A DNA stretch of 64,000 nucleotides, taken from positions 1 through 64,000 of the forward strand of contig CACEFS010000002.1 in the NCBI GenBank assembly GCA_902558895.1. Reading direction: 5' to 3'. Below are positions 1 through 64,000 of the stretch, one piece after another. The stretch's first letter is position 1, and every line of letters starts with the position of its first letter. The position numbers and the translations under genes were made by a program. The DNA is from an uncultured Prochlorococcus sp. (GTDB lineage Bacteria > Cyanobacteriota > Cyanobacteriia > PCC-6307 > Cyanobiaceae). The notes under the pieces are model-generated. The model saw nothing but the letters and a program-made list of their open reading frames with translations. It was not told where the DNA came from and did no database searches.

Positions 1-2
1 AT

Positions 3-1046
3 TTGGCTGAAGTTCATTTAAATCAGATTGATCCAGGAAATTTTGAAGAGCAAAAAAAAGCTTTTAAAGCAGCGGCCCTTTCTGTAGCATGCTTACTTAA
101 TCATGAATTTGAAGTTGAGCGTTACAGAAAAAGTAGGGAATATGATCCTATTGTAGGAGTTAGTTTCACTGGATTATTTGATTTTTGTGTCCATGCCTTT
201 GGGACGCCATGGTTGAAGTGGTGGGAAGCAGGAAGGCCAAATAGCGAAGAAGGAAAGGCTTTCAAGGAGAAGGAAGCTAAATTCCTTGATTACTGGAGAA
301 AGATAGTAAAAGAAACTGTTTGGGAATATTGTGATAAACATGATCTAAGAAGACCAAATCGCTGTACAACAGTTCAGCCAGCTGGGACTAAAAGTCTTCT
401 AACAGGAGCTGCTCCAGGATGGCATCCGCCAAAAGCTCAAAGATTCATAAGAAGAATAACTTTCAGGAAAAATGATCCAATCGCATTAGCTTGCATGGAT
501 TATGGTTATTCAGTTGTTCCATCTCAATCTGATAAAGATGAAAATGGTTGCTTACTTGATAATCCATTTGATCCAAGATGTACGGAATGGTTAGTTGAAA
601 TCCCTACAGAAGTTAGTTGGGCAAATATAGAGGGCGCAGACCAAATAGACATCAATAATTTCTCAGCATTAGCCCAATTTGATTTTTATATGCAGGTGCA
701 AAAATTTTATACAGAGCATAACACTTCTGCAACCGTAGAATTTAGAGAAAATGAAATCGAGGATCTAGCGAAAGCTATTCATAATGCAATAGAAAATAAT
801 GAAGGATATATTTCGGCTGCATTACTAGCTCGATTTAGTGCCAACGCGACTTTCCCGAGATTACCATTTGAACCAATAAGTAAAGAGGAATATATATCAT
901 TGCAAAATAAAGTAATAGAAAGAAAAGTTAATAACGATTTCTTTGACGCTCTCAATAAATATGATGTTGGAGAACTATCTGAAGCTGGGCCAGCTGGGTG
1001 TGATTCAGATAAGTGCCTGCTTCCTCTGGCTAAACCGAAAGATTAA
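3..1046 (+). CDS. nrdJ: Adenosylcobalamin-dependent (class II) ribonucleotide reductase, C-terminal part (5' truncated by window edge)
   Basis: Translation has class II RNR features (TTVQPAGTKSLLTGAAPGWHPPKAQRFIRRITF, C-terminal CDSDKCLLPLA); open at left edge. Confidence 0.9.
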   Translation: MAEVHLNQIDPGNFEEQKKAFKAAALSVACLLNHEFEVERYRKSREYDPIVGVSFTGLFDFCVHAFGTPWLKWWEAGRPNSEEGKAFKEKEAKFLDYWRKIVKETVWEYCDKHDLRRPNRCTTVQPAGTKSLLTGAAPGWHPPKAQRFIRRITFRKNDPIALACMDYGYSVVPSQSDKDENGCLLDNPFDPRCTEWLVEIPTEVSWANIEGADQIDINNFSALAQFDFYMQVQKFYTEHNTSATVEFRENEIEDLAKAIHNAIENNEGYISAALLARFSANATFPRLPFEPISKEEYISLQNKVIERKVNNDFFDALNKYDVGELSEAGPAGCDSDKCLLPLAKPKD

Positions 1047-1133
1047 GTTTTAACTTATTTGTAAATAAAAAAATATATTTGTTTTTAAAAATTTAATTTA
1101 TGGCTACCTCTTAAATAGGGACGTAAATTATTT

Positions 1134-1400
1134 ATGACATTAAGCTTAAATATTGGGAACTTATTTAATGATTCCTCTAGTCATGCTTTAGTGGATGAGC
1201 TAAGAAAAAGGACCTCAAAGGAAGAAATATTAGAATTTGAAGAAAAATTTAACTCCAAAAATGAAAAAAATCTACATATCTATATATGTAGATTTCTAAA
1301 AAATAGATCAATATCCAGAGGACTTGCCTCTAAATGGTTAATAACAATAATCAAAAACAAAGAATCAAAACTTAATGCTTTGCAAAAATTAAATAATTAA
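1134..1400 (+). CDS. Small hypothetical protein
   Basis: 88 aa ORF; no recognised domain; contains a perfect DNA inverted repeat. Confidence 0.55.
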   Translation: MTLSLNIGNLFNDSSSHALVDELRKRTSKEEILEFEEKFNSKNEKNLHIYICRFLKNRSISRGLASKWLITIIKNKESKLNALQKLNN

Positions 1401-1591
1401 GTTAGCCCTGAAAGTTTCCATAGAGCAATTCCAAAAATTGAGAATCCCATAATAAAAGTGAAAGCCAAAGCATTTACCAATTGAACCTTATCATTCATTC
1501 TGTTTGCGAATGGTAGCAATTGAGCAAATAATGGAGTCTCTTCAACTATTGCAGATTTTTTTACTGTAGGTTTTTTGCTTCTAGAAAACAT
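1397..1591 (-). CDS. Small single-TM membrane protein
   Basis: 64 aa ORF with one hydrophobic helix near the C terminus (NALAFTFIMGFSIFGIALWKLSGL). Confidence 0.6.
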   Translation of the reverse strand: MFSRSKKPTVKKSAIVEETPLFAQLLPFANRMNDKVQLVNALAFTFIMGFSIFGIALWKLSGLT

Positions 1592-1799
1592 AAAACAAAT
1601 TTTATAATCTTAAGAATTTTACATTTAAAAGTTCATTAAATAAAAAATACTTCTTAAAAACGAACAAAATGTAACCTGTAAGAAATTACATAAGGATAAT
1701 GTATAAATATTTTAAGTAGAAACTTTTCTATCATTAATATATTAAGTTTATTTATTAAAGAGCTAGACAAATAATTTTCTTGAATGATAATATAAATTT

Positions 1800-1890
1800 G
1801 TAGCAACCGCTACCAAAACGTTCAACTTGCGTTTAGCAAGCCGCAAATCGACTTAAGCCATGGAACGGGGACTTAAGCGAACCGGAGCTT
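1800..1890 (+). promoter_or_regulatory. Candidate glutamine-II (downstream-peptide) riboswitch upstream of DUF4278 micro-ORF
   Basis: GC-richer structured leader: GTAGCaaccGCTAC stem, ACGTTCAAC, CTTGCgtttaGCAAG stem, CTTAAG...GGAACGGGG...CTTAAG; directly upstream of a ~33 aa ORF, as in the downstream-peptide RNA motif of marine picocyanobacteria. Confidence 0.7.
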
Positions 1891-1895
1891 AAAAA

Positions 1896-1997
1896 ATGAC
1901 TCTAATTTACAGAGGACAAAAGTATGTCCAGAACAAAGAAGCAGCGAAGAAGCAGCATAATGAACTAACTTACAGAGGTAAAGCTTATACAAGCTAG
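1896..1997 (+). CDS. DUF4278 small protein (PirA-like family)
   Basis: MTLIYRGQKYVQNKEAAKKQHNELTYRGKAYTS*; not in the ORF track because of its length; YRGxxY repeat typical of DUF4278. Confidence 0.75.
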   Translation: MTLIYRGQKYVQNKEAAKKQHNELTYRGKAYTS

Positions 1998-2011
1998 TTT
2001 ATTTAACCATT

Positions 2012-2045
2012 AAATAAAAAAAGCCACTAAAAGTGGCTTTTTTTA
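2012..2045 (+). terminator. Rho-independent terminator
   Basis: AAAAAAGCCACTaaaAGTGGCTTTTTTT. Confidence 0.8.
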
Positions 2046-2126
2046 TTCAATCCTAGACTAAAAATAACTTAATACTTCTATGAAGCATTAAAATATTGTG
2101 ATTAAATTGCATTTTTTATAGATTTA

Positions 2127-2282
2127 ATGACTATGGCAGACCAGAAACCCTTATTTAAAGCCCCTTATGACATAAAAGATGTCAGTGCTCTTTTCGCGAT
2201 AGTTGCCTTAGTATTAATAATCTCTGCCATAGTTGGTAATAACTTATTTGGTTTATTTCAAGAAAATGTGAATTTCGGATAG
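2127..2282 (+). CDS. Small one-TM membrane protein
   Basis: MTMADQKPLFKAPYDIKDVSALFAIVALVLIISAIVGNNLFGLFQENVNFG*; 51 aa. Confidence 0.6.
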   Translation: MTMADQKPLFKAPYDIKDVSALFAIVALVLIISAIVGNNLFGLFQENVNFG

Positions 2283-2305
2283 TGCTATTAGTAAGGGTTT
2301 AATTT

Positions 2306-2565
2306 TTATTCAACAAGCTTAATTAAATAGAAGATATCCTTAAAATTATTTTTTTCGTCCCATTCTTTAGCTGCATCTGAAGTCATTTCAGCCTCAAGTG
2401 CTTCCACATTTAAGACGTTCATGAGTAAATAAGATTTATAATCGCCAGCTTGTACGAACTCATATCCTGAAACTACTTCTCAACCCATTGCTGTTATAAA
2501 TCCAGAAACGACGGTTTTGAATTCTTCAAATGTGCAGCTAAAAGTTGAAATAATTAATTGTATTC
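2306..2565 (-). pseudogene. Decayed paralog of the 4835-5098 protein
   Basis: Reverse-strand reading ...LIISTFSCTFEEFKTVVSGFITAMG*EVVSGYEFVQAGDYKSYLLMNVLNVEALEAEM..WDEKNNFKDIFYLIKLVE*; one in-frame TGA plus a 1-nt frameshift near the ATG relative to MPNTLVVSTFGC... Confidence 0.75.
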
Positions 2566-2600
2566 ATAAAAAAAGGGGCTAATTGCCCCTTTTTTTAGAT
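2566..2600 (-). promoter_or_regulatory. Leader hairpin (minus strand); could also act as a terminator
   Basis: AAAAAAAGGGGCtaattGCCCCTTTTTTT; on the minus strand it directly precedes the pseudogene ATG, as at 4803-4834. Confidence 0.65.
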
Positions 2601-2617
2601 CGAATTTTGATTACCAA

Positions 2618-2890
2618 CTATGAATATACTTTGGCAACTATTGGACCAGCATCTTCATCAGTAAATACAGGAGTTGTCTCCCAATTAAGGAATTCTCCCC
2701 ATTCAGCTGCATGCTGATATATCGCTTTTGGATCGTCTGTCTTTAAGACTATCCACCCTTCAAGAGATCCTGGTGCATGATATCTTCCAATCATCTCAAC
2801 TCCTGGATAATCTCCTCCTCCACCAAGAAATTTTTCCGCACCTTTTTGATGATATCCAGTCTTAAATGACCAATGCTGAACGTAAAGCAT
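2618..2890 (-). CDS. DUF3303-like protein
   Basis: MLYVQHWSFKTGYHQKGAEKFLGGGGDYPGVEMIGRYHAPGSLEGWIVLKTDDPKAIYQHAAEWGEFLNWETTPVFTDEDAGPIVAKVYS. Confidence 0.75.
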   Translation of the reverse strand: MLYVQHWSFKTGYHQKGAEKFLGGGGDYPGVEMIGRYHAPGSLEGWIVLKTDDPKAIYQHAAEWGEFLNWETTPVFTDEDAGPIVAKVYS

Positions 2891-2998
2891 TTTATATTTT
2901 GTATTGGCCTTCTATTAGTAGCAAGAAAAATAATTCTTGAAAATAAATATTGTTAATTGCCCCTTATTTTAAATTGGCTATCAATTAAGCAAATATTA

Positions 2999-3135
2999 TA
3001 ATTTTTTAGCGGCAAACTCCCTTGCATCCTTTTCAGCAAACGTTGATCCATAAGTATCCTAATGAATTTTTACAGAATGTCCCATAGATTCAGCAGCGTT
3101 AGCAATTGATAGATCGGATTTGGTAGATTTAATTT
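2999..3135 (-). pseudogene. Tyrosine integrase C-terminal relic
   Basis: Minus-strand reading KSTKSDLSIANAAESMGHSVKIH*DTYGSTFAEKDAREFAAKK: GHS...(H)xxTYG box of phage-type integrases, interrupted by a stop. Confidence 0.7.
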
Positions 3136-3165
3136 GCAAACTATTGCTTTTAAAATTTATTTTTT

Positions 3166-3876
3166 ATGGGAAAAATGCTATCTACATATAAGTACCTAAA
3201 AAAACTGATCAGAAATATCTATCAAAAAGTACAGTGCTCATACATACGGTTATTTATTAGGGATAAATTTAAGTCCCAAGTTGCACTTTGGTATGCTGAA
3301 AATGGGAATAAAACAAAAAGACTAGATTACCCAAAGCTTAACCAAGAATCCATTGTATTTGATTTGGGAGGATATTTAGGTGATTTCGCATTTGATATAA
3401 ACCAAAAATATAGTAGTAAAGTTTACCTTTTTGAACCTCATCCAAAATTTTTTGAGAAATGCTGCATTCGATTTAAAAACAATAAAAATATACATGTATT
3501 TAATTATGGTATTGGAGATAAACATGGTATGTTTTTTTTATCTGATACATTAGATGGCTCTTCATTTGAAAATCCAAATCACGTAAATGAGAAATCAATA
3601 AAGTGCGAAATTAGAGATTTTTTAACAGTTATAGAAGATCTAGATATACCAAAAATTGATTTAATGAAAATAAACATTGAAGGGGATGAATATAAACTTT
3701 TGAACCATATTTTAAATAATGAAAAAATTACATTCACAGATCAGTATCAAATACAATTTCACAATTTCGTAGAAGGTGCTGAAAATAAACGTGAAAAAAT
3801 AATCTCTGAACTTAAAAAGACTCATAGCAGGACATGGTGTTATGAATTTGTATGGGAAAATTGGGAATTAGTTTAA
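3166..3876 (+). CDS. FkbM-family methyltransferase
   Basis: SAM-binding VFDLGGYLGDFA, FEPHPKFFEKC, DLMKINIEGDEYKLL motifs. Confidence 0.85.
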   Translation: MGKMLSTYKYLKKLIRNIYQKVQCSYIRLFIRDKFKSQVALWYAENGNKTKRLDYPKLNQESIVFDLGGYLGDFAFDINQKYSSKVYLFEPHPKFFEKCCIRFKNNKNIHVFNYGIGDKHGMFFLSDTLDGSSFENPNHVNEKSIKCEIRDFLTVIEDLDIPKIDLMKINIEGDEYKLLNHILNNEKITFTDQYQIQFHNFVEGAENKREKIISELKKTHSRTWCYEFVWENWELV

Positions 3877-3932
3877 GGAATTTGCAATATATCAATAGAT
3901 TTAATAAAAAAAACAATGAATATTTTTGAACT

Positions 3933-3975
3933 GGAGAGGTGGTCGAGTGGTTTAAGGCTCAAGTTTTGAAAACTA
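3933..3975 (+). repeat. Orphan tRNA-Ser 5' half (attachment-site relic)
   Basis: GGAGAGGTGGTCGAGTGGTTTAAGGCTCAAGTTTTGAAAACTA matches the 5' half of tRNA-Ser at 14633 with a few substitutions and no 3' half. Confidence 0.85.
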
Positions 3976-4070
3976 TCTTTTTGGAAAAAAAGAAAATTTA
4001 TAAATTATCTGTAATCGCTTGATATAATTTTATCTTATCAGTAAAACTATAAGAATAAAATACCCCTATC

Positions 4071-4096
4071 GAGACAGGGTAGACCAAATAGAGACC
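4071..4096 (+). promoter_or_regulatory. GAGACC-type direct-repeat doublet (putative integrase/Xis arm site)
   Basis: GAGACA(4071) tAGACC(4080) GAGACC(4091); last two spaced 11 bp. Confidence 0.55.
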
Positions 4097-4158
4097 AAAA
4101 AAATTTGTGTTAATTTTAAAAACCAAGATAAAATAATTTGCAAATAGCCGCTTTTTTT

Positions 4159-4635
4159 GTGAAAAGATTTTCAATAACTTTATTAGCTGCTATTACATTA
4201 CCTATCGCTGTTAACGCTGAAGTAACTAGTCATTATAGGTTAAAACGTACTGAAGCCCGAAAATTGTATCGTGAGGGAAAGTTTTCTGAGATGAAAAATA
4301 TATGCGAAGAACTTATAGAAATTTCACCAGATAATCCAATGGGATATGTATGCAAAGGATTTGCTTTGGGATTTGTACCTAAAAGTGAAAGAAAAAGTAG
4401 AGAGGCTCTAAAAAATTTCACAAAGGCAATAGAATTAAATCCTGAATATTATGAAGCATATTTTCTTAGGGGTTTTTTACAGTTTTCAATGAGAAGGAGA
4501 GAGTTTTCTAAGTTACAAATGAATGGATGTAGCGATATTAAAAAGGCTTACCTAAATAAGTTTCCTGATGCATTGGAATATGTAAAAAGACAAAGGTCGT
4601 TTTTGATAAAAAATAAATGTAGCGGTTTCTTTTAG
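4159..4635 (+). CDS. Secreted TPR-like protein (paralog of 5099-5563)
   Basis: GTG start gives VKRFSITLLAAITLPIAVNAE leader; TPR-like repeats (GYVCKGFALG...REALKNFTKAIELNPEYYEAYFLRG). Confidence 0.75.
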   Translation: MKRFSITLLAAITLPIAVNAEVTSHYRLKRTEARKLYREGKFSEMKNICEELIEISPDNPMGYVCKGFALGFVPKSERKSREALKNFTKAIELNPEYYEAYFLRGFLQFSMRRREFSKLQMNGCSDIKKAYLNKFPDALEYVKRQRSFLIKNKCSGFF

Positions 4636-4683
4636 AAAATGAAACACTTCCTACTTGCGCCACTAAGAGTTATTGATTGATAT

Positions 4684-4745
4684 TCAATATTAATAAAGTT
4701 GAATTACATCCAAGGATAAAAAAAATTAGAAACATACTTTTTTAT
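4684..4745 (+). repeat. ~60 bp direct repeat, copy 1 (copy 2 at 5613-5675)
   Basis: CAATATTAATAAAGTTGAATTACATCCAAGGAT..AAAAATTAGAAACATACTTTTTT in both places. Confidence 0.85.
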
Positions 4746-4754
4746 AAAAGTGAG

Positions 4755-4771
4755 AAGACCTCATAGAGACC
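4755..4771 (+). promoter_or_regulatory. GAGACC-type doublet
   Basis: AAGACC(4755) GAGACC(4766), 11 bp period. Confidence 0.5.
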
Positions 4772-4802
4772 AGTAAAAATATGTGCTAATTTTAAAACCA
4801 AG

Positions 4803-4834
4803 TTAAGATAAGGGGCAATTAGCTCCTTTTTTTT
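4803..4834 (+). promoter_or_regulatory. Recurrent -10 / hairpin leader
   Basis: TTAAGATAAGGGGCAATTAGCTCCTTTTTTTT directly before ATG. Confidence 0.6.
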
Positions 4835-5098
4835 ATGCCCAATACATTAGTTGTTTCTACCTTTGGTTGTCCTTTTTCTGAGTTTGAAATGATGGTAAAA
4901 AAAGTTGATAAAGAACAAGGATACGTTTTTTGTTCTGAGCTAGAAATCATCAAAGTAAATGAACATAAAGCAATGATTCTTATGAACTGTTCTGATTTAG
5001 AAAAGTTTGGTGCAATGCTTGAACAACCAGAATTAAAACAATGGGATATTGATAACAACTGTGTAGATACTGTATATAATCTTGAACTTGTTGAGTAA
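4835..5098 (+). CDS. Small conserved island protein
   Basis: 87 aa ORF; paralogous to pseudogene 2306-2565. Confidence 0.7.
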   Translation: MPNTLVVSTFGCPFSEFEMMVKKVDKEQGYVFCSELEIIKVNEHKAMILMNCSDLEKFGAMLEQPELKQWDIDNNCVDTVYNLELVE

Positions 5099-5563
5099 AT
5101 GAAACGCTTACTACTTCCATTACTAGCAGCTCTCGCTTTACCTACCGCTGTTCATGCTGAAGAAAATAGTGATTATAGGTTAAAATTTAATCAAGTCCAA
5201 AAATTAATAAGAGAGGGGAAGGTCTCTGAAATAGAACCAATATGTGATGAGCTTTTAGAAATAGCACCAGAAATTAATTTTGGATATGTATGCAAAGGAA
5301 TTGCTTTGGGGAAAAAAAAGAAAAGAGAGGCTTTAAGAAATTTCACGAAGGCAATTAAAATAAATCCTGAAAATTATGATGCATATTTTTTTAGGGGTGC
5401 TTTAATGTTTACAATGCGAAGGAGAAGAGATTTAGGATTTAATAGAACTGCCTGTAGGGATATGGAAAAGGCTTACTTAAATAATCATCCTTTTGCATTG
5501 GAATATGTAAAAAAAAATAAGTCTAATTTGGGAATAAGCTGTATAGGCTATCTATTTAATTAG
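5099..5563 (+). CDS. Secreted TPR-like protein
   Basis: MKRLLLPLLAALALPTAVHAE leader; GYVCKGIALG..REALRNFTKAIKINPENYDAYFFRGALMF. Confidence 0.8.
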   Translation: MKRLLLPLLAALALPTAVHAEENSDYRLKFNQVQKLIREGKVSEIEPICDELLEIAPEINFGYVCKGIALGKKKKREALRNFTKAIKINPENYDAYFFRGALMFTMRRRRDLGFNRTACRDMEKAYLNNHPFALEYVKKNKSNLGISCIGYLFN

Positions 5564-5612
5564 AAAATTAAACGCTCACTATTTGCATAATTAAGCGTTT
5601 TTTATTGACGTC

Positions 5613-5675
5613 CAATATTAATAAAGTTGAATTACATCCAAGGATTTTGAAAAAATTAGAAACATACTTTTTTTA
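5613..5675 (+). repeat. ~60 bp direct repeat, copy 2
   Basis: Matches 4684-4745. Confidence 0.85.
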
Positions 5676-5686
5676 ATAAGAATTAG

Positions 5687-5703
5687 GAGACTAAATAGAG
5701 ACC
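5687..5703 (+). promoter_or_regulatory. GAGACC-type doublet
   Basis: GAGACT(5687) GAGACC(5698), 11 bp period. Confidence 0.5.
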
Positions 5704-5851
5704 ATTTTTCTATAAAAAAACACCTTTTTAAACACTTAAAGAAAATAAATCAAAAACCATATTTTTAATTTCAAATATCTACTAAATTAGAAAACCTTTC
5801 TGTAACTCGATACTGCTATAATTCAAAAGTTAATACTAAATATTTAACCCT

Positions 5852-5891
5852 GGAGGGGTGGTCGAGTGGTTTAAGGCTCTAGTCTTGAAAA
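5852..5891 (+). repeat. attL: orphan tRNA-Ser(UGA) 5' half
   Basis: 40 bp identical to the 5' half of the intact tRNA-Ser at 14633, ending in the anticodon loop (..AGTCTTGAAAA). Confidence 0.9.
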
Positions 5892-5943
5892 GTTTCTAAG
5901 GTTGTAGTTATATCAATTAGTTTAATACGTTACTTGACTACTG

Positions 5944-5961
5944 TTTCCGACTTGTTTCCGA
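5944..5961 (+). promoter_or_regulatory. TTTCCGA doublet, left end
   Basis: ctgTTTCCGActtgTTTCCGAaac; 11 bp period; near-identical to 14461-14484. Confidence 0.65.
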
Positions 5962-5982
5962 AACAGTTATTTTTTTGGGTCT

Positions 5983-5999
5983 CTAGTCTTGAAGACTAG
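5983..5999. promoter_or_regulatory. Palindromic mimic of the tRNA-Ser anticodon stem-loop (possible core-type site)
   Basis: CTAGTCTT-G-AAGACTAG; tRNA version is CTAGTCTTGAAAACTAG. Confidence 0.5.
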
Positions 6000-6087
6000 C
6001 GATTTGTGTAGAGGAATTGCTTGACTTTCCAAGAAATTTCCACAACAATATATTTAAGACGTTGAATAAACCCCCAATTTATTCTGA

Positions 6088-6185
6088 AGTTGCGGTGCCT
6101 CGTAGTTCGCTTGTGTCGGTGACCAAGTAAATCTGGCAGTTATCCCAGCACTAAGTCGGTGGCTTAGGAAAAGGAAGAACTCAGT
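6088..6185 (+). ncRNA. Candidate structured RNA / operator region
   Basis: GC-richer non-coding stretch with hairpins CTGGcagttatcCCAG (6133-6148) and CTAAGTCggtGGCTTAG (6151-6167) upstream of the HTH gene. Confidence 0.35.
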
Positions 6186-6217
6186 AAGGGAAATATAAAA
6201 ATTACATTTACAGAAAA

Positions 6218-6508
6218 ATGGTATCTCCTAGTGCGGAGGTGCGAGTTGATCGGTTGATAGCTGAAGTAGAAAATCTTACTTGTCAGGTTAAACAACTTAT
6301 TGAACTTACACCCCAAAGAAACAAAGTCTGGTTAAGACCCAGCGAAATAGCCACATTAGTTGGCGTAACTTATCGGCAGATTGCCAGGTACAGAGAACAA
6401 GGAATATTTAAAGTTGATAGCTACAGATTTAATGGCAACAGATACGAATATCACAATGTTAGAGCCTTAGCAGATTTTGAATCTAGGAAAGGCGGTTATG
6501 AAAAATAA
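6218..6508 (+). CDS. HTH protein, MerR/excisionase-like
   Basis: VWLRPSEIATLVGVTYRQIARYREQGIFKVDSYRFNGNRYEYHNVRALADFE winged-HTH pattern. Confidence 0.7.
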   Translation: MVSPSAEVRVDRLIAEVENLTCQVKQLIELTPQRNKVWLRPSEIATLVGVTYRQIARYREQGIFKVDSYRFNGNRYEYHNVRALADFESRKGGYEK

Positions 6509-6644
6509 GCAAATTAAGGTCGTTTTTTTAGTAGATGATTTTGTATTCCAAAGTTTAGAAGAAGCACAAAAGTTTGTTAGCGATCGTGAGTTCGAGAGTT
6601 CCGAAAAAGAACCCAACCCTAGTTACAAAGGGAGGGACATTTGA
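6498..6644 (+). CDS. Small hypothetical protein
   Basis: MKNKQIKVVFLVDDFVFQSLEEAQKFVSDREFESSEKEPNPSYKGRDI*; stop abuts the GTG of the primase gene. Confidence 0.6.
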   Translation: MKNKQIKVVFLVDDFVFQSLEEAQKFVSDREFESSEKEPNPSYKGRDI

Positions 6645-7574
6645 GTGTTACTTCCCAAAGATTTAGCTTTGCTAAAAACATTAGAAAAAGATTTTGTTCT
6701 TTTACCAGTTGGTGCAGACCACCCAAATTCTTTAATTAAAAAGAAAAAAGCACCTGTTAATCCTTCAGGAGGTTTGCTAAAGGGTTGGAATAAACCAGAA
6801 CTGAAAGGGTTTACTGTAGATCAACTTTGGAACTATAGGTCTGCTATATCTGTTGGCGTTAGATGCGACAACTTATTTGTCGAAGATATAGACGGAGACT
6901 CCGCAACTAAAGGATTAAATAGATTACTCGGTTGGGGTGAACCTACCTGGACTATTAGAAGAACTGGTTGCGAAGGACATTTTAAAAGAATATTCTGTCC
7001 CACCGAAGCACAATTAAGTGCTATTCCTCCTAATGCTAAAGGTAAAAAGGAAATTAGTTTTCCTATTTATACCTTAGAAGAACCTGACCGCAGAGAAGCT
7101 ATCGAGTTCTTCGGAAATACACTTGGGCGACAAGTTATTGTTTCGGGTTCTCACTTTTCTAGTGGCGGTAGGTATTACTGGAACGAGAACGAGAGTCCTA
7201 AATTTATTAGACCTCCAAGCGTTAGGGAGTGGAATAAAGTTCTTAAATTGTGGAAGCAGTACAAAGACGAAAAAGTTCCTACACCTGGACTTGTTACTAA
7301 GAGCAAAACTGGTTGGACTAGGCTCGCTGAGTGTCCTATTTGTGGACGAGTCGAAAGGCCTGTCTGCACCATCACCGAAGACCAAAATACAATAAGTTGT
7401 TTTCACGGAATTACTTATAGGCCACCGCTTGATCTGAAGAAAGGCGAAGTCATATTTAATACTTGGGCATATTCAAAGACTGAAGATAAATCTTTTGGGA
7501 GGTTCTCATATTTCGCAAGACATAGACCTAGCTCACTCGAATTGCTTAATCGGAGGTTACAGATTAGTGGTTAA
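6645..7574 (+). CDS. Bifunctional DNA primase/polymerase (Prim-Pol) domain protein
   Basis: LFVEDIDGDSA metal-site-like motif; RQVIVSGSHFSSGGRYYW motif; CPICG..Cys-rich segment; GTG start. Confidence 0.75.
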   Translation: MLLPKDLALLKTLEKDFVLLPVGADHPNSLIKKKKAPVNPSGGLLKGWNKPELKGFTVDQLWNYRSAISVGVRCDNLFVEDIDGDSATKGLNRLLGWGEPTWTIRRTGCEGHFKRIFCPTEAQLSAIPPNAKGKKEISFPIYTLEEPDRREAIEFFGNTLGRQVIVSGSHFSSGGRYYWNENESPKFIRPPSVREWNKVLKLWKQYKDEKVPTPGLVTKSKTGWTRLAECPICGRVERPVCTITEDQNTISCFHGITYRPPLDLKKGEVIFNTWAYSKTEDKSFGRFSYFARHRPSSLELLNRRLQISG

Positions 7575-9069
7575 TTTAGTTAAAGGACTACCAGAAGGTT
7601 GGAATGAGAGAAACGGAATAACTAGATCGCAAGAACTAGACCCTGGGAGGTTAAGTCTTCTATTAAAAGAACAACTGAAAGAGAGATTAAGGTTTAATTT
7701 ACTGACTCTTAAACCAGAACTAGACGGAGTTGAATTGGCCGAGACAGAAATAACTTATTTATATGTAAAGCTGGGCGAGTGTGGTTGGAAAGTTGGAAAG
7801 CAAGCCGCAATAGACGCAATAATTTATGCTTCTCAAAAGAATAGTTATGACCCAGTAAAAGAATATTTACTAAGCCTGGAACAACAAAAGAAGGAGTTAA
7901 AGCTATACGAAGCGGACGTTGATAATATTGCAAGCGACTATCTGAACATCAAATACGAAGACAAACTAAGCAATAAAATGGTTAAGAATTGGTTAGTTGG
8001 TCAGGTAAGAAGGGCTTTCCATAGAGGTTGCAAACATGACACTATGCTTGTCCTACAAGGAGATCAAGGAATCGGAAAAAGTTCATTTTTTAGTGCGTTA
8101 ATGCCTAAGGCTGATTGGTTCAGCGACACCCCCACAAGTGACCCAAAAGATCGGTTATTAATTATCCAAAGTTCTTGGTGCTACGAAATAGCAGAACTAG
8201 AAAACCTAACCTCGAAAAACGAATCTTTTAAAGTTAAAGCATTACTTACAAGTTCTTACGATACTTTTAGACCTCCTTATGGTCGTTCTTTAATCAAAGG
8301 TGCTAGACCTTCTTGTTTAGTTGGTACTGCCAATAGCACCGAACTTTTGAATGATGAAACAGGGCATAGACGATTTAATTTTGTTCATGTAACTGAACCT
8401 ATAAATATTGAACAAGTTAAAAGCGATAGGGACGCAATTTGGCTTAGTGCTGTTCTTGCCTATAGAGAAGGTTATGAACCAATACTTGATAAGGAAGAAA
8501 GTCAGTTAAGTGAAGTAAGGAGTACCAATTATGAAAAGGAAAATATATTCCAGGATATTGTCCTGGACTATTTAGAGTCTGCACCCGACTATTTCACAAC
8601 AAGACAAGTATTCTTAGGAACTCAATTAATAACTCCATACGAAAACCCAAAACAATTAGATGCTGTTCAGGTTGGAAAAGTCCTAACTTCTTTAGGCTAC
8701 GAAAAAAGACAAATGAGAGTAAATAAAACTAGAGGTAGGTACTGGCATAAAAAAGAGACACAAGGGAAAGTCCCAGGTGTCCCAGACTCGGAAGATGATG
8801 ATGTGACAGCCGACTCCCCAGCGATAGACAGCGATAGCGGAAACTGTCCCAATGTCACAACCAAAAATAAGGAAAGTAATCAAAGAGAGAGTGTTAAGCA
8901 CAAGGCCATTCGCTGGGAAACTGGCGGGGACAATGTGACACCGAAGAAAACCTTCTCAAACGTAGTGGTGGGCTATAAAAAAACGTCCCAACACCCCAAA
9001 CTTAAAATGTCACAAGAAGAACAAACGAAGGCTCAACAAGATTTAGACGAGTATTGGAACTCATTATAA
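7567..9069 (+). CDS. VapE/D5-like replication helicase
   Basis: Walker A LVLQGDQGIGKSSFFSALM; RPSCLVGTANSTELLNDETGHRRF; probable GTG start 7567 overlapping the upstream stop, with GGAGG at ~7552. Confidence 0.8.
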   Translation: MVNLVKGLPEGWNERNGITRSQELDPGRLSLLLKEQLKERLRFNLLTLKPELDGVELAETEITYLYVKLGECGWKVGKQAAIDAIIYASQKNSYDPVKEYLLSLEQQKKELKLYEADVDNIASDYLNIKYEDKLSNKMVKNWLVGQVRRAFHRGCKHDTMLVLQGDQGIGKSSFFSALMPKADWFSDTPTSDPKDRLLIIQSSWCYEIAELENLTSKNESFKVKALLTSSYDTFRPPYGRSLIKGARPSCLVGTANSTELLNDETGHRRFNFVHVTEPINIEQVKSDRDAIWLSAVLAYREGYEPILDKEESQLSEVRSTNYEKENIFQDIVLDYLESAPDYFTTRQVFLGTQLITPYENPKQLDAVQVGKVLTSLGYEKRQMRVNKTRGRYWHKKETQGKVPGVPDSEDDDVTADSPAIDSDSGNCPNVTTKNKESNQRESVKHKAIRWETGGDNVTPKKTFSNVVVGYKKTSQHPKLKMSQEEQTKAQQDLDEYWNSL

Positions 9070-9132
9070 AAAGCGTATTTTTTCGTATTTAGACGGCTTA
9101 AAATATTCATAGAAAAAAAAATTACTATTGTT

Positions 9133-9330
9133 ATGAACAGTAAGTATTACAGGGAATATTTAACCCAGGTTCATAGGCTGAACGGAATAGAAATGGTTGT
9201 TGCACCGCCCGATTTAAGAATGATTGTAATTGACCACAATAAACCTGATGATGAATTACCAGTAGTTGATAAGTTAACTCAATGGGATTTAGTCCTAGAG
9301 ATAGAAAAACCGCCCATTCATAGCATCTAA
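9133..9330 (+). CDS. Hypothetical protein
   Basis: 65 aa ORF, convergent with the recombinase at 9327. Confidence 0.45.
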   Translation: MNSKYYREYLTQVHRLNGIEMVVAPPDLRMIVIDHNKPDDELPVVDKLTQWDLVLEIEKPPIHSI

Positions 9331-9962
9331 GCAAAGGCTTGGACTACGTTCTTTCGTTCCTCCTCGGAAACCTCTAAATATCGAGATAAAACCGCTAAAC
9401 TTTTATGACCACTTAGGGTCTGAATCGCCTTTAATGGCAATCCTTTTGAGCTTGCACTTGAGAGTGCCGAACGCCTATAAGAGTGGCTTGAAACGCCTTT
9501 AAAACCAATCCTTTCAATAGTGTTCTGTAGTTGTTTTCCGTGTGCCTGGCGAGTTATTGGTTTATCGCCAAAACGTCCAACAAATACCCAATCACTTGGA
9601 CTAACTGGTTGGCCTTTTATAAGTTCGGTTTGATGTTTCCATTTGATAAGAAGGTCATACAAACTTGGGAAGATTGGAACAGTTCGAGCTTCCAATTTAT
9701 TTTTCACAATTTGTTTTGGAAAAGTTATTCCAGTTGGAAAAATGTTTTCCCATTTGAGTTGCCTGGCTTCTGAAATTCTGCAACCTGTTCGGCGACAAAC
9801 ATTAGCCAGGACTGTATGAACTCCTCCAGGAAGTTCTTCGATTAATAGGTCAAGTTCAGCAGTTGTTAAAACTTTTGACTGACCATTACGATTAGTCTTC
9901 ATAGCGTGTGATAAGTTTTCTAGTTGCCGAGAAGCTAGTTGTAGACGTGTAAATAACGTCAA
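9327..9962 (-). CDS. Tyrosine recombinase (catalytic domain), second in the element
   Basis: TGCRISEARQL, HSYRRSALSSASSKG, LSGHKSLAVLSRYLEV: R..HxxR..GH..Y catalytic set. Confidence 0.88.
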   Translation of the reverse strand: MTLFTRLQLASRQLENLSHAMKTNRNGQSKVLTTAELDLLIEELPGGVHTVLANVCRRTGCRISEARQLKWENIFPTGITFPKQIVKNKLEARTVPIFPSLYDLLIKWKHQTELIKGQPVSPSDWVFVGRFGDKPITRQAHGKQLQNTIERIGFKGVSSHSYRRSALSSASSKGLPLKAIQTLSGHKSLAVLSRYLEVSEEERKNVVQAFA

Positions 9963-10343
9963 GTTTCTCTTACTGACATTTTAGAAACTCAATTCGCTGA
10001 AAAATATCCAATATTACTTAAATAAAATACAGTATTTCTTATAGATAGACGTATTACAAATAATAGATAAAAATATTATTATTTTCTCGAATTACCTATG
10101 TTACATATAAAGAATACTCATTTGACTTTATAGTCATAATAGGGGGAGTAGTCCAAAAAATTTGATTTTTATTTCCACCTACGGGGAACTTACTTAAACA
10201 AAATAATAACACTAATTAATAAATAGTGCAACTACATAGGGTGTCAAAAATAATACAAATTAAACAGCCCAGGGAAATATACAAATCGGCTGATCGGTAG
10301 ATAAAAACTATCTTAGAATTTTAATAAGGAGTCATGTCGTTAA

Positions 10344-10571
10344 ATGGCAAATCAAAGACATATCAACGAAGACTGGCAGTTCCAACAAAGGTGCTTGAAG
10401 TGTGGTTTGAAGCTATTTCCTTATAGTTCACAAGACGCTGAAGACTGGGCGGCAATGGCCTACCACGAGTGCCAAAGAAGGAACATTTCGCCACGTCAGT
10501 TGATGTATGAGAGGAGTCCAAACATAGACAATACTCACGCACAAAGACCACCAAAAGTTATCTATTACTAG
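10344..10571 (+). CDS. Hypothetical protein with CxxC
   Basis: 75 aa, AAGGAG upstream, RCLKCG motif. Confidence 0.6.
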   Translation: MANQRHINEDWQFQQRCLKCGLKLFPYSSQDAEDWAAMAYHECQRRNISPRQLMYERSPNIDNTHAQRPPKVIYY

Positions 10572-10573
10572 AC

Positions 10574-11062
10574 ATGAAACACCCTCTACTTGATCGCTGG
10601 GTCAGAGTTCTAAGTTCTATCAATCCAGGAAAACCAATTCCGAATATTAATACTGTTTCTAGAGCAAATATGTCGGTAACACTCCAAGAGAGGTTAAGAG
10701 ATATAGACCCCGAACTATTTCAGGCTGTCTTTGCAACTCCAATAGAAGAAATAGAAGACTCAAGACTCCAACAACATTTGTATGACCAAGCATTTTGGAC
10801 AGATGACGAAGACCAATTAAGGCGGTACGGCTACGAAAAATTTGCGAATACGATCAGGGACGAAAAAATAAAATATGAGAATGACAAGATAGAAAAAGAG
10901 ATTGAAGCAAGTCGCCAAAGACAAGAACTTCAAAGGCAAGAGAGAGAGAAAAAAGCAAATATGTCGTTAATGGACAGAATGCACGAAGAATCAAAGAAAC
11001 AAACAACAGCAGACGTAATTAACAACCAACTTAGGTATCACGGAAGGATAGGAACAAACTAG
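10574..11062 (+). CDS. Hypothetical protein, charged/coiled-coil C-terminal half
   Basis: 162 aa; co-oriented and tightly spaced with neighbours. Confidence 0.65.
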   Translation: MKHPLLDRWVRVLSSINPGKPIPNINTVSRANMSVTLQERLRDIDPELFQAVFATPIEEIEDSRLQQHLYDQAFWTDDEDQLRRYGYEKFANTIRDEKIKYENDKIEKEIEASRQRQELQRQEREKKANMSLMDRMHEESKKQTTADVINNQLRYHGRIGTN

Positions 11063-11067
11063 AAATT

Positions 11068-11541
11068 ATGAGTATTAGCAAGGTAGGAAGACCAAGTATT
11101 AGCGAAAGTGAAGTTCCCCCACATATCGAGGAAGCGTTGTTGCATAAAGCTAGGGGGAAGAGCTGGACGGATAGTGCAACTGCTGTGGGGTTGAAGAAAT
11201 ACCAAACTTTGCGAGAGTGGGTCAACAAGAACGATAAAGCTAAGAAGTTCTACAAAGAAGCAGTCCAGGAAAGGCAAGAACGAATCCAGGATAAGTTAGA
11301 CAACAGCTACGAAATGCTTATTGAATCAGCACCCGAAGTGGCTGTTCAACTATTGAAAATCATAAGGAACGAGAAGACAAAAGGGTATGCAAAAACTGAA
11401 GCTATTAATGCCTTCTTCCGAATAATAGAAAGGGGTTGGAGTGATAAGAAACTTGCTGAAGCACTACAAGAAACTAAAGAAAGAATCGACTACTTAGAAA
11501 CTGGAAGACCAATTCAACTAACAGAAAGTCCTATTAAGTAG
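11068..11541 (+). CDS. Terminase-small-subunit-like / HTH protein
   Basis: VGRPSISESEVPPHIEEALLHKARGKSWTDSATAVGLKKYQTLREWVNKNDKAKKFYKEAVQERQERIQDKL: N-terminal HTH plus helical segment as in small terminases. Confidence 0.55.
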   Translation: MSISKVGRPSISESEVPPHIEEALLHKARGKSWTDSATAVGLKKYQTLREWVNKNDKAKKFYKEAVQERQERIQDKLDNSYEMLIESAPEVAVQLLKIIRNEKTKGYAKTEAINAFFRIIERGWSDKKLAEALQETKERIDYLETGRPIQLTESPIK

Positions 11542-11564
11542 CTCTAGCAAAATTTTTTATTTAA

Positions 11565-12545
11565 TCAGCTTTTGGTAAGAACAAATCTTTTCATAGTTGT
11601 TTTATTTAGAGCAATCTTCTTAATTTGTCCATCTCTATCAATTTTTAAAATAGCTTTATCAGTATCTAATAACCTCCATACTTTAGAAGCATCATTTAAA
11701 CCATCAGTAGAAACATTATTTATCTCAAGGATTAAATCATTTTCTTTAATACCCGCAAATTCTGCTGGAAAACCTTTTATGACTGAAATGATTTGAACCT
11801 GATTTAATTCGTTAAGAACGAATCTAAACCCAAAAACTTTGTATTCTTTATATCTATTAGAAAGTGTATTAATAGCAATCTGATCTTTTTTGTTTGGTTT
11901 TCCTTTTGAAAACTTTTGAAAATTTGAAGGACGTAATGAGTCAATTTTATGACAATTCTCCTCAGCATAAACGCCCACGTAATTATTTCTTTGAACTGGT
12001 TTCCATTTTTTATGTTCTCCAAAATTCTTCCAGGTTTCATCTAAGCAATCAATAACTGCCGTATATTTTACTTGTCTAACTCCTCCTGGAGTAGCGGATC
12101 TTCCTGGAATAGTTAATTGTGGTGCAGGAGTAGTCGTACAATTTATTGAGTATGATCCTCCATAACAATTTGTTGTTCCAGAACCAATTGTTGTAGTTGA
12201 GCCAGGCCTCCCTGCCACTGGTTCTTGATACCATCTAATTACAATGTCAAAAGAAATATATCGTCCATATAGTCCTCTCGCTTTTACTTTCCTAACAACT
12301 TTTTCTACATACTGAACTTTATTATCAGCCCTCACCTCGAACATTTGCCAATTTGGGATAATTGGTTTACCTAAAAAATCAAATTTTTCTACTTTTATTT
12401 TTTCTACAGGTTGAGTATAAGCACGAACACATCCCTCAAAGTCTGCTGCAGCTAAGCATGCTTTACGAACTTCTGGATCTACATTCGCATTAACAGCAGT
12501 AGGTAAAGCGATAGCAGCTAGTAGTGGGAGTAGAAAGCGTTTCAT
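11565..12545 (-). CDS. Secreted protein with C-terminal PDZ-like domain
   Basis: MKRFLLPLLAAIALPTAVNAN leader; VQIISVIKGFPAEFAGIKENDLILEINNVSTDGLNDASKVWRLL PDZ signature. Confidence 0.8.
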   Translation of the reverse strand: MKRFLLPLLAAIALPTAVNANVDPEVRKACLAAADFEGCVRAYTQPVEKIKVEKFDFLGKPIIPNWQMFEVRADNKVQYVEKVVRKVKARGLYGRYISFDIVIRWYQEPVAGRPGSTTTIGSGTTNCYGGSYSINCTTTPAPQLTIPGRSATPGGVRQVKYTAVIDCLDETWKNFGEHKKWKPVQRNNYVGVYAEENCHKIDSLRPSNFQKFSKGKPNKKDQIAINTLSNRYKEYKVFGFRFVLNELNQVQIISVIKGFPAEFAGIKENDLILEINNVSTDGLNDASKVWRLLDTDKAILKIDRDGQIKKIALNKTTMKRFVLTKS

Positions 12546-13235
12546 TTACCTAAATTCAATAGTTGTATTTGTATTTACATTAGTTCTCTGAATCATTATT
12601 GGTCTTGTTTCTTTTCTCATTTTGTACTCTCTCCAATACGCTTCGTGTTCTTTTTCAGTCATACAGCCAAGCTCTTCTAATCTTCTCCCAAACAAACCAA
12701 CTTTACGCCATCGCATTTCTTCATTTTTGGCACATTCGCGACTAGGCTTGTAGGTTTTTCCTTTATAGGTAAACGTAAAGTAATCAATATCTGAGACCCC
12801 TGGAAATACTTCTTTTCGTATTCTTTCTGGGTTATTTAAATCTATCCTCGTTTTCTCAAATTCTGTTAATTCTAATCCAGGGATTTTTCTGAAAAAAACC
12901 ATATTTTCTCCTTTTGTTTCTAGACAATCAACATACAAATTTACTGATCCAAGAGTTATACATTGTTCATGATTTTTAAAAGACACATTAAATATTTTTG
13001 AACCTAATTTTTCTGAATACTGTATACAATTCTCGATATCAGACTCCCATTCTAAGTTACAAAAATTCCTTTGATTTTTTCCTAGTTTAAATTTTTCATT
13101 TTTACTATTAGCTTTCACACATCCAATATAATCAGAGACATCTTTGCAAAGGTTATGAACTTCAGGATCAACTCCTGCACTAACAGCAGTAGGCAAAGCT
13201 AGGGCTGCTAGTAGTGGGAGTAGTAAGCGTTTCAT
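12546..13235 (-). CDS. Secreted hypothetical protein, Cys-rich
   Basis: MKRLLLPLLAALALPTAVSAG leader; stop directly abuts the next ATG; start overlaps the int stop (ATGA). Confidence 0.75.
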   Translation of the reverse strand: MKRLLLPLLAALALPTAVSAGVDPEVHNLCKDVSDYIGCVKANSKNEKFKLGKNQRNFCNLEWESDIENCIQYSEKLGSKIFNVSFKNHEQCITLGSVNLYVDCLETKGENMVFFRKIPGLELTEFEKTRIDLNNPERIRKEVFPGVSDIDYFTFTYKGKTYKPSRECAKNEEMRWRKVGLFGRRLEELGCMTEKEHEAYWREYKMRKETRPIMIQRTNVNTNTTIEFR

Positions 13236-14446
13236 TTATTTAGCTTCTTACTAGCTTTTATAGCATCTATTTGTTCGTAAGTAGAGTTATAAATCTCATA
13301 GTGAGTATTAATTGAGTGACCAAGACTTTTACTGGCAACCCTCGCATCTAACCCAGCGTGAATACTTCTAACTCCCCAATTATGTCTAATATCAGTAAGT
13401 TGTAAGAATCCAATACCCAACTCTTTAGCCCTGGGCGTTAGATACCTTAACCATTGGTTACCAAGATATTTTGTTCTAGTTGGGTCATAAGAATTTAAGT
13501 CAAAACTATATTCTCGTTGAATATTATCCAGTTCCCATTTTCTTGCTAACTCAGCAGTAAGTGCGATTGGATATTTGATATACATAGACTTCTTACCTTT
13601 TGGAATACAAACACTTGTGGCAGTACCACTATCTAAGTCAGGCATGAGTGAGAAAGTTTCACCGCTACGAGTGCCGTAACAGAAAGCACTAGCTGTAAGC
13701 CAACCCCACTTGTCGTTATCTCGAACCATTTCGACCAACTCTATTAGCTTTGCTGGGTCAATATTTACTCTTTGCTTGGCTTTGTATTTACCAACAAACT
13801 CATCAATAAGTTCTACATTATTTAGTCCATTAGCTTCAGCAAGTCGTTTGTAGTATTGGCAGAGTTTTCTTCTTTTGTCAGACTCAGGCTCACTTTGTTT
13901 TATCTCATCAATTAAGACTCCCATATTTAGAGTTGCATTTTGTGGAAGTTTATTTAAGTGACCTAGTATTCCTTTCCAGGTCTGTTGCTTTGGTAATTTA
14001 TTTCTATCCTTGTCTTTCCAGTAATCAAGTTCAAATATTTTTATAGCTTCATTAACAGTTATTCCTTTCGATACTCCTTTTAACTCAATCTTTGGTGCGT
14101 CCCACATTAGTTGGTCTGGTATAAATCCATTTTTATTCACATATTCAACTAGGGTTAATATTCTGGCTTCTGCTGAGACTAGGTTGTTTATATCTGCACT
14201 CAATCTGGTTGGAATCTTACGTTCTTTTTTAATTCCGTCCGAATCCGCAAAAGTTCCACGAATAAATAAATGATTACGTCCTACAACCAGCTTTGCTTTT
14301 ATGCTTCTTGTCTTAAGTCTCTTATTTAAGTCCGATATTGCAGAAAGTGTTTCCGAATCTGTTTCCGAATTTATTGCACCCAGACCCCTACCTGGTACAC
14401 TACCGCCAGACCCTTTTTTGTTACCAATTCCAAAAATTCTTGCCAT
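13232..14446 (-). CDS. int: Tyrosine recombinase / integrase adjacent to tRNA-Ser
   Basis: YGTRSGE, LTDIRHNWGVRSI, KSLGHSINTHYEIYNSTY; located next to the tRNA. Confidence 0.88.
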   Translation of the reverse strand: MARIFGIGNKKGSGGSVPGRGLGAINSETDSETLSAISDLNKRLKTRSIKAKLVVGRNHLFIRGTFADSDGIKKERKIPTRLSADINNLVSAEARILTLVEYVNKNGFIPDQLMWDAPKIELKGVSKGITVNEAIKIFELDYWKDKDRNKLPKQQTWKGILGHLNKLPQNATLNMGVLIDEIKQSEPESDKRRKLCQYYKRLAEANGLNNVELIDEFVGKYKAKQRVNIDPAKLIELVEMVRDNDKWGWLTASAFCYGTRSGETFSLMPDLDSGTATSVCIPKGKKSMYIKYPIALTAELARKWELDNIQREYSFDLNSYDPTRTKYLGNQWLRYLTPRAKELGIGFLQLTDIRHNWGVRSIHAGLDARVASKSLGHSINTHYEIYNSTYEQIDAIKASKKLNK

Positions 14447-14463
14447 TTGGTTAGGTTAGTCTG

Positions 14464-14521
14464 TTTCCGAATTGTTTCCGAATCTATGTCCTAAAATGTC
14501 GCAGAATGTCAAGTATATGTC
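14464..14521 (-). promoter_or_regulatory. Phased repeat array upstream of int (TTTCCGA x2, ATGTC x4)
   Basis: TTTCCGA at 14464, 14475; ATGTC at 14486, 14496, 14506, 14517; spacings 11,11,10,10,11 bp. Confidence 0.7.
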
Positions 14522-14632
14522 AAGTGTTAGGAAATAGTTTATAAGCAATAATAAACAGGCTAAAACTCGTATTGTAGGCTGTCACTTCCCTTTGCTATAC
14601 TACTTAGGTGGTTAAAACTGAATAACCCTTTT

Positions 14633-14719
14633 GGAGGGGTGGTCGAGTGGTTTAAGGCTCTAGTCTTGAAAACTAGCGTGTCTGCAAGGGCACCGTGGGT
14701 TCGAATCCCACCCCCTCCG
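14633..14719 (+). tRNA. trnS: tRNA-Ser(UGA)
   Basis: GGAGGGG/CCCCTCC acceptor, anticodon loop CTTGAAA in CTAGT/ACTAG stem, long variable arm, GGTTCGAATCC T-loop. Confidence 0.95.
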
Positions 14720-14743
14720 TACTACACAACTGACTTTTCAAGG

Positions 14744-14771
14744 TACAACTCCTTTTAGGAGTTTTTTTTAT
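14744..14771 (+). terminator. Rho-independent terminator after tRNA-Ser
   Basis: AACTCCTTTTAGGAGTTTTTTTT. Confidence 0.8.
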
Positions 14772-14834
14772 TTTCTTTGAATTTAGATTAGTTCCTTAGA
14801 GTTCTTCTCCATTACCGTAAATAGAGGAAAAAAC

Positions 14835-14851
14835 GGTTACATTTCGGTTAC
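14835..14851 (+). promoter_or_regulatory. GGTTAC doublet, left end of right-hand relic R1
   Basis: cGGTTACatttcGGTTAC, 11 bp period. Confidence 0.6.
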
Positions 14852-14886
14852 ACATATTAAAGAGGTGCAAGGTGTAAGGGTTTCAT

Positions 14887-15303
14887 TTAAAAAGCTCTGT
14901 CTTCTAATGAAACTTTTTTGCATTTCCCTCTTCCATTTTTTCGAAATTCATAATCACCTCGTCTGGTACTACCATCGGCACCTATAAATGAACTAAATAT
15001 AAATCGACCATTAAACCTATTGATATTAAGAGAATACCTATCACCTGAACCAATTTCATAGCCAACGATATTAAAACTACCAGTAGACTGAGATAATCTC
15101 TGTTCATATGAATCTATTCCTTATACGACCACTTCACCTTTCTTAGGTTTTATAGCAACTTCAAGATATGGATATAGATGTGATGATGATTTACAAGCCA
15201 AATAAATCTCGTCAGGCCAAATCTTTTCAACAAAATCTTTTTCAGCATTAACAGCAGTAGGAAAAGCGATAGCAGCTAATAAAGGTATTAAAAATCTCTT
15301 CAC
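14887..15303 (-). pseudogene. Leader-bearing secreted protein interrupted by in-frame TAA
   Basis: VKRFLIPLLAAIAFPTAVNAEKDF...KKGEVVV*GIDSYEQRLSQSTGSFNIVGYEIGSGDRYSLNINRFNGRFIFSSFIGADGSTRRGDYEFRKNGRGKCKKVSLEDRAF*; 417 nt stays in frame across the stop. Confidence 0.7.
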
Positions 15304-15379
15304 TAAAAATCAGCCAATGGCCCTTATTTTATATCGATATTAGAAAAATAAAAACGTAATTATAAAGTAATTAAGTTTC

Positions 15380-15396
15380 GGTTACGTTTCGGTTAC
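15380..15396 (+). promoter_or_regulatory. GGTTAC doublet, right end of relic R1
   Basis: cGGTTACgtttcGGTTAC, 11 bp period. Confidence 0.6.
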
Positions 15397-15443
15397 ATTT
15401 GTTCCTTAAACAATACCAAATCAATTGATATGACTGGAAGCCA

Positions 15444-15504
15444 TCTAGACTTGAAAACTAGCGTGTCTGCAAGGGCACCGTGGGTTAGAATCCCACCCCC
15501 TCCG
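15444..15504 (+). repeat. Orphan tRNA-Ser 3' half #1
   Basis: TCTAGACTTGAAAACTAGCGTGTCTGCAAGGGCACCGTGGGTTAGAATCCCACCCCCTCCG; T-loop mutated, 5' half absent. Confidence 0.9.
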
Positions 15505-15528
15505 TACTACACAACTGACTTCTCAAGA

Positions 15529-15553
15529 TATAACTCCTTTTAGGAGTTTTTTT
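15529..15553 (+). terminator. Duplicated tRNA-Ser terminator
   Basis: AACTCCTTTTAGGAGTTTTTTT; same context as 14744. Confidence 0.75.
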
Positions 15554-15620
15554 ATTTTCTTTGAGAATAGATTAATTCCTTATAGTTCCCCTCAGTTACC
15601 GTATATTGGATAACAAAAAC

Positions 15621-15665
15621 GGTCATATTTCGGTCATAATGTTTGAAACGGTCATAAGCGGTCAT
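15621..15665 (+). promoter_or_regulatory. GGTCAT repeats (four copies), left end of relic R2
   Basis: GGTCAT at 15621, 15632, 15650, 15660. Confidence 0.6.
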
Positions 15666-15729
15666 ATCAGACTAGAGTATTTAAATTTTGACAATCGATC
15701 TACAATAAAGGGCAACTATCCACTATTTT

Positions 15730-16011
15730 ATGCTGTTTCTTATTTCTTATAAATTTACTGATGCAAAAGCCCAAGACCAGGGATCCAAAATGTTAAAAGA
15801 ATGGTATGACCAAGGAGGGCCGCAAAATAGACCAGAGGGTTATGACGTTAAATCTTGGATTTTCTTACCTCAACATGGCAATGGTTACTCTGTTGTAGAT
15901 GCTGATTCATTAGAAACTATTTGGAAACAGTGGCGTCCTTGGAGAGAATTATTGGAATTTACTATTGAACCTTGTGCAGATTTAGATCAGACAGTAGCTC
16001 TTTATTGTTAA
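15730..16011 (+). CDS. DUF3303-like protein
   Basis: MLFLISYKFTDAKAQDQGSKMLKEWYDQGGPQNRPEGYDVKSWIFLPQHGNGYSVVDADSLETIWKQWRPWRELLEFTIEPCADLDQTVALYC. Confidence 0.7.
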   Translation: MLFLISYKFTDAKAQDQGSKMLKEWYDQGGPQNRPEGYDVKSWIFLPQHGNGYSVVDADSLETIWKQWRPWRELLEFTIEPCADLDQTVALYC

Positions 16012-16133
16012 TGAAAGGCTTACTAATCCCACTACTTTCTCCTTACAACGATTAAGAGTATTTTCTTTAAGACTTTACTTTGTTCTATTTATTGACTATT
16101 AATTAAATAAAAAGACAAAAATTAATATTTTGA

Positions 16134-16541
16134 ATGGATAATTATAGTAATACTGTAAATTGGTTTTTTGGAAAAGCGAGAGAATTTTTTGGCCCAGAGC
16201 CCGGTGCTCTTGTACCGTTAAATATTCTTGCCGCTTTTTTTGCTCATGAACACTCCGACGCTTCGATGAGAATCCTTCATGGCTATACCTCTATAGGTCT
16301 AGTTATTGGGATTTTTAGTGCATTTAGTATTTTTATGAATATCCGTTCAAAGTTTAAAAAGATAAGAGTTTTCGTACCTTTACTAATAATTAATGTATGG
16401 GCTTTCTATGTGAATACTTGGGTAGCCATAAATGGTATGGGTATTCCTTATGGTAAACAATTTCATATATTTTTAGCAATTTTAATCATTGCAAATTATT
16501 TTGTATTTAGAAGATATACAAATTTAAAAGAGGTATCCTAG
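16134..16541 (+). CDS. Multi-TM hypothetical protein
   Basis: 135 aa with several hydrophobic helices. Confidence 0.65.
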   Translation: MDNYSNTVNWFFGKAREFFGPEPGALVPLNILAAFFAHEHSDASMRILHGYTSIGLVIGIFSAFSIFMNIRSKFKKIRVFVPLLIINVWAFYVNTWVAINGMGIPYGKQFHIFLAILIIANYFVFRRYTNLKEVS

Positions 16542-16662
16542 ATAATTTATTCATAAAAACTTTAAATAAAAAATTAAATTCATAAGTGAAGGCAAATAAA
16601 TGAAACGTTTACTAATTACAGAATCCTATAGATATTTATTGAATTAATTTCTTTAATAAAAC

Positions 16663-16679
16663 GGGCATATTTCGGTCAT
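16663..16679 (+). promoter_or_regulatory. GGTCAT-type doublet, right end of relic R2
   Basis: GGGCAT(16663) GGTCAT(16674), 11 bp period. Confidence 0.55.
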
Positions 16680-16726
16680 ATCTATTCCTTAAAACATAGA
16701 GAATCTACTGATATTACTAAAGAAGA

Positions 16727-16786
16727 TCTAGACTAGAAACTACTGTGTCTGCAAGGGGACCGTGGGTTTTAATCCCACCCCCTCCG
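16727..16786 (+). repeat. Orphan tRNA-Ser 3' half #2 (more decayed)
   Basis: TCTAGACTAGAAACTACTGTGTCTGCAAGGGGACCGTGGGTTTTAATCCCACCCCCTCCG. Confidence 0.85.
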
Positions 16787-16869
16787 TCCTCTTAAAAAGA
16801 GACTGAAGTTTAACAGCATAATATTAACGCTTTTTTGATACGTCTTTGTTAGAATATATTTATTTTTTT

Positions 16870-17070
16870 ATGAGTAAAGGATTCGCCACAGATACTTTAA
16901 TATCCAAAAAATCGAAAAAAAAAATTTTTTCAAAGGAACCTCAAGGAAGATTAATATCTTGGTCCCCTTGGCCACCAGCTAATTTTCAAACAAGATATCC
17001 CGCTTTCCCTTTTGTTCTTACAATATTAATCATAGTGATCGGGCAGTGGTATCTATCTTTACTAAGATAA
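16870..17070 (+). CDS. Small membrane protein
   Basis: MSKGFATDTLISKKSKKKIF...C-terminal TM; internal ATG preferred to the TTG at 16846. Confidence 0.5.
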   Translation: MSKGFATDTLISKKSKKKIFSKEPQGRLISWSPWPPANFQTRYPAFPFVLTILIIVIGQWYLSLLR

Positions 17071-17124
17071 CCTGAAAATGATTTTTTCTTTAAATTTAAG
17101 ATGATTTGAGTTTGAGAATTTATT

Positions 17125-17709
17125 TTGTTTTTTTCAATTTTATTATTAGCCCATTTTCAGGCGGCATTTATCCCAATATTATTAGGAATTAGATCGATCA
17201 AAAAATTCAAACACATTCGCAAGAACGAATTGATACCTTTCGGCTTTATTTTTTTAGGATTGGCATCGATTTCTGAAATGATAGATCATACCCAAACATC
17301 TTGGATTTATGTAGATCATTCCTCTTTATTTAATTGGTTGTTTTATTCTTTCCTATCTTTAGGTCTAACATGTTTATCAATATCAGTTACAAAAAGTTTA
17401 TTTTTTCAAAAAACTAATTTTTGCATTTCTTTATGTTCAATAATCTCATATTTTTTATTTGGTAAAACTATGGCTCTTCTTTTTCAAGTAATTATAAGTA
17501 TCATTCTAATAATAAATTGGCAAAGAGTTTTTAAAGATTGGCTTTTCATCCTTTACCCAATATTTGGTATTTTTTTTACGACTTTCTTTGGAACAAGACT
17601 CTCAATTAGTGGCGATCAATTTTGGCATGTTTTAATAGGCCCATCAGGAACAATTAGCGTACTTACCTTTTATTTAGTTTTAAAGAGATCGGACAAAAAA
17701 TTTACTTAA
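17125..17709 (+). CDS. Multi-TM hypothetical membrane protein
   Basis: Highly hydrophobic 194 aa ORF. Confidence 0.65.
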   Translation: MFFSILLLAHFQAAFIPILLGIRSIKKFKHIRKNELIPFGFIFLGLASISEMIDHTQTSWIYVDHSSLFNWLFYSFLSLGLTCLSISVTKSLFFQKTNFCISLCSIISYFLFGKTMALLFQVIISIILIINWQRVFKDWLFILYPIFGIFFTTFFGTRLSISGDQFWHVLIGPSGTISVLTFYLVLKRSDKKFT

Positions 17710-17716
17710 GTTTCTA

Positions 17717-18046
17717 ATGAAAAAATTTGTATTTGCAAGTTTTATAGTGTGCTTAGTCACAATAATTTCGCCAGTTGGTATCCTTGCTGATACGGCACTT
17801 GATATTTACATGAATGATTTTTATTCTAAATCGAATGAAGCTAGCCAAATTCTCAAAGAAATCGAAAATAGTCTAAAAGAGGGGTCAAGAAAAAAAGTAT
17901 GCTCTAGGCAAAGAGAGGCTGCAAGATTAGGTCTATTAGCTAATAAATCATTAATCAAAGCCTTTGAAATTGAGGGAGCTAATCCACCAATGCAAGCAAT
18001 AAAGGCAAGTCAACAAAGATGGGAATCTATTCTGAATGAGTGCTGA
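17717..18046 (+). CDS. Exported hypothetical protein
   Basis: Signal peptide MKKFVFASFIVCLVTIISPVGILAD. Confidence 0.65.
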   Translation: MKKFVFASFIVCLVTIISPVGILADTALDIYMNDFYSKSNEASQILKEIENSLKEGSRKKVCSRQREAARLGLLANKSLIKAFEIEGANPPMQAIKASQQRWESILNEC

Positions 18047-18073
18047 AGAAAGTCAGTAAATCTATAAATCTTT

Positions 18074-18511
18074 TTAAATTTGCATTCTTACAGATTTGCT
18101 AATTAAGGGTATTTCAGGCTCAACTCCATAAATACATTGAAAAATTGAATAGATAAAAATACAAAGTGTAAATACAAAAATAATTGAGCCTAATTCAACT
18201 ATGGGAAATATTCTCAAGAGATATGAAATTATAATCAAAGCAATATCAATAAGTAATGCTTGACATGCGTTATATCTAACGAAATAAGGGACTTTTGGAT
18301 TTCTTGCTAATCCAGCAAACAAAATTATAAATAATAAAAAACTACCAAAAGGCAAAGATTTTTCAATTATTGCTATTGGAAAAGTTAGAAATAACAGTAT
18401 TTTTAAAAAAGAATATTTATAAAACAAATAATATCCAAAAGGTATTGATGCCTTTAACGGCAAGGTATACAAAAATACTGATGAGAGTCTCTGGAATATC
18501 TGATTCAACAT
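18074..18511 (-). CDS. Tic20-like membrane protein
   Basis: VPYFVRYNACQALLIDI and four TM helices as in cyanobacterial Tic20 homologs. Confidence 0.7.
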   Translation of the reverse strand: MLNQIFQRLSSVFLYTLPLKASIPFGYYLFYKYSFLKILLFLTFPIAIIEKSLPFGSFLLFIILFAGLARNPKVPYFVRYNACQALLIDIALIIISYLLRIFPIVELGSIIFVFTLCIFIYSIFQCIYGVEPEIPLISKSVRMQI

Positions 18512-18641
18512 GTTGTTGAAATTTAGTACTAATATTTTAACCTAATTTTTCTTAACTTAATTAAAGGGCCAGCCTCGAAAATTTCAACTTTTGCAGATGG
18601 TTATTTAATATTAGATAATTGATTAAGGTTCATAATTCAAA

Positions 18642-19031
18642 ATGCGTATCCTACATACAATGTTGAGAGTTGGAGATTTAGATAAATCCATTGACTTCTA
18701 TGTCAATAGATTAGGCATGAATTTATTAAGAAAAAAGGATTACCCGCATGGAGAGTTCACTTTGGCATTTGTTGGTTATGGCTCAGAAAAAGAAAATGCA
18801 GTAATTGAATTAACTTATAACTGGGACAAAAAGTCTGACGACTATGAGCTTGGAGATAAATATGGTCATATAGCTATTGGAGTAAAAGATATTCATCTTA
18901 TTTGCCAACGATTAGAAAATAATGGTTGTAAAGTAACAACCAAACCTAAAACAATGAAAAATAGTAATACTGTCTTAGCCTTTGTTGAGGACCCTGATGG
19001 ATATAAAATTGAACTTATTGAAAGAGATTAA
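18642..19031 (+). CDS. gloA: Lactoylglutathione lyase (glyoxalase I)
   Basis: [35 protein letters not shown]...[10 protein letters not shown]...[13 protein letters not shown]. Confidence 0.9.
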
Positions 19032-19241
19032 AAGTTCGGGAGTTTTAATTAAATAAACAAATAAAGAAGTTTAAAAAAGATTAATTCTCAAATATATTTT
19101 TTTTCAATTAACTGGAAAACTCCCAATATTTTATATTTGATAGATTTTGCAGTTTCAATGGATGTAAAAGATTATTTCTAAGCTTAGGAATCCAAAAAAA
19201 AACAAGCATAAATAATTTAATACTTCAAAAAATCTAATTTA

Positions 19242-19277
19242 AATCTATTTAGATTATATAGACAATCTATTTAGATT
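19242..19277. promoter_or_regulatory. Tandem palindromic operator
   Basis: AATCTATTTAGATT at 19242 and 19264 (22 bp apart), each a perfect 6-2-6 inverted repeat. Confidence 0.65.
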
Positions 19278-19307
19278 TAATTATTATAGAATTATCTCAT
19301 AAAGCTT

Positions 19308-19805
19308 ATGCCTAGTAATTGGTCAAAAATAAGAGATGAATGGCTTAATAGAACCGCCATTACAAAAGATGACGCTAAATGGGCACTAGAAGCTTTAATT
19401 AATTCTGAAGAAGAGTTATTTGAAATAGAACAAAAAATCAAGAATAAAGAGGATGTTATAAGCCAAGTAAAGTTTTTGAAGAAAAAGGTTAAAGAAACCA
19501 TTTCCTCGAAAGAACTTAGTCTTGATGATATTGCATTAAATACATCAAACTCAAACAAAGTACAAATCTCAGTACCATCAAATCTTACTTATCTTATGAA
19601 AGTTTGGGCCGCAGCAGAGGGTCGGGATCTATCAAGTGTTGCTTTTCAGTGTTTAGAAACTGGCATAAGGGAAATGAAAAGCAAAGGTTCAATACCTTCA
19701 GTAGCAGTAAATAGATATGACTCGGCCTGTCAAAAAAGGATTGCACTAGCAGAAGTAAACAATCTATTGGAGAAATACGAAATAGCACAGAATGAAATCA
19801 AATAA
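19308..19805 (+). CDS. Protein with ribbon-helix-helix-like segment
   Basis: VQISVPSNLTYLMKVWAAAEGRDLSSVAFQCLETGIREMKSKG. Confidence 0.55.
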   Translation: MPSNWSKIRDEWLNRTAITKDDAKWALEALINSEEELFEIEQKIKNKEDVISQVKFLKKKVKETISSKELSLDDIALNTSNSNKVQISVPSNLTYLMKVWAAAEGRDLSSVAFQCLETGIREMKSKGSIPSVAVNRYDSACQKRIALAEVNNLLEKYEIAQNEIK

Positions 19806-19807
19806 TT

Positions 19808-20200
19808 ATGAATAACAGAAAAATCATTAAAGGCTACAAAACATTAATATCATCAAGGTTTAATGTAGATAATTCTAAGAATAAATTCAAAGATGGAATA
19901 ATTTATACTCTTTATTCTGATGAATCAAATTCACTTAAATTTGGTTTTGCTGAAAATGATAAAGTTCTAGAAAAAAAATTATCAAGTGAGACATTAATAA
20001 TATTGGATATGAAAAAAGGTAACAAGAAAGATCTATTTTTACTAATATTCACCCTAAAAGAACTTGGTATCAAATATTCAGGCAATCTTTATTACAAATA
20101 CTCAGGATCTTTAATGAGACATTTGTCTACTTTAGGTTGGCCTGTTGGAAAGTCACTTTATAAACAAAGAAAGATTAAAAAAGAACTTTTATGTGCATAA
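19808..20200 (+). CDS. Conserved hypothetical protein
   Basis: 130 aa ORF directly downstream of the RHH-like gene. Confidence 0.6.
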   Translation: MNNRKIIKGYKTLISSRFNVDNSKNKFKDGIIYTLYSDESNSLKFGFAENDKVLEKKLSSETLIILDMKKGNKKDLFLLIFTLKELGIKYSGNLYYKYSGSLMRHLSTLGWPVGKSLYKQRKIKKELLCA

Positions 20201-20202
20201 AT

Positions 20203-20676
20203 TTAGATGTAATCACATTCTAAAGTTTCTCTTGTATCTCTATTTGTAATTGGGTTAGTGCCAGAGGCACTTTCACAAAATTTCCTAAGAATATCTTTTG
20301 GCAAATAAACATTTGTGAAGTCTGCACCTTGTATTTTTACATTTTCAAACTGTGTACTATAAGCAAAAGAATCCTCCAAGTTAGTATTTGATAAATCTGT
20401 TCCATCTAAAACAGCTGAGTCTAAAGTTACTTCTCTTAAGTTGGAGTTACTTAAATTAGTATCTTTCAATTTAGCTCCATAAAGAGTCGCATTTTGGAGC
20501 TCACAACCTGATAAGTTTGCGTCTTGTAAATCAGTCAAATAGAAAGTTGCTCCTTTTAAATCAGATCCAGAAAAATCAGCCCCTACCAAGGATTGTTTCC
20601 CATAATCCAACGCAGCGAAGGCTCTGAAAGGCAGGGTTAAAACAATTATTAAAACGGTTAAAATTATAAATCTCAT
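20203..20676 (-). CDS. Exported pentapeptide-repeat protein
   Basis: Signal peptide then A(D/N)LxG-type repeats: LVGADFSGSDLKGATFYLTDLQDANLSGCELQNATLYGAKLKDTNLSNSNL. Confidence 0.85.
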   Translation of the reverse strand: MRFIILTVLIIVLTLPFRAFAALDYGKQSLVGADFSGSDLKGATFYLTDLQDANLSGCELQNATLYGAKLKDTNLSNSNLREVTLDSAVLDGTDLSNTNLEDSFAYSTQFENVKIQGADFTNVYLPKDILRKFCESASGTNPITNRDTRETLECDYI

Positions 20677-20783
20677 TTTTTTGAAAAGTATTTCAATAAA
20701 TTCTAACTTCTTAAGCTGAAATCTAAAAATTAATAATTTACTGAATGCTATATTTATTGAAATAACATATCACAAACAAGGTT

Positions 20784-22424
20784 TTGGATATAAATCCTTT
20801 TGATGCAGTTGTTGTTGGTTCTGGAGCTACAGGAGGAATAGCCGCGCTTACATTGGCAGAACAGGGGTTAAAGGTTTTAGTAATAGAGGCAGGACCTCTT
20901 GTTAAGAGGCATGAAGCTAGTAATTATGAGCCAAAAAGTACATTTAAAAGATTATCAGGAGTATTAACAAAAAAACATGCCAATCAATGCCAACATCCTG
21001 GTTATTGGAAAAATAATCCTGATTTATATTCAAATGAATTGAAGCATCCCTATGACTCCCCAAAAAAAAAGCCCTTCCTTTGGACTCAGGGTAAACAATA
21101 TGGGGGGAGATCATTAACATGGGGAGGTATAACATTAAGACTCTCCTCAGAAGATTTTCATCCAGCTAAAAAAGATGGATTCGGACCAAACTGGCCTATT
21201 TCATACGAAGACCTATACCCTCACTATGATTTTATTGAAAATTTTTGTGGAATATATGGACGAAAAGATGATATTAAGGAAGTCCCGAACGGTAACTATA
21301 TCGGCGAAATTCCTCTTACAGAAAATGAAAATGTTTTTGGCCGCAAAGTTAAATCAAAATTAAACTATCCATTTATCCAATCAAGAGGATTTGACTGTAA
21401 TTCATCAGTAAAAGATAAAAAATGGCCCAATTCCTCTAGCGTAGGAAGCTCTTTAAAAAAAGCTTTAGATACTGGAAATGTACAAATAATATCTAATTAC
21501 CTAGTAGAGTCATTTGAGATTAACAAGATAACAGAGCTTGCCTCAAAACTAACGATCGTAAACCTAGAAAATGGACATAAAGAACTATTGAATTGTGATT
21601 TAATTCTTCTTTGCGCATCAACAATTTCAACGCTGCGAATACTACTGAACTCAGAATACAAATCAAATTACTTAGGGTTTAAAGATATTTCTGGGAAATT
21701 AGGTAAATACCTCATGGATCACATATCTATCTGTAGATTTTTTTCAGTCCCAAAAACAAAAAACTCAGATAAACCATTAGATAATCCTCCCGAACTTTCT
21801 GGAGCAGGAAGCTTCTTTATTCCATTTGGTTCAAATTTACCAGAAATTGACGACATAAATTTCCATAGAGGTTATGGAATCTGGGGGGCAATTGATAGAT
21901 TAGGAATACCTAAATTTTTGCAAAAAGACAAAAACACATCCATTGGCTTTCTTATCGCCCATGGCGAAGTCCTTCCTAGAGAGAAAAATTCAGTTTCTCT
22001 CTCAAAAAAAACAGATGAATGGGATATCCCAATTCCCTACATTGAATTCGAATGGAGCGAGAATGAGTTAAATATGGCAAAACATATGGAAAACACAATA
22101 CGAAAATCGATAAAAGCTGCAAATGGAGAAATAAAAAATATTGATGAACTAATAAATATCCCATTAGGGAGTTTATTTACAAAAAATTTGATCGCACTTT
22201 CAGATAGTCCTCCTCCCCCGGGATATTACATACATGAAGTAGGAGGCGCACCAATGGGAACTAATGAAGAAAATAGCGTGGTTGATAAATTTAATAGAGT
22301 ATGGAGATGCAAAAATGTACTTGTGCTAGATGGAGCGTGCTGGCCAACTTCATCTTGGCAAAGCCCCACACTTACAATGATGGCCTTGTGTAGGAGAGCG
22401 TGCCAAAATATTAAAAAGATTTAG
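20784..22424 (+). CDS. GMC-family oxidoreductase
   Basis: VVGSGATGGIAALTLAEQGLKVLVIEAGP; ...HEVGGAPMGTNEENSVVDKFNRVWRCKNVLVLDGACWPTSSWQSPTLTMMAL. Confidence 0.9.
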   Translation: MDINPFDAVVVGSGATGGIAALTLAEQGLKVLVIEAGPLVKRHEASNYEPKSTFKRLSGVLTKKHANQCQHPGYWKNNPDLYSNELKHPYDSPKKKPFLWTQGKQYGGRSLTWGGITLRLSSEDFHPAKKDGFGPNWPISYEDLYPHYDFIENFCGIYGRKDDIKEVPNGNYIGEIPLTENENVFGRKVKSKLNYPFIQSRGFDCNSSVKDKKWPNSSSVGSSLKKALDTGNVQIISNYLVESFEINKITELASKLTIVNLENGHKELLNCDLILLCASTISTLRILLNSEYKSNYLGFKDISGKLGKYLMDHISICRFFSVPKTKNSDKPLDNPPELSGAGSFFIPFGSNLPEIDDINFHRGYGIWGAIDRLGIPKFLQKDKNTSIGFLIAHGEVLPREKNSVSLSKKTDEWDIPIPYIEFEWSENELNMAKHMENTIRKSIKAANGEIKNIDELINIPLGSLFTKNLIALSDSPPPPGYYIHEVGGAPMGTNEENSVVDKFNRVWRCKNVLVLDGACWPTSSWQSPTLTMMALCRRACQNIKKI

Positions 22425-22668
22425 AGGGAGTAAATAGTTGATTTAAATAAATCTCTGAGACAGAATTATCAGTACATCCGTTTTGAATCAGAAAAGTAGC
22501 TAATGCTGAATTTATAAGTTTATATTGATCCCAAGTTGGGTTACTTAATACGAAATCTTTCATAGTGTTATAGAGAGTTTCTGACAGCTCCGTTTCTAAA
22601 GAAACTTTATTTGATGAGCATTCCACAAGTTTCTTATTAGTTAAATTTGATTGGCCGATTTGATCCAT
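22411..22668 (-). CDS. Small hypothetical protein
   Basis: 85 aa ORF convergent with the GMC gene. Confidence 0.6.
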   Translation of the reverse strand: MDQIGQSNLTNKKLVECSSNKVSLETELSETLYNTMKDFVLSNPTWDQYKLINSALATFLIQNGCTDNSVSEIYLNQLFTPSKSF

Positions 22669-22841
22669 AAATCTAGATTTTTCTACATACCCATAATGAT
22701 ATTTTTTTCTAAAAACATCAAATAAAATCTACATGTAAACTTTTCAAATTATCAAATGAGACTCATGTTATAAATTGGGTTTTTAAAAACTTTTTTTTAA
22801 AATAAGGAAATTGATTAGATCTTAAAGAAAAGTCAACAATA

Positions 22842-22952
22842 ATGTTGAAGTCCTGTTTTTTTTTAAAACTGCTGGGAATACTAATCCAATGTGGATTTGG
22901 ACGTGGAAAACAACCCGTAAATTGTGGAAAATCTAGCTCAAAATACTTTTAA
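22842..22952 (+). CDS. Candidate secreted micropeptide
   Basis: MLKSCFFLKLLGILIQCGFGRGKQPVNCGKSSSKYF*; signal-like hydrophobic N terminus, three Cys; absent from ORF track. Confidence 0.4.
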   Translation: MLKSCFFLKLLGILIQCGFGRGKQPVNCGKSSSKYF

Positions 22953-23020
22953 GATTTTACATTAGGAATACTTATATACACTGAGTCTATTAAGACTTGG
23001 CCGAGAAAGAGACAGATGAT

Positions 23021-24259
23021 TCAGTTATTTTCAATGGTTTTTCTTAAGATTTGATCTTCATTAGGCAAGCGAAGCGTGACAGGGCCCAAAGGGTGTTCTG
23101 AATTTGGATAAATACTATGATGGTGATGATGATGGTGATTATGTTCATGCTGATGAGCCTCGACATGTTCATGTTCTAGGTAATCACCTTCTCCTGGGTA
23201 TGATATTTCTTGACTATGAGTTGGGATTTGATTTTGTATCTCACAAGCACCATTACATTCAGGATCACATAAATCACAGCTAATACCTAAACCCTCTACA
23301 TGGTCATGATGACTTTCTTGTACCATTCCGACTTCTTTTTCAAAACCAAATAAATTTGATCTATACTTACAAGTAGAACAATTAATAAGATCCTTAACTT
23401 CGTTATTAAGAATCTCTCCAATCCTTTCTACAAAAGTGTCGACCACATAAGACTGTGAAGACAAGTATTTTGCATGTAAAAATGAAATATGTGGATTATT
23501 AATCGCAACTAAATCACTTTGCCTTTTTATTCTTGTGACAAGCACACCTGAAAAAAGGAAATAAGGGAAAATAATGATATTTTTATAACCAAGTCTCACA
23601 ACATTTTTCAAGCCAGGTTCAACAAGGGGGAAAGTTACTCCAGAAAAAACTGTTTCCCCCCACCCGAAACCAATACCCTCTACGATCATTCTCGTAATTT
23701 TTGAAACATTGGAATTCGCATCTGGATCAGAAGAGCCTCTACCAACAACAACTAATAATGATTCTTCAGGTTTGAGAGTATTATTTTTTTTAAATACATC
23801 TTTTACTCTTTCACAAGCTGCACTAATCATTAAATTATTAATACCTAATTCTCTCCCATAAATTATTTCAATACCAGTTTTACTTGAATAATTCATAAGC
23901 AAGCTCGGTATATCATTTTTCACATGGCCAGCAGCAAAAAGCATTGCCGGTATTGCAATTATTTTTTTTATAGAATTATCTTTTAACTTGTCTAGCGCAT
24001 CCACAATTGAAGGTTTAGCAAATTCCAAGAAACCATATTCAACTAAAATATTTGGATATCTTTTTTGGATGAGTTTAGTTAATTCTTGGAATTCAGTAAT
24101 GGCTAGTTTATTTCTACTCCCATGTCCACATATAAGAATCGCAATTTGATTATTTAACTTCGAGTCAAAATTATCCAATACTAAATTATTATTTATACCA
24201 TAATAGTAAAGAACAATATTATGTAGTGAAAAAAAATAATAATTTGCTTGAAATTCCAA
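23021..24259 (-). CDS. cbiX: Sirohydrochlorin chelatase-like protein with His-rich tail (true start probably near 24180)
   Basis: AILICGHGSRN, AAGHVKNDIP, VVGRGSSDPDANSNVSKITR, repeated chelatase half; CDLCDPECNGAC and HEHNHHHHHHHS. Confidence 0.8.
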   Translation of the reverse strand: MEFQANYYFFSLHNIVLYYYGINNNLVLDNFDSKLNNQIAILICGHGSRNKLAITEFQELTKLIQKRYPNILVEYGFLEFAKPSIVDALDKLKDNSIKKIIAIPAMLFAAGHVKNDIPSLLMNYSSKTGIEIIYGRELGINNLMISAACERVKDVFKKNNTLKPEESLLVVVGRGSSDPDANSNVSKITRMIVEGIGFGWGETVFSGVTFPLVEPGLKNVVRLGYKNIIIFPYFLFSGVLVTRIKRQSDLVAINNPHISFLHAKYLSSQSYVVDTFVERIGEILNNEVKDLINCSTCKYRSNLFGFEKEVGMVQESHHDHVEGLGISCDLCDPECNGACEIQNQIPTHSQEISYPGEGDYLEHEHVEAHQHEHNHHHHHHHSIYPNSEHPLGPVTLRLPNEDQILRKTIENN

Positions 24260-25506
24260 ATTTTAACTCAAAGGACGCAAAGTTAAAGAATTTAATTTAC
24301 GACGTTGATGATTCCTTATTTAATAAGGAAAATTATTCTAAGGAAAAATTTGAGCACCTTTGCGTATGTAGTGGAGGTACAACCTCTAGCTGTGCAAAAA
24401 ATGGTTTTACAACTCTTGATCTAAGAAAAAATCACAGCAAAATTCACCTTGATAGAGAAAGCAATTTAGTAACAATTGGAGGTGGAGTAATAATGGGGGA
24501 TCTAATAAATCATTTGCAAAAACATAATCGAAGTTTTCCAATCGGACTCTCTAAACTTCCTGGGGCAGGCTATATACTTACTGGTGGAGTAAGCCCACTT
24601 AGTAGAGCCCACGGATTAGCTATTGATAATATTGAATCAATTAAGGGGTTCTTGGGTAATGGTAAATTTATCTTTTTAAAAAAAAATCAAATAAATCCAG
24701 AGGAACAATTAATTTGGGAAGCAATTAAAGGCGCAGCCCCCTTCTTCTCAATCATTACCGAAATAGAACTTAAAACTATCCAATCTAATCCAATTAAAGT
24801 TATAGAAGGATTTGTAAATCTAAATGAACTTTCAGAAATAATAAAACTATCAGAGGAATTTCCAGAAAATATTAGTCTTCAATGGATTTATGCTCAAAAA
24901 ATTTATATATATATTTTTGCTGAACTAAAAATTAATTTAGAGGATAAAAGAACAGAAGAATACTTAATGCTTCTAGACAAATTTCCCGCTCTAGAAAAAC
25001 AATTTTTTGAGAACTTTAACAAAATAAATTTTTTTCCAAAGGAATTGAATTTATATGAGCTGAATGCAAATAACCATTCTGAGGTAATTAGTCTTCTTGG
25101 AGAAGATTTAAAAAACGATATTCCAAGTTTCATAAAATGTTTGAATGAAATAATGGATAATAAACCTAATAATTCTTGTTACATTGCTTCTCAACAATTA
25201 GGTTGCAAAACTAAAAAGTTAAATCATGGTTCAAGCTTTTTTGTACATAGAAAAAGTACTTGGAAACCATGGATATATGCATCATGGAAAAAAAATGATC
25301 TTCAAGAAAAAGAAGTCGCTCTGGAATGGATCTATAAATCGTGGAGCAAGCTAAAAAGATTTTATCCATATATTCACTTAGCCCAATTGCATAATCATTT
25401 GAGTTCTCATGAAGAAGAAATTACATTAGCCTTTGGCAATAGAATGAATGAATTAAAAACTTTAAAGAATATTTTTGACCCACAAGGTATTTTGCCTCCT
25501 TTATGA
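24226..25506 (+). CDS. FAD-binding (BBE/GlcD-like) oxidoreductase
   Basis: NLVTIGGGVIMGDLINHLQKHNRSFPIGLSKLPGAGYILTGGVSPLSRAHGLAIDNI FAD-binding motif; GTG start. Confidence 0.75.
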   Translation: MKKNNNLLEIPNFNSKDAKLKNLIYDVDDSLFNKENYSKEKFEHLCVCSGGTTSSCAKNGFTTLDLRKNHSKIHLDRESNLVTIGGGVIMGDLINHLQKHNRSFPIGLSKLPGAGYILTGGVSPLSRAHGLAIDNIESIKGFLGNGKFIFLKKNQINPEEQLIWEAIKGAAPFFSIITEIELKTIQSNPIKVIEGFVNLNELSEIIKLSEEFPENISLQWIYAQKIYIYIFAELKINLEDKRTEEYLMLLDKFPALEKQFFENFNKINFFPKELNLYELNANNHSEVISLLGEDLKNDIPSFIKCLNEIMDNKPNNSCYIASQQLGCKTKKLNHGSSFFVHRKSTWKPWIYASWKKNDLQEKEVALEWIYKSWSKLKRFYPYIHLAQLHNHLSSHEEEITLAFGNRMNELKTLKNIFDPQGILPPL

Positions 25507-25536
25507 GGTAGCTTCTTAATTATCAAAAAACTTAAA

Positions 25537-27102
25537 ATGTCAAATTTCTCAAGATATTTTTCTAAAAATTGGTTAAATGATCCAAAGTCAAATATTCTCT
25601 CAGGCTTAGTTGTTGCTTTTGCAATGATCCCAGAAGCAATTGCTTTTTCAGGTATAGCTGGTGTAGATCCTAAAGTTGGCCTTTTTGGTGCATTTTGCTT
25701 ATCTATAACAATTGCGATTGTTGGAGGAAGAAGGGGTATGATCACTTCTGCCACAGGTTCGACAGCTCTTTTAATGACTGGACTTGTTGCCTATGGAGAA
25801 TCACAAGCCCCTGGATTAGGAGTCCCATATCTTATTGCAGCTGGAATATTAACTGGAATTTTCCAAATTCTTTGGGGATATTTAAGACTTGCCTACCAAA
25901 TGCGGTTTGTGCCAACAGGAGTATTAAGTGGATTTGTAAATGCACTGGCACTTTTAATATTTCAAGCACAACTACCTCAGTTAGGAATAGGTATTAAAGA
26001 ATCAAAAGAATTAGTTGAACAAACTTTAAGTCAATATCCAGTTAACTCTCAGATTCCAGTAGTTTGGATTCTTGTAATCCTAGGATTAATAATTATCTAT
26101 GGGCTTCCAAAAATCACAAAAGTAATCCCATCTCAACTTATCGCAATAGTAGTAATAACGTTTATAAGCATATTCTTTAATCTAGATGTGCCGACAGTTA
26201 GCGATTTGGGTAAATTACCTGATGGATTACCAAGTATTTCTCTCCCTTTTGGATCAATAGAAAATGGAAAAGTACCTTTTAGTCTTGAAACATTAGGGAT
26301 AATTTTACCGACCTCACTTGCAATATCTCTCGTGGGTTTAATGGAAACCTTTTTAACGCAAGACATTTTAGACGATGTAACTGATACAAGTTCAAATAAA
26401 AATAAAGAAGCAAGAGGACAGGGAATCGCTAATATTGTGGCATCTTTATTTGGTGGAATGGCTGGATGTGCCTTAGTTGGGCAATCTGTAATGAATACTG
26501 AGAATGGTGGTAAATCTAGATTATCAACCCTCTCCTCAGGTATATCTCTACTAATTATGATCATCCTCTTAAAGTCTTGGATTGGAGCAATCCCGATGGC
26601 TGCTTTAGTGGCAATCATGATAACGATTGCAATAAGTACAGCAGATATAAATGGATTAAAAAATATTAGAAAGATACCTAAAAGCGATACTGCAGTCATG
26701 CTTATGACTTTTGCAGTTACTATGCTTACAAAACCTCATAATCTTGCACTTGGAGTTATTGCCGGAGTTGCATTAGCTGCAATTCTTTTCAGCAGAAAAG
26801 TTGCAAAAGTTATAACTGTCTCAACAGCAAAAGAAAATAATTTAACTACCTACAAAGTAAAAGGACAGTTATTTTTTGTAAGTAAAATTTATTTTTTACA
26901 AGGATTTGATATTCATGAACATCCAGAAAATATCGTAATTGACATGTCATTAGCTCATATTTGGGATCAAAGTGGCGTTGTTGCTCTTGAGCAAATTATT
27001 AGAAAATTCCAGAATGGTGGGTCCAAAGTTGAAATTGTAGGATTAAATAAAGAAAGTCTTAACTTATTTGAAAGACTAGGTGGTGTAGAAAGCGCTCATT
27101 GA
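25537..27102 (+). CDS. SulP-family anion transporter with STAS domain
   Basis: NILSGLVVAFAMIPEAIAFSGIAGVDPKVGLF; C-terminal STAS-like ENIVIDMSLAHIWDQSGVVALEQI. Confidence 0.9.
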   Translation: MSNFSRYFSKNWLNDPKSNILSGLVVAFAMIPEAIAFSGIAGVDPKVGLFGAFCLSITIAIVGGRRGMITSATGSTALLMTGLVAYGESQAPGLGVPYLIAAGILTGIFQILWGYLRLAYQMRFVPTGVLSGFVNALALLIFQAQLPQLGIGIKESKELVEQTLSQYPVNSQIPVVWILVILGLIIIYGLPKITKVIPSQLIAIVVITFISIFFNLDVPTVSDLGKLPDGLPSISLPFGSIENGKVPFSLETLGIILPTSLAISLVGLMETFLTQDILDDVTDTSSNKNKEARGQGIANIVASLFGGMAGCALVGQSVMNTENGGKSRLSTLSSGISLLIMIILLKSWIGAIPMAALVAIMITIAISTADINGLKNIRKIPKSDTAVMLMTFAVTMLTKPHNLALGVIAGVALAAILFSRKVAKVITVSTAKENNLTTYKVKGQLFFVSKIYFLQGFDIHEHPENIVIDMSLAHIWDQSGVVALEQIIRKFQNGGSKVEIVGLNKESLNLFERLGGVESAH

Positions 27103-27108
27103 AAAAAG

Positions 27109-27999
27109 TTAATTAAGACTAACTTGTTGATAACAAAACCAAAGCCATTGCTGAAAAAGCAAATTCCTATGAGATCTCCAAGCGGTTTTTGAACTATTTA
27201 GATCAAAATTTTCAGGTGGAGGAACATCTCCCTTTTCTTTGTCTCTTTCAATTTCACTAATAATTCTATGCACCGTATATTCAGGATGACCTAAATGCAT
27301 AAGTTGTTTTTTATCATTAGATTCAAATATTGTATATCCGACATTTTCTCCATAAGCCAACAAATTCAATTTCCCTTCTTTTTGGGCCTTCTCCATCTCT
27401 AAATCTGGTAATCCCGCAAATCTACTTTGAGGACAAATAAATTCATCATCTTGTGTACCCATCAAAGGGTGACCAGGAACAAGACTTTTTAAAGGGTATA
27501 CCCCAAATAATTTCCTATCAAAAACTTCTTTATCAACCCCTGCCAAATAAGCCAGCGCAAAGCCAGCCCAACATAATCCAAGAGTACTCGCACAAGAATT
27601 TCTGGCTTCATTTACAATTTTCACAAATTCATCCCAATACTTAACCTCCTCAAAGGCTAGGTGCTCAATAGGTGCTCCAGTAATAATGATTCCATCTAAC
27701 GGTTCTGGATTATTTGCTTCTTCCCAAGTTATGTATAGATTATTTAGATGATTAAGATCCCATGTTTTATAAGAGTGAGTTTTAAGCTTTATCCAAACTG
27801 GCTCAATTTGAAGAGGAGACAAACCAAGTGGGTGTAGTAAGTTAAATTCATACTGCTTGCCAAGAGGCATGATATTTAAAATACCAATCCTAAGAGGACG
27901 TATATCTTGTCTTTTTGCCAATTCTGGTTCAATCCAAGATATATGATTTTTCTCAACATCACTAATCTTGTGATAGTTACTAGGAATTATTAAAGCCAA
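27109..27999 (-). CDS. metA: Homoserine O-acyltransferase
   Basis: RPLRIGILNIMPLGKQYEFNLLHPLGLSPLQIEPVWIK; LGLCWAGFALAYLAG. Confidence 0.92.
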   Translation of the reverse strand: MALIIPSNYHKISDVEKNHISWIEPELAKRQDIRPLRIGILNIMPLGKQYEFNLLHPLGLSPLQIEPVWIKLKTHSYKTWDLNHLNNLYITWEEANNPEPLDGIIITGAPIEHLAFEEVKYWDEFVKIVNEARNSCASTLGLCWAGFALAYLAGVDKEVFDRKLFGVYPLKSLVPGHPLMGTQDDEFICPQSRFAGLPDLEMEKAQKEGKLNLLAYGENVGYTIFESNDKKQLMHLGHPEYTVHRIISEIERDKEKGDVPPPENFDLNSSKTAWRSHRNLLFQQWLWFCYQQVSLN

Positions 28000-28012
28000 T
28001 AAATCTCCTTTC

Positions 28013-29365
<1,353 letters not shown>

Positions 29366-29414
29366 CTATTTAACTTAAAAAAGTCCCAAAAAAAAACAAA
29401 AAAAAGATAAATAT

Positions 29415-30074
29415 TTATAAATCCTTTTTTAATGAAGGGTAATTATCTTTCATATATAAACTCAAATCTTCTTTTATCGCAGATCTGAGTTTCTCAATAT
29501 TTGCAGAATCAATTATTGGAAAAGTTTTATTAGCCTCAGGATCTTTTTCAGTAATTGATTTCCAATTCTTACCAACATTTTTTTCAGAGTTGTTTAGAAC
29601 CTCATCAAAATTGAAACCCTTATTATTGTTTTTAGCGTCAAATTGACTAAAAGCTTTATTTATGAGTCCTTTTCTAATTTCGAATATATTCTTAGCTTTT
29701 AAAGTATCTGGGAGACCCATAACTGGTTGTAATTCCTTAAGAAGTTTTATTTCCTCTTCAATTAAAAGTGTCCACACACCATATTTATTTTTTGGAAGAT
29801 TAGAATTACTAAAAACATTGATTTCTTCAAGATAAAAATTTAACCATAAATAATATGATTTTTCTTCAATAGTTTTTTTAACGGATATCTTTTTATTTTG
29901 GATCTTAGGTAGCAACTTCTCTGCTTTCTTCAAAAACTGTCTGTCTTCTCTCTCTAAATTTATTAATCCCCATCTTTGACTGTATTCCCATAAATCTTCG
30001 TATCTTGTCAAGTCTTCTTGATTCCATCCAAGAGCTTTCAGTTCATGAGAACGATGTGATAATTCCTTTTTCAA
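29415..30074 (-). CDS. Conserved hypothetical protein
   Basis: 219 aa ORF, no recognised domain. Confidence 0.65.
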   Translation of the reverse strand: MKKELSHRSHELKALGWNQEDLTRYEDLWEYSQRWGLINLEREDRQFLKKAEKLLPKIQNKKISVKKTIEEKSYYLWLNFYLEEINVFSNSNLPKNKYGVWTLLIEEEIKLLKELQPVMGLPDTLKAKNIFEIRKGLINKAFSQFDAKNNNKGFNFDEVLNNSEKNVGKNWKSITEKDPEANKTFPIIDSANIEKLRSAIKEDLSLYMKDNYPSLKKDL

Positions 30075-30167
30075 AAAAAACCTTTTAAAACCATAATAAT
30101 TCTAACTCCGCAATTAGGATTAGTAAATAAATGAAGAACTTAGCTTTTTAGTTAATTAAATAAATAA

Positions 30168-31679
30168 TCAATTATTAAAATAATTATTAATAATTTTCAA
30201 TACATTTATATAACTTGGATTTTTTTTAGAAATTTGATTATTATTTTCACTTTTTTTTAGATTGCTTTTCTCTTTGTTAATAAACAATTTCTTATAAAGA
30301 ATTTCAATATCATTAAAAAGATAATCTCCTTTTAATTTTTCATTTAGTTCTAAAGATAATTCAGATTTCACAGATTCTTGGCAAAAATTAGTGATTTCTT
30401 CTGAACTAATTAAAACCTTATAAATTTCTTTTTTTTCTTCTGAATTAGCATTAAAACATAAATAAATCAGATTAATCATTGAACAATTATTATTTTTAAT
30501 TTTGAATTCTTTATAAATATCTGGCCAAAATTTTAAGGATTTTAAACCTTCTAAACCTCCTTGACATAGAGAATATTTATTACACCAATTTACAAATTCT
30601 GAAACATCTTTTGGACATCTTTTGAGTTGTAAAAGCATATCTGACAAAACTTGTCCTGCCTGAAAATTTCTTGTTGGTTTTCCTTCATTTGGTAGAGTCA
30701 TACTACCTAAGACATCAGCTTTAACAGCATTTAATTGAGAAAAAGTATAATCTCCTTTTTTACAATATTTATCATTTATTATTTCATTTGCACTAATTAT
30801 TTCTTCACCATAACCAAGTTCTTTTAGTGAAAGATATTTATTCTCTAATTTATTTTCTTTTCTTACTTGTAATGATACTGATGCGGCCTGATCTAAACAT
30901 TGAGTTAACAAAATCGTATTAATTGTAGGTAGCATTCCTGGCTTATCGCAATGAAAGTTGTTTACAAAACCTGCAAATATGGATGAGATATTTTTTATTG
31001 ATTTTATATATTGACATTCAATATTATGAACTCCAGGAGAAACTTGAATTTTCGGTGATAATTGATTCAAAATGCGAGCTCCTATTAAAGCAGTTAGGGG
31101 ATCAGGATGGCAGAAATTTGCAGTAAAACTATCATTAGGATTTCGTAAAGCTCCGTGACGATGAAATCCTGTAAAAAAAGCTAAATTTGAATATTTATTA
31201 CAGAGAATAAAAGGGGTTTTATTTTGATTATCAATACAAAAAGAACCGACGAGACAGCCAAGAACAACATTTTTTCTTTTTAGAGTTTTTCTGAGTTCTA
31301 AAGCATGTTTAACATCATCTTGTATGTGATTACTGTTTGAAGCAAGAATAACTATCTCACACTTTAAGAGAAGATCCTTAAGATCAAAAGACTTTTTTAT
31401 TCCCTCTAAAGAATAATGATGTCCCATTCTCTTAATCTTTTCAATAGTCCCATTATCCATATCAGAAAGAACATCATTTGAGAAAGCACCTAACAAATCT
31501 CTATCTTTCCTAGGAGCTAAGAGAATATTATTTGATTTTCCATGCATAGCACAGTTGTATGCTAATGAGGCAGGATATAAACCAACACTATAAAATCCAA
31601 CTTTGCTGTTCTCTATATTTTCAATCAATGAATAAAAATATTTTTCATCATTTATGTTTTCTATGAAATTATTCTTCAT
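30168..31679 (-). CDS. NAD-dependent glycerol-3-phosphate dehydrogenase-like protein
   Basis: Rossmann-like N terminus KVGFYSVGLYPASLAYNCAMHGKSNNILL with a divergent 503 aa body. Confidence 0.5.
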   Translation of the reverse strand: MKNNFIENINDEKYFYSLIENIENSKVGFYSVGLYPASLAYNCAMHGKSNNILLAPRKDRDLLGAFSNDVLSDMDNGTIEKIKRMGHHYSLEGIKKSFDLKDLLLKCEIVILASNSNHIQDDVKHALELRKTLKRKNVVLGCLVGSFCIDNQNKTPFILCNKYSNLAFFTGFHRHGALRNPNDSFTANFCHPDPLTALIGARILNQLSPKIQVSPGVHNIECQYIKSIKNISSIFAGFVNNFHCDKPGMLPTINTILLTQCLDQAASVSLQVRKENKLENKYLSLKELGYGEEIISANEIINDKYCKKGDYTFSQLNAVKADVLGSMTLPNEGKPTRNFQAGQVLSDMLLQLKRCPKDVSEFVNWCNKYSLCQGGLEGLKSLKFWPDIYKEFKIKNNNCSMINLIYLCFNANSEEKKEIYKVLISSEEITNFCQESVKSELSLELNEKLKGDYLFNDIEILYKKLFINKEKSNLKKSENNNQISKKNPSYINVLKIINNYFNN

Positions 31680-31845
31680 TTTTGGAAATTTTTGATAAAT
31701 TTTTTAATTTCTTACCCATACCAACATTTTTCTACATTAAAGCAGTTCTTGACCATAGCAAATTATTTATTGTAAATATTGAATTTTTTAATTTATAATT
31801 TCTCTGAGATATAGAAATTTAATTAAAAGAGAAATAATTATAAAT

Positions 31846-33072
31846 ATGGAATATATGGCAAATAATTTAAAGACACAAAAACAATTAATTTCTTCTAAAA
31901 ATATCTTAATTATTCAAGACATTGACGGAGTTTGCATCCCTTTAGTTAAAGATCCAATGACTAGAGAATTAGAATCAAAATATATCTATGCAGTAAAACA
32001 ATTTGCAGAGGAATTCTTTGTATTAACTTGCGGGGAACATGAAGGTCCAAGAGGGGTTAACAGAATAATAGAAAGGAGTTTAAGAAGTACTACTGAGCCC
32101 AAAAACAAAGAACTATATTTAAGAGGTTTAGCAGCCTGCGGAGTAGAGTATCAAGACAACAATGGTGAAATAAGTTTTGAAGGAGTCTCAGAAAAAGAAC
32201 TAAATTTTTTATCTAAAGTGCCTAGTCAAATAAGACCAAAGTTTAATTTTATAGTTAAAAATATTTTTCCAGAACTTAACCAAGAAGATATCAATTTTCA
32301 CGCAGTAAAATCAATATGCGAAACACGTTTCTCTCCAACAATTAATTTCAATAGCCTATTTGATTTAGTTAACAATGATTCTGATAAAAGAAAGCTTATT
32401 CAAAATAGTTTTGAAAAAATGATGAATGAAATCATCTTAAAAGCTGAATCCGAAGGCCTTAAAAACTCATTTTTCCTGCATATTTCACCAAATTTGGGAA
32501 ATAAAAATGGTAAAGAAATAATTAAACTTTCTTCTAAAGATGATATTGGATCAACAGACATACAATTACTTATTAAAGGAGCAGTTAAAGATTCTGGAGT
32601 TTTATTCCTTTTAAATAAATTTATTGCAGATAAAACTGGTAAAGCTCCTTTTGGAAGTAATTTTAATTTCAGAAACTCTCCAAATTCTATTGCGGAAAAA
32701 ATTGATTTATGCAAAAGAACTATTCAAACAGAAGATATGCCTTTGATTGTAGGAGTTGGCGACACCATAACATCAAAAAAAAATAATGGTGAAAAGAGTT
32801 ATTTGAGAGGAGGAAGTGACAGATCTTTTTTAGAATTTATACAAATATTAGGGAATGAATTTGGGATTAATAATAAAATAATTTTTGTAGATAGTAGTTC
32901 TGGTGAAGTTGAAAGACCCTCTACAAAAAAAACTGGTTTAAAAGGTATCAGTGATCTTTATGACAACTTAAAGTTTGACTTGGTTTTTCAAAATGGTCCC
33001 AAAGAATATATAAGTTGGTTTATTGAACTTGCTAATAAGAGATCAAACTTTAAAAAAAATGTTGACTTTTGA
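31846..33072 (+). CDS. stpA: Glucosylglycerol-phosphate phosphatase-like
   Basis: NILIIQDIDGVCIPLVKDPMTRELESKYIYAVKQFAEEFFVLTCGEHEGPRGVNRIIERSL. Confidence 0.85.
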   Translation: MEYMANNLKTQKQLISSKNILIIQDIDGVCIPLVKDPMTRELESKYIYAVKQFAEEFFVLTCGEHEGPRGVNRIIERSLRSTTEPKNKELYLRGLAACGVEYQDNNGEISFEGVSEKELNFLSKVPSQIRPKFNFIVKNIFPELNQEDINFHAVKSICETRFSPTINFNSLFDLVNNDSDKRKLIQNSFEKMMNEIILKAESEGLKNSFFLHISPNLGNKNGKEIIKLSSKDDIGSTDIQLLIKGAVKDSGVLFLLNKFIADKTGKAPFGSNFNFRNSPNSIAEKIDLCKRTIQTEDMPLIVGVGDTITSKKNNGEKSYLRGGSDRSFLEFIQILGNEFGINNKIIFVDSSSGEVERPSTKKTGLKGISDLYDNLKFDLVFQNGPKEYISWFIELANKRSNFKKNVDF

Positions 33073-33105
33073 ATTTTCAAATGCCAATTTATAAATAATA
33101 GATTT

Positions 33106-34038
33106 ATGAAAGAAAAATTCCCCTCAATATATAAAGAACCTATTGAAACACTGCAAATCAATATAGGTTATAAATGCAATCAGGCTTGTAAGCATTGTCA
33201 TGTTAATTCAAGTCCTCTAAGGACTGAAAAGATGTCCAATGAAATAATATCTCTTATTCCAAAAATAATTGATAAGTACAAAATCAAAACTTTAGACATA
33301 ACAGGTGGCGCGCCAGAACTTCACCCAGAATTTAAAAACCTAATAGCTAGTTTGAGCACAAAGCAAGTTGATATTATTGATAGATGCAATTTAACAATTT
33401 TCTTTGAAGAAGGTTATGAAGATATTCCTCAATTTCTTGCAAAGAATAAAGTAATAGTTACTGCCTCGCTACCATGTTACGAAAAAGATAATGTCGAGTT
33501 TCAAAGGGGTCTTGGGGTTTTTGAAAAAAGTATTAATGCTATAAAAATTCTTAATGATCTAGGCTATGGAAAGAAAGAAAGTGGATTGCAATTAAATCTT
33601 GTTTACAACCCTGTTAGCCCAATTCTTCCACCTTCTCAGAAGATATTGGAACAAGATTATAAAAAAATACTATTCGAAAAATATAATATTGTTTTTAATA
33701 ACTTATATACAATAACTAATATGCCAATAAATAGATACGCAGAATCTCTAAGAAGAGAAGGAAAACTAAATATTTATTACAAATTACTAAAAGAAAATTT
33801 TAATGAAAATAATTTAGACAATCTTATGTGCAAAAAAACTATTAGTGTAAATTGGCTTGGAGAAATTTATGATTGTGACTTTAATCAACAGCTAAATTTA
33901 CGAGAGAATAAAGGACCAAAGACCCTTTTTGATCTATTGGATGAGTCATTTACTTTTGACTATAGGGTAGCTGTAAAAGAACATTGTTTTGCTTGTACTG
34001 CAGGTGCAGGATCTAGTTGCGGAGGAACTTTAAGTTAA
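33106..34038 (+). CDS. arsS: Arsenosugar biosynthesis radical SAM protein
   Basis: NIGYKCNQACKHCHVNSSPLRTE; TGGAPELHPEF; C-terminal HCFACTAGAGSSCGGTL. Confidence 0.85.
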   Translation: MKEKFPSIYKEPIETLQINIGYKCNQACKHCHVNSSPLRTEKMSNEIISLIPKIIDKYKIKTLDITGGAPELHPEFKNLIASLSTKQVDIIDRCNLTIFFEEGYEDIPQFLAKNKVIVTASLPCYEKDNVEFQRGLGVFEKSINAIKILNDLGYGKKESGLQLNLVYNPVSPILPPSQKILEQDYKKILFEKYNIVFNNLYTITNMPINRYAESLRREGKLNIYYKLLKENFNENNLDNLMCKKTISVNWLGEIYDCDFNQQLNLRENKGPKTLFDLLDESFTFDYRVAVKEHCFACTAGAGSSCGGTLS

Positions 34039-34044
34039 AATCTA

Positions 34045-34500
34045 CTAAATGCAATTAGGACATATAGCTCTTACGTTTAAGGAGGATTCAATTAGTTTAA
34101 ACCCATTAATTTTTGCTGCAACTTTGCCTGCTTTTAAAACTTCTTCATTTTCGAATTCTTCTGTTCTGCCACACCTAATACAAATTAAATGATGATGATC
34201 AGGATTGTCATTACTGAGCAACTCATATCTGTGTCCGCCCTCACTTAGTTCTAATTCATGAAGCAAACCCATTTGTACTAAAAGTCTTAAAGTTCTATAA
34301 ATTGTTGCGAGAGAAACTTTGGAACTTGATTTAACTAACTTTTCATGTACCTCTTCAGCACTAAGATGCTTTCCAGAACCAATATTTTCAAATAAATTAA
34401 GAACCTTAAGCCTTTGAGGAGTTAACCTCTTACCATCTTTATGTAAACCGTCTCCAAGAGGAGATGTGATTACATTGTACTGAGAGGAAAATGACAACAA
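34045..34500 (-). CDS. fur: Fur-family transcriptional regulator
   Basis: RLTPQRLKVLNLFE; SLATIYRTLRLLVQMGLLHELELSEGGHRYE; HHHLICIRCGRTEEF. Confidence 0.88.
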   Translation of the reverse strand: MLSFSSQYNVITSPLGDGLHKDGKRLTPQRLKVLNLFENIGSGKHLSAEEVHEKLVKSSSKVSLATIYRTLRLLVQMGLLHELELSEGGHRYELLSNDNPDHHHLICIRCGRTEEFENEEVLKAGKVAAKINGFKLIESSLNVRAICPNCI

Positions 34501-34614
34501 TTAACACAAGGCTATTCTCAATAATAACGCCAGATGAGAGTAAAACAACTTTTTGGTTTAAAATGTTTACTAAAGTTGTTCAAAATACTATGTTAAATAT
34601 ATCTTTAAATACAA

Positions 34615-35184
34615 ATGATGAAGGGGCATGAAAAATCTTCTGAAAAACTATCACCAAAAGTGAATGCTTTACTAATAATAGATGTTCAGGAAAAAATTAT
34701 TAGACCAATATTTAAAAAGGATTCAATAACCAAAAACATCAAAAAGCTTATAGATGCCTACCAAATTTTACAAGAAAACATTTTTTTATCTGAACAGAAC
34801 CCATTCAAATTGGGTGCAACGATACCTGAATTATTGCCCAAAAATGGATTTAAAAAAATTGAGAAAATGGACTTTAGCCTAGCTAAAATACAAGAATTTT
34901 TAGAAGAACTTAAAAATAAAAAAATTACAAATTTGATAGTTTGTGGTATCGAAACGCATATTTGTATTCAACAAACAGCCTTGGATTGTTTACAAAAAGG
35001 ATTTGAAGTTATTCTCGTATCAGATGCTATGAGCAGTCGAAATAGGGTAGATCATGAAATAGCATTGCAGAGAATGATTCAGATGGGAGCAATCTTAACT
35101 ACTACTGAATCAATAATTTTTGAATTATGCAAAACTGCCGATAGAAAAGAATTTAAAGAAATTAGAAATATAATAATTAGATAA
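34615..35184 (+). CDS. Isochorismatase/nicotinamidase-family hydrolase
   Basis: ALLIIDVQEKI; NLIVCGIETHICIQQTALDCLQKGFEVILVSDAMSSR. Confidence 0.88.
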   Translation: MMKGHEKSSEKLSPKVNALLIIDVQEKIIRPIFKKDSITKNIKKLIDAYQILQENIFLSEQNPFKLGATIPELLPKNGFKKIEKMDFSLAKIQEFLEELKNKKITNLIVCGIETHICIQQTALDCLQKGFEVILVSDAMSSRNRVDHEIALQRMIQMGAILTTTESIIFELCKTADRKEFKEIRNIIIR

Positions 35185-35256
35185 AGAAAAATCAAGACTG
35201 GTTTGTTATCTAGAGATAATTTAAAATTTCATTAAAGATAAATTTTTAAGTTTTAT

Positions 35257-36294
35257 TTGAATATGAAATTAGTTAATGAAAACTTCCTTCTGGCAATATC
35301 TATTTTCATTATTGGGATTTTATTGTCGATTATAATTTCTAAACTTTCAAAAATATTCTTCAAAAAGATCTCCAAACGTACAAAAACAAATTTTGATGAT
35401 TTTATTTTTGAGGTCATTTCTGGAATTATTAAACCTATAGGTTTTCTCCTCACATTTTATTTTTCAATTGACTATTTTTTTTCTGATGAAATAACTTTTA
35501 TATCTGTATTATTGAATATTCTGAAATTATTTATATTGATTATAGTTATAAAAGCTCTCAACAAAGTTTTAATAAGATCTTTAACAGAATCGATATCGAA
35601 AATTAATGATTCCTCAATCAGTTCAATGATATCTTCACTTACTCCTTTAATAAAAGCATTAACATGGACTATTGGTTCAATTTTTTTCTTACAAAATATA
35701 GGTGTTCAAATGACTGCTATTTGGGCTTTACTAAGTGCAGGGGGAATTGGAGCAGGATTAGCTTTGAAAGATCCAGTTCAGGAGTTTTTTGAATATATAA
35801 CAATTTTGCTTGATAAACCTTTTCAAAAAGGTGAGTTTATAAAATCTGATGGTGTCTTAGGAATGGTTGAGAGAGTGGGCGTAAGATCCTCGAGGATAAG
35901 AAGTATCAATGGAGAAGTAATAGTAATGAGCAACAGCGCCTTAACAAATGGAATAATTTCAAATTACGCACAAATGAAAAAAAGGAGGTTAGTGCATAAA
36001 TTGGGAGTTGTTTATGGAACCTCTCCAAAACTCATGAAATTGATTCCAATAATAATTAAAAAAATAGTTGAAGAGACAAAAGATGCGTCTTTTGATAGAT
36101 GTCATTTCACAGATTTCGGTGACTTCAGTCTTAATTTCGAAATTGTTTATTACATTCCAACAAATAATTATCTCGCTGCAATGGAAGCTCAACAATCTAT
36201 AAATTTAAGAATTATTGAGGAATTTGCGATTAATAATATAGAGTTTGCATTCCCAACACAAACCTTAAATATTGAAAGCAACAAAGCCAAATGA
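35257..36294 (+). CDS. Small-conductance mechanosensitive channel (MscS family)
   Basis: GIGAGLALKDPVQEFFEYITILLDKPFQKGEFIKSDGVLGMVERVGVRSSRIRSINGE. Confidence 0.9.
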   Translation: MNMKLVNENFLLAISIFIIGILLSIIISKLSKIFFKKISKRTKTNFDDFIFEVISGIIKPIGFLLTFYFSIDYFFSDEITFISVLLNILKLFILIIVIKALNKVLIRSLTESISKINDSSISSMISSLTPLIKALTWTIGSIFFLQNIGVQMTAIWALLSAGGIGAGLALKDPVQEFFEYITILLDKPFQKGEFIKSDGVLGMVERVGVRSSRIRSINGEVIVMSNSALTNGIISNYAQMKKRRLVHKLGVVYGTSPKLMKLIPIIIKKIVEETKDASFDRCHFTDFGDFSLNFEIVYYIPTNNYLAAMEAQQSINLRIIEEFAINNIEFAFPTQTLNIESNKAK

Positions 36295-37266
36295 TCTACA
36301 AATCTCTTCACTTAAAATCCAGAGTTGTGAAGCTAACTCAGAATTATTTGCCTCATCACTAACATTACTTACAACTAATTTATGTTTTTTAAAAGATATA
36401 AGTCTATTACTTAAATGTATGAAACCAATATTATTATAATTTGAATCAAGGATAATCTTAGAAAGTAACTTACCAGCATTTTCTATACTTTCAGAAATTC
36501 CTAAAATATTTTTTGCAGCTTTAGAAAAAATTAAATATCCAAAGAGATTAAAACGTTTACTATATCTAAAAAACCCCGAATCATCATTTGGTATAACGAG
36601 ACCAGGAGCCCAAGTAATTACAGAAATTTTACTAAAGGAAATTTTTAATTTTTTTTCAAGTTCTTTAGCAAACAAAATATTACATAACTTACTATTTTTA
36701 TAAGCTTCATCAGCATTAAAATTTAAAAATTGCCCAGTTATTTTTTTTCTAAAATCAACTAAGTTATTAAGTCCTGCTTTCTTTCCTATATTGCCACCTG
36801 AACTTTTGGGGTCGTGAACATCAGATGAGGTAATAATGATTCTAGATTCTTCATTATCTCTAACAAAATCTTTTAAGATGTTTACCAAATAAAAATGTGC
36901 AAGATGATTTACCGCAAAAGTTAGTTCTATGCCTTGTTTTGATACTTTAGGATAAAAAGAGCCTGTATATTGTAATCCTGCATTTAAAACAACTACATCT
37001 AAAAAAATCTTTTTACTAATAAAGTAATCTTGAACTTTTTTAATATTCTCTAGATCTGAAAGATCACAATTTTCAATAATATTTAAAAAATTACAAAGGT
37101 AATTTTTATCAAAATATTGTTCAATTTTTTTGAGAAATTCATTCTTTCTTAATTCGTTTTTTATTACAACATATAAATTATTTTTCGTCTTCAGTAAATT
37201 TACAATAGCAAAAAAACCTATGCCTGAATTACCTCCAGTAATTAAAATATTTTTATTTTCAATCAT
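36265..37266 (-). CDS. Short-chain dehydrogenase (protochlorophyllide-reductase-like SDR)
   Basis: ILITGGNSGIGFFAIVNLL; VLNAGLQYTG; AYKNSKLCNILFAKELE. Confidence 0.85.
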   Translation of the reverse strand: MIENKNILITGGNSGIGFFAIVNLLKTKNNLYVVIKNELRKNEFLKKIEQYFDKNYLCNFLNIIENCDLSDLENIKKVQDYFISKKIFLDVVVLNAGLQYTGSFYPKVSKQGIELTFAVNHLAHFYLVNILKDFVRDNEESRIIITSSDVHDPKSSGGNIGKKAGLNNLVDFRKKITGQFLNFNADEAYKNSKLCNILFAKELEKKLKISFSKISVITWAPGLVIPNDDSGFFRYSKRFNLFGYLIFSKAAKNILGISESIENAGKLLSKIILDSNYNNIGFIHLSNRLISFKKHKLVVSNVSDEANNSELASQLWILSEEICRSFGFVAFNI

Positions 37267-37489
37267 TTAAATTCCTATATTTTTTTTATGATAAAAAAAA
37301 ATTATTATTTTTTTTATTTTGTAATCTTATAAATTATTGTTAAAACACTTAAAACTTAGTCACTAGTATTTGAGTAATTTGATTATTATAAATCTACTCT
37401 CATTACAAGTATTGGATGGAATATAAAAACACAAATGCAGAAATTATACTTTGTTCCATAAATTTGTTTAATCATAAAATTTATATTTA

Positions 37490-38773
37490 ATGTCAAAAAA
37501 AAGCATGCCAGATGTTCTTGTTTTGGGCGCAGGGCCTGCAGGCATGGCAATTGCATCAGCTTTGGGAAAGGAAAAATTAGACGTTGAAGTTCTTTCTCCA
37601 AATGGACCGGATGAGCCTTGGCCAAACACTTATGGTATTTGGGGGGAAGAAGTTGATCAACTTGGGCTTCAGGATTTACTTGAATATAGATGGAAGAATA
37701 CTGTAAGTTTTTTTGGGCATGGCGCTTTAGAAGAAAAGGACGACGAAAACAAAGCCACAGAGCATTCTCTAGATTATGGACTATTTGATAAGAAGAAACT
37801 CCACAATTTTTGGTTTAGTGAATGCAATAAGTTTTTTATAAAATGGCATCAAGGCTTTGCAAACAAAATCAATTATGAAAAATATAAAAGTACAGTAACT
37901 ACAAAAGATGGCAAGACTTATTCTGCAAGATTAGTAGTAGATGCGACAGGGTATGATCCTGTTTTTCTTAAATTAAAATCGTGTGGTCCTTTAGCAGTAC
38001 AAACTTGTTATGGAATAGTGGGTAATTTTAGTAAACCTCCACTGAAGAAAGGGCAGTTCGTATTAATGGACTATAGAAATGACCATCTTAATGAAGATCA
38101 AAAAAAAGAACCGCCTACTTTTCTTTATGCCATGGATATGGGAAATGGGAAATATTTTCTTGAAGAAACATCTCTTGGTTTAGTAAATCCTCTAACAATG
38201 GAAAATTTAAAAGAGAGACTGGAGAAGAGGCTATCTTATCGCAATATATCCATTACAAGCATGCAACACGAAGAGCTTGGTTTGTTTCTACCAATGAATA
38301 TGCCAATTCCAGATTTCAAACAACAAATACTTGGATATGGTGGCGCTGCTTCAATGGTACATCCTGCATCAGGATACTTGATTGGTAACGTTTTAAGAAG
38401 AGCTCCACTTGTAGCAAAAGCAGTATCAGAAGCAATTAAAAACAAAAATCTTAGTACCTATCATATTGCAAGAAAAGGTTGGGAAACTTTATGGTCAAAA
38501 GAATTAATTAGAAAGAAATCTCTTTACCAATTTGGATTAGAAAAACTCATGAGGTTTGACGAAAAATTATTGAGAGAATTTTTTGGCAGTTTTTTTCAAC
38601 TACCTAAAAATCAATGGTATGGTTTTCTAACTGATACTCTCTCCTTAAGAGAGATTGTATATGCGATGTGCATAATGTTTATAAAAGCTCCATGGAGTGT
38701 AAAGAAAGGTCTGATGATTATGCATGGTAGAGAGTTTAAAATGTTGCTTAGGATAATATTTCCAAATATATAG
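37490..38773 (+). CDS. crtL: Lycopene cyclase (CrtL type, probably epsilon)
   Basis: VLVLGAGPAGMAIASALGKEKLDVEVLSPNGPDEPWPNTYGIWGEEVDQLGL; GYGGAASMVHPASGYLIGNVLRRAP. Confidence 0.88.
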   Translation: MSKKSMPDVLVLGAGPAGMAIASALGKEKLDVEVLSPNGPDEPWPNTYGIWGEEVDQLGLQDLLEYRWKNTVSFFGHGALEEKDDENKATEHSLDYGLFDKKKLHNFWFSECNKFFIKWHQGFANKINYEKYKSTVTTKDGKTYSARLVVDATGYDPVFLKLKSCGPLAVQTCYGIVGNFSKPPLKKGQFVLMDYRNDHLNEDQKKEPPTFLYAMDMGNGKYFLEETSLGLVNPLTMENLKERLEKRLSYRNISITSMQHEELGLFLPMNMPIPDFKQQILGYGGAASMVHPASGYLIGNVLRRAPLVAKAVSEAIKNKNLSTYHIARKGWETLWSKELIRKKSLYQFGLEKLMRFDEKLLREFFGSFFQLPKNQWYGFLTDTLSLREIVYAMCIMFIKAPWSVKKGLMIMHGREFKMLLRIIFPNI

Positions 38774-38780
38774 TTTCAAA

Positions 38781-39488
38781 ATGAGGACAATACTTATAAG
38801 TGGAGCGAGTAGGGGTATTGGATTAAATATTGCACATAAAGAATTAAAAGAAGGCAACAGAATTAGTGTTGGGATTAGAAATTTAAAATCCCTAAAGGGG
38901 AGTGTTATTGATCCAAATAAATGGCCAGAAGGGAGAATTATAATTAACCACTATGATGCATTAAAAAAAATTACAGCCGAAAATTGGATAAATAATACTG
39001 TAGATGAATTTGGAGGATTTGATTCAGTTATAAATTGCTCTGGAGTTTTATCGAAGGTTCCTTTCTTATACAAAGATGGTGACGAAGAAGATATCCTAAA
39101 TACACTAAATATCAACTTTTTGGCAATTTGGAATTTGTGTAGGCTTTCTTGGGATCATTTATGCGCCTCAGGCAGAGGAAGAATTATTGTTTTAGTTTCA
39201 ATGAGTGGGAAAAGATCTAAAGGGGATTTAGCCGCTTATTCTTCTTCAAAGTTTGCTTTGATGGGATTATGCCAAACGATGAAAAATAAAGGTTGGGATA
39301 AAGATATAAGGGTTTCAGCAATTTGCCCAAGCTGGGTAAATACAAAAATGGCCCAAAATATCTCTTCCTTGGACAAATCAAGCATGACACAACCTGAGGA
39401 TATTGCTGAAATATGCTCAACTATTCTGAAGTTACCTACCCAATCAGTTCCATTTGAAATTGCCTTAAATTGTAATTATGAAATTTAA
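38781..39488 (+). CDS. Short-chain dehydrogenase/reductase
   Basis: ILISGASRGIGLNIAHKEL; AAYSSSKFALMGLCQTM. Confidence 0.9.
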   Translation: MRTILISGASRGIGLNIAHKELKEGNRISVGIRNLKSLKGSVIDPNKWPEGRIIINHYDALKKITAENWINNTVDEFGGFDSVINCSGVLSKVPFLYKDGDEEDILNTLNINFLAIWNLCRLSWDHLCASGRGRIIVLVSMSGKRSKGDLAAYSSSKFALMGLCQTMKNKGWDKDIRVSAICPSWVNTKMAQNISSLDKSSMTQPEDIAEICSTILKLPTQSVPFEIALNCNYEI

Positions 39489-40027
39489 CCTAAATTGAAA
39501 ATTAAGTAAGACATTGAAAGCATTGCAATTGCAATAAATAAACCTTTTATTCGATTAGTTAACAATGAAAAAAGAGATAAATCTTCAGAAAAGTATCCGC
39601 CAAAACTACCTGTAATAAATAATATGCCCATAGGCAGAGATGCCATTCCGAAAGAATAAGATATAGATTTTACGAATCCAAAATTTAAATAATTAAAAAT
39701 AAAAAAACTTAATGAAAACAATAAAAAAGATGCAAATAGAGTTATAGAAACTTCAGCATCTAAAGTGTGAGGTAAGCTACCCTTTAATTCAAATTGCTTT
39801 TTACATTCTCTAATTTGTCTTTTAGAAAGCTTTAAATAACCAGTTTCAGGAATTCTTTGCGACTTATATTTTCTTAGTAATCTTGCTTCAAGAGTTTCTG
39901 GCTCCTTTGTCATTATTGATGTTAATAATTCATCTGGCTTTAATTTCTTAATTTTCTTTTCAAGATTATCCGTTTTCCCAATCCTATAAAGGTCTCCTAC
40001 TCTAATAAGGTAAACATATCCCGACAT
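39485..40027 (-). CDS. GIY-YIG/T5orf172-like domain fused to TM helices
   Basis: MSGYVYLIRVGDLYRIGKTDNLEKKIKKL...EARLLRKYKSQRIPETGYLKLSKRQI then hydrophobic helices. Confidence 0.6.
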   Translation of the reverse strand: MSGYVYLIRVGDLYRIGKTDNLEKKIKKLKPDELLTSIMTKEPETLEARLLRKYKSQRIPETGYLKLSKRQIRECKKQFELKGSLPHTLDAEVSITLFASFLLFSLSFFIFNYLNFGFVKSISYSFGMASLPMGILFITGSFGGYFSEDLSLFSLLTNRIKGLFIAIAMLSMSYLIFNLG

Positions 40028-40101
40028 TTGCGTTGTAAAGTTAATACTGTTCCTAACTAAATAATACTAAAAGAATTAGGTAAATTAAAAGTTTTTACAT
40101 T

Positions 40102-40761
40102 ATGAAAAAAGATATTTTATATTCATTTCGAAGATGTCCTTATGCAATTCGAGCAAGATGGGCCCTGTTAATTTGTGATATTAAAGTAGAGATAAGAGAA
40201 ATTGATTTAAAAAATAAACCTCTAGATTTTTTAAATAATTCAAAGACGAAAACAGTTCCAATACTTATAAAAAAAAATAGTGAAGTTATTGAAGAAAGTC
40301 TTGAAATTATCCTATGGGCCCTCTCAGAGTCAAAAAAGGAAAACATCAAATTAATTTATTTTCCTGACAACAAAAGGGAAGCTATTTTTGAAATAATTAA
40401 TGAAAACGATAACGAATTCAAATATCATTTAGATCGATTTAAATATGCCACAAGATATAAAAATAGTGATGAAGAATTTCATTTCAAAAATGCGATTAAA
40501 TTTATAAAGCGATGGAACGAACTTCTTGCAGAAAACAAATATCTTTTTGGAGATAGCCCCACAATCGCTGATTGGTCTATTTGGCCTTTTGTAAGACAAT
40601 TTAGAATCGCTTGTGAAAGTCAAAAAAGAACAAATTATTTTGAATCCTCAATAAAAAACTGGTTAGATTCATTTGAGCAAAATAGAGAATTTAAATTCTT
40701 AATGTATAAATACGAATTATGGGAACCATATTCTAGGAAGGATTATTTCCCAACTAATTAA
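40102..40761 (+). CDS. Glutathione S-transferase-like protein
   Basis: LYSFRRCPYAIRARWALLICDIKVEIREIDLKNKP thioredoxin-fold N terminus. Confidence 0.85.
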   Translation: MKKDILYSFRRCPYAIRARWALLICDIKVEIREIDLKNKPLDFLNNSKTKTVPILIKKNSEVIEESLEIILWALSESKKENIKLIYFPDNKREAIFEIINENDNEFKYHLDRFKYATRYKNSDEEFHFKNAIKFIKRWNELLAENKYLFGDSPTIADWSIWPFVRQFRIACESQKRTNYFESSIKNWLDSFEQNREFKFLMYKYELWEPYSRKDYFPTN

Positions 40762-41015
40762 CTTTCCAACAACTTCCTTTTCTCAATTATTCTTGCTAAC
40801 TCCAAAAAATATCCTGCAGTCCTAAATTTGCCTATATTTTTTTCCTTAAAATCAAGATCGCTTCTAATTTCTGCAGTCTCCGCCATAAGCAAATCTAAAT
40901 CATTTGATCCAAGACTATACAATTCACCAAGTTCGATTTCCCTTCCAAGTAAATGACTCTTAAACCATTTCCCTTTATTTTCTTGGGGTGGGATATCGTA
41001 AGGTTTAAATGACAT
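40758..41015 (-). CDS. Conserved hypothetical protein
   Basis: 85 aa ORF. Confidence 0.6.
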   Translation of the reverse strand: MSFKPYDIPPQENKGKWFKSHLLGREIELGELYSLGSNDLDLLMAETAEIRSDLDFKEKNIGKFRTAGYFLELARIIEKRKLLES

Positions 41016-41053
41016 TAAAATAAAAATTTAGGTTTTTTACCATTCTAGGGTTC

Positions 41054-42442
41054 TTATTGAAACTTTTTCATCTCTATTTTATTAAAAATCAATGCGATAG
41101 AAAGAATTGCGAATGTAATTAGGGCACAAATTTCTGTCCAATAATCTAACCCAATTTTAGAAATCATTAATGGTGCAAGAACTGTGAATAGTCCCCCAGA
41201 AAGAATTAATTGAGCGAATAGCTGTTTTGACGTAAAAATTGGTAAAGTCTTAGAAATATTTTTAGGATCTGCAAGCCTTAAAAGAAGTAACCCAGAAGCT
41301 ACTACACCTGTAGAATTTCCAAACTCTATCAAACTTTTTTCAAACCAAAAATCATCAAAAATAAAGTATGCGAAATAAGCAATGCAGATTAAATTCCAAA
41401 ATAAACCGAACATAGTAAACACTAAAATAAGGATCCAATTATCGAAAACAACTGCAATATCTAAACTCGCCATAGCTGTAAAAATCAATAAGTCTGTGGA
41501 TAAAATACCAATCTCCCTTTGCAGAATATTTGAAATGAATTCTGTATTTTTGGTTTTTTCTAAAATATATCTAATAAGGAGCGAACCTATTAGGATAAAA
41601 GGAAATACTGGTAGTGAAAAAATAATTTCCTTCGTAAAATCACCGAAAGGACTTGAAACATACCTTAAAAATTTAAGTAGCAAAACACCAAAAGAAATTG
41701 CCAAACCAGAGAATCCAAGATTAATTATAAAAATTCTTAAATCTGCAAAAATTCCTATCTTATTTTTTCCATTTAGAGTATCTTTTTGTTCAAGAATTTC
41801 CTCAGTATATGAAAGACCTAAAGTTCTACCAAGAAAGATAAATATACTACCCAATATTGAAGAGGATAAAAGACCCATTGTTGCCATAGCCAAACCAAGA
41901 TCTAAACCATTTGGGAAACCTAGTTTATTAAAACTTTCACCGATTATTGATGCAGCTCCATGACCACCCTCAAAACCTACCTCTATTAAACAACCCATTA
42001 GAGGGTTTGCCTCCATAGATGGAGGCAGAAAATATTTAACAACAAGACCACCGACAAAAAATTGTCCGAAACCTAATGAAAGAGCTAATAGAAATTGATT
42101 AAAAATTGGTTTAACTAAACCATTTATATTCGGTATAGGTCTACCCATCATTAAAGTTGCGAAGACTAATGATAAAAGAGGAGTAGGAAAATTACTCCAA
42201 ACATTGATTGTTTCTTTTGGCAAAAAATGTATCGCTCCAAATGGACCTATAGAAATACCTAAAATTCCTGATATAACAGCTATCGGTAATCCAAATCTCT
42301 CGAGTTGAACAGCTAGTTTAAATTGCCTCCCAAAAATCAACAAAAAAAATATAATTAATAATCCCAAAAAACTTATCAATAGAGAATTTGAAAAAATATC
42401 TTTATTTTGTACCGCAAAAATATTCAATGATTTCAAAAACAT
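41054..42442 (-). CDS. gltS: Sodium/glutamate symporter-like protein
   Basis: GCLIEVGFEGGHGAASIIGESFNKLGFPNGLDLGLAMATMGLL and multi-TM profile. Confidence 0.85.
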   Translation of the reverse strand: MFLKSLNIFAVQNKDIFSNSLLISFLGLLIIFFLLIFGRQFKLAVQLERFGLPIAVISGILGISIGPFGAIHFLPKETINVWSNFPTPLLSLVFATLMMGRPIPNINGLVKPIFNQFLLALSLGFGQFFVGGLVVKYFLPPSMEANPLMGCLIEVGFEGGHGAASIIGESFNKLGFPNGLDLGLAMATMGLLSSSILGSIFIFLGRTLGLSYTEEILEQKDTLNGKNKIGIFADLRIFIINLGFSGLAISFGVLLLKFLRYVSSPFGDFTKEIIFSLPVFPFILIGSLLIRYILEKTKNTEFISNILQREIGILSTDLLIFTAMASLDIAVVFDNWILILVFTMFGLFWNLICIAYFAYFIFDDFWFEKSLIEFGNSTGVVASGLLLLRLADPKNISKTLPIFTSKQLFAQLILSGGLFTVLAPLMISKIGLDYWTEICALITFAILSIALIFNKIEMKKFQ

Positions 42443-42484
42443 ATAATTCTAAATCTAAATTAATAAACAAAATTTTTCAAATAA

Positions 42485-42511
42485 AAAAGGCTCCGGTAAG
42501 AGGAGCCTTTT
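42485..42511 (-). terminator. Rho-independent terminator after pcb
   Basis: AAAAGGCTCCggtaagaGGAGCCTTTT. Confidence 0.8.
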
Positions 42512-42535
42512 GATATTGGTGATAAAGTTTGAAAA

Positions 42536-43594
42536 TTAATCTTTGAGAGTAACTGTTGCACTATCAATATTGCTGATAGCATTTGTAACTCTCTTAAAAT
42601 CAAAGCCTAGTGCTCTTAAAGCGTGCCATAGATGACCTTGAATAAAGAAGAATCCAAAATAGTAATGAACATTAGCTAACCATGCCCTTGAAGTGTACTC
42701 ACCATCAGGAAGATCAACAGTATCTACCCAATAAGGAGAAATACTAAACTTCAATTCAAGTGGTTCACCAAAGAATTCAGTTGGATAAACTGTTGTGTTA
42801 GCAGCGCTCCAGAAGGCTGCAATAATAGCCATCCAGCCTATTCCAGCTAGTGACCACGAGAGAACAGCTTCAGCTGAGAGAAGTCCTTTACCTTTAAATT
42901 TGGTATATTCACCAACTTGCTTAGTAGCAATATGCCAAGCACCACCTGTGATCTCGACGAAAGCAAGAAAAGCATGGCCTCCCATTACTTCCTCAAGGCT
43001 GTCAATAGTCAAAAAGTCTGTCTGGTGATTCCAAATTTTGGCCAAATTTAATTCATACTCAACCTGCCTTACAGAACCAATAGCTGGATCATAAATTCCA
43101 TGCACCCTTGCCCATTCAACAAAAGCGATAACTGCGAAACCAAGAATAATTAGATGGTGACCAAGAATAAATGTCAATTTGTCTGGATTATCCCATTCAA
43201 TATTGAATTTTCTAGCTCTTGCTACATCAGAATCTTCTAGATTTCCAGGAAGAAGTAAAGAGTGTAAAAGTCCCCCCGCTGCTAAAACCATAGAAGAAAC
43301 TAAGTGAACTATTGCTATCGCTAGAACAGGTTTAGTATCTCCCATCGCAACGCCATTAGCATCAAACCCTATTCCAAGAGTTGCTAAATGAGGAAGAACG
43401 ATTAAAGGTTGATGACCCATTGGGACACTGGGGTCAAATCGTGAAAGTTCAAAAAGGGTGAATGCACCCGCCCAGAAAACAATTAATCCTGCATGAGCTA
43501 CATGAGCAGCGATGAATTTTCCTGAGCGATTTGCTACACCTGAATTACCAGCCCACCATCCATAGGTAGTATCTGGATTTCCATAGGTTTGCAT
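42536..43594 (-). CDS. pcb: Chlorophyll a/b-binding light-harvesting protein Pcb
   Basis: [88 protein letters not shown]. Confidence 0.95.
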
Positions 43595-43925
43595 TTAGGA
43601 ATTGATTAGCTTAAACGTTTTGAGAATACTTTATATTTCACCAAACAGTTGAATTCATAACAAAATTGTAAAGGTTAGTAATCCTAGTAATTACAAAACA
43701 AAAAATCTTCATAAGGCAATCCAGTAGCAAAAAAGGTAGATTTAATGAAGGAAAATTATTCTTAGAGATATAAGTTCTATCAAATAAAACAGTGTTTTTA
43801 GATTCAAATAAGTTAAATAAATTTCATTTTGCTGACATTAAACGATGTTTTGTTTCATTACACCATAGTAGTTATTGCCTCATTTTCAAACAATTATTAA
43901 ATATGTGGATAAGACATATAAAATT

Positions 43926-44102
43926 ATGACTACTTCTCAAGAATCTTCTAGAAAATTTTCACTAGAAATGAAATCGGAAGTTCATTACAAAAAGGCAGCA
44001 AAGTCCTACAGAAAATCAAAACAATATATAGATATGATTAACTTATATCCAACTTTGCAAAATACGCTAATTGAGTGTAAGGATGAGAACCTAATAGAAT
44101 AA
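43926..44102 (+). CDS. Small hypothetical protein
   Basis: MTTSQESSRKFSLEMKSEVHYKKAAKSYRKSKQYIDMINLYPTLQNTLIECKDENLIE; internal ATG preferred. Confidence 0.5.
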   Translation: MTTSQESSRKFSLEMKSEVHYKKAAKSYRKSKQYIDMINLYPTLQNTLIECKDENLIE

Positions 44103-44146
44103 AACTTTGAAATATTTTTCGAAATTAATCAAAAAATACATTTGTT

Positions 44147-44380
44147 TTAGGCTGCGATATTATAGTTTTCTTCAAAATACAATTTATTAATTATTTGTCT
44201 GCACATTTTTATATTGTATAGAGCTTTGGGCTTCCAAGGTTTTTTTTGACCGAGTGGAGAGCTTTTCCAATGAATCCCAGGCTTGAGTATTCCATTTTCA
44301 CGTAAAAAAGAAAGTTTAATTTCAGTTATTCCTAGTTTTTCCGCGGTTAACTCAGATGAGCTCCACATATCCCCTAACAT
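44147..44380 (-). CDS. Small HTH-like hypothetical protein
   Basis: WSSSELTAEKLGITEIKLSFLRENGILKPGIHWKSSPLGQKKPWKPKALYNIKMC. Confidence 0.5.
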   Translation of the reverse strand: MLGDMWSSSELTAEKLGITEIKLSFLRENGILKPGIHWKSSPLGQKKPWKPKALYNIKMCRQIINKLYFEENYNIAA

Positions 44381-44515
44381 TGAATTAAGTAAATATTATT
44401 AATCCTTGATAACGTTAATTTTATTTTTTTGAAAGGGGTAAAACATTTAAATAATTATTAAGTAACAAAAAACCTAGTTTTACAAACAAAAGGGATCTGA
44501 AAGATTTATATCAAA

Positions 44516-44815
44516 TTAAGAAATATTAAATAAAGAATCTTCATTAATGAATATCTCATTGATACCCTCTCCTTTATTGATGGATTTATAATTAACGTAT
44601 TCTTCTGTAATTGATTGATTCTTTGAAAGATTGATCCAACCCTTGTACCAATTTCCACTATTAATTAATTCTTCGAATGTAGTTTTGAAGTTAATTTCAG
44701 AATCAAGCACAGAAACCATTAAAAAACTAATATTTCCTTTTTCTTTAGTCTCATTTACTAAAACAAAATGTCTCAATCCATTTATGTTTTTTTTAGAAGT
44801 CCAGTAATTTTCCAT
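44516..44815 (-). CDS. Hypothetical protein
   Basis: 99 aa ORF. Confidence 0.6.
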   Translation of the reverse strand: MENYWTSKKNINGLRHFVLVNETKEKGNISFLMVSVLDSEINFKTTFEELINSGNWYKGWINLSKNQSITEEYVNYKSINKGEGINEIFINEDSLFNIS

Positions 44816-44817
44816 AA

Positions 44818-45111
44818 TTATTTTTTCTTAATGTTCCCCTCAGAATTTTTTCCAGATATTTTCTTATATTCATTTCTAATTTCGTCTAATAAAAGTTTTC
44901 TTCTATCCATATAATTAACAGAATCTTGTTTTGATAAGTTATATCTTTCTTTTTTAGTTAAATTCATCCAATTATACAGATTCTTTTTATTGAAATTTGT
45001 TAATTTTTTAGCTTTCAAAACATTTTGTTTTCTATTCAATTTAAAAAAATTTCTTAAATAAAAAAAAATAAATATTAAAAGAAAAATTATCACAAACTTT
45101 AAGAGCATCAC
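44818..45111 (-). CDS. Hypothetical membrane-anchored protein
   Basis: N-terminal TM (LLKFVIIFLLIFIFFYLR), basic body. Confidence 0.6.
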   Translation of the reverse strand: MMLLKFVIIFLLIFIFFYLRNFFKLNRKQNVLKAKKLTNFNKKNLYNWMNLTKKERYNLSKQDSVNYMDRRKLLLDEIRNEYKKISGKNSEGNIKKK

Positions 45112-46391
45112 CTTGAAAGTAAGTTGTTATTTATCCACTTTTCTAATTCAATATCATTCTCAAAAGATATAATCTCCTCTTCATTCACATTACTTGATTG
45201 ATCAAAGAGCCTTATAGTAAATTCCCCTTTAACTGCCTCATCATCACCAATAACAATAATACTTTTAGATTTTAGTTTATTTGCTTTTTTAAATTGTTTA
45301 GAGAATGAGGCCCCACTTAAATCCAACTCAACTATTAAATCATAATTTCTTAATTTTCTAGATAAATTCAATGCTAATGATTCAGCAGTTAAGCCTTTAT
45401 TAATGATATAAATATCAGTATTTCTTGGAATTTCAAGCTCTTTTCCTGCAAGTAAAATTAATCTTTCTAAACCAATAGCGAAACCAATTGCAGGGGTATT
45501 TGGCCCTCCCATTTGTTTTATTAGATCGTCGTATCTTCCTCCTCCGCACACTGTAGCCTGGGAGCCTAGAGCCCCACTAGTAATTTCAAAAGCTGTATGA
45601 GTGTAGTAATCTAAACCTCTTACAAGATTAAAATTTTCCACATAAGGTATTTTTAAAACCTCTAAATTTTTCTTTAAGTTTGAATATCTTTTATGACTTT
45701 TTTCAGATAAAAAATTAAATAATCTTGGGGCATTCTCTAGAGCTTCTTGTGTTTGAATATTCTTAGAATCCAAAATCCTTAAGGGATTTTTAGTAATCCT
45801 GTTCTGAGAATCTAAATCTAGAGAATTTTTATTTATTTCTAGCCACTTTAAAAAGGATTTTTGAAAATTCAACCTATCATTGAGATCGCCCAAAGTATTT
45901 ATTTCAAGATTAAGTTCTTTTATTCCTAATTTACCTAAGATATCCCAAGCTAAAGCAATAATTTCAACATCACTTTTAACTGAATCGTATCCTATAAATT
46001 CAACACCTAACTGGTGAAACTGTCTTTGTCTTCCTGCTTGAGGTCTTTCATATCGAAACATAGGCCCCATGTACCAAAGTTTTTGTAGAGGATGATTAGA
46101 CAACATTCCATTTTGTATTAATGCTCTTGCAACAGATGCGGTTCCTTCAGGCCTTAGGGTACAAGATCTCTTCCCTCTATCAAAAAATGTATACATTTCC
46201 TTACTGACAACATCTGTTCCTTCACCAATTCCTCTTATAAATAATTCGGTCATTTCTAGTATTGGTGTTCTTATTTCATTGATAGATGCTCTTGCAAGCT
46301 GCTCTAATACAATTTTCTCAACGTTTTGCCACTTTATTAATTGATCAGGCAGCAAATCTACCGTTCCTCTAAGATTTTTTAAGTTATTCAA
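45108..46391 (-). CDS. hisS: Histidyl-tRNA synthetase
   Basis: LRGTVDLLPDQ; TLRPEGTASVARA; WYMGPMFRYERPQAGRQRQFHQLGVEFIG. Confidence 0.96.
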   Translation of the reverse strand: MNNLKNLRGTVDLLPDQLIKWQNVEKIVLEQLARASINEIRTPILEMTELFIRGIGEGTDVVSKEMYTFFDRGKRSCTLRPEGTASVARALIQNGMLSNHPLQKLWYMGPMFRYERPQAGRQRQFHQLGVEFIGYDSVKSDVEIIALAWDILGKLGIKELNLEINTLGDLNDRLNFQKSFLKWLEINKNSLDLDSQNRITKNPLRILDSKNIQTQEALENAPRLFNFLSEKSHKRYSNLKKNLEVLKIPYVENFNLVRGLDYYTHTAFEITSGALGSQATVCGGGRYDDLIKQMGGPNTPAIGFAIGLERLILLAGKELEIPRNTDIYIINKGLTAESLALNLSRKLRNYDLIVELDLSGASFSKQFKKANKLKSKSIIVIGDDEAVKGEFTIRLFDQSSNVNEEEIISFENDIELEKWINNNLLSR

Positions 46392-46489
46392 AGTTCTAGA
46401 AAATAATTCAAAATTTTTAATTCAAATAGGAATTAATCTTTAATTAGTTGTTTTGTGCGACAATTTTAATTTAACATTTAGAAAAACTA

Positions 46490-46912
46490 TTGGATATTAA
46501 TAAAAATAAAGAGACTCCGCATTGCGGTACAAAACCAAAAAAAATTGCTTTTGGAATAGCACCCCTTGGTATAATTTCAGTGGGAATAGTGCCAATGGGA
46601 GTAATAAGTATTGGAGTGGTTCCAATGGGTGTATTCTCTTTTGGTGCTGTAGCAATGGGAATAGTCAATTTATCAGTGGTTGGGATGGGAATTATCTCTG
46701 CTGGAGTAACTACTATGGGAATATGGGAACATTCACCTAATTCTCAAAACAATCAACATAACCATTCCAAACAAATTTCAAATTTGAACAAAGAAAATAT
46801 GATGTCAGATCTATTTAACACAAAACAAGAAGCTGAAAAGGCTGCCTCAAAATATGGATGTATTGGAGCACATAAAATGGGTAAAAAATGGATGCCATGT
46901 AAGATGCACTAG
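46490..46912 (+). CDS. Hydrophobic Gly/Met-repeat protein with DUF3721-like C terminus
   Basis: Repeats GIxPxGxISxGxVPMGV; C-term LFNTKQEAEKAASKYGCIGAHKMGKKWMPCKMH. Confidence 0.7.
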   Translation: MDINKNKETPHCGTKPKKIAFGIAPLGIISVGIVPMGVISIGVVPMGVFSFGAVAMGIVNLSVVGMGIISAGVTTMGIWEHSPNSQNNQHNHSKQISNLNKENMMSDLFNTKQEAEKAASKYGCIGAHKMGKKWMPCKMH

Positions 46913-46942
46913 ATATTTTCTTAATCAAAAATTTATTGAATA

Positions 46943-47722
46943 CTAACTCAAAATCTCTACTCTAAAATCAAGATTTTTTGCCTCTTCAGTAGTTAATTTT
47001 CTTGACCAAGCTCCTTGCACAGGACTATTCCATCTGAAACCAGCATTTTTAGCTAAAGATCTATCTTCGTAACTAATAAGTGCCTTGTATAAAAACCTCG
47101 GTTGGGTAGCTTTAAGTAAAAGTTCCTCTAAATTATCGCATTTTTTGAAAACCTCAGATATGTAAAAGCAATCAGATAAAGCTCTATGTAAATTCCAAAC
47201 TGGTATTGAAAAAGATAAAGCTAGATCAGTTACTGAGGGTCTATTTTTTAGTGATTTTTGAAAAGACCAATTAATATCCTCCAAACTGCATATCCATTTT
47301 TTATCAAGTTTAGGTAATTTTCCTTTACCAAACCATTTCTTATCAAACTCTACATTATGCGCGACAATGAAATCTGAGCAGTCAACAAGTTTCAGAAAGA
47401 AATTCAATCCATCTTCCCATGGTTGAGAGATATTAGTTACTTCAGCAGATATACCATTAACATGTTCGGCTTCATTATTATTAACTGGGAATAAAAATGA
47501 AACTTGTGAAAGCACGCACTTAAAAGATACATCAAACAAAATACAACCTATCTCTATCACTTCATCTTTATTTTCGTCTAAACCTGTTGTTTCAGTATCA
47601 AGAATTAAAATTTTTTCAATTTTTTTATTTTGATTAGGAAAATTCTCTTCAGAGGGATAACTGATAACTTGATCCTGAAGAATATCCAATTGATTTAATT
47701 CTTTTTTATTAGATAGATCCAA
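46943..47722 (-). CDS. 3'-5' exonuclease (DnaQ/PolIII epsilon-like)
   Basis: ILILDTETTGLDENKDEVIEIGCILFD; HNVEFDKKWF; NLHRALSDCFYISEV. Confidence 0.88.
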   Translation of the reverse strand: MDLSNKKELNQLDILQDQVISYPSEENFPNQNKKIEKILILDTETTGLDENKDEVIEIGCILFDVSFKCVLSQVSFLFPVNNNEAEHVNGISAEVTNISQPWEDGLNFFLKLVDCSDFIVAHNVEFDKKWFGKGKLPKLDKKWICSLEDINWSFQKSLKNRPSVTDLALSFSIPVWNLHRALSDCFYISEVFKKCDNLEELLLKATQPRFLYKALISYEDRSLAKNAGFRWNSPVQGAWSRKLTTEEAKNLDFRVEILS

Positions 47723-47838
47723 TTAGCTGAAAACGCTTTCACTTATCTTGACGCATTTAATAAAAATTTCTCTTAAATTAATATAAATTAAGAATCTTGA
47801 TTAGAAAATAATTATTGAACATTTTTAGTTATTAAAAG

Positions 47839-48561
47839 ATGACTTTTACAAAATACCAATTTAATAATTTTTGTTATTGGCCTTCAAATCCTAAAAAAAT
47901 TGTGGAATTTATTGGTGGAAGTTATTTAGCTTCTAAACCAGATTTAACTTATAGAAGATTCATAGAGAGTTTGATTAATAAAAACTATGCAGTACATGCA
48001 TATAAATACACTCCACAATTCGATCACCAACAACTTGCTATTAAAGCATGGAGGGATTTCAAGAATTGTCGAATATCTTTATCCAAGAGATTAGGAGCAT
48101 CAATTCCTTCAATAAGAATTGGTCATAGCCTAGGCTGCAAACTTCATCTAATTTCACCAGATGCTGGAAGAAATTGCGAAAAATTCATATCGATAAGTTT
48201 TAATAACTTCAGTGCCAACAAATCTATCCCATTATTGAAACAAATTTCTCAAAAATTAGATTTCAATAGTGAATTCAGCCCAAGCCCTGAAAGAACTTTG
48301 CGATTAATTGAAAAAACTTATAGTCAAAAAAATAACTTCTTAATAAAATTCAACGCAGATGAATTAGATCAAACAGATAAATTATTTTCTTGTCTTAAAG
48401 CAAGAAAAGAAGATAACTCTAAAGGGATAATTTTAAAAGGAACTCACACTATTATTGCGAGTGCAGGACTAAGAGAAAATTTCTTAGGAGACTGGGCAGA
48501 TGATGATTTTAAAAGAAATACTATAAAAAAAATTTCAAATTTTATTGATGAATCCGATTAG
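47839..48561 (+). CDS. DUF1350-family protein
   Basis: [47 protein letters not shown]. Confidence 0.8.
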
Positions 48562-50540
48562 GACTTTTCTTTCAACTTTTCCAAAACAGAACTATCTTCA
48601 AGAGTACTTATATCACCACTAATTTTTTCTCCAGCAGCCAAAGATCTCAAAATCCTCCTCATAATTTTTCCACTACGTGTTTTGGGAAGAGAGTCGGAAA
48701 TTATAATTTTTTCGGGCTTCGCGATAATTCCAATTTCATTAACAACATGTTTCTTTAAGTCCTGCTCTAATTCTGAAGAACTGTTCACACCTTTTTCTAA
48801 AGATACAAAAGCAACTATAACTTCACCTTTTAGATCATCTCTTCTTCCCACAACAGCTGCCTCTGCAACTGATTTATGACTTACCAAAGCAGATTCTATT
48901 TCCATTGTTCCTAACCGATGACCTGAAACACTTATAACATCATCAACTCTCCCCATAATCCATATATATCCATCTTGATCAATGCGTGCACCGTCTCCGG
49001 CAAAATATACATTTTTTTCCCCTTTAAAGGTAATATACTCCCAATAACTGTCCAAGTATCTTTGAGGATTCCCATGAATTGTTCTCATCATTCCTGGCCA
49101 AGGCTTTTTAATGATTAAATAACCACCCTCATTTTTGATAACCTTTTCTCCATTCTTATCGACAACTTCAACTTCAATACCTGGTAAAGGGTAAGTAGCT
49201 GAACCAGGCTTCGTAGAAACCACTCCGGGTAAAGGACTTATCATTACACCTCCTGTTTCAGTTTGCCACCATGTATCGACAATAGGGCATTTATTTTTAC
49301 CAATAACATCCTTGTACCACATCCATGCTTCAGGATTAATTGGTTCTCCAACTGTGCCCAAAAGCCTAAGACTCTCCAGATTATATTTATCAGGGATTTC
49401 ACGTCCAGACTTCATAAATGCTCTTATTGCAGTTGGTGCTGTATAAAAAATAGAAACCTGATATTTTTGCACAATTTCCCAAAAAGCCCCTAAATTTGTG
49501 GGTCTTGGGACTCCCTCAAACATTAAGGTTGTAGCACCATTAGATAAGGGTCCATAAACTATGTAACTATGGCCTGTAATCCATCCAACATCAGCAGTAC
49601 ACCAGTAAATGTCGTCATCTTTTAAATCAAATATCCATTTGAATGTCAAATGTGACCAAAGATTGTAACCGCCTGTAGTGTGAACTACACCTTTGGGCTT
49701 TCCAGTAGATCCTGAAGTATAAAGAATAAAAAGTCTATCTTCGCTATTCATAATTTCTGGTTCACACTGATCTTTTTGATCTTTTAATAATTCGTGCCAC
49801 CAAAAATCTCTATCATCAACCATCGAAATATTTTTTTTGGATCGTTGAACAACAACTACTTTTTCAACAACTTTTTCTGCCCCACTTTCAATTGCCGCAT
49901 CAACTGCTTGCTTCAGTTCAATCACCTTATCTTTTCTAAAGCCACCATCAGCAGTAATAACAAATCTGGCATTTCCATCAATTAACCTATCTTTTAAAGC
50001 TTCTGAAGAAAATCCACCAAAGACAACTGAATGAGGCGCGCCGATTCTTGCACAAGCTAACATCGCAAACATCGCTTCAGGAATCATCGGCATATAAATA
50101 CATACCAAATCTCCTTTTTTTACACCAATCGCTTTTAATGCATTAGCTGCTTTACATACCTCTTTGAGAAGTTCTTCATAAGTATATTTTTTGCTATCTC
50201 CCGGTTCACCTTCCCATATAAGTGCAGTTTTTCCTCCAAAACCTCTCTCAATATGTCTATCTAAGCAATTATATGTAATATTGAGTTTCCCTTCTTTGAA
50301 CCATTTAAAAAAGGGCGCATTTTCACTATCTAATACAGTTTGAAATGGCTCAAACCAATCTAATTCAGTTTTTGCAAAAAATTCCCAAAATTGAATAGGA
50401 TTATCTGATGCTTGTTTTTTTAAACTTAGTAATTCTTCTTGAGAACTAATATTTGAGTTTTCTGAAAATTTTTTTGATGGAGGGAAAACCCTCTTTTCTT
50501 CAAGTATGTTATTTATTGAATTTTTTTTATCTAATGACAT
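48558..50540 (-). CDS. acs: Acetyl-CoA synthetase
   Basis: [51 protein letters not shown]. Confidence 0.96.
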
Positions 50541-50634
50541 TAAATAAATCTATGCTTAATAAATTTAGTCGAAAAATTTATAGTTTTCAAAAATTTTTAA
50601 TATTAATTAAGCGCGAATTATTTTTTTTATAGAT

Positions 50635-51618
50635 CTAATAAATACGGCTTAGAACAAATTCTGGAAGAGTCATTAAAGCTCTTTTATATTCTGAATCAGG
50701 AAGCCAAACTAGAGCTTCCTTAGAACGCATTGCAAATTCCTCAGCTAGTTTTCTGGAACTTTCGATAGCTCTAGAATTCATAATGATACTAAGGGCATCC
50801 TCTAAATCATCTTTTTCAGCAAGTTCTCTGTTAATAAGAACAGATAATTTCTTATTTTCTTCTAAGGCATATAAAACTGGAGCAGTAAGATAGCCACTAG
50901 CAAGATCGCTTATTGCAGGTTTTCCTAGTTGTTTATCATTTCCAGTAAAGTCAAGTATGTCATCTACAACTTGGAAAGCCAAGCCAATATTTTTGCCAAA
51001 ATCGTACAAAGAGGTTAAGTTTTCATCATTAAGACCACTCAGAACTCCAGCTGCTTTAGAGCTATTTGCAATTAATGATGCAGTTTTACAATAGCTCTTA
51101 TTAATGTATTTTGAAAAAGATTGAGCAGAGTCAAATCTATTTAGATTTTGTTTAATTTCGCCTTCTGCTAAATCCATTATTACTCTACTGAGTAATTTAA
51201 CTACATTTACATTATCAAGGTTTGCAAGGTGCCAACTTGCTTGAGCGAATAAGAAATCTCCTGCCAAAACAGCTACTCTAGTATTAAATCTGCTATGTAC
51301 TGTATCTACTCCTCTTCTTGTAGAGGCCTCATCAACAACATCATCGTGAACTAATGATGCTGTATGAATCATTTCAGTAATCTCAGCAAGCCTTTTATGT
51401 TTTCTAGTTAATTTAAATTCAGGAGATATTGCCTTTGAAATTAATAAGACGATACCTGGTCTAAGTCTTTTACCCCCAGCACTAAAAAGATGTTCTGCTG
51501 CGGCTTGAAGAATTGGATGACCAGCTCCAATTAAATTTTTCAGTTCAAGAATAAGATCATCAAGATCATTTTCAACTGGTTGTAGTAGTTCTGTTACTGT
51601 ATTCATGATTGACCTCAT
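50635..51618 (-). CDS. sps: Polyprenyl (solanesyl) diphosphate synthase
   Basis: SLVHDDVVDEASTRRG; FQVVDDILDFTG; GGKRLRPGIVLL. Confidence 0.93.
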   Translation of the reverse strand: MRSIMNTVTELLQPVENDLDDLILELKNLIGAGHPILQAAAEHLFSAGGKRLRPGIVLLISKAISPEFKLTRKHKRLAEITEMIHTASLVHDDVVDEASTRRGVDTVHSRFNTRVAVLAGDFLFAQASWHLANLDNVNVVKLLSRVIMDLAEGEIKQNLNRFDSAQSFSKYINKSYCKTASLIANSSKAAGVLSGLNDENLTSLYDFGKNIGLAFQVVDDILDFTGNDKQLGKPAISDLASGYLTAPVLYALEENKKLSVLINRELAEKDDLEDALSIIMNSRAIESSRKLAEEFAMRSKEALVWLPDSEYKRALMTLPEFVLSRIY

Positions 51619-51633
51619 TTATATATTAAAGAA

Positions 51634-52428
51634 TCAAACATTGCTTCGGAGGTTTACTAACCTAATTTCTTTATTAATTTCAAACCAAAATTTTACTTTT
51701 TTTAAAAAAACATCTTTTTCTGAAGTAACAAAGAAATCTACATTTTCATAAGAAAGACTTTCATAACAGGCAGTTTTTGGAATAGCAAAAGATTCATTAA
51801 ATTTTTTTATTAAAGCAACCGATGGATCAATAATTTTTATATTCGAATCTATTTTTTTTCTTAAAAAATCATAAATTAAGGGATAGTGACTACATCCAAG
51901 TATTAATTCTTCAATATTTTGATTTATTAATGGTCTCAAATATAAATCTGAAAGATAGTTTAACTTATCAAGATTTAATTTTTCTTTTTCAATTTCTGAT
52001 ACAAATTCTGGACATTCTTGCTGAAATATTATTGTATTCTTTTTTTTAGAATTTATAACTTTTTTATAATATGATGATCGAACAGTTGTTTGTGTTGCTA
52101 ATACACCAATTATTTTTTTATTAACTATTTCCGATACTGAGTTTATAAGATCAAAACAAGGAATCTTTAAATTATCTTCCAGAATATCAAATGCACATGC
52201 ATTTGTAGTGTTACAAGCTACTAAAAGTGCATCCAAATTCTTATCAACAAAAAAATTGCAAATCTCTTTTGCAATTAACCTTATCTCTTTAAAATTTTTA
52301 CTTCCAAAAGGTATTCTTTTTGTATCCGCTAAATACAAGACTTCAACATCTTTACGCGTTTTTAGTAAAGAATTAAGGATAGTAAAACCACCTATGCCAC
52401 TGTCAAATATACCTATTTTAAGTTTCAC
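51634..52428 (-). CDS. murI: Glutamate racemase
   Basis: IGIFDSGIGGFTILNSL; LLVACNTTNACAF; LILGCSHYPLI. Confidence 0.93.
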   Translation of the reverse strand: MKLKIGIFDSGIGGFTILNSLLKTRKDVEVLYLADTKRIPFGSKNFKEIRLIAKEICNFFVDKNLDALLVACNTTNACAFDILEDNLKIPCFDLINSVSEIVNKKIIGVLATQTTVRSSYYKKVINSKKKNTIIFQQECPEFVSEIEKEKLNLDKLNYLSDLYLRPLINQNIEELILGCSHYPLIYDFLRKKIDSNIKIIDPSVALIKKFNESFAIPKTACYESLSYENVDFFVTSEKDVFLKKVKFWFEINKEIRLVNLRSNV

Positions 52429-53510
52429 CCTATTTTATAAAGATATTCAAGAATGCCTTTTGCAATTGCATAAGCTAATCTTTTACGATGCGTTGTTTTT
52501 TTTAATCTTCTTGCATCAAATCTCCCTGTTAAAAATCCAATTTCTACAAGAACTGCAGGCATCCTAGTATTTTTAATTACATAAAATCTACCTTGTTTAA
52601 CGCCTCGATCAGGGCTCCCAGGAGAAACTCTTAAAATTTGTTTTTGAATTTTTTTAGCAAGTAACCTGCCTCTCCAACCTCTATAGTAAAAGGTTTCTAG
52701 TCCATTAATATCACTTCTTTTCCCCCTTGAAGCATTTGCATGAATACTTACAAAAATATCTGAATCTGAATTATTAGCAAAGGAAACTCTTGGAGGTAAA
52801 TCCAAATCAACTTCATTTTTTCTAGTTAATCTTACTTTAACACCTTTCTTAGAAAGTAAATTTTTAACTATTTTGGAAACCTCAAGTACAACATCTGTTT
52901 CCCTAATACCCCCAATACCTATGGCTCCAGGATCAGGACCTCCGTGCCCTGGGTCGATAACAACTGAGAATTTATTTTGTTTCACGTCTGGTAATTTCAA
53001 GAAATGATAATCACTTTTCTTTTTATAAGTTGATTTTTTATTTTCTTTAGTATTTCCTATTCTCTTAGCAATTTGACCTTCACTAATCTTTTTAAAAGTA
53101 TATTTTGGATCAAATAGTTTAATTCTCCACCTATTTTCATCTAAACCAATCAATCGCCAAGTCAAAGGTTTCAAGTGAGTGTCTTCTTTAAATTCAATTA
53201 CTAATCTTGTTTTACCCTTATTTGGTTTACCTAATCTAATTTCTTTTATTGGGCCATTACCTTTTATTATTCTGGGATTTTTTAATTCTCCTTGAAAGTC
53301 TACCCAGAATCTATCACCAGATATTTGGTTAGCCTTCTGAAAGTATGCTTTTAAATTTGTATTTGATTTAGTTCTTAATTCTAAAACCCCATTAGTGTTT
53401 AACGCCCATGCCGCGAGAGCACTGGAAGATTTAACTGGAAGGATTGAAGAATTTAAAAATAAAAAAACTGATAAATAACAAAAAAGTTTATTATCTAAAA
53501 ACTTTATCAT
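52425..53510 (-). CDS. N-acetylmuramoyl-L-alanine amidase
   Basis: FSVVIDPGHGGPDPGAIGIGGIRETDVVLEVSKIV; FVSIHANASRG; VLVEIGFLTGRFD. Confidence 0.92.
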   Translation of the reverse strand: MIKFLDNKLFCYLSVFLFLNSSILPVKSSSALAAWALNTNGVLELRTKSNTNLKAYFQKANQISGDRFWVDFQGELKNPRIIKGNGPIKEIRLGKPNKGKTRLVIEFKEDTHLKPLTWRLIGLDENRWRIKLFDPKYTFKKISEGQIAKRIGNTKENKKSTYKKKSDYHFLKLPDVKQNKFSVVIDPGHGGPDPGAIGIGGIRETDVVLEVSKIVKNLLSKKGVKVRLTRKNEVDLDLPPRVSFANNSDSDIFVSIHANASRGKRSDINGLETFYYRGWRGRLLAKKIQKQILRVSPGSPDRGVKQGRFYVIKNTRMPAVLVEIGFLTGRFDARRLKKTTHRKRLAYAIAKGILEYLYKIG

Positions 53511-54337
53511 TAGTTTGAAAACAATTTATTTTTTCTATGTTTAAGGCTTGGCATCTGCTCACGAATTTTCTTTACTCTTTCTTTATCAGCAGGTGCTATT
53601 GCAGCCCCTTGAGTTTTACCTGCATCAGATAAAACCGTACCCCAAGGGTCAATTACCATTGCATGGCCATGACTTTGCCTTCTTCCATAATGAATGCCAG
53701 TTTGAGCTGGAGCAACTACATATGCTGTATTCTCAATTGCTCTTGCTTGTAATAGGATTTGCCAATGATCTTTTCCAGTAAAAGCTGTAAAAGCTGCCGG
53801 TATCATAATTAACTCTGCACCTTTCGAAGATAAATATCTATAAAGTTCAGGAAATCTAACATCGTAACAAATTGATAATCCTATTTTGCATAAACCAGGG
53901 ACATCTACCACTGGTGGGTACTCCTCCCCAGATAAAATAGTCGCTGATTCCTTATATAAATTTCCATCTGGCAAATCAACATCAAATAAGTGGATTTTGT
54001 CGTATTTTGCCAAAATCTGTCCGTCCTTCCCAAATAGTGCTGACCTATTAAAAGTATGACTATCATTGCCAGCGGGAACTGGATAACCTCCTCCCAAAAG
54101 AAATACTTGATATCTTTGTGACATGGTTTTTAGAAAATTTGCACACTTCGCTGACAATTCAGAAGCTAATCTAAGTTTTTCATCATCTCCTCCTAAAAAA
54201 GCAAAATTCTCAGGCAATCCTATTAACTCAGCACCTCTTCTAGCAGCTAATTCAATCTGTTCTTCCGCTTCAATAAAATTTGCTTCAACATTTGAAGTAC
54301 TCGTAATTTGCAATGCAGCTACCAAAAAATCAGTCAA
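53510..54337 (-). CDS. Carbon-nitrogen hydrolase (nitrilase family)
   Basis: LPENFAFLG; YDKIHLFDVDLPDG; KIGLSICYDVRFPELYR. Confidence 0.9.
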   Translation of the reverse strand: MTDFLVAALQITSTSNVEANFIEAEEQIELAARRGAELIGLPENFAFLGGDDEKLRLASELSAKCANFLKTMSQRYQVFLLGGGYPVPAGNDSHTFNRSALFGKDGQILAKYDKIHLFDVDLPDGNLYKESATILSGEEYPPVVDVPGLCKIGLSICYDVRFPELYRYLSSKGAELIMIPAAFTAFTGKDHWQILLQARAIENTAYVVAPAQTGIHYGRRQSHGHAMVIDPWGTVLSDAGKTQGAAIAPADKERVKKIREQMPSLKHRKNKLFSN

Positions 54338-54367
54338 GACTCTACTCCTAGTAAACTAATTCGTAAA

Positions 54368-55102
54368 TCATGAGACACGAATCACACCTCTTTCAACTTG
54401 AGCTGGAACAATATCTAAGCAATCAAGTGCAGAACAACATTTAAAATCATCCTCATAATCTCCAAGACTTGTCAATCTTTTGCCATGGGTTGCTGTTTTT
54501 AAACATTTCAAAATATCATTTTTCCAAAAATGCCAAAGTGCCAAAGCAGACTGTAATTCATCATTAAGGATATTAATTTCGAAATCACAGTTCTGTTGCA
54601 AGTATGAAGCCAAAGCACCTGCAGCCAATGAATCCTCGAGTGAATAAGAGCCTTCCCAACCACTACCAAGTATTAAAACATTTTCACTTTTTAATGAAAT
54701 AATTTTTTCGGCAACTGCTTTCCTATTAGGGAGACCCATAGCAAATAAATGCTTAGCATTTTGAACTTTTTGCAATGATTTAGTCCCATTAGTCGTACTC
54801 ATAAATAGTCTTTTACCATTAACAACTTTTTTTGTAACTGACAAAGGAGAATTTCCTAAATCAAAGCCCTCAATCTTCTTTCCACCTCTCTCACCTAGCA
54901 TTAGTCTCTTTTCAGCTTGCCACTTAATTGCCGATTCTTTCAATAAATCTAAATCTGCAAAAACTTGTATTGAATCAGCTCCATTTTTTAAAGCCCAAGA
55001 AATCGTGGTTGTAGCTCTTAAAACATCAATGACCACTGCAATGTCGGGACTTATCGCTGGAACATCCTTAGCAACGTGAAAATATGTAAGATTAATAATC
55101 AA
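54368..55102 (-). CDS. comB: 2-phosphosulfolactate phosphatase-like
   Basis: AVVIDVLRATTTISWALKNGADSIQVF; MLGERGGKKIEGFDLGNSPL; MSTTNGTKSL. Confidence 0.88.
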   Translation of the reverse strand: MIINLTYFHVAKDVPAISPDIAVVIDVLRATTTISWALKNGADSIQVFADLDLLKESAIKWQAEKRLMLGERGGKKIEGFDLGNSPLSVTKKVVNGKRLFMSTTNGTKSLQKVQNAKHLFAMGLPNRKAVAEKIISLKSENVLILGSGWEGSYSLEDSLAAGALASYLQQNCDFEINILNDELQSALALWHFWKNDILKCLKTATHGKRLTSLGDYEDDFKCCSALDCLDIVPAQVERGVIRVS

Positions 55103-55221
55103 TTCCTTTTTCTGGTTTTATTATAGAAAACAGTTACTTAATTTGATTATTTTTTTTTTAAAAACAAACTTATTGATAATATATAACTAATTTGTTTTTA
55201 CAGAAATCTTATCAAGTATTT

Positions 55222-56541
55222 AATTTGAAAATGAATAATATCCGCACAATAAAAGGTGGAGTTAATTTAAAAGGAAAAGTAAAAGTACCTGGAGATAAAT
55301 CTATTTCTCATAGAGCTTTAATAATAGGAAGTATTGCTATGGGTGAGACGACTATTGAGGGTTTTTTACATTCTGAAGATCCACTCTCGACTGCTGATTG
55401 TCTTAGAAAATTAGGTGTAAACATACCAGAAATAAAAAAAAATGAGCCTTTTACGATTTCAGGATTAGGTCTTGATGGATTAAAAGAGCCTAAAGAAATT
55501 CTAAATTGTGGGAATTCGGGAACCACCATGAGATTATTAATGGGGTTACTTGCAGGTCAAGAAGGCAAAAATTTCATTTTAACAGGTGACATTTCCCTTA
55601 ATGAAAGGCCAATGGGGAGAGTGGGCAAACCATTATCGTTGATGGGTGGCAAAATTTCTGGCAGAGAAAAAGGGAACAAAGCTCCAATCTCAATTGATGG
55701 GAATAAACTTAAAGGATGTGTTATTGGAACCCCTGTAGCGAGTGCTCAAGTAAAATCCGCAATCTTATTGGCAGGCCTTAAAGCTTCTGGAACCACTTCT
55801 GTTATTGAACCAGCATCTTCAAGAGATCATACTGAAAGAATGTTAAAAGCATTTGGAGCAGATATTAGTATAAGAGGAGAATTAGGAAGGAACGTAGTTA
55901 TCAAGTCAGGGAGCAATTTAATTGGCCAGAGAATATTGATTCCAGGAGACATAAGCTCTGCTTCTTTTTGGATGATTGCTGCATCTATTGTTCCAAATTC
56001 AGAGGTTTTGATTCAGAATGTCGGATTAAATCCCACTAGAACAGGGATCTTAAATGTAATGGATTTAATGGGTTGCAATTATGAGATTTTAGATAAATCG
56101 ACTATTGCTGGTGAACCTATTGGCACTATTAAAGTAAAGACTTCAAATAATTTAAGATCATTCACCATTGAAGGAGATATTCTCCCAAAACTTATAGATG
56201 AAATTCCAATCCTTACTGTGGCTGCCTGTTTTTGTAATGGAGTTTCTGAAATAAAGGATGCACAAGAATTAAGAGTTAAGGAGACAGATCGATTAAAAGT
56301 CATGGCACAACAGTTACAAAAATTCGGTGCTGAAATAACAGAAAAAGAGGATGGGTTAATTATTAATGGGCAATCAAAATTTCATTCTGCGGAGGTAGAC
56401 AGTGAGACAGATCATCGAGTTGCAATGAGTCTTGCTATTGCTTCACTTCTTGCAAAAGGTACCTCAAAAATCTTGAGAGCAGATGCAGCTAGCGTCTCAT
56501 ATCCTACTTTTTGGCAAGAGCTAGCCAAACTAACTAACTAG
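55222..56541 (+). CDS. aroA: 5-enolpyruvylshikimate-3-phosphate synthase
   Basis: [51 protein letters not shown]; internal ATG at 55222 preferred. Confidence 0.96.
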
Positions 56542-56553
56542 GCTAAAAAGTTT

Positions 56554-57465
56554 TTGTCCGAATTAATAGAAGTTTTAACTAAAGATGGAAGTTACTCTTT
56601 AAGAAGTCTGTTTTTTCAAGAGAACTTCCATAGTTTATCGGGCGCATTGGAGGAAACAAAGTTAAAGTTTACAGCTACCTCTAATTTGCAAAGATTTAAG
56701 GGTAAATCTCTTAATGTTTTGGATATATGTTTTGGTTTAGGATACAATTCCGCTTCTTTATTAGATGAATTAATTAATCAAAAATCGTATTTAAATTTGT
56801 ATGCATTGGAGATTGATAAAAAGCCTCTTAAATATTCTCTTAGAAATGAATCTTTCCTTAAATTGTGGGCTCCAAAAGTCAAAACAATATTTGAATCACT
56901 GTATCGAAAAGATTACTTTGAAGATCAATTTTTTAAATGCAGTGTTTTGTGGGGTGATGCTAGAGAAAAAATCAACATTATTCCTTCATCTGTTAAATTC
57001 GATCTGATTTATTTAGATGGGTTTTCTCCTCAAAAATGCCCGCAAGTATGGACAATTGAATTTTTATCTAAAGTCACAGAGAAACTTAATTCTCAGGGTT
57101 ATTTAATAACTTATTCTTCTTCAGCAGCGGTAAGAAAAACTTTAAGAAATCTTGGATTAGAAATTTTTACTATTAGGCCAAGTTTTAAAAACAGAACTTT
57201 TTGGAGTCAGGGAACTGTCGCAATATCAAAATTTGATAAGTATAAATTGAAACCTAATTTCAATTTTGAAAAGTTATCATTAATGGAAGAGGAACATCTC
57301 TTGACTAGAGCTAGTATTCCATATAGAGATCAAGATTTAAACTCAACTAAAGAGAATATAATCAAGAGAAGATCAGATGAGCAATTATTCTCAAATCTAT
57401 TATCTACAAATAAATGGAGAGAGAAGTGGGGAATGACGAAGTTATCCGTAAAGAGTAAGATTTAA
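56554..57465 (+). CDS. MnmC-like methyltransferase
   Basis: LTKDGSYSLRSLFFQENFHSLSGALEET; FGLGYNS; LIYLDGFSPQKCPQVWTIEFLSKV. Confidence 0.85.
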   Translation: MSELIEVLTKDGSYSLRSLFFQENFHSLSGALEETKLKFTATSNLQRFKGKSLNVLDICFGLGYNSASLLDELINQKSYLNLYALEIDKKPLKYSLRNESFLKLWAPKVKTIFESLYRKDYFEDQFFKCSVLWGDAREKINIIPSSVKFDLIYLDGFSPQKCPQVWTIEFLSKVTEKLNSQGYLITYSSSAAVRKTLRNLGLEIFTIRPSFKNRTFWSQGTVAISKFDKYKLKPNFNFEKLSLMEEEHLLTRASIPYRDQDLNSTKENIIKRRSDEQLFSNLLSTNKWREKWGMTKLSVKSKI

Positions 57466-57484
57466 ATAAGGATTTCAAATAAAC

Positions 57485-58834
57485 ATGTTAAGTGTTGCGA
57501 TATTAGCGGCAGGCAAGGGCACTAGAATGGAAAGCTCATTGCCAAAAGTTTTACATAAAATTTCTGGCAAAACTCTTCTACAAAGAGTAATTGATTCGTG
57601 TCTTGAATTAAAACCTGATCAAATTTTCGTAATTACTGGACACAAATCAAAAGAAGTACAAAAGTCAATCCCAAAAGATAAAAAAATCGATGTTGTTATT
57701 CAAGAACCTCAAGCAGGAACTGGTCATGCTATCCAGGTTCTTTGTAGAAAAGTAAAAAAACATGAAGGAAAACTTTTGGTACTTAACGGAGATGTACCAC
57801 TCATTAGGCCTTGTACTCTAAAGAAACTTTTGTATTTACACGATTCAAAAAATGCTGAGGTTTCTTTAATTACTACAAAAAAAACAAATCCTCATGGATA
57901 TGGTAGAGTTTTTTTGAAGGGGGATTTTATAGAAAGAATTGTTGAAGAAAAAGATTGCAATGATTTAGAAAGAGAAAATCCATTAATAAATGCCGGTGTT
58001 TACTGTTTTAACTGGGGTAACTTGTCAGAAATAATTAATACCTTGCAAAGCAATAATAATCAAAAAGAGATTTACTTAACAGATACAGTATCTTTACTAA
58101 AAAATTCCTTAAGCCTCGAGGTAGAGGATAATGGAGAGCTTCAAGGTATTAATAACAGAATTCAACTATCAGAGTGCGAGGAAAGTATTCAGAATTCAAT
58201 TAAAGAAAAGCATATGCTCAATGGTGTAACTTTTACAAATAAAGCAAGTTGTTCAATTAGTGAAGAAGCTGAAATTGGTAAAGATGTAACTATAGAGGCT
58301 AATACGCATATAAGAGGAAATACCAAAATAAATAGTCATTGCATTATTGGACCAAATACTTTTATTGAGAATTCTAATGTGGGATTAAATTGTGAAATTT
58401 CAAACTCTACTGTTTATGCTTCTCAGGTAATGAATAATATTAAAATTGGCCCTTATAGTCATATAAGACCTAATTCCAAAATATCTTCCTTTAGCAAAAT
58501 AGGTAATTTTGTAGAAATCAAAAATAGTCAATTAGGGGAAGAATCTAAAGTAAACCATTTAAGTTACATTGGCGATTCTATTATTGGAAGATCTACAAAT
58601 ATTGGAGCAGGTACTATTACTGCAAATTTTGATGGTCAGAAAAAACATCAAACAAAAATTGGTAAAAATTGCAGTATTGGTGCAAATACAGTTTTTGTTG
58701 CGCCAATAAATCTCGGGGAATGCGTTACAACAGGAGCTGGTTCAGTGATCACAAAAGACTCTAAAGATAATTCGTTAGCAATCTCAAGAACTAAGCAAGT
58801 AAATATAGAAAATTGGAAAAGAAAGAAATCCTGA
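57485..58834 (+). CDS. glmU: Bifunctional UDP-GlcNAc pyrophosphorylase / GlcN-1-P acetyltransferase
   Basis: [29 protein letters not shown]; left-handed beta-helix hexapeptide repeats. Confidence 0.96.
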
Positions 58835-58835
58835 T

Positions 58836-60209
58836 CTAATTAATTAATTCAATAATTTTTTCAAGTTGCCAACATCTGCTCCCTTTTATAAGAATAGAAT
58901 CACCTTTATTTGTTGATTTGTTTATCTCTTTAGGTATATCTTTAATATTATTTAAAACTAGAAATTTTTTCTTATCTTTTAGATAATTAGTGTAAATATT
59001 TTCATTTTTTTTATCACAAATAAATAAACACTTTTCTATGTCTAAATTATTTATTAAGTTGAATATTTCTTTATGGTATTTTTCAGATTCTTCTCCCAAT
59101 TCTTGCATACTTCCAAATATGAAAAATCTATTTCTCGGTTTTTCAAGCAGGTTTTCAATGCATGCTTTTACTGACTCTGGCGAAGCATTATATGATTCAT
59201 CATATATTGTTGTTTTTACTGATTTAATAATTTTATTCCTTCCACCTATACTTACAAAATCGAATTTATTAAAACTTGCAAAATCAATACCTAGCTCTTT
59301 AGCAACTGCATAAGCAAATAAGAAGTTCGAAGCATTGTGAAATCCCTCAAATGAAATTTCAAAGGTATTTTCTTCAATCAAAATTGTTTTAGTCGAAGGA
59401 TTATAAAATCCTCGCAAATTATCATCTTTCTCAAAAATCTCCTTATGGTTTTCTATATTTAATAGTCTTACTTTTATCACTCTACCTTTCCAAAATTCTT
59501 TTAAAGTTTTTTCTAGGAATGGATCATTTGCTGGAATTATTACAACTCCTTCTGGATTTAAAAACTTACTAATTTCACACTTTGCATTTGTAATATTTTT
59601 TTTCGAGCCTAACAATCCAATATGAGCTGTGCCAATGTTAGTAATAACTGCAATATCGGGTTCACTGTATTTAGATAAATTCTCGATCTGTCCAAGGCCT
59701 CTCATCCCCATCTCAAGAACTAAAACTTTATCTTCTATATCTGTAGAAAGAATAGTGAGACCAACTCCAATCTCATTATTGAAATTTGCATGAGATAATT
59801 TAATTCTTCCAAGTTTATTTAAAACTCCACCAATCATTTCTTTTGTTGTTGTTTTACCCACTGAGCCAGTTATTGCAACAATAGGAATATTTAATTTTTT
59901 TCTTTTTAGCAATGCTAATTTTTGAAATGCCTCTGTTGTGTTATTTACAACCCAATAAGGAAAATTACTAGGAAGTAATCTCTGCATCCCTTTTTTAATT
60001 ACAACTGATTTAACTCCTTTACTTAAAACCTCTGGAAGAAAACTATGTCCGTCAAAATTTTTTCCCTTTATAGCAATAAAAAGATCATTTTTTAATAAAG
60101 TTCTACTATCAATACTTATATTTTTAAAATTTAAAGAATCTACTTTCCCCTCGCTCAGATTTCTAATATCCCCCAAAACATCGTTTAATTCCGATAAATA
60201 GAATTCCAT
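58836..60209 (-). CDS. murF: UDP-MurNAc-tripeptide--D-Ala-D-Ala ligase
   Basis: VAITGSVGKTTTKEMIGGVL; FNNEIGVGLTIL; DESYNASPESVKACIENL. Confidence 0.93.
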   Translation of the reverse strand: MEFYLSELNDVLGDIRNLSEGKVDSLNFKNISIDSRTLLKNDLFIAIKGKNFDGHSFLPEVLSKGVKSVVIKKGMQRLLPSNFPYWVVNNTTEAFQKLALLKRKKLNIPIVAITGSVGKTTTKEMIGGVLNKLGRIKLSHANFNNEIGVGLTILSTDIEDKVLVLEMGMRGLGQIENLSKYSEPDIAVITNIGTAHIGLLGSKKNITNAKCEISKFLNPEGVVIIPANDPFLEKTLKEFWKGRVIKVRLLNIENHKEIFEKDDNLRGFYNPSTKTILIEENTFEISFEGFHNASNFLFAYAVAKELGIDFASFNKFDFVSIGGRNKIIKSVKTTIYDESYNASPESVKACIENLLEKPRNRFFIFGSMQELGEESEKYHKEIFNLINNLDIEKCLFICDKKNENIYTNYLKDKKKFLVLNNIKDIPKEINKSTNKGDSILIKGSRCWQLEKIIELIN

Positions 60210-60216
60210 TAAAAAA

Positions 60217-61674
60217 TCAAGTCATGCTTTTTTTTAAAGATGGATCAGCAGATTGTCCGTAAGAGAACTTTTCAACTTCAGCAAAATCTGGCGATGGTTC
60301 TTTTATTCCACAAACATCCTTATACATAATTTCGTATTCGAGTGCGGATCTTTGCCAACTAAACTCTTGGCTCATTGCTCTTTTTTGCAATAATTCCCAA
60401 CTATCTTTATGCCTAAAGGCCTCCCAAGACCTTACTAAAGATGTATAGAAATCTATAGGTTCAAAGCGATCGAAGCAAAAACCTGTACCACTATTATTTT
60501 CAGGATCATGAGGTAAAACTGTGTCAACCAAACCCCCTACGCGCCTCACTATAGGAATAGAACCATACCTCATAGCAAGTAGCTGACTAATACCACAAGG
60601 TTCGAATCTACTAGGCATTAAAAATGCATCAGAACCACCATATATAAGTCTTGATAAAGAATCATCGTAAGTAAGAAATACAGAAAATCTTCCTGGGTAA
60701 TCTAATGCAAGTTGCCATAATCCTGACTCTAAATATCTATCTCCAGTCCCTAAAACAGCTATTTGCGAATCAGTATACGCTAAAAGTCTTCTTGAAACTT
60801 GTAGAAGTAAGTCAACCCCTTTCTGATCAACCAACCTACTGACCATACCTAAAAGATATTTTTTAGGGTTAACTTCGAGACCCATTTCTCTCTGTAGAAT
60901 TTTTTTATTCTCTAGCCTATTTTCTAAATTCTTGATACTAAATTTTGCAGGTAAAACTGTATCTTTAGCTGGATTCCATTCATCAAGATCTATGCCATTA
61001 AGGATTCCCCTTAATTTACCGGAAATGTAATTAAGTAATCCTTCAAGGCTTTCCCCATATTCATGGGTTTTAATTTCATCTGCATAAGTCGGAGAAACAG
61101 CATTGACCCTATCTGCGTACAACATTGCCGCAGCCATTGTGTGGTCTCCATGCATATACCAAGGACACCAAGTCATTTTTTCAAGTTTCCATCTCCAGGG
61201 GCCTTGGTATTTTAAATTATGAATTGTAAATACAGTACTAATTTCGGGGTCCTGATGCATCCACACAGGAATCATTCCAGTGTGCCAATCATGGCAATGA
61301 AGAACCTGAGGTTTCCAACAATTCCATGCAAATTCTGCAGTGGCACTAGCAAAAAATGTAAAGCGCCAGTCCTCATTTTCGCCTCCGTATATTTGGTCAG
61401 AGTCAAATGTTGGATGACCCACTAGGTAAATCACGTAATTATGAATAGGATGTTTTGCTTCATATACGGCGAAATCTGTGCCCATTGTATTTGCTCTAAA
61501 GACTGGTTCATTCGACACCTCTAAAAGACTCCATAATTTTCCATATCCTGGAATTATTACCCTTACATCGTGACCAAGTTTTATCAAAGATGGAGGCAAC
61601 GAACCAACCACATCTCCCATACCTCCAACTTTGATCATTGGAGCACATTCAGCGGCGGCAAGAAGAATTCTCAT
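60217..61674 (-). CDS. glgA: Glycogen synthase
   Basis: [63 protein letters not shown]. Confidence 0.96.
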
Positions 61675-61710
61675 CGATAATTATTTAAAAAAGTTCTTTT
61701 GAAAAATAAA

Positions 61711-62568
61711 CTAGGGTGTCCACTCATAGTTAGAAAAATCTGGTGGACGCTTTTCAAGAAAGGCATCTCTACCTTCTTGAGCTTCTTCAGTCGAATAAAA
61801 TAATTGAGTTGTGTATCCAGATAATTCTTGAATACCCGCAATCCCATCATTCTCCGCATTGAATGAAGCTTTAAGAATACGAATAGCAGTTGGACTATTT
61901 CGTAAAATCTCTCTTGCCCAGATTACACCCTCAGCTTCTAATTCTTCAATCTTTGTAATTGCATTTATCAAGCCCATCTCAAGAGCTTCCTTGGAATTAT
62001 ATTTTCTACATAAAAACCAAATTTCTTTTGCTTTTCTTTGACCAACAAGCCTTGCTAAATAACTAGATCCAAAACCGGCATCAAAACTACCAACTCTTGG
62101 GCCTGTTTGACCAAATATTGCATTTTCAGAAGCGATGCTGAGATCACAAATTAAATGAAGTACCTGACCTCCTCCAATTGCAAAACCGGGGACTAAGGCA
62201 ATAACCACTTTAGGCAAACTTCTTATTAATCTTTGAAGTTCAAGTACATTTAATCGCTGCTTCCCTTCATCATTTTTATACCCATTTTTACCCCTTACAC
62301 TCTGATCACCTCCAGAGCAAAAAGAATAAATGCCTTTCTTGTCAGGTCCTGCACCTGTAAAGAGAACTACGCCAATAGTTTCATCATTTCTTACGATATC
62401 AAATGCGTCAATGAGTTCATCTACAGTTTGTGGCCTAAATGCATTTCTTTTTTCAGGCCGATTAATTGCAATTCTCGCAATTCCCTCATCTGATTTGTGA
62501 AACAATATATCCTCATAAGATTTGCACTCTGACCAATTTAAAGTTGTTTTACCAGGTAATACTTTCAT
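61711..62568 (-). CDS. menB: 1,4-dihydroxy-2-naphthoyl-CoA synthase
   Basis: [56 protein letters not shown]. Confidence 0.95.
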
Positions 62569-62603
62569 GAAATCTAATTATTCAAAAATAGAAAATGATA
62601 AAT

Positions 62604-63977
62604 TTAACTGCCAATTATTTTTTCTAGCAGGGCATTTTTTTCACAAATTTCATTTTCTGGATCAACATCAACTTTAATTATTACAGATTTCTGGATAGAA
62701 ATGCTCCAATCGAATGCCTCTCGTAATTTTTTAAAATTTGCGACGCTTTTAAAGTTTACCTGATAACCTTCCGCGAGTTTTGACCATTTTATTTCTTTTG
62801 GCATAAGAAACAGTTTTTTTAAATCATCTTCTTTTAAATTTTTTTTATACATACGATTAAATATATTTCCGCCATTATTATTTATTAGAAGAATTGTTAA
62901 ATTCATGTCGATTGAATTTTCAATCAGCCAACCGTTTATATCATGGATAAAAGCCAAATCTCCAGTCACAAGAAGTAGAGGATTTTTAATTCTAGAAATA
63001 CCTAATGCAAGAGATAAAGTACCGTCTATGCCAGAAGCGCCCCTAAAGCTGAAACAGTTTCTCGTTAAAGTACCATTCTCAGAAAATGTGAGCCAATCTC
63101 TAATTGGGCTACTTGCGGAGAGCATTATAGGATTTTCAGCTGGCCAAAGTTTTGGGACAAGGTTTGCAAGCATATACTCAGTAATTTGATTATCTTGAGT
63201 AATTTTCTCTTTTAAAACCCCTCTAATCTGCTCGCCTTCCTCTATTAGATCTAAAGCCATTGGAGTAAGAGACTTTTTGTTTTTTTCGTTAATTGATAAT
63301 TCTTCTAGCAAAAGAGTAGTAAAATTTGAAAGCCCAAAATCATATTCAAATGATTTTTTTATTGGGTCCAATTTTCTATAGTTTTTTTCTTTTATAAGAA
63401 TTTGTATACCTTCGAAAGTTGTTAAAAATTTCTCCAAATCAGTTGAAGATGACATGGGGCCAAGCCTCAGAAGTTGATGACAATTTAATGAATTTTTATT
63501 TTTTCTTAAGATTAATTCCCAATTCACAACTAATCCTCTCAAATCAGAATTAACTCCTGAAACAGGATCAGCAAATACTGGCCAACCAGTAATTTCTTGC
63601 AATCTTTCTAAAGATTTATTGAAAGAAATTAATTCATTTATGGAACCTTGATAGGGACCTACCAAAATAATGCCTGATTTATCTAAATTTAAACTTTTTG
63701 AAATTTCTAAGAATTTGTTTTTATCAGATTTTAATTCAACTTCCTGAAATATATATTTTTTCTTTAAATAGATTCTTTCAAAAACCTCTAAAACATTTTT
63801 TTTATTTAAAAGTGAAATACCTAAAGGCTTATCAATAGGAATATTTAAATGAATAGGCCCAGGGAAAGTTGATTTTTGTTTCTCAGTAATTCGAACTAAA
63901 TTCAGGATTTCGTTTTCTCGTGTTTCATGAAGTCCATTTAGATTGGTACTTAAAACCCTTCTGCAGACAGAAGTCAA
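62604..63977 (-). CDS. menD: SEPHCHC synthase (5' end beyond window)
   Basis: [34 protein letters not shown]-binding [16 protein letters not shown]...[13 protein letters not shown]. Confidence 0.92.
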
Positions 63978-64000
63978 AAAATCTTCTTGATTTACTGTTT

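Follow-up and report, generated by a model that had tools for sequence, protein, structure and literature searches.

The window, the whole 64,000-nucleotide stretch of DNA analysed here, contains a single tRNA gene according to ARAGORN, tRNA-Ser(TGA), at 14632–14720. The first 41 bp of this gene (14632–14672) are found again with 100% identity, as a direct repeat, at 5851–5891. As the repeat corresponds to the 5′ half of the tRNA and reaches the anticodon loop, positions 5892–14672 represent an integrated element of 8,781 bp in the tRNA-Ser(UGA) gene of Prochlorococcus. The left copy, on the forward strand, is attL and includes the 7-bp overlap CTTGAAA (5884–5890), and the intact forward-strand tRNA is attR, with its 5′ half contributed by the element and its 3′ half by the host. 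The tRNA-Ser-bounded element of ~8.8 kb proposed in a preliminary description is thus borne out by two exact 5′-half copies; the duplication itself stands, but its length is 41 rather than 40 bp, with the right copy ending at 14672. Copies of tRNA halves flank the element on both sides, making the site a nested array. To the left, an older diverged 5′-half copy (3931–3978, forward strand) forms the left end of a 1.9-kb flanking element (3979–5850) that contains cargo and lacks an integrase. Beyond the tRNA lies a remnant, consisting of a 3′-half copy together with its downstream flank (15444–15558, forward strand; 94% over 115 bp).

All reading frames of the element are open. On the forward strand, the first encodes a MerR/HTH excisionase-regulator candidate, xis96 (6218–6508; phrog_7735, E 1.2e-5), which is conserved in five related elements (L025, L027, L036, L165 and L168). 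It is followed by a small ORF that differs between relatives (6498–6644), a Prim-Pol domain protein (6645–7574; PF09250, E 2.4e-6, above cutoff), a VapE-like DNA helicase (7567–9069; PF05272, E 8.7e-61), whose start at 7567 is the one retained in relatives, and a small conserved protein of 65 aa (9133–9330). The reverse strand then encodes a short tyrosine recombinase consisting of the catalytic domain alone, int211 (9327–9962; PF00589, E 5e-20). It adjoins, in a conserved arrangement, a forward-strand module of two conserved proteins of 75 aa (g75, 10344–10571) and 162 aa (g162, 10574–11062) and a small-terminase-like protein, the TerS candidate (11068–11541; phrog_1482, E 9.5e-7). Two cargo genes follow on the reverse strand, coding for a PDZ-domain protein with a signal peptide (11565–12545) and a 229-aa protein that shares this signal-peptide cassette (12546–13235); both cargo proteins are predicted to be secreted. 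The last gene, also on the reverse strand and divergent from the tRNA, encodes the site-specific tyrosine integrase int404 (13232–14446), which starts ~185 bp from the tRNA. Its match to PF00589 is weak (0.0046), and the active-site residues R260, K283, R354, H355, H377 and Y386 are invariant across nine integrases. Pfam and PHROGs matched no structural genes in the element, which agrees with the earlier account, as do the matches for Prim-Pol, the VapE-like helicase, the TerS-like protein and the Xis candidate. The integrase it had listed is also present, but there are two tyrosine recombinases instead of one. PADLOC returned no convincing defence gene, and no capsid-size remodelling gene was seen in the element.

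We found homologous elements at tRNA-Ser in other Prochlorococcus genomes, nearly whole in L025 and L027 and partial in L032 and L038, and these homologues carry different cargo. The VapE-like protein and int211 are 99% and 99.5% identical between the window and L027, and the integrase is 97% identical to that of L025. That this element recurs in other genomes with its boundaries unchanged indicates more than chance. Precise empty sites were found in L102, L111 and L113, where the gene order is nrdJ, an 88-aa ORF, hli, tRNA-Ser and a 66-aa ORF, without the 5′-half copy. Together, the empty sites and the homologues whose cargo differs show precise gain and loss between strains, as the preliminary description had anticipated. 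In a search of 266 genomes, no 5′ halves of the initiator tRNA-Met were detected.

Tycheposons, reportedly described by Hackl et al. in Cell in 2023, are said to have a recombinase in a deep-branching tycheposon clade, and the weak Pfam score of int404 is compatible with membership of such a clade. The boundaries, gene set, homologues and empty sites all support the tycheposon reading put forward earlier; of the known kinds of element, the satellite-type tycheposon fits best. As outlined in papers citing the original work, tycheposons are tRNA-bounded elements of Prochlorococcus with an adjacent tyrosine recombinase, some of which have been proposed to be phage satellites and some of which carry cargo (PMC10872708, PMC10187409, PMC11389934), with sizes given as 4–200 kb (PMC10872708). 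Likewise, the present element is bounded by a tRNA and a direct repeat, has a tyrosine recombinase beside the tRNA, lies within that size range, combines satellite genes with cargo, and is gained and lost precisely between strains. It also resembles PICI, P4-like and VEIME elements in having an integrase, an excisionase candidate, a replication module and a TerS candidate without a full virion gene set, although it has no visible capsid-size remodelling gene. PICMI are likewise small marine capsid-less satellites with an integrase, an HTH regulator and a primase, and their model requires fis as the integration site together with AlpA and a DUF3987/DUF5906 primase (PMC10803314). Our element, in contrast, sits in tRNA-Ser rather than fis and encodes Prim-Pol, VapE-like and MerR-like HTH proteins, with an HTH_17 match below cutoff only.

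The TerS assignment of 11068–11541 is likely. The predicted structure, an N-terminal HTH followed by long helices (pLDDT 77), is compatible with TerS: the best three of 350,542 PDB chains in Foldseek were all Sf6 TerS, with a top probability of 0.92 and an E of 0.14, which is not significant. Members of the family match six PHROG TerS families, below Pfam cutoffs, and the gene order int211-g75-g162-TerS is found repeatedly in the family; of 400 family genomes, 56 contain TerS relatives. The predicted architecture, the fold and PHROG matches and the gene order argue against the alternative that the protein is a transcription regulator or a transposase-like HTH protein and that the element is not phage-packaged through it. 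We regard this alternative as doubtful, though it would agree with Pfam, which yields for 11068–11541 nothing but weak HTH models below cutoff, and with a transposase PHROG that also matches the family. Apparent recoding in TerS relatives ('stops inside') was rejected, as the stops are terminal. No cyanophage relative of the TerS candidate was found in 50,697 phage records, against which tblastn with TerS, g162 and g75 gave chance-level matches only. In IMG/VR, which may not contain such particles, neither single-protein scans (TerS, VapE) nor an integrase alignment scan found anything, and the TerS alignment scan recovered only L114, a chromosomal contig running into host nrdJ. The int211-g75-g162-TerS module offers a handle on the question of whether cyanophage particles really carry these elements.

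The apparently new part is the DNA architecture, with tycheposons compared here through the descriptions in citing papers, and it consists of arm repeats and a dyad that mimics the tRNA. A tandem arm-type repeat, TGTTTCCGA x2 with the units 11 bp apart, lies at the left end (5942–5961) and recurs at the right end (14462–14481), and a third TGTTTCCGA pair falls within the 5′-terminal part of the integrase gene (14348–14368), all on the forward strand. The repeats are equal at both ends, element-specific and co-vary with the integrase among relatives: the unit is TGTTTCCGA in the window element and L025, AGTTCCGAA in L027, AATGATGACT in L036 and GTGGCCT in L033. L026 is a hybrid whose left and right arms are mismatched. 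Such a hybrid and the decayed flanking copies could suggest that the element has degenerated into an immobile island with a defunct integrase. We consider this very improbable in view of the open frames, the exact att halves, the agreement between left and right arms, and the presence of near-identical parts alongside different cargo in other genomes. The arm repeats, the dyad, the nested array and the second recombinase were absent from the preliminary description.

The dyad, CTAGT-CTTGAAG-ACTAG (5983–5999, no strand assigned), has the general form CTAGT-N7-ACTAG, a copy of the anticodon stem of the target tRNA. It is centred 104 bp from the attL overlap, and its own overlap, CTTGAAG, differs from the CTTGAAA of attB. 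A promoter-like site, TTGACT-17-AACAAT (6021–6049, forward strand), lies between the dyad and the xis-rep operon; it is weak, and shuffled sequences give similar counts. Among 30 comparable non-micro tRNA-Ser left ends, 12 had a dyad score of at least 15/23, all at offset 85–88, and the other 18 scored 12 or less; the rate in control windows was 0.56% (binomial p 7e-20). Of the elements with int/xis homologues, 10 had the dyad and three, all of one lineage, lacked it, whereas only one of ~14 elements without such homologues had it; the left ends of L179–181 have a xis homologue and no dyad. Elements of both deep integrase clades carry the left dyad. A role as the site of the second recombinase was rejected, since L026, L036, L165 and L168 have the dyad and no int211 match.

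We then weighed what such a dyad might be. Since other tRNA halves are nested at this site and ~167-bp duplications of the tRNA 5′ half are common, the dyad could be a functionless relic of an earlier nested insertion in an ordinary satellite-type tycheposon. A relic would decay evenly, but in non-redundant tRNA-Ser elements the half-sites are 91–100% identical, compared with 56% for the overlap and 32–34% for the flanks; moreover, the position is fixed at 85–88, and presence follows the int/xis module. These data, together with the dyads at int starts described below, make a relic unlikely. An RNA-level device, that is, an intrinsic terminator or hairpin blocking read-through from the host tRNA promoter at attL, appears distinctly unlikely. 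The host tRNA promoter side is retained at attL, 5983–5999 scored terminator-like, and in some tRNA-Pro elements, L214 among them, the dyad is a GC-rich hairpin with a T run behind it. However, most tRNA-Ser dyads have no T run after them, many tRNA-Pro copies are half-sites without a hairpin, and termination would require neither a copy of the target tRNA nor a position at the int start. Rfam models over 3800–16000 detected the tRNA alone above threshold, and the dyad is thus not accounted for by any known structured RNA.

Related sites occur in tRNA-Pro elements and in more distant relatives. At tRNA-Pro, 21 of 28 left ends had a tRNA-Pro half-site of at least 10/13, 20 of them at offset 88–91, with identities of 90% for the left half-site and 36% for the overlap. 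The tRNA-Pro elements frequently lack the right half-site, and their upstream flanks are related too (58%), so part of the tRNA-Pro conservation reflects ancestry. In three more distant elements (L114, L157 and L158), a dyad lies at +7, +18 and −5, respectively, relative to the int start codon; it tracks the stem of the host tRNA (CTAGT or CTGGT), and its overlap is changed. The strict CTGGT dyad pattern with the same left-end spacing was found in none of 400 family genomes, so the fixed left position is seen within Prochlorococcus only.

Taken jointly, a satellite-type tycheposon with the dyad as a recombination-dead integrase-binding operator is the best explanation of these sequences, and one that we consider rather probable. 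Int404 would recombine in the anticodon loop of tRNA-Ser(UGA), leading to integration and presumably excision; the element would be copied by its own Prim-Pol/VapE module, its TerS-like protein probably diverts helper cyanophage packaging, and its cargo would be interchangeable. Phage induction and present-day mobility, both raised in the preliminary description, may likewise apply. The dyad reproduces both integrase half-sites of the target tRNA around a 7-bp spacer mismatched to the attB overlap, and int404 may bind it without being able to recombine there. As many as 4 of 7 bases in the dyad overlaps depart from attB, and a mismatched overlap is in most cases strongly inhibitory (PMC10865867), which makes recombination at the dyad unlikely; in L047 (tRNA-Ser) and L215 (tRNA-Pro), the dyad overlap is unchanged. 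Integrase on the dyad, beside the arm repeats and the xis-rep promoter, could repress or gate transcription and synapsis and so tie excision and replication to the level of integrase, and in the distant relatives integrase bound at the int start codon may likewise repress or gate. A similar case is KplE1 IntS, where integrase bound at the attachment region represses integrase expression (PMC2951348). Both would be tRNA-associated, autoregulated integrases if the dyad acts as an operator, but the IntS operator overlaps attL itself, whereas the dyad is separate, up to 104 bp away, with a non-matching overlap.

Tycheposons are thought to reshape the genomic islands of a highly abundant photosynthetic organism, and we found no description of the control of their excision in the literature accessible to this analysis. 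The matched arm repeats and the tRNA-tracking dyad offer a concrete control region that is open to test. We give about even chances to the broader proposal that tycheposons generally carry a recombination-dead copy of the target-tRNA core site as an operator, so that the code of its own attachment site would serve the integrase as a signal for transcription. If so, a switch of target tRNA would need integrase specificity, attP and operator to change together, and target switching would therefore be traceable from sequence alone. The dyad is also a marker that helps to tell cargo-only remnants apart from elements that have a recombination module.

The window is part of contig C2 in a source genome of 1.15 Mb that is 70% complete. 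The only tRNA gene in the window is tRNA-Ser(UGA), at 14632–14720, whose first 41 bases recur exactly at 5851–5891, bearing out the tRNA-Ser duplication that the preliminary description had placed around this segment. Since the tRNA 5′ half is duplicated up to the anticodon loop, the element comprises 5892–14672; in the predicted empty site, the left host flank runs directly into the tRNA 3′ half and the tRNA is intact. The plus strand encodes, in order, an HTH excisionase-like protein (xis), a small variable ORF, Prim-Pol, a VapE-like helicase, a 65-aa protein, two further proteins (g75 and g162) and a TerS-like protein; on the minus strand are int211, which is a short tyrosine recombinase, two cargo genes whose products have signal peptides and in one case a PDZ domain, and int404, the integrase. 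The replication-packaging module has a GC content of 38%, versus 31% in neighbouring host DNA. In line with the claimed lack of structural genes, no match to capsid, portal, tail or large terminase was obtained among the element genes. The element is best read as a tycheposon of the satellite form. The recombinase int211 (9327–9962) consists of a catalytic domain only, with an apparently intact active site, and lies beside g75-g162-TerS across genera; it possibly resolves dimers or concatemers.

The 157-aa protein encoded at 11068–11541 is likely a TerS, judging from sequence and modelling. It matches the TerS family phrog_1482 (E 9.5e-7), and members of its family match six PHROG TerS families. 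Its AlphaFold2 model (19 homologues, mean pLDDT 77) starts with three helices arranged as an HTH, followed by one helix of 45 residues and further helices towards the C terminus. Sf6 TerS chains fill the first three places among its PDB matches (top probability 0.92), a result that is not significant by itself (E 0.14) but did not refute the suggested TerS fold. Of 400 family genomes, 56 (in 15 of 59 genera) encode a relative, and int211, g75 and g162 often accompany it in conserved order. No convincing match was found in the phage records searched, and therefore no helper can be named.

Four further genomes of the genus encode relatives of int404 (97, 97, 96 and 80% identity). Both homologous elements and empty sites were found. 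The same element is present at locus L027, from a complete genome, with VapE at 99% and another cargo gene, HNH-like by our reading of its sequence, and at L025, where the cargo slot holds small ORFs only; L032 and L038 are partial versions. The order nrdJ-88aa-hli-tRNA-Ser-66aa lacks the 5′-half copy in L102, L111 and L113, which indicates that the site is empty there. Across 266 genomes of the genus, 48 left ends of tRNA-Ser type occur in 42, ranging from ~167-bp micro-duplications to elements of >17 kb.

About 50 bp past the attL overlap, TGTTTCCGA occurs twice, 11 bp apart, and further pairs of this unit lie at the right end and within the 5′ end of int404. The unit differs among relatives (AGTTCCGAA in L027, AATGATGACT in L036, GTGGCCT in L033) yet is equal on both sides of each element; arm-type integrase sites would look like this. 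L026, whose interior is wholly different, is a hybrid, combining a left end and arm of L165 type with a right arm, right end and integrase like those of the present element.

Inside the left end, a dyad at 5983–5999 (CTAGT-CTTGAAG-ACTAG) mimics the tRNA-Ser anticodon stem (CTAGT-CTTGAAA-ACTAG). When the 30 tRNA-Ser left ends other than micro-duplications were compared with the 23-nt anticodon region, their best scores were bimodal: 12 reached 15–21, all at offset 85–88, and the rest ≤12 (0.56% of control windows reach 15). The dyad covaries with the tRNA, as 21 of 28 tRNA-Pro left ends match the tRNA-Pro half-site GTAGCGCGGGTGC at ≥10/13 (2.5% of control windows), 20 of them at offset 88–91 and L208 at 139, and several hold a full dyad, e.g. 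GCGGGTGC-CTAGTAA-GCACCCGC. It is also associated with the recombination module: it is present in 10 elements with int or xis homologues, absent from L179–L181, three elements that have xis and whose left ends closely resemble one another, and found only in L166 among ~14 left ends without these genes (Fisher p 3e-4, with rows partly non-independent and some on cut contigs). In non-redundant tRNA-Ser elements the half-sites are conserved at 91 and 100% identity, against 56% for the overlap and 32–34% for the flanks; in tRNA-Pro elements the left half-site has 90%, the overlap 36% and the upstream flank 58%. As half-sites are kept and the overlap is not, selection appears to act on the former, as protein binding without strand exchange would predict.

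Left dyads accompany integrases of both deep clades. Beyond the genus, a strict search for the CTGGT form at the position of the left dyads gave 0 of 400 family genomes. Three more distant elements have a dyad near the int start (L114 +7, L157 +18, L158 −5), as CTAGT or CTGGT matching the host tRNA, with a different overlap and, in L114, one mismatch; a tRNA-Arg form lies at −80 in L154, and L021/L022 have a dyad at −65 with one mismatch, all int starts being approximate, extrapolated from alignments. By our own estimate, a dyad with ≤1 mismatch would fall within 25 bp of an int start by chance in ~1.5e-3 of elements.

We infer that int404 would bind the core, the arms and the dyad. Recombination at the dyad would be barred by its non-matching overlap, because overlap mismatches usually inhibit tyrosine recombinases (PMC10865867). 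Because the dyad sits beside the arms and near a weak promoter-like site or, in other elements, at the int start, it may serve as an operator. In the tRNA-associated KplE1 system the integrase is established to repress its own expression at attL, and the same has been suggested for most integrases associated with tRNA genes (PMC2951348); what we propose differs from KplE1 in having a separate, recombination-dead operator. Provisionally, we take the control region made up of dyad and arms as a variant feature for which we found no earlier description, the founding tycheposon description lying outside this comparison.

In ~15 genomes (L042, L044, L050–L052, L058, L060, L063–L065, L068, L070, L071, L074, L078), only ~167 bp separate a tRNA-Ser 5′-half duplication from the tRNA downstream of it. 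Some of these duplications contain arm-like repeats; they are either micro-elements or deletion scars. Integrase-less elements of 1.1–1.9 kb (window 3979–5850, L176, L177, L178) share a left end, ACTATCTTTTT, have their own arm-like repeats, GAGACC, and are likely non-autonomous cargo elements. Downstream of the tRNA, copies of its 3′ half (window 14673–15558, L028, L030, L031), in several cases with secreted-protein genes between, form a second insertion class on the opposite side of this tRNA-Ser. Secreted proteins that are otherwise unrelated (PDZ, TPR-like and others) have in common a near-identical signal-peptide cassette, MKRLLLPLLAALALPTAVNA, conserved at 83–89% in DNA, which looks like a swappable cassette for cargo. 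The source genome holds five strict-pattern copies, one near tRNA-Thr/tRNA-Tyr; cassette positions are 5099, 12487–12545, 13177–13235 and 15245–15302 in the window, and 9779 and 12974 on contig C10 of the same genome (G000).
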